Shown here: positions 1 through 14,299 of the stretch, piece after piece | Numbering within the stretch: the stretch's first letter is position 1 | Layout of the letters: each line of letters starts with the position of its first letter | From: Candidatus Abyssobacteria bacterium SURF_5 | GTDB lineage: Bacteria; Abyssobacteria; SURF-5 | Length of the DNA: 14,299 nucleotides | Assembly: GCA_003598085.1 (NCBI GenBank) | Contig: QZKU01000090.1 | Location: 1-14,299, forward strand | Reading direction: 5' to 3' | Program-made: the position numbers and the translations under genes | The notes under the pieces: generated by a model | What the model was told of the DNA's origin: nothing | Databases searched by the model: none | The model's input: only the letters and a program-made list of their open reading frames with translations

Positions 1-39
1 CGATGACAGAGCGGTATCGACAAGTCAGAGTAACCCGTC

Positions 40-59
40 ATTCCTGCGAAAGCAGGAAT
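40..59. repeat. Dispersed hairpin repeat with GAAA loop
   Basis: ATTCCTGC and GCAGGAAT form a perfect 8-bp stem around the four bases GAAA, so either strand could fold as a hairpin, with a GNRA tetraloop on the plus strand. The surrounding context (gtcattcctgcgaaagcagg) is a form that I know as a frequent dispersed intergenic repeat in many proteobacterial genomes, resembling the neisserial dRS3 type. It has no following T-run, so it is not an intrinsic terminator. Confidence 0.75.
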
Positions 60-88
60 CCAGGGTCTGGCAGAAAAAGACAAATCTC

Positions 89-123
89 AATTACGGGACA
101 GCCTCCTAAGAGGGATTTCTCCT
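89..123 (+). repeat. Left copy of an inverted 35-bp repeat
   Basis: Positions 89-123 match the reverse complement of 14201-14235 with about three mismatches. The shared words are aattacgggacag, ctcctaag and ggattt. The two copies face each other and bracket nearly the whole window. This could be a widely dispersed intergenic repeat family or the ends of an acquired island; two copies in one window cannot decide. Confidence 0.7.
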
Positions 124-136
124 TCTTCTCGCGCCT

Positions 137-170
137 CGCGGGAACGGGCCCCAAGACCTTTTATCCGCAG
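137..170 (+). repeat. Left copy of a second inverted repeat
   Basis: The segment shares cgcgggaacgggccc and atccgcag with the reverse complement of 1695-1729, differing by two substitutions and one inserted T. It lies directly next to the 89-123 repeat, so the left end is a composite of two dispersed repeat modules. The copies flank the toxin-antitoxin pair. Confidence 0.7.
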
Positions 171-542
171 ATTGCGCAGATTCTCACCGATTTTTCACAG
201 ATAGTAGCGGCACGGCGTGCCCAACTTCAACCGCCGATCCGCGCCGACAACCCCTTTATGTCATTCTGACCCCGCGCTCCGCGGGAGAAGAATCCCTCTT
301 TTCAACCGCCGATGAACATTGATTCAGGCCGCTGTCATAGCTCCTTTCATTATGCCTGCCCTGCCTGCGTTTGGGTCGCGAGCCCGCTGCCGCCAGGAAT
401 CCGGAATACTCGGCGTTCGCCGCGTCATACTGACTTCCTCTTTTGGTTCATCCTGACAGCGCGCCTTGCAGGGCAAGAACTGTTTTTCAATCGCAGATCA
501 ACGACCGGCCTTTCAGCCCCCGGCATACAGCCTGCCACTATG

Positions 543-571
543 TTTACAATTCCCGATCTATATGGTATCCT
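543..571 (+). promoter_or_regulatory. Promoter of the toxin-antitoxin operon
   Basis: TTTACA (543-548) is followed after 17 bp by TATCCT (566-571). The -10 box is preceded by TGG, giving an extended -10. The predicted start, near 578, would leave a leader of under 20 nt that begins at the ribosome binding site. Fit to consensus is moderate, but position and spacing are right. Confidence 0.5.
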
Positions 572-576
572 TATAG
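558..576. promoter_or_regulatory. Candidate operator of the toxin-antitoxin operon
   Basis: CTATAtGGtatCCtTATAG is an imperfect palindrome in which 14 of 19 positions pair, centred on 567 and covering the -10 box. AbrB-type antitoxins commonly bind symmetric AT-rich sites in their own promoters, so this is a natural autorepression site. That role is inferred from position and symmetry alone. Confidence 0.45.
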
Positions 577-594
577 TAAGGAGGTAAGGAAACA

Positions 595-834
595 ATGCTT
601 GCCAAAAAGACGTCCAAAAACCAACTCACTCTGCCGAAGCAGGTCGTTCAGCAGTTTCCAGGAGTGGACTATTTCGAGGTTTCCGTAAGAGAGAAAAAGA
701 TCGTGTTGACCCCGGTCAAGATCACCTCGGCCGCGTCAACCATCGAGAACGTCCGCAACAAAATGCAGGCGCTCGGCCTTCAGGAGGAGGACATCGAGAA
801 GGCCATCCGCTGGGCGCGAAGGAAGCGGGCGTGA
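595..834 (+). CDS. AbrB/SpoVT-family antitoxin
   Basis: A 79-residue protein whose first ~42 residues fit the swapped-hairpin AbrB/MazE DNA-binding domain: KKTSKNQLTLPKQVVQ followed by a short hydrophobic, basic strand pair ending VLTPV. Residues 45-79 are predicted helical and highly charged, ending WARRKRA. In this family that tail usually wraps the partner toxin. The expected role is to bind and neutralise the PIN nuclease encoded next and to repress the shared promoter. The start is fixed by a strong ribosome binding site, AAGGAGGT at 578-585, nine bases upstream. The stop overlaps the toxin start by 4 bp (GTGA), indicating translational coupling. No close named homologue is recognised, so no gene symbol is given. 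Confidence 0.85.
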   Translation: MLAKKTSKNQLTLPKQVVQQFPGVDYFEVSVREKKIVLTPVKITSAASTIENVRNKMQALGLQEEDIEKAIRWARRKRA

Positions 835-1262
835 CCCCGCCGCGCGCTCCCTTCAAAAGGGTCGTGCTCGATACGAACGTGATCGTATCGGCGCTCCTGT
901 TCAGGGGTCCGATGGCCCGGCTTCATGAGTTGTGGAAGCAAAGAGCGCTTACGATACTGGCCTCCAGGGAAATCATCGAGGAATACGTCAGCGTCCTGGC
1001 GTACCCGAAGTTCGACCTTACCGAAGGAGAAATCGGGAATCTGTTGCAGGAGGAGCTGATTCCCTATATCGAGCCGGTGAAGATTCCATCCGCCCTCAAG
1101 AGCAGCCGCTCCGCCGATCCCGACGACGAGAAGTTCCTGCTGTGCGCCGAAGCCGCACAGGCGGATGCCATCGTGAGCGGCGATGCCCATCTTCTGAGGC
1201 TGAAGAAGGTGAAACGCTGTCCTATCGTCCGCCCCGAAAAGTTCCTGTCGCAGTTTCGATGA
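831..1262 (+). CDS. PIN-domain toxin (COG1569-type)
   Basis: A 143-residue PIN-domain protein, normal length for the family annotated as 'putative toxin-antitoxin system toxin component, PIN family'. The acidic metal-binding residues are visible: Asp14 in VLDTNVIVSALL, Glu50/Glu51 in REIIEEY, Asp98/Asp99 in SADPDDEKFL, and Asp118 in IVSGDAHLL. PIN proteins are Mg- or Mn-dependent ribonucleases; toxin members often cleave tRNA, rRNA or mRNA. The target here cannot be read from the sequence. Translation starts at GTG 831 inside the GTGA overlap with the antitoxin stop, so the pair is coupled. All catalytic positions are intact and there is no frameshift, so the unit is probably active. No stand-alone promoter or terminator was seen. 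Confidence 0.88.
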   Translation: MTPPRAPFKRVVLDTNVIVSALLFRGPMARLHELWKQRALTILASREIIEEYVSVLAYPKFDLTEGEIGNLLQEELIPYIEPVKIPSALKSSRSADPDDEKFLLCAEAAQADAIVSGDAHLLRLKKVKRCPIVRPEKFLSQFR

Positions 1263-1694
1263 TCAAACAATTGCGCCAATGTTTTCAGAGTGTACGCGCA
1301 CGGCGTGACGTGCCCGAAATCGAGCCGCGGATGAGGAAGGGCGACAGCCCCCAGTCCACAGAAAGATTGTCCTATCCGCAGATTCCGCAGATTTTCGCAA
1401 ATTGAAGGACAATGACTTAACTCGATCACGGATTCGCACGAATTTTCACGAATTCTTGGGAACTGCCGATGAATACCGATGGAGACGCCTCTCCGCAGAG
1501 GCCGCGGGTACTTCAACCGCAGGTCCTTTTTACACAGCTTTCAGGAAGAGACTTTTCTATCCCAGATTGCACAGCGCTGCGAAGCCGCAACCAAACTACT
1601 TGGAACACATATTTCACGAATTGACGAATTACAAGAGAGACTTCGCTTGCGCTCCAAGAAGAGGAAGGTTTAGATGACGCGACTAAAACCCCTC

Positions 1695-1729
1695 TGCGGA
1701 TAAAAAGGTTTTCGGGCCCGTTCCCGCGC
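1695..1729 (-). repeat. Right copy of the second inverted repeat
   Basis: The reverse complement of this segment matches 137-170 with two substitutions and one extra T. It lies between the toxin gene and the unrecognised block, in non-coding sequence. Confidence 0.7.
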
Positions 1730-1937
1730 CGCCCTGGACTCGATCCGGGATTACGCTGATTTTCTCAGATTGAATGAACCACAGATTCACGCGGATTCGC
1801 GTGGATTATTTCGGCTGTAATTTACCTTTCATCTTTTTACCTTTTCCCTTTTACTTCTGTAAGAGAACCTGGTTGCTCCGGCGCCGGATTTATCGGCGTG
1901 AGTTGAGCCAAGGAGTCGGTGTTCGCGCTTGGGCGAG

Positions 1938-1956
1938 CGGCGGCGAGTCGCCGCTG
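1938..1956. repeat. GC-rich palindrome (REP-like)
   Basis: CGGCGGCGAGTCGCCGCTG is a 19-base palindrome centred on G1947, with one G.T wobble in nine pairs. It resembles extragenic palindromes. No T-run follows it on either side, which argues against an intrinsic terminator. Confidence 0.55.
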
Positions 1957-1998
1957 ACGGAGTAACTAATCTGTCAGCTTTTCTTTCTCATACTCGAC

Positions 1999-2450
1999 GT
2001 GTTCCTGTCGCCTGTTGCGCAAGCGGTAGTCTCGTGCCGGTCTCGGAATGCCACGGCTTTACTCTTTTGGCAAACTACGAGAAGGTTTCGCGACAGTCTT
2101 TACGCAGATCGTCTTCCCGGGCGGACTGGCAGCACTGTATCAAGATTCTGTCTCCGGGGAATCAGTCCCCGTCGTTGCATGCCCTGAGGGCCGTGCAGTT
2201 CCTCTTGAGGTAGCCTCCACCGGTACCGGGTGAGTGGTCTGCGGCGTACATTTCGGATTGACCTTCCCCGTGAACGGTCGCGAGGTCCGCGTCGATCGTT
2301 TTTTTGCTACAGCTCCTTTGTTGGTTCGTAGAACGTGGCCGCGTTCGTTTGCCGACCAGCCAGGCCGCCAGCCTTATCCAGACCGGCCAAACTTTCTGGT
2401 GTCGACAAGGTCATTGAACCATACTGGCAAGTCCTGGTCAACGACATAGT
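1999..2450. other. Unrecognised block, possible decayed gene
   Basis: The plus-strand frame that contains ATG 2048 stays open from 2030 to 2449 except for one in-frame TGA at 2231-2233, which is long for random DNA of this composition. The translation (for example FGKLREGFATVFTQIVFPGG before the stop and FPVNGREVRVDRFFATAPLL after it) looks protein-like but matches no family I recognise. No ribosome binding site precedes 2048. The block could be a pseudogene with a nonsense mutation, a fragment of a mobile element, or non-coding structured DNA. Function is unknown. Confidence 0.3.
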
Positions 2451-2709
2451 TGTTAAAAAGATGTCATAAACCAACGTAAAGAGTTTTTCCACCACGAATT
2501 AGCGAATTAGGCCGAAGCAGGGGAAGATGATGGGAAGACGCAAATCCTTCGGCGGGAAAAATCGGGCTCTGTTGTCCCTAATTTCCCCCTTGTTTTTTTG
2601 TTTTTCTTGTTTTTTCTTGTTTTTCTACAAAAAAAAGAAAGCTCTGTGAGTAAAACTTTTGTGCCTACTTGACAGGGACCTTTAATGGGTGACTCATTCT
2701 TCGCTAACA

Positions 2710-2746
2710 TGGACTAATTTTAAAAAAATACTTGACAATTAGTCCA
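2710..2746. promoter_or_regulatory. 10-bp inverted repeat, candidate operator
   Basis: TGGACTAATT (2710-2719) and AATTAGTCCA (2737-2746) are perfect inverted copies separated by 17 bases. The right arm begins on the last base of the -35 box and runs into the promoter spacer. A bound dimer here would block RNA polymerase, so repression of the ATPase-protease operon is the likely role. The right arm plus its next base recurs as AATTAGTCCAC at 2822-2832 inside the first gene. Confidence 0.65.
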
Positions 2747-2760
2747 CAATGATGTTATAT
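2732..2760 (+). promoter_or_regulatory. Promoter of the ATPase-protease operon
   Basis: A perfect -35 TTGACA (2732-2737), a 17-bp spacer and TTATAT (2755-2760) form a strong sigma-70-like promoter; shifting by one base gives TATATT with an upstream TG. It lies 34 bp before the ATPase start codon in very AT-rich DNA. Because the core is near consensus, tight control by a repressor at the overlapping inverted repeat would make sense. Confidence 0.75.
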
Positions 2761-2793
2761 TATTTTCAAAAAATATAATAAAGGGAGCAAGTA

Positions 2794-3951
2794 ATGGAAT
2801 ATAGACCGACTATTTATGACGAATTAGTCCACCTTGCAGAAATGGCCTTGAAAGGGAATGACCGCGACCTAACCTTATTCTTGCGCCGTCTTATATCGAG
2901 AGTTCGCAAAGATAATCCCGCGATTGCTGAACGACTTCGCAAGGCGATGCAAGACAGAAAACCGCAGACAAATCTGGTAAGGGAAGCGCACTCATACGAA
3001 GCACATTCATACACAGAGGAGCCTCCTCGCGACCACGAGACACGGGCTCAACTCCTTCGCGTTGAAGATGACCCACAGCCAGACGTGGAGCCAGTTTTCA
3101 CCCGGGAGATAGCGCAGCAATTGAAACGTCTTTTGACTGAACGTCAAATGGAAAGGCGGTTGATCGAAGAGGGACTCTTGCCGACGCGAAGCATTCTTTT
3201 CACGGGACTTCCTGGTGTCGGTAAGACATTGACAGCAAGATGGCTGGCGCGGGAGCTTCAGAAACCACTTGTCTCACTTGACCTTGCAACGGTAATGAGC
3301 AGTTTTCTCGGGCGCACCGGGTGGAACATAAGGCAAGCGCTCGATTATGCAAAAAGCGTCCCCTGTGTTCTTCTTCTAGACGAGTTCGATGCTTTAGCGA
3401 AGATGCGGGATGATCCAACTGAAATTGGAGAGCTCAAACGTCTTGTCGCTGTTCTGCTTCAAGAAATTGACTTATGGCCCCCCACTGGCCTTCTAATAGC
3501 GGCCACAAATCACGAAAAACTTTTGGACCCGGCGGTATGGAGACGATTCGACCTCGTGATTCACTTTCCGCTTCCAGACCGCGAAGGCATTCGTAACCTA
3601 TTAGAAAAACAGATTGGGCTAGACAAAAAGGTTTCTAAACCACTCATTGTAGCGTGCGCCTTCGCAATGGCAGGAATGTCTTACAGTGACGTACAACGCA
3701 ACATTCGGTTGCTAAGAATGAACTCAGTGGTCAACCAAGAAACCATCGAGGATCAGATGACTCGTTTTATCGAAGGTGCGGTTGCGTCTTTACCATCCAA
3801 GGATGAGCAAATTAACTTCGCCGGTAGCCTCCGCGCGGTCGGATTCTCGGAGAGAAGAATAAACAAAATCACAGGTTTGAGTCGCGACACATTGCGGAAG
3901 TATCGCTTGGCGGAATTGCGAAAGCAAAAATTAGGGGCTGATAATGACTAA
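2794..3951 (+). CDS. AAA+ ATPase of an IetAS-type defence system
   Basis: A 385-residue single-domain AAA+ ATPase. Walker A is GLPGVGKT (138-145), Walker B VLLLDEFD (192-199), sensor 1 AATN (236-239), and the candidate arginine finger is in WRRFD (249-253). Residues 1-100 form a charged helical N-terminal region. Residues 341-372 (FAGSLRAVGFSERRINKITG and onward) read like a helix-turn-helix. Such ATPases next to a subtilase are the IetA component of the IetAS anti-phage system, where the ATPase presumably controls or feeds the protease. The start has AAGGGAG six bases upstream and is preceded by a strong promoter. The stop overlaps the protease start by 8 bp. Residues 64-73 contain a tandem EAHSY duplication. 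Subfamily assignment rests on architecture, not on a search. Confidence 0.85.
   Translation: MEYRPTIYDELVHLAEMALKGNDRDLTLFLRRLISRVRKDNPAIAERLRKAMQDRKPQTNLVREAHSYEAHSYTEEPPRDHETRAQLLRVEDDPQPDVEPVFTREIAQQLKRLLTERQMERRLIEEGLLPTRSILFTGLPGVGKTLTARWLARELQKPLVSLDLATVMSSFLGRTGWNIRQALDYAKSVPCVLLLDEFDALAKMRDDPTEIGELKRLVAVLLQEIDLWPPTGLLIAATNHEKLLDPAVWRRFDLVIHFPLPDREGIRNLLEKQIGLDKKVSKPLIVACAFAMAGMSYSDVQRNIRLLRMNSVVNQETIEDQMTRFIEGAVASLPSKDEQINFAGSLRAVGFSERRINKITGLSRDTLRKYRLAELRKQKLGADND
2822..2832 (+). promoter_or_regulatory. Intragenic third copy of the operator motif
   Basis: AATTAGTCCAC occurs here within codons 10-13 of the ATPase gene and is identical to 2737-2747 in the promoter. The copies are 85 bp apart, close to eight helical turns, so proteins on both could face the same side of DNA and form a repression loop. 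A coincidental match is possible but unlikely for an 11-mer this close. Confidence 0.45.
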
Positions 3952-6172
3952 AAATTATATTCTCGGCCGTGGGGAGAATCTGGTAAGACAAATTCAGGCT
4001 CCAAAAATAGAACATAAAAAAGCGCATCCTTACGAGGTAGGGGAAGCTCGCGACCGGTTGCTCCCAAAGTTTCAACAGACGGCGAGGAAGCTCGACCAAC
4101 TGCCGGAAAGAGCATGTCCACGGGGAGAAAGTGTCGCGTCGTTTATCATTCACCCGGCCTATCTCGCCAAATCATACTATCCTCGTGAGTTCTTATATGA
4201 GGCAAAACTTCGTGTTCTTGGTAGTCGCATCGCATACGTAAAACCAACGAAGGTTGCAACAAAGGAAAAACCGAAGACAAAAGTCACTGCTGAATTCCTT
4301 GTGGCCAGCACCCGAGAAAATTTCGATGATTTACCACGTTTTGTGAGAACGCTTGACCTGGACTCGGCGGCAGCTGAGAGGTTACGTCAATTCGAAGATG
4401 TTCGTGAACTCACGCCGGAGTCGAAATTGCGGAACATTCCGCAGACAACTGATTATCCCGTGCTTGAAATTATTCTTCATGCCGATGAAAAACCGTCCTC
4501 GGATTATATCATCGAAGGATTTCGCCGATTCCTCAGAGAAATGAGTATAAAGGTCAACATCGACAAGCGGCTATATGTAGGAGGGCTTTGCTTTCTGCCC
4601 CTGAAAGCACCAAGGAAACTCCTTAATGAAATTGCCGAATTCTCCTTTCTTCGTGTCGCGCGCGGAATGCCTAAACTGCGCCCACCCCAGATAGTTCGAG
4701 CCATTAAACCTAAACTAAGTTTGCACCCGAATGCCGTTCCAACAGATCCACCGGTTGACCCAGCTTTGCGAGTTGCCGTGTTCGACGGTGGGATGGGCAA
4801 AAACGAGATCATGAATCAATACGTCAGTGGCTGGAAGGGAAGAAACATGGGTAAACCCATAGCCGATTATGAGGAGCATGGACATATGGTCACTGGTGCG
4901 CTGCTTTTTGGTCCTATTGACAACCCAAAGTCTTTACCTCTTCCTTTTGCGAAGGTGGACCATTATCGGATACTTGATGAACACACGCATCCAAATGACG
5001 ACGAACTTTTTGACGTGATTCGTCGGATCGAGAGTACAGTATTGAATCGAAAACCCGAGTTTATGGTTCTCAGTGTTGGTCCGAATCTGGTGATAGACGA
5101 CGAGCCCCATGTTTGGACGTGCAAGCTTGACCAGCTTCTTTCCAATGGAGATCTATTGGCGGCTGTTGCTGTCGGCAATGACGGAGAAGCAGACCGTAAT
5201 CAAAACCTACATCGCGTCCAGGTTCCTTCTGACTGCGTGAACTCCTTATCCGTCGGCGCGTGCGATTCTCGTAACAACACATGGGAGCGAGCGTCTTACA
5301 GTTCAATGGGTCCCGGCCGAAGCCCAGGCCTTGTCAAACCGGACGTGCTGGCATTTGGCGGTTGCGCAGATGAACCCTTTCCTGTTTTATCTCAGCAAAA
5401 ATCAGGTGAGATTTCACTTCAGTATGGGACAAGTTTTGCGGCTCCTTTCGCTTTAAGGGCCGCTGTCGGTGTAAGGGCCTATCTTGGATCGATCATGAAG
5501 CCGCTCGTTCTGAAGGCTCTGCTCATCAATCGTAGCCAAGCCAACCATCAAAGCTTGGAGGAAATCGGTTGGGGGCGAATTAACGAGGATGTGGAGTCGC
5601 TAATTACATGCGCCGATAATGAGGCGGTCATCATCTATCAAGGCGCGCTGAGACCAGGAAATTACTGGGAAGCAGAAATTCCGTGGCCGGATGGCGCAGT
5701 CAGAGGCAATGTAGAAATCGTGGCGACATTTTGTTACGCGTGCCAAACAGACCCTGAGCATCCCATACATTACACGCGGACAGGGTTAGAAGTTGTTTTT
5801 CGACCGCATTCAGAGAAGCATAATATTGGTGCAAAGCTGCCGAAGTCGGAATCACTTTTTGGAATTGTAAAGCCTTACGCGACAGAGCAGGAACTACGTC
5901 ACGACGCACTTAAATGGGAAACGACGATCCATGGAGTTACGCGGAAAAGGGCAAGCAGCGTTCACCGGCCCCATTTGCAAATACACTACAATGCCCGGGA
6001 AGGCGGATCAGCCGCAAGCGCAGCAGGTCCTGTCCCTTATGCCCTCGTTTTGACTGTGCGTGCTAAGAACGTGCGTAATTTCTATGACCGCATAATGAGT
6101 AAGTACAGAAATCAACTGGAGGTGCTGCAACCGGTTGTCCGCGTTCCGGTGCGTGGTCTGGGGCTAAGGTAA
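3944..6172 (+). CDS. Subtilisin-like S8 protease of an IetAS-type system
   Basis: A 742-residue S8-family serine protease. The catalytic set is present: Asp281 in VAVFDGG, His312 in EEHGHMVTGALLFG, oxyanion Asn412 in VAVGNDGE, and nucleophile Ser497 in YGTSFAAPFA. The His motif deviates from the usual HGTHVAG, reading HGHMVTG. About 270 residues precede the catalytic domain and about 220 follow it, the latter rich in predicted beta strands. No signal peptide or membrane segment is seen, so it should act in the cytoplasm, unlike secreted subtilases. Its partner is the AAA+ ATPase just upstream, with an 8-bp overlap and its own AGGGG site at 3933-3937. In IetAS this protease is IetS; the phage trigger and protein target are not evident from sequence. 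The gene appears intact. Confidence 0.87.
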   Translation: MTKNYILGRGENLVRQIQAPKIEHKKAHPYEVGEARDRLLPKFQQTARKLDQLPERACPRGESVASFIIHPAYLAKSYYPREFLYEAKLRVLGSRIAYVKPTKVATKEKPKTKVTAEFLVASTRENFDDLPRFVRTLDLDSAAAERLRQFEDVRELTPESKLRNIPQTTDYPVLEIILHADEKPSSDYIIEGFRRFLREMSIKVNIDKRLYVGGLCFLPLKAPRKLLNEIAEFSFLRVARGMPKLRPPQIVRAIKPKLSLHPNAVPTDPPVDPALRVAVFDGGMGKNEIMNQYVSGWKGRNMGKPIADYEEHGHMVTGALLFGPIDNPKSLPLPFAKVDHYRILDEHTHPNDDELFDVIRRIESTVLNRKPEFMVLSVGPNLVIDDEPHVWTCKLDQLLSNGDLLAAVAVGNDGEADRNQNLHRVQVPSDCVNSLSVGACDSRNNTWERASYSSMGPGRSPGLVKPDVLAFGGCADEPFPVLSQQKSGEISLQYGTSFAAPFALRAAVGVRAYLGSIMKPLVLKALLINRSQANHQSLEEIGWGRINEDVESLITCADNEAVIIYQGALRPGNYWEAEIPWPDGAVRGNVEIVATFCYACQTDPEHPIHYTRTGLEVVFRPHSEKHNIGAKLPKSESLFGIVKPYATEQELRHDALKWETTIHGVTRKRASSVHRPHLQIHYNAREGGSAASAAGPVPYALVLTVRAKNVRNFYDRIMSKYRNQLEVLQPVVRVPVRGLGLR

Positions 6173-6247
6173 CTTTCCTTTTCAATTGCATGAACTGTGA
6201 ATCATAAGATAGATGGAATAAGGCAATTAACAATAGGAGGCAGAAGA

Positions 6248-6436
6248 ATGACAAGAAAACAGAATTTCACGCCTGGAACGAAAGCCCCGAAATCCGGACA
6301 ATATCAACAGATTGGCCCACGTGGGGGAAAAGGTAAAGAGGTGACGTCCGTAAAGGGAGCGCCACTTCCACCTACTTCAGTAAAGGGAACGACTTATAAG
6401 CTGGTCGATCCCACTAAGAATAAATCCGGGAAATAG
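6248..6436 (+). CDS. YjzC-like small protein
   Basis: A 62-residue basic protein starting MTRKQNFTPGTKAPKSGQY. The pattern F-x-PG-x-KAP-x-SG-x-Y-x-x-IGP resembles the YjzC family of very short proteins of unknown function (compare the Bacillus start HQFRPGQKAPNNG). The start is set by a perfect AGGAGG at 6235-6240, seven bases upstream; an ATG farther upstream at 6191-6193 has no such site. It lies 75 bp after the protease stop on the same strand with no obvious promoter of its own, so it is probably the third gene of the ATPase-protease operon. It could be an accessory factor, a substrate or a regulator of the protease; none of these can be shown here. Lys, Gly and Pro richness suggests an extended, possibly nucleic-acid-binding chain. 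Confidence 0.75.
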   Translation: MTRKQNFTPGTKAPKSGQYQQIGPRGGKGKEVTSVKGAPLPPTSVKGTTYKLVDPTKNKSGK

Positions 6437-6533
6437 GCAACAGAAAAAAAAGAGAACTTTGGAGGACTAGAGACAGGCTCCGGTTAAAGCGCCTAAATTC
6501 CGGTAGAGGGGGGGGTCTTTTATCTATCCCCAT

Positions 6534-8006
6534 CTACGATTCGGCAGCAAATCTAGAGATAGTATTTTGAATTTCCTCTGATTTCCCTTTGAAGCCGTAC
6601 TGTTGGCAAATCTTCTGAGCTTCCTTTAGTATGGTAAAGGCCTCTTCCTTTTCATTCTTTCGAAAGTAGATGACACCTATATTTAATAATGCATCTGCCT
6701 TTCCCTTAGGATCATCTATCTTCTCGGAGAGATGTCGTGCGTTTTCGAGATATTCAAGGGCCTCATCTAATCGACCTACGTTCATATATACATACCCAAT
6801 CGTGCAATGTATCTCCGATACAGTATCCAAATCATCTAAAGAATCGCAAATATGCAGTGCCTCTTGAAGAATGGGCACTCCCTCTTTTTCGTTTCCTCGA
6901 TAAGTGGTAATCAGTCCTATGCAAGCTAAAGCTTTTGCTTTCCCTGTAAGATTTCCAATTTTTTCATAAATTATTAGAGCTTCCTGATGAGCTTCCGCGG
7001 CTTGATCCAATAGATTCTTCTGTTGACCTGCTGGCAACGCAAGGGCCTTATACCAATATATGATCCCGGTACTATACAAAGCGTTTGCCAATCCAATGGG
7101 GTTGTCAATTTTCCTGTACAGGGAGATGGCCTGTCTATTGAATTTTAAGGATTCATCGAGATTGCCAAATCGTTCATGGACGCTACCGATATTTGATAAG
7201 GCAATAGCCTGTCCCTCCAAATTTTCAATGACTCTGAAAATCTGAAGAGCGGTTTGATGTGACTCCAGAGCCTTTTCCAGATTGCCGAGGAACTTATGTA
7301 CATTACCTATATTGCCGATTTGGTTGGCTTGACCAAGCGCATCCTTTAGGCGCTCATAAATTTCCAAAGCCAAACGGTGGTATTCGAGCGCCTTTTCTAA
7401 ATTTCCCAAGTGCATGTAGATAATTCCAAGGTTACTGAGAAAGGTTGCCTGATAAGCCTCATGCTTAGATTTCGCAATATCTAAACCTATTAAGAAGGAA
7501 TTCTTGGCGCTGGAGTAATCTGTAATGTACATCTGGGATAGTCCGAGGTTTAAGTACCCTGACATGGTGGGAAGCACTTGTATTGATCGCCGATAATTTT
7601 CCGCGGCGTCTCGGTATTCTTTTTCTTGAAACATACATTCCGCCGCGTCAAAATATTTAGCTGCCCTTGCCTTGGCATCTTCAGCGGCGGCGTCAACTTC
7701 CATTTGAAAAGTAGTTGAAGAAGCTTTCAGAATACGTGCGCCACTGGTATCCTGGCTCTCCTGAAGAGAGGGTTTCTTCTCCACTTCAAGATACTCCCGG
7801 GCAGTATTGGAAAGGTAGCCAAAGAAGATGATGACAATTAAGAAGAAAAGTAGATATCCTTCTTTCCCTTTTGCCTTTATTAGGAAAGGAAAAAATTTCA
7901 GAGCAAACTCTGGATAACCAGCCTTTCCAAGTGTCAAGTGTAGACCCAGTACGGCAGCTATAAATCCAAAAAGCCCCGTTAGAATGATCAAAAGTTTGGG
8001 TATCAA
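6534..8006 (-). CDS. Membrane-anchored TPR-repeat protein
   Basis: A 490-residue protein with two hydrophobic helices near the N-terminus (about residues 4-26 and 50-66), then a short linker and an array of tetratricopeptide repeats from about 115 to 470. The repeats recur with a 40-residue period, typified by ALEYHRLALEIYERL, and resemble the kinesin-light-chain/TPR_12 type; eight or nine units are visible. TPR arrays bind peptides or partner proteins. No enzyme domain is seen. The start is TTG 8006 with AAGAGG upstream on the minus strand; no ATG is available before residue 102. It lies 58 bp downstream of hsdS on the same strand, so it is probably the last gene of the hsd operon. It appears more AT-rich than hsdR and hsdM, suggesting separate origin. 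Its role in restriction or another defence step is unknown. Confidence 0.8.
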   Translation of the reverse strand: MIPKLLIILTGLFGFIAAVLGLHLTLGKAGYPEFALKFFPFLIKAKGKEGYLLFFLIVIIFFGYLSNTAREYLEVEKKPSLQESQDTSGARILKASSTTFQMEVDAAAEDAKARAAKYFDAAECMFQEKEYRDAAENYRRSIQVLPTMSGYLNLGLSQMYITDYSSAKNSFLIGLDIAKSKHEAYQATFLSNLGIIYMHLGNLEKALEYHRLALEIYERLKDALGQANQIGNIGNVHKFLGNLEKALESHQTALQIFRVIENLEGQAIALSNIGSVHERFGNLDESLKFNRQAISLYRKIDNPIGLANALYSTGIIYWYKALALPAGQQKNLLDQAAEAHQEALIIYEKIGNLTGKAKALACIGLITTYRGNEKEGVPILQEALHICDSLDDLDTVSEIHCTIGYVYMNVGRLDEALEYLENARHLSEKIDDPKGKADALLNIGVIYFRKNEKEEAFTILKEAQKICQQYGFKGKSEEIQNTISRFAAES

Positions 8007-8064
8007 GCAGTGCCTCTTTCTCAGTCAATAGTGAAGGCTCACCAGACTTGTTGCAGGATTTCAA

Positions 8065-9798
8065 TTACTGTTGTGGTCCTGTATTCAGCATGTGATGCAC
8101 GACAGCTTCTATAAGTTTTTCGCTCTCGCAGAGGGATTTCCTGAGTTTTGTTTCGAGTTCGTCGCAGAGAGCCATGAGTTGGTCAACCTTAGTGACTATG
8201 CGTTCAAGTTCTGATAGTGGCGGGAGTGGAATAAGAAAATCTTTTAACCTTTTCATGCTTAGACCTTCTCGAGAAATTCCTACTTGTGCTGCCATAATGA
8301 TACTTTGTAGATAAGGAGATATCAGGCAAAGGTGGATATAATGGCGTATCTTATTATCGACCAAACGAACAATAGCCACATGTTGGCTCACGTTCCCGGT
8401 CAAGAAATTATCCGGGACAATGCAACTGCGCCCGATTGAAGCGCCGGTTATGTTTAACAAAATATCACAAGGTTCGACAGTTGTTTCTCGCATTCTTTCA
8501 TGGATATGTTCAGGTATAAGAGCGACATTATCGAGTTTCAAGCCATCATTCCAAACATTTTGGGAACGAATAAAAGGTATTCCTTTCTTTTCATATACGG
8601 CTTTACCTCCCCGTGGCGTACTGCCAGAACCAAGTTTAATGCTTATTTGTTCTAACCTAACCCATTCCCATTGGTTAGATAGCTTATAAGGCTGTTCCTG
8701 TAATTTGTTCGAAGACGAAGGCTTGAAATTCCTAATTCTTCCTTCTTTAATCAGCCGTTGTTTTTCGGCTTGGATTTTCTTGAGGAGGATGGATGCGGGT
8801 TCGTCGTTGGGGTTCTGGGGGACGAGCTTGCCCTGGACAGCGAGTTGGAGGATTGCCTGGCGGAGTTTCTGAACCGTTTCCGGCCGGTCGTACAACAGAT
8901 CGAAGTTGTCGCAGATACGCTGCCAGTGCTGAGCGAATTCTTTCGGATCCCGGGCAGACAGCATCTTATCCAGCAACGCGCCATTCAGCTTTAGCTGGCT
9001 TTCGCTTCTCTTTTTCTTTCGCTCCTCCAGTTCATCGCACAGCCCCATGAGGTGGTCGACTTTGGCGACAATACGTTTTTGTTCTGCAAACGGAGGAAGA
9101 GGAAATGGATTGAGTGAGAAATAATCCTTGGGAACCCTCTTTTGCCCGGCAGATCCAGTCATTTTTGCTTCTCCACAAATGAGGAAATCAGGGGACTTCA
9201 CATACAAGAGGACATACTCGGGCAAGAGAAGACTTTTATCCGCCGGACGAAAGACGTGCAATTCAGTTGTCCCAACTCCGACCCCATTAATTAGTCCCCG
9301 CATTACAACGGATTTGCCGTTTTGAAAACAAGGAGTGATCTTTGCGACGGCAACATCACCTTCCGCGAAATGAGTAAAGCCGCCTTTTATTTCTTTCCAA
9401 AAACGTGTTTCGGATTGTACCCACTTCCCGAACTCCGCAGGTATGAACGCCATAGGGATAAAGGAAACCTTTTTCCCGTCGTTCACCTCGTTTCTGGGAT
9501 TAATTAGACCTATATCCGTCAGTCGTGTCCATTCCCATCCATTAGGAAGTTGCCAGAGATTTTCTTTATCCATGCCCGTCGGTAATGACTTAGTATATTT
9601 CTTAAATCCTTCTTTTGTGAGTCGTCCTCTTTCCGATTTTAGCCTTTGCAGGAGGATGGAAGCGGGCTCATCATCAGGGTCCTGCGGAACAAGCTTCCCT
9701 TGGACCGCTAGTTGGAGGATCGTTTTACGGAGCTTTTCGACTCCATTTGGCGCGTCGGCGAGTATTTCAAAGTTTTCGATGAAGGGCTTTATGTTCAC
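8065..9798 (-). CDS. hsdS: Type I restriction specificity subunit
   Basis: A 577-residue HsdS subunit, which recognises the bipartite DNA target of the type I complex. Two target-recognition domains are evident, about residues 85-245 and 374-540. Each is preceded by a conserved helix block (ILQLAVQGKLVPQ at 28-40 and 316-328) and followed by a coiled-coil spacer (RIVAKVDHLMGLCDELEE and RIVTKVDQLMALCDELET). The two halves repeat with a 289-residue offset, the classic internal symmetry of HsdS; the variable domains between them set the sequence read. The start is GTG 9798, overlapping the hsdM stop by 4 bp (GTGA), so translation is coupled. Length is somewhat above the usual 400-470 because each half carries an extra N-terminal conserved segment. 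Both halves look intact. The recognition sequence cannot be predicted. Confidence 0.95.
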   Translation of the reverse strand: MNIKPFIENFEILADAPNGVEKLRKTILQLAVQGKLVPQDPDDEPASILLQRLKSERGRLTKEGFKKYTKSLPTGMDKENLWQLPNGWEWTRLTDIGLINPRNEVNDGKKVSFIPMAFIPAEFGKWVQSETRFWKEIKGGFTHFAEGDVAVAKITPCFQNGKSVVMRGLINGVGVGTTELHVFRPADKSLLLPEYVLLYVKSPDFLICGEAKMTGSAGQKRVPKDYFSLNPFPLPPFAEQKRIVAKVDHLMGLCDELEERKKKRSESQLKLNGALLDKMLSARDPKEFAQHWQRICDNFDLLYDRPETVQKLRQAILQLAVQGKLVPQNPNDEPASILLKKIQAEKQRLIKEGRIRNFKPSSSNKLQEQPYKLSNQWEWVRLEQISIKLGSGSTPRGGKAVYEKKGIPFIRSQNVWNDGLKLDNVALIPEHIHERMRETTVEPCDILLNITGASIGRSCIVPDNFLTGNVSQHVAIVRLVDNKIRHYIHLCLISPYLQSIIMAAQVGISREGLSMKRLKDFLIPLPPLSELERIVTKVDQLMALCDELETKLRKSLCESEKLIEAVVHHMLNTGPQQ

Positions 9799-11249
9799 TT
9801 CTTTTTTCCACCAAGGGAATCCAAGAGTTCCGCCTTCAGCGCGTTGCGGGTATGCGCCAGTTCAGCAAGAAGCTTCCTGTATTTGGCAAGCAATTCTTCA
9901 GGATCGCCGTGACTGGAATTCGAGGAGTTTGGATTCTTGATGTCGAGATTATACCCTCTGGCTACGATATCCTTTGCCGGTACTCTCCATGCGAACTCGT
10001 TTTCAACCCGATTATCCCACCACGCCTTCTCAGGCTCGAATTCCTCGATAAGAATCGGTTTTGTCTTCGAATAGGACTTATAGCCGTCCGGGTAAGGATG
10101 TTCGTAGTACCAGATCTCTTTGGTGGGTTCACCTTTGGTGAAGAACAGGAGATTGGTCTTGATGCCGGTGTAGGGACTGAATACTCCATTGGGGAGGCGT
10201 ACTATCGTATGGAGGTTGCATTCTTCGAGCAGCTTTTCTTTGATACGCGTCTTTACGCCCTCGCCGAAGAGAGTTCCATCTGGCAGGACCATTCCAGCGC
10301 GACCGCCCGGCCTCAGGAGATGCATGATCAAGACAAGGAAAAGGTCGGCTGTTTCCTTTGTCCGGAACGGGGCCGGAAAGTTGTTCTCGATGCCATCTTC
10401 TTCGATTCCTCCGAATGGAGGATTGGTTACAATTACATCGACCCTGTCTTTCGCGGTGTAATCACGCAAAGGCCGGGCAAGCGTATTGTCGTGCCGGATT
10501 TGTGAAGGAACCTCAATGCCGTGGAGAATCATATTGGTGATGCACAGGAGGTGAGGAAGCGGCTTCTTATCGGCTCCAAAAATTGACTGTTGAAGGATTC
10601 TTTCATCTTCAACGCTCTTTACCTGCTGCTTGCGAACATTTTCAATTGCGCACGTGAGGAAGCCTCCGGTGCCGCATGCGGGATCAAGCACCTTGTCACC
10701 GAGTTGGGGGGCTACCATATCGACAATGAATTGGGTGACGGCTCTTGGGGTGTAGTATTCGCCTGCGTTTCCGGCGCTCTGGAGGTCCTTGAGTATCTTT
10801 TCGTAGATATCTCCGAAGAGGTGGCGGTCCTTCGCCTTATTGAAATCGATGCTTTCATTCATCTTGTTTATGACCTGTCGCATCAGATGCCCGGACTTCA
10901 TATAGTTGTAGGCGTCCTCGAAGACCTCGCGTACGATGAAGCCGCGGGGATCGGCGCCGCGACCGAACGACAGATTCTTGAGGGTTTTGAACAGCTTGTT
11001 GTTCACGAAGTCGAGCAGTTCATCCCCGGTAATGCCTTCCGAATCCGCGGCCCAATTACTCCACCTGAGCTGGTCGGGGATGGGGGAACGGTACTTTTCT
11101 TCGAGAAGCTCATATTCCTTCTCGCGGTCATCGAATATTTTCAGGAAAATCATCCATCCAAGCTGGCTGATTCGCTGCGCGTCGCCGTCCACCCCGGCAT
11201 CTTTGCGCATGATATCCTGAATGCCTTTAATTGCGGCGGTGACTGACAT
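9795..11249 (-). CDS. hsdM: Type I DNA adenine methyltransferase subunit
   Basis: A 484-residue HsdM that transfers methyl groups from S-adenosylmethionine to adenine N6 in the target read by HsdS, protecting host DNA. It has the N-terminal helical HsdM domain (about 5-130), the AGNAGEYYTPRAV segment leading into the catalytic fold, the AdoMet motif DPACGTG (189-195) and the catalytic NPPF (276-279). The C-terminal tail is charged and helical, as expected for contact with HsdS. I chose ATG 11249, which has GAGAGGAAG a few bases upstream and begins MSVTAAIKGIQDIM, the normal start of the family. An upstream in-frame start at 11291 would add 14 residues encoded by a palindromic repeat and is rejected. 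It lies 105 bp after hsdR and overlaps hsdS by 4 bp. Confidence 0.95.
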   Translation of the reverse strand: MSVTAAIKGIQDIMRKDAGVDGDAQRISQLGWMIFLKIFDDREKEYELLEEKYRSPIPDQLRWSNWAADSEGITGDELLDFVNNKLFKTLKNLSFGRGADPRGFIVREVFEDAYNYMKSGHLMRQVINKMNESIDFNKAKDRHLFGDIYEKILKDLQSAGNAGEYYTPRAVTQFIVDMVAPQLGDKVLDPACGTGGFLTCAIENVRKQQVKSVEDERILQQSIFGADKKPLPHLLCITNMILHGIEVPSQIRHDNTLARPLRDYTAKDRVDVIVTNPPFGGIEEDGIENNFPAPFRTKETADLFLVLIMHLLRPGGRAGMVLPDGTLFGEGVKTRIKEKLLEECNLHTIVRLPNGVFSPYTGIKTNLLFFTKGEPTKEIWYYEHPYPDGYKSYSKTKPILIEEFEPEKAWWDNRVENEFAWRVPAKDIVARGYNLDIKNPNSSNSSHGDPEELLAKYRKLLAELAHTRNALKAELLDSLGGKKK

Positions 11250-11276
11250 TGATGCTTCCTCTCTGCATGAGGCTCT

Positions 11277-11338
11277 GGGGACAGACACCATTCTACGAAT
11301 TCAAAAAGACGTAAATTCCGTAAATGGTGTCAGTCCCC
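11277..11338. repeat. Palindromic REP-like element between hsdR and hsdM
   Basis: GGGGACAGACACCATT (11277-11292) and AATGGTGTCAGTCCCC (11323-11338) are inverted copies with one mismatch; inner bases TACGAATT and AATTCCGTA extend the pairing with a bulge. The whole 62-bp element can form a long hairpin. Its outer sequence matches a form I associate with dispersed palindromes linked to RAYT-type (Y1) transposases, though no transposase is present here. There is no T-run after the stem on the minus strand, so it is not a typical terminator, but it could affect mRNA processing or the hsdR:hsdM expression ratio. Confidence 0.8.
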
Positions 11339-11354
11339 GTCGCTCCGCCTTTGC

Positions 11355-13706
11355 TTATGCGGCGGTATATAGATATTCTTCGAGTTCCTGAACCGCCTGG
11401 AGGTATTCGTCTCTGCCTCCAAACGTATCTATGATTTCCAGTGGGGTACCGAACCGATTAATCGGCTGAACCTTGAGCACATTCATGCTTTCGATATTCT
11501 CGATGCCTTCGTCGGCGTACTTATTGAGTAAGGCATCGAGGATGGCGCGGGCTTTTTCTCCATACTTCGCGAAGTAATTCCGCTTGCGCACGTTTTCGGC
11601 GCGCTCGCGCCGCGTGAGGGGCGGCTGACCAAAGGCCACATGACAAACGAGGTCAAAGGGATCAAATTCCTTGCCGACTTCCTCGGCAAGGGGTTCAAGC
11701 AGAATACCTTGCTCCTCCATCTCTTCAATGATAGCCTGTTTTTTCTCCGCCTCCGTCCAGTGCTTCAGGAACTCGTCCAGAGAAGCGAATTCCTTTAGGA
11801 TGGTGTTTCTCGTGTAATCTTTGAGCGATTCGGTAATCAGCTTTCCATCTTTCGAATAATACTGGACGCGCTCCGCGACTACCCAGACGGGCACATCTGC
11901 AACGTAATACTTCTTCGCTCCCGCTCCCGGCGGCGGGTCTATAAGAATTCCGCTGTCATCCTCTCCATCTCCTTCTTCGTCTCCGTCTGTTTCGTCATCC
12001 GGCGGCAGGGTCGGTTCATCAGGTTCCGGCTCATAAATCTGTTCCGGCTTTCCATCGAAACCAGGATCGGCGAACAGTTCAGTTGCTTTCTTGAAATCCA
12101 TAATGGTGAAGAAGAGCTTGCCGTAATCCTCATTTATGCGGGTGCCGCGCCCGATGATCTGCTTGAATTGCGAGAGGGATTGGATGATTTGATCGAGAAC
12201 GATGAGTTTGCAGGTTTGGGCGTCCACTCCGGTGCTCATGAGTTTTGATGTTGTTGTAATGACAGGATATCGGCTTTCGGGGCTGATGAAATTGTCGAGT
12301 TCCGCCTTGCCTTCGTCATTATCGCCGGTAATCCGCATGATGTATCTGCGGTTTTCAGATGCAAGGTCGCCGTTCCGGTTTACGAGCGCCTTGCGCATTC
12401 GCTCGGCATGGTCGATATCCTCACAGAAGATAATTGTTTTGTCGTAGCGATCGGTGGCTTTGAGGAATTCGGTGACTTTCCTGGCGACCAGGTCTGTGCG
12501 CTGGTCCAGCACAAGGTCCCTGTCATAGTCTTTTTGATTATATATTCGGTCCTCGATGAGCTTGCCGTATTTATCGCGTTTTCCCTCTTCCGGCCGCCAT
12601 CCGGTGAGGTCTTTGTCGATGTCGATGCGAATGACCTTGTACGGGGCGAGGAATCCATCTTCGATGCCCTGCCTCAGAGAATAGAAGAAGACAGGAGGAC
12701 CGAAATAGTCGATGTTGGAAACGTATTTGGTTTCCTTTGGAGTGGCGGTCATGCCGATTTGGGTCGCCGAAGAATAGTATTCCAGGATCTCGCGCCAGGC
12801 CGAGTCTTCGGCTGCGCTGCCCCGATGACATTCATCCACGACGATAAGGTCGAAGAAATCCGGAGAGAACTGCTTATATATATTCTTTTCCTCTTCCAAG
12901 CCCGAGACTGCCTGATATAGCGCAAGATATACTTCATAGGATTTATCTACCTGCCGGTTTTTGATTTTCGTCATGGCCTGACCAAACGCCTTGAAATCGT
13001 TGGTTATGGTTTGGTCCACCAGGATGTTGCGGTCGGCCAAAAAAAGGATTCGCTTTTTCATCCGCGACTTCCACAGACGCCAGATGATTTGGAAAGCGGT
13101 GTAGGTCTTTCCGGTGCCTGTGGCCATAACCAGGAGAATGCGGTTCTGACCTTTGGCGATGGCTTCTATAGTTCGATTGATGGCGACCTGCTGATAATAA
13201 CGTGGGACCTTGCCGGTGATATCTGTGTAATTGTCCTGGGTGAGGAACTGCAGGATGGTGTCATCGTCATTTTTCCAGGCGCAGTAGCGCCGCCAAAGCT
13301 CGGTGTGTGAGGGAAAAGAATCGAGAGGGATTTCACGTTCCGGCTGTTCGCATGCGCCGGTGCAATCATGTTCCAGGAACGCATCGCCATTGGAGCTATA
13401 GGCGAATGGCACATCCAGCATTTCCGCGTAGGCGAGCGCCTGCTGCATGCCGTCGCCGATGCAGTAGTTGTTGGATTTTGCCTCGATAATGGCGACCGGG
13501 ACGTTCTCGTGGAAGAGAATGTAATCGGCGCGGCGGCCCTTTTTGCGAGAAGCCAGCCGGCCTTTGACCATGACTCGCCCTGGCGTAAGTGTGACTTCTT
13601 CGCGTACTTGCGTGAGGAGGTCCCATTCGGCGCGCTGGATGGCAGGCGTGATGAATTTGCTGCAGATGTCCCGCTCGCTGAGGCTTTTTTTGTTGAACGT
13701 TTCCAA
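11355..13706 (-). CDS. hsdR: Type I restriction endonuclease/translocase subunit
   Basis: A 783-residue HsdR, which translocates and cuts unmethylated DNA as part of the HsdRMS complex. The PD-(D/E)xK nuclease lies near the N-terminus, with Asp61 in RRADYILF and Glu75/Lys77 in VAIIEAK. The SF2 motor follows: Walker A ATGTGKT (195-201), DECH (291-294), MTATP (319-323) and motif [10 protein letters not shown] (516-523). Residues 558-584 form a strongly acidic, low-complexity linker before the C-terminal domain that docks on HsdM. The length fits compact EcoEI-like (type IB) subunits better than EcoKI. The start is TTG 13706, chosen because the frame closes at an upstream TGA and no ATG is available; GGAAAG lies about ten bases upstream. 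It is the first gene of the hsd operon. Confidence 0.94.
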
Positions 13707-13753
13707 AATGAGAGAGCTTTCCAGCCGGAATCAGCCTACCTTTTCAGGTACTT

Positions 13754-13781
13754 ATTCTACAGGAATAAAAATTTTTGTCAA
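13754..13781 (-). promoter_or_regulatory. Promoter of the hsdRMS operon
   Basis: Read on the minus strand, TTGACA (13781-13776) is followed after 16 bp by TAGAAT (13759-13754). The predicted start, near 13747, gives a leader of about 40 nt before hsdR. The spacer is a run of A then T, which would be bent DNA. This is the only good promoter found ahead of the four minus-strand genes, so they are probably one transcript. Confidence 0.7.
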
Positions 13782-14156
13782 TTATAGCTATCGTGGAAGT
13801 GGCAAGAAGCTCTGGCGGACAGGTTTGTGGCGGCATCATTTGACATATCTGAAAGAGATTTATATATGTGTTCCTGCGATCTTCTACATTCTTAACACCT
13901 GCATATCCACAGCGCCCGCTCGCTAGAGCTTGATAGACTGTAGCGGATCATGAGATCAGCTCTCCTAATCCAATCAACTTCATTGGTTAATACTCTTCTC
14001 CATTCTTTTCCTTGCTCATCGTTTCACCGCGGAGACGAAGAGATCGCAAAGAAGGTTTCGGGCTCAACGTTCGAGGAAGAAACTGCTTTTGAATTTTCCT
14101 GTCTCGATGCGCTCGCTGATCTCTGTGGCAAATATCGTCTCAGGCTCAATCTATGC

Positions 14157-14178
14157 GGGCGACCACATGGGGCCGCCC
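14157..14178. repeat. GC-rich hairpin, dispersed repeat
   Basis: GGGCGACC (14157-14164) pairs with GGCCGCCC (14171-14178) around six loop bases, with one A.C mismatch. The surrounding form, gggcgaccacatgg then gccgcccctacgg, belongs to a dispersed intergenic repeat type I know from many environmental genomes. Confidence 0.55.
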
Positions 14179-14200
14179 CTACGGTTTATGGATGACGGCG

Positions 14201-14235
14201 AGGGGAAATCCCCCTTAGGAGACTGTCCCGTAATT
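14201..14235 (-). repeat. Right copy of the 35-bp inverted repeat
   Basis: The reverse complement of this stretch matches 89-123 with about three mismatches. It immediately precedes an AT-rich segment carrying a rightward promoter, so its right edge coincides with a sharp change in composition. Confidence 0.7.
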
Positions 14236-14262
14236 ATTACAAAAAATATTTAGTAAAATATA

Positions 14263-14291
14263 TTGATATTCACTTGATTCTCTGATATACT
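14263..14291 (+). promoter_or_regulatory. Strong promoter pointing out of the window
   Basis: TTGATA (14263-14268), a 17-bp spacer and TATACT (14286-14291), with TGA just before the -10, form a near-consensus extended -10 promoter. It should drive a gene that begins to the right of this window. Confidence 0.65.
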
Positions 14292-14299
14292 ACTTCCAA

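Follow-up and report, generated by a model that had tools for sequence, protein, structure and literature searches.

The promoter and the start codon of ietA, the first gene of the ietAS operon of Candidatus Abyssobacteria bacterium SURF_5, carry two wide inverted repeats (O1 and O2) whose sequence, span and helical spacing recur in homologous operons of several phyla. The explanation in which we place fairly high confidence is a helically phased cooperative autorepression, in which IetA would occupy O1 and O2 of its own operon. The DNA analysed (hereafter, the window) comprises 14,299 nucleotides of contig QZKU01000090.1, and loci from other replicons were used for comparison.

The ietAS operon and its neighbourhood

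The first gene of the operon, ietA (2794-3951, + strand), encodes an AAA+ ATPase that matches the PADLOC IetA profile over residues 8-370 (E 9.3e-83), as well as Pfam AAA, and that ends in a predicted helix-turn-helix. The second, ietS (3944-6172, + strand), whose start overlaps the end of ietA, encodes a subtilase (S8 peptidase) matching the PADLOC IetS profile over residues 32-723 (E 2.2e-44) and Pfam Peptidase_S8. With an IetA-profile ATPase adjoined by an IetS-profile subtilase, the pair is, judging from these matches, IetA and IetS of a known defence/toxin-antitoxin system, sharing both genes, their order, their overlap and their profile matches with IetAS of pTiC58, SgiAT of SGI1 and TA132/3 of Mycoplasma mycoides. 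PADLOC classes IetAS as a defence system, and the ATPase/protease pairs of SGI1 (PMC5006074) and Mycoplasma (PMC8562856) have been reported as toxin-antitoxin systems in which the protease is the toxin and the ATPase the antitoxin.

Regarding the surroundings, a 79-aa ORF with a YjzC-like domain (6197-6436; Pfam E 1.1e-6) directly follows ietS and is possibly a third gene of the operon. Adjoining IetAS on the - strand (6534-13706), genes for a TPR protein and for all three components of a type I restriction-modification system (HsdS, HsdM and HsdR) make up, together with IetAS, a small defence island. Further upstream (595-1262), two overlapping small genes resemble a MazE-like antitoxin (a weak likeness) and a PIN-domain toxin. 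The same genome also harbours a second IetA-like ATPase gene (L045, G000:C45:23321-24268), with approximately 36% identity over the AAA domain.

Proposed operators in the window and in homologous promoters

The promoter of ietA is a good sigma-70-type promoter, with a -35 box TTGACA at 2732-2737 and a -10 box TATATT at 2756-2761 (+ strand, as are all the elements described here). Around its -35 box, TGGACTAATT at 2710-2719 and AATTAGTCCA at 2737-2746 form a perfect inverted repeat, that is, a single 37-bp dyad (O1, 2710-2746) with one arm on either side of the box, the right arm taking the last base of the -35 (2737) and extending into the -35/-10 spacer. AATTAGTCCAC is found again at 2822-2832, 85 bp downstream and within the ietA coding sequence. 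This agrees with the original prediction, which had described three copies of a 10-bp motif, two of them straddling the -35 and an identical one about eight helical turns downstream. The third copy had been taken as a single site, and in this point the prediction needs correction: this copy (AATTAGTCCA at 2822-2831, on the codons for E-L-V-H) belongs, as the right arm, to a further dyad of 37 bp (O2, 2795-2831) lying over the start codon, whose left arm, TGGAATA at 2795-2801, overlaps that codon and had been missed as degenerate. The left and the right arms of O1 and O2 are offset by the same 85 bp, so that the two dyads are in register.

The 5.1-Mb genome has only four copies of the 10-mer, of which ietA accounts for three, and the dyad TGGACKA-N20..24-TMGTCCA occurs in it a single time, as O1; no other was found, for example, near the second IetA-like gene. 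In local dinucleotide shuffles, the 10-bp inverted repeat has a P of 0.022 and the three copies a P of 0.005, while three copies anywhere in the window have a shuffle P of 0.04. The statistics of the window by itself are thus modest, and it is the comparison with homologous promoters that secures the repeat. The fourth copy of the 10-mer, which has no partner arm, lies on contig C114 near a regular, CRISPR-like array of short repeats (L040 1700-3002, G000 contig C114). Upstream of the ietA promoter, T-rich repeats (CTTGTTTTT) and, after them, an A-run occupy 2585-2640.

For the comparison, IetA loci were collected from plasmids, phages, genomes and viral contigs and reduced to 72 clusters, and 59 representatives from several phyla had usable homologous promoter regions. 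The closest relatives of the window IetA reach about 42-51% identity at best, and the searches found few close relatives in other phyla. That the motif and its spacing should be conserved in the promoters of homologous operons had been proposed as a check of the original prediction, and they are. TGGAC[TG]A is paired with T[AC]GTCCA in several phyla, mostly spanning 37 or 38 bp, and 17 such pairs occur in the 59 regions, compared to the 0.003 expected when bases are shuffled within 20-bp blocks. Eight of these 17 pairs, together with 10 of the same-strand distances given below, come from the 36 representatives (from viral contigs and later searches) that had no part in defining the motif. With a near-exact cut-off, the 17 kb surrounding IetA starts contain 21 dyads, and the 330 kb of flanking DNA none. 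As expected for autorepression, these inverted repeats overlap the operon's own promoter and are kept in homologs: in five loci (L002, L148, L151, L160 and L186), TTGACA or a similar box lies between the arms of the dyad, just before the right one. A dyad at the start codon whose right arm falls on the L-V-H/Q-L-A codons is present in L002, L165, L166, L167, L170, L174, L186, L206, L259 and others, and the place of the degenerate left arm of O2 is taken by an intact TGGAC[TG]A in L002, L166, L170, L174, L186 and L259. The sites accompany IetA across phyla and in plasmids, prophages and chromosomes, beside varied neighbours.

The distances between half-sites on the same strand are also constrained. 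Among 31 of them in the 59 regions, 22 fall at 74-76 bp (n=16) or at 85-87 bp (n=6), compared to 0.04 in shuffles, and none of the 31 falls at 77-84 bp. Both classes are one helical turn apart and correspond to approximately 7 or 8 turns. L148, L151 and L160, which have their second site upstream of the promoter, keep the phasing as well, and L186 has three dyads in steps of 76 bp. Two operators on the same face of the DNA, whole helical turns apart and conserved, are what looping calls for, and this phasing fits what would be predicted for cooperative binding on one DNA face, either by looping or by wrapping. Concerning the repression with DNA looping read into the layout by the original prediction, the spacing of 7 or 8 turns thus supports one-face binding, while the loop itself is something that we infer, looping, wrapping and simple cooperative binding being indistinguishable by sequence.

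The coding copy bears the mark of selection at the level of the DNA, taking the codon usage of each gene as the expectation. In genes with V-H/Q, the valine is encoded by GTC in 15 of 16 (5.2 expected, P 3e-7; P 1e-6 without the window), and the leucine that precedes it by TTA or CTA in 8 of 10 (1.0 expected, P 6e-8), including two Streptomyces genes in which TTA makes up 1-2% of the leucine codons. In the L-A-Q subclade, TTA/CTA is combined with GCC in 7 of 7 genes (0.3 expected), which matches the TGGGC variant of the site. Codon choice therefore indicates selection on the DNA of the coding copy, beyond the need for its amino acids. The conservation of this copy for its amino acids alone had been named as a refutation of the original prediction, which on this point too is supported.

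In other clades of IetA, the enrichment of inverted repeats by span, disregarding sequence, is weak, and for this reason the 37-bp rule is claimed for the TGGAC, TGGAA and TGGGC clades only. Five loci with other recognition helices (L153, L052, L215, L220 and L234) show iteron-like direct repeats upstream of ietA at 21-bp steps, as well as 42-43 and 63-64 bp apart, which are whole helical turns. Judging from these sequences, clades with other recognition helices may have a different operator layout. The related IetA genes of a Pf filamentous phage (L158) and a Xanthomonas plasmid (L163), which likewise have another recognition helix, have common inverted repeats of the GTTGCA type upstream. 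Five loci (L165, L167, L177, L178 and L184) carry an extra ACGTCCA at +76 from the aligned start, 42 bp (4 turns) past the coding arm, which covers the codons of a conserved DVQ-like stretch and could serve either as operator or for its amino acids. The search for further members of the regulon gave no second dyad in the genome and only partial TTGACAATTAGTCCA matches in the phylum, and a scan of viral contigs for TTGACAATTAGTCCA returned 81 stretches, mostly of unrelated coding DNA and none with the upstream arm.

The predicted helix-turn-helix of IetA and its proposed operators

Does IetA have the means to read these sites? In the AlphaFold2 model of the window protein, residues 336-384 (3799-3945, + strand) form helices 336-348, 353-360 and 364-384, the last being the putative recognition helix (RDTLRKY...), with a pLDDT of about 90 up to residue 380. 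Pfam models of helix-turn-helix domains match the C-terminus below cut-off only. IetA proteins end in a helix-turn-helix, predicted with high confidence for that of the window, which would provide the antitoxin with a DNA-binding domain.

The operators covary with this helix. Of the 31 loci whose recognition helix is of the [SA]RD[TA] type, 20 have TGGAC dyads, compared to 0 of the 28 others (Fisher P 3e-8, uncorrected for kinship). The loci being related, the P values given here should be read as the upper end of their significance. The three loci with ARET, a helix that takes a minimum of three changes on the tree, all have TGGAA dyads at the same places, and proteins with SRPT and SHPT have, as a tendency, TGGTAA words upstream. 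This specificity rule is not a clean one: with the cut-off applied, no TGGAC dyad is present in 11 of the 31 [SA]RD[TA] loci (several have TGGGC variants), L184 (ARDT) is an exception with a TGGAA dyad, and a loose TGGAA test is passed by six loci besides those with ARET. Since the type of dyad goes with the recognition helix of IetA, the reader of the operators is probably IetA itself.

Possible mechanisms and their implications

In the autorepression that we favour, IetA, probably oligomeric as an AAA+ ATPase, would grip the half-sites of O1 and O2 through its C-terminal helix-turn-helix, contacting the two operators from the same side of the double helix. Their joint occupancy would bend or loop the promoter region and keep the RNA polymerase off the -35 covered by O1, with the outcome that the ATPase/antitoxin and the protease would be made at a low, self-limited level. 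Antitoxin autorepression is usual in toxin-antitoxin operons, and a repressed expression at low level, common in them, seems likelier than the silence of the operon that the original prediction had suggested. The authors of the SgiAT study inferred a need for positive activation from the weakness of its native promoter (PMC5006074), a weakness that would fit autorepression too. A more elaborate version, which we hold as tentative and rather doubtful, is that IetA is an ATP-gated AAA+ autorepressor whose oligomer wraps or loops the promoter by means of helix-turn-helix tails placed on four phased half-sites, the same assembly restraining IetS. If this were true, a phage signal or a change of nucleotide state would free DNA and protease together, and sensing, transcription and toxin activation would be coupled in one machine.

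Could the operators be real and yet be read by another regulator, encoded by the host or by the element, with the helix-turn-helix of IetA otherwise used, for instance for sensing phage DNA? The binding of IetA is putative, and the SgiAT promoter seemingly needs positive activation, which would imply other regulators on some relatives (PMC5006074); nevertheless, this is unlikely, given that the sites track IetA among so many replicons with different neighbours, that the genome of the window contains no further dyad and that the operator sequence varies with the IetA recognition helix. It is quite unlikely, in turn, that IetA on its two operators activates transcription or marks the DNA for plasmid stability or incompatibility instead of repressing. 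A relative on pTiC58 has been reported to determine stability and incompatibility (according to a title among the references of PMC4231840), and phased arrays of sites occur at partition sites too; however, repressors typically sit where O1 does, over the -35 and the spacer, a minimal layout of two dyads on the promoter of the gene itself is what autoregulated genes usually show, and chromosomal and prophage copies have the sites as well.

Two further readings deny that a pair of operators exists at all. According to one, the coding copy would serve the amino acids L-V-H alone and O1 would be the sole operator, leaving no second site and no loop, in agreement with the conservation of L-V-H/Q-L-A in many IetA proteins and with the degenerate left arm of O2 in the window. 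Codon choice, far from each gene's own usage at the coding arm, rejects that the copy is kept for its amino acids alone, and the homologs with intact left arms at the start codon and the fixed register of 74-76 or 85-87 bp to O1 add to making this reading very improbable. According to the other, the repeats would be due to chance and have no function. The modest statistics of the window (three copies anywhere, P = 0.04) could have accommodated it, but independent loci, in which the sequence is conserved along with its span, its place and its phasing, refute such an origin, whose probability we consider practically negligible.

With respect to known systems, autorepression by the antitoxins of type II/IV operons, such as AbiEi (cited in PMC8562856), shares with the autorepression proposed here an antitoxin with a DNA-binding domain, inverted repeats on its own promoter and a likely cooperative binding. 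Unlike them, the antitoxin is here an AAA+ ATPase, and the dyads are wide (37-38 bp) and form helically phased pairs, one of them across the start codon. In the gal, lac and ara systems, repression by DNA looping involves an operator within the transcribed region. They resemble ietAS in that whole helical turns separate this operator from its partner at the promoter, whereas the putative regulator of ietAS is an ATPase and the product of the very gene it would control, acting through a putative loop. Antitoxin autorepression and looping are already known, and what would be new is an AAA+ ATPase reading wide phased dyads, one over its own start codon. In the open literature searched, the founding paper (Yamamoto 2009) aside, neither operators nor autoregulation of IetA, nor a DNA-binding domain or role, were found described.

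IetAS is a widespread and poorly understood defence/toxin-antitoxin pair, for which a concrete and testable control circuit is now proposed. It comes with a prediction at the level of residues (GGAC would be read by R364-D365, with which the recognition helix begins), with a rule for the spacing (7 or 8 helical turns) and with natural specificity variants (TGGAC, TGGAA, TGGGC and TGGTAA), and it suggests a second role, as DNA-binding repressor, for an AAA+ ATPase antitoxin.
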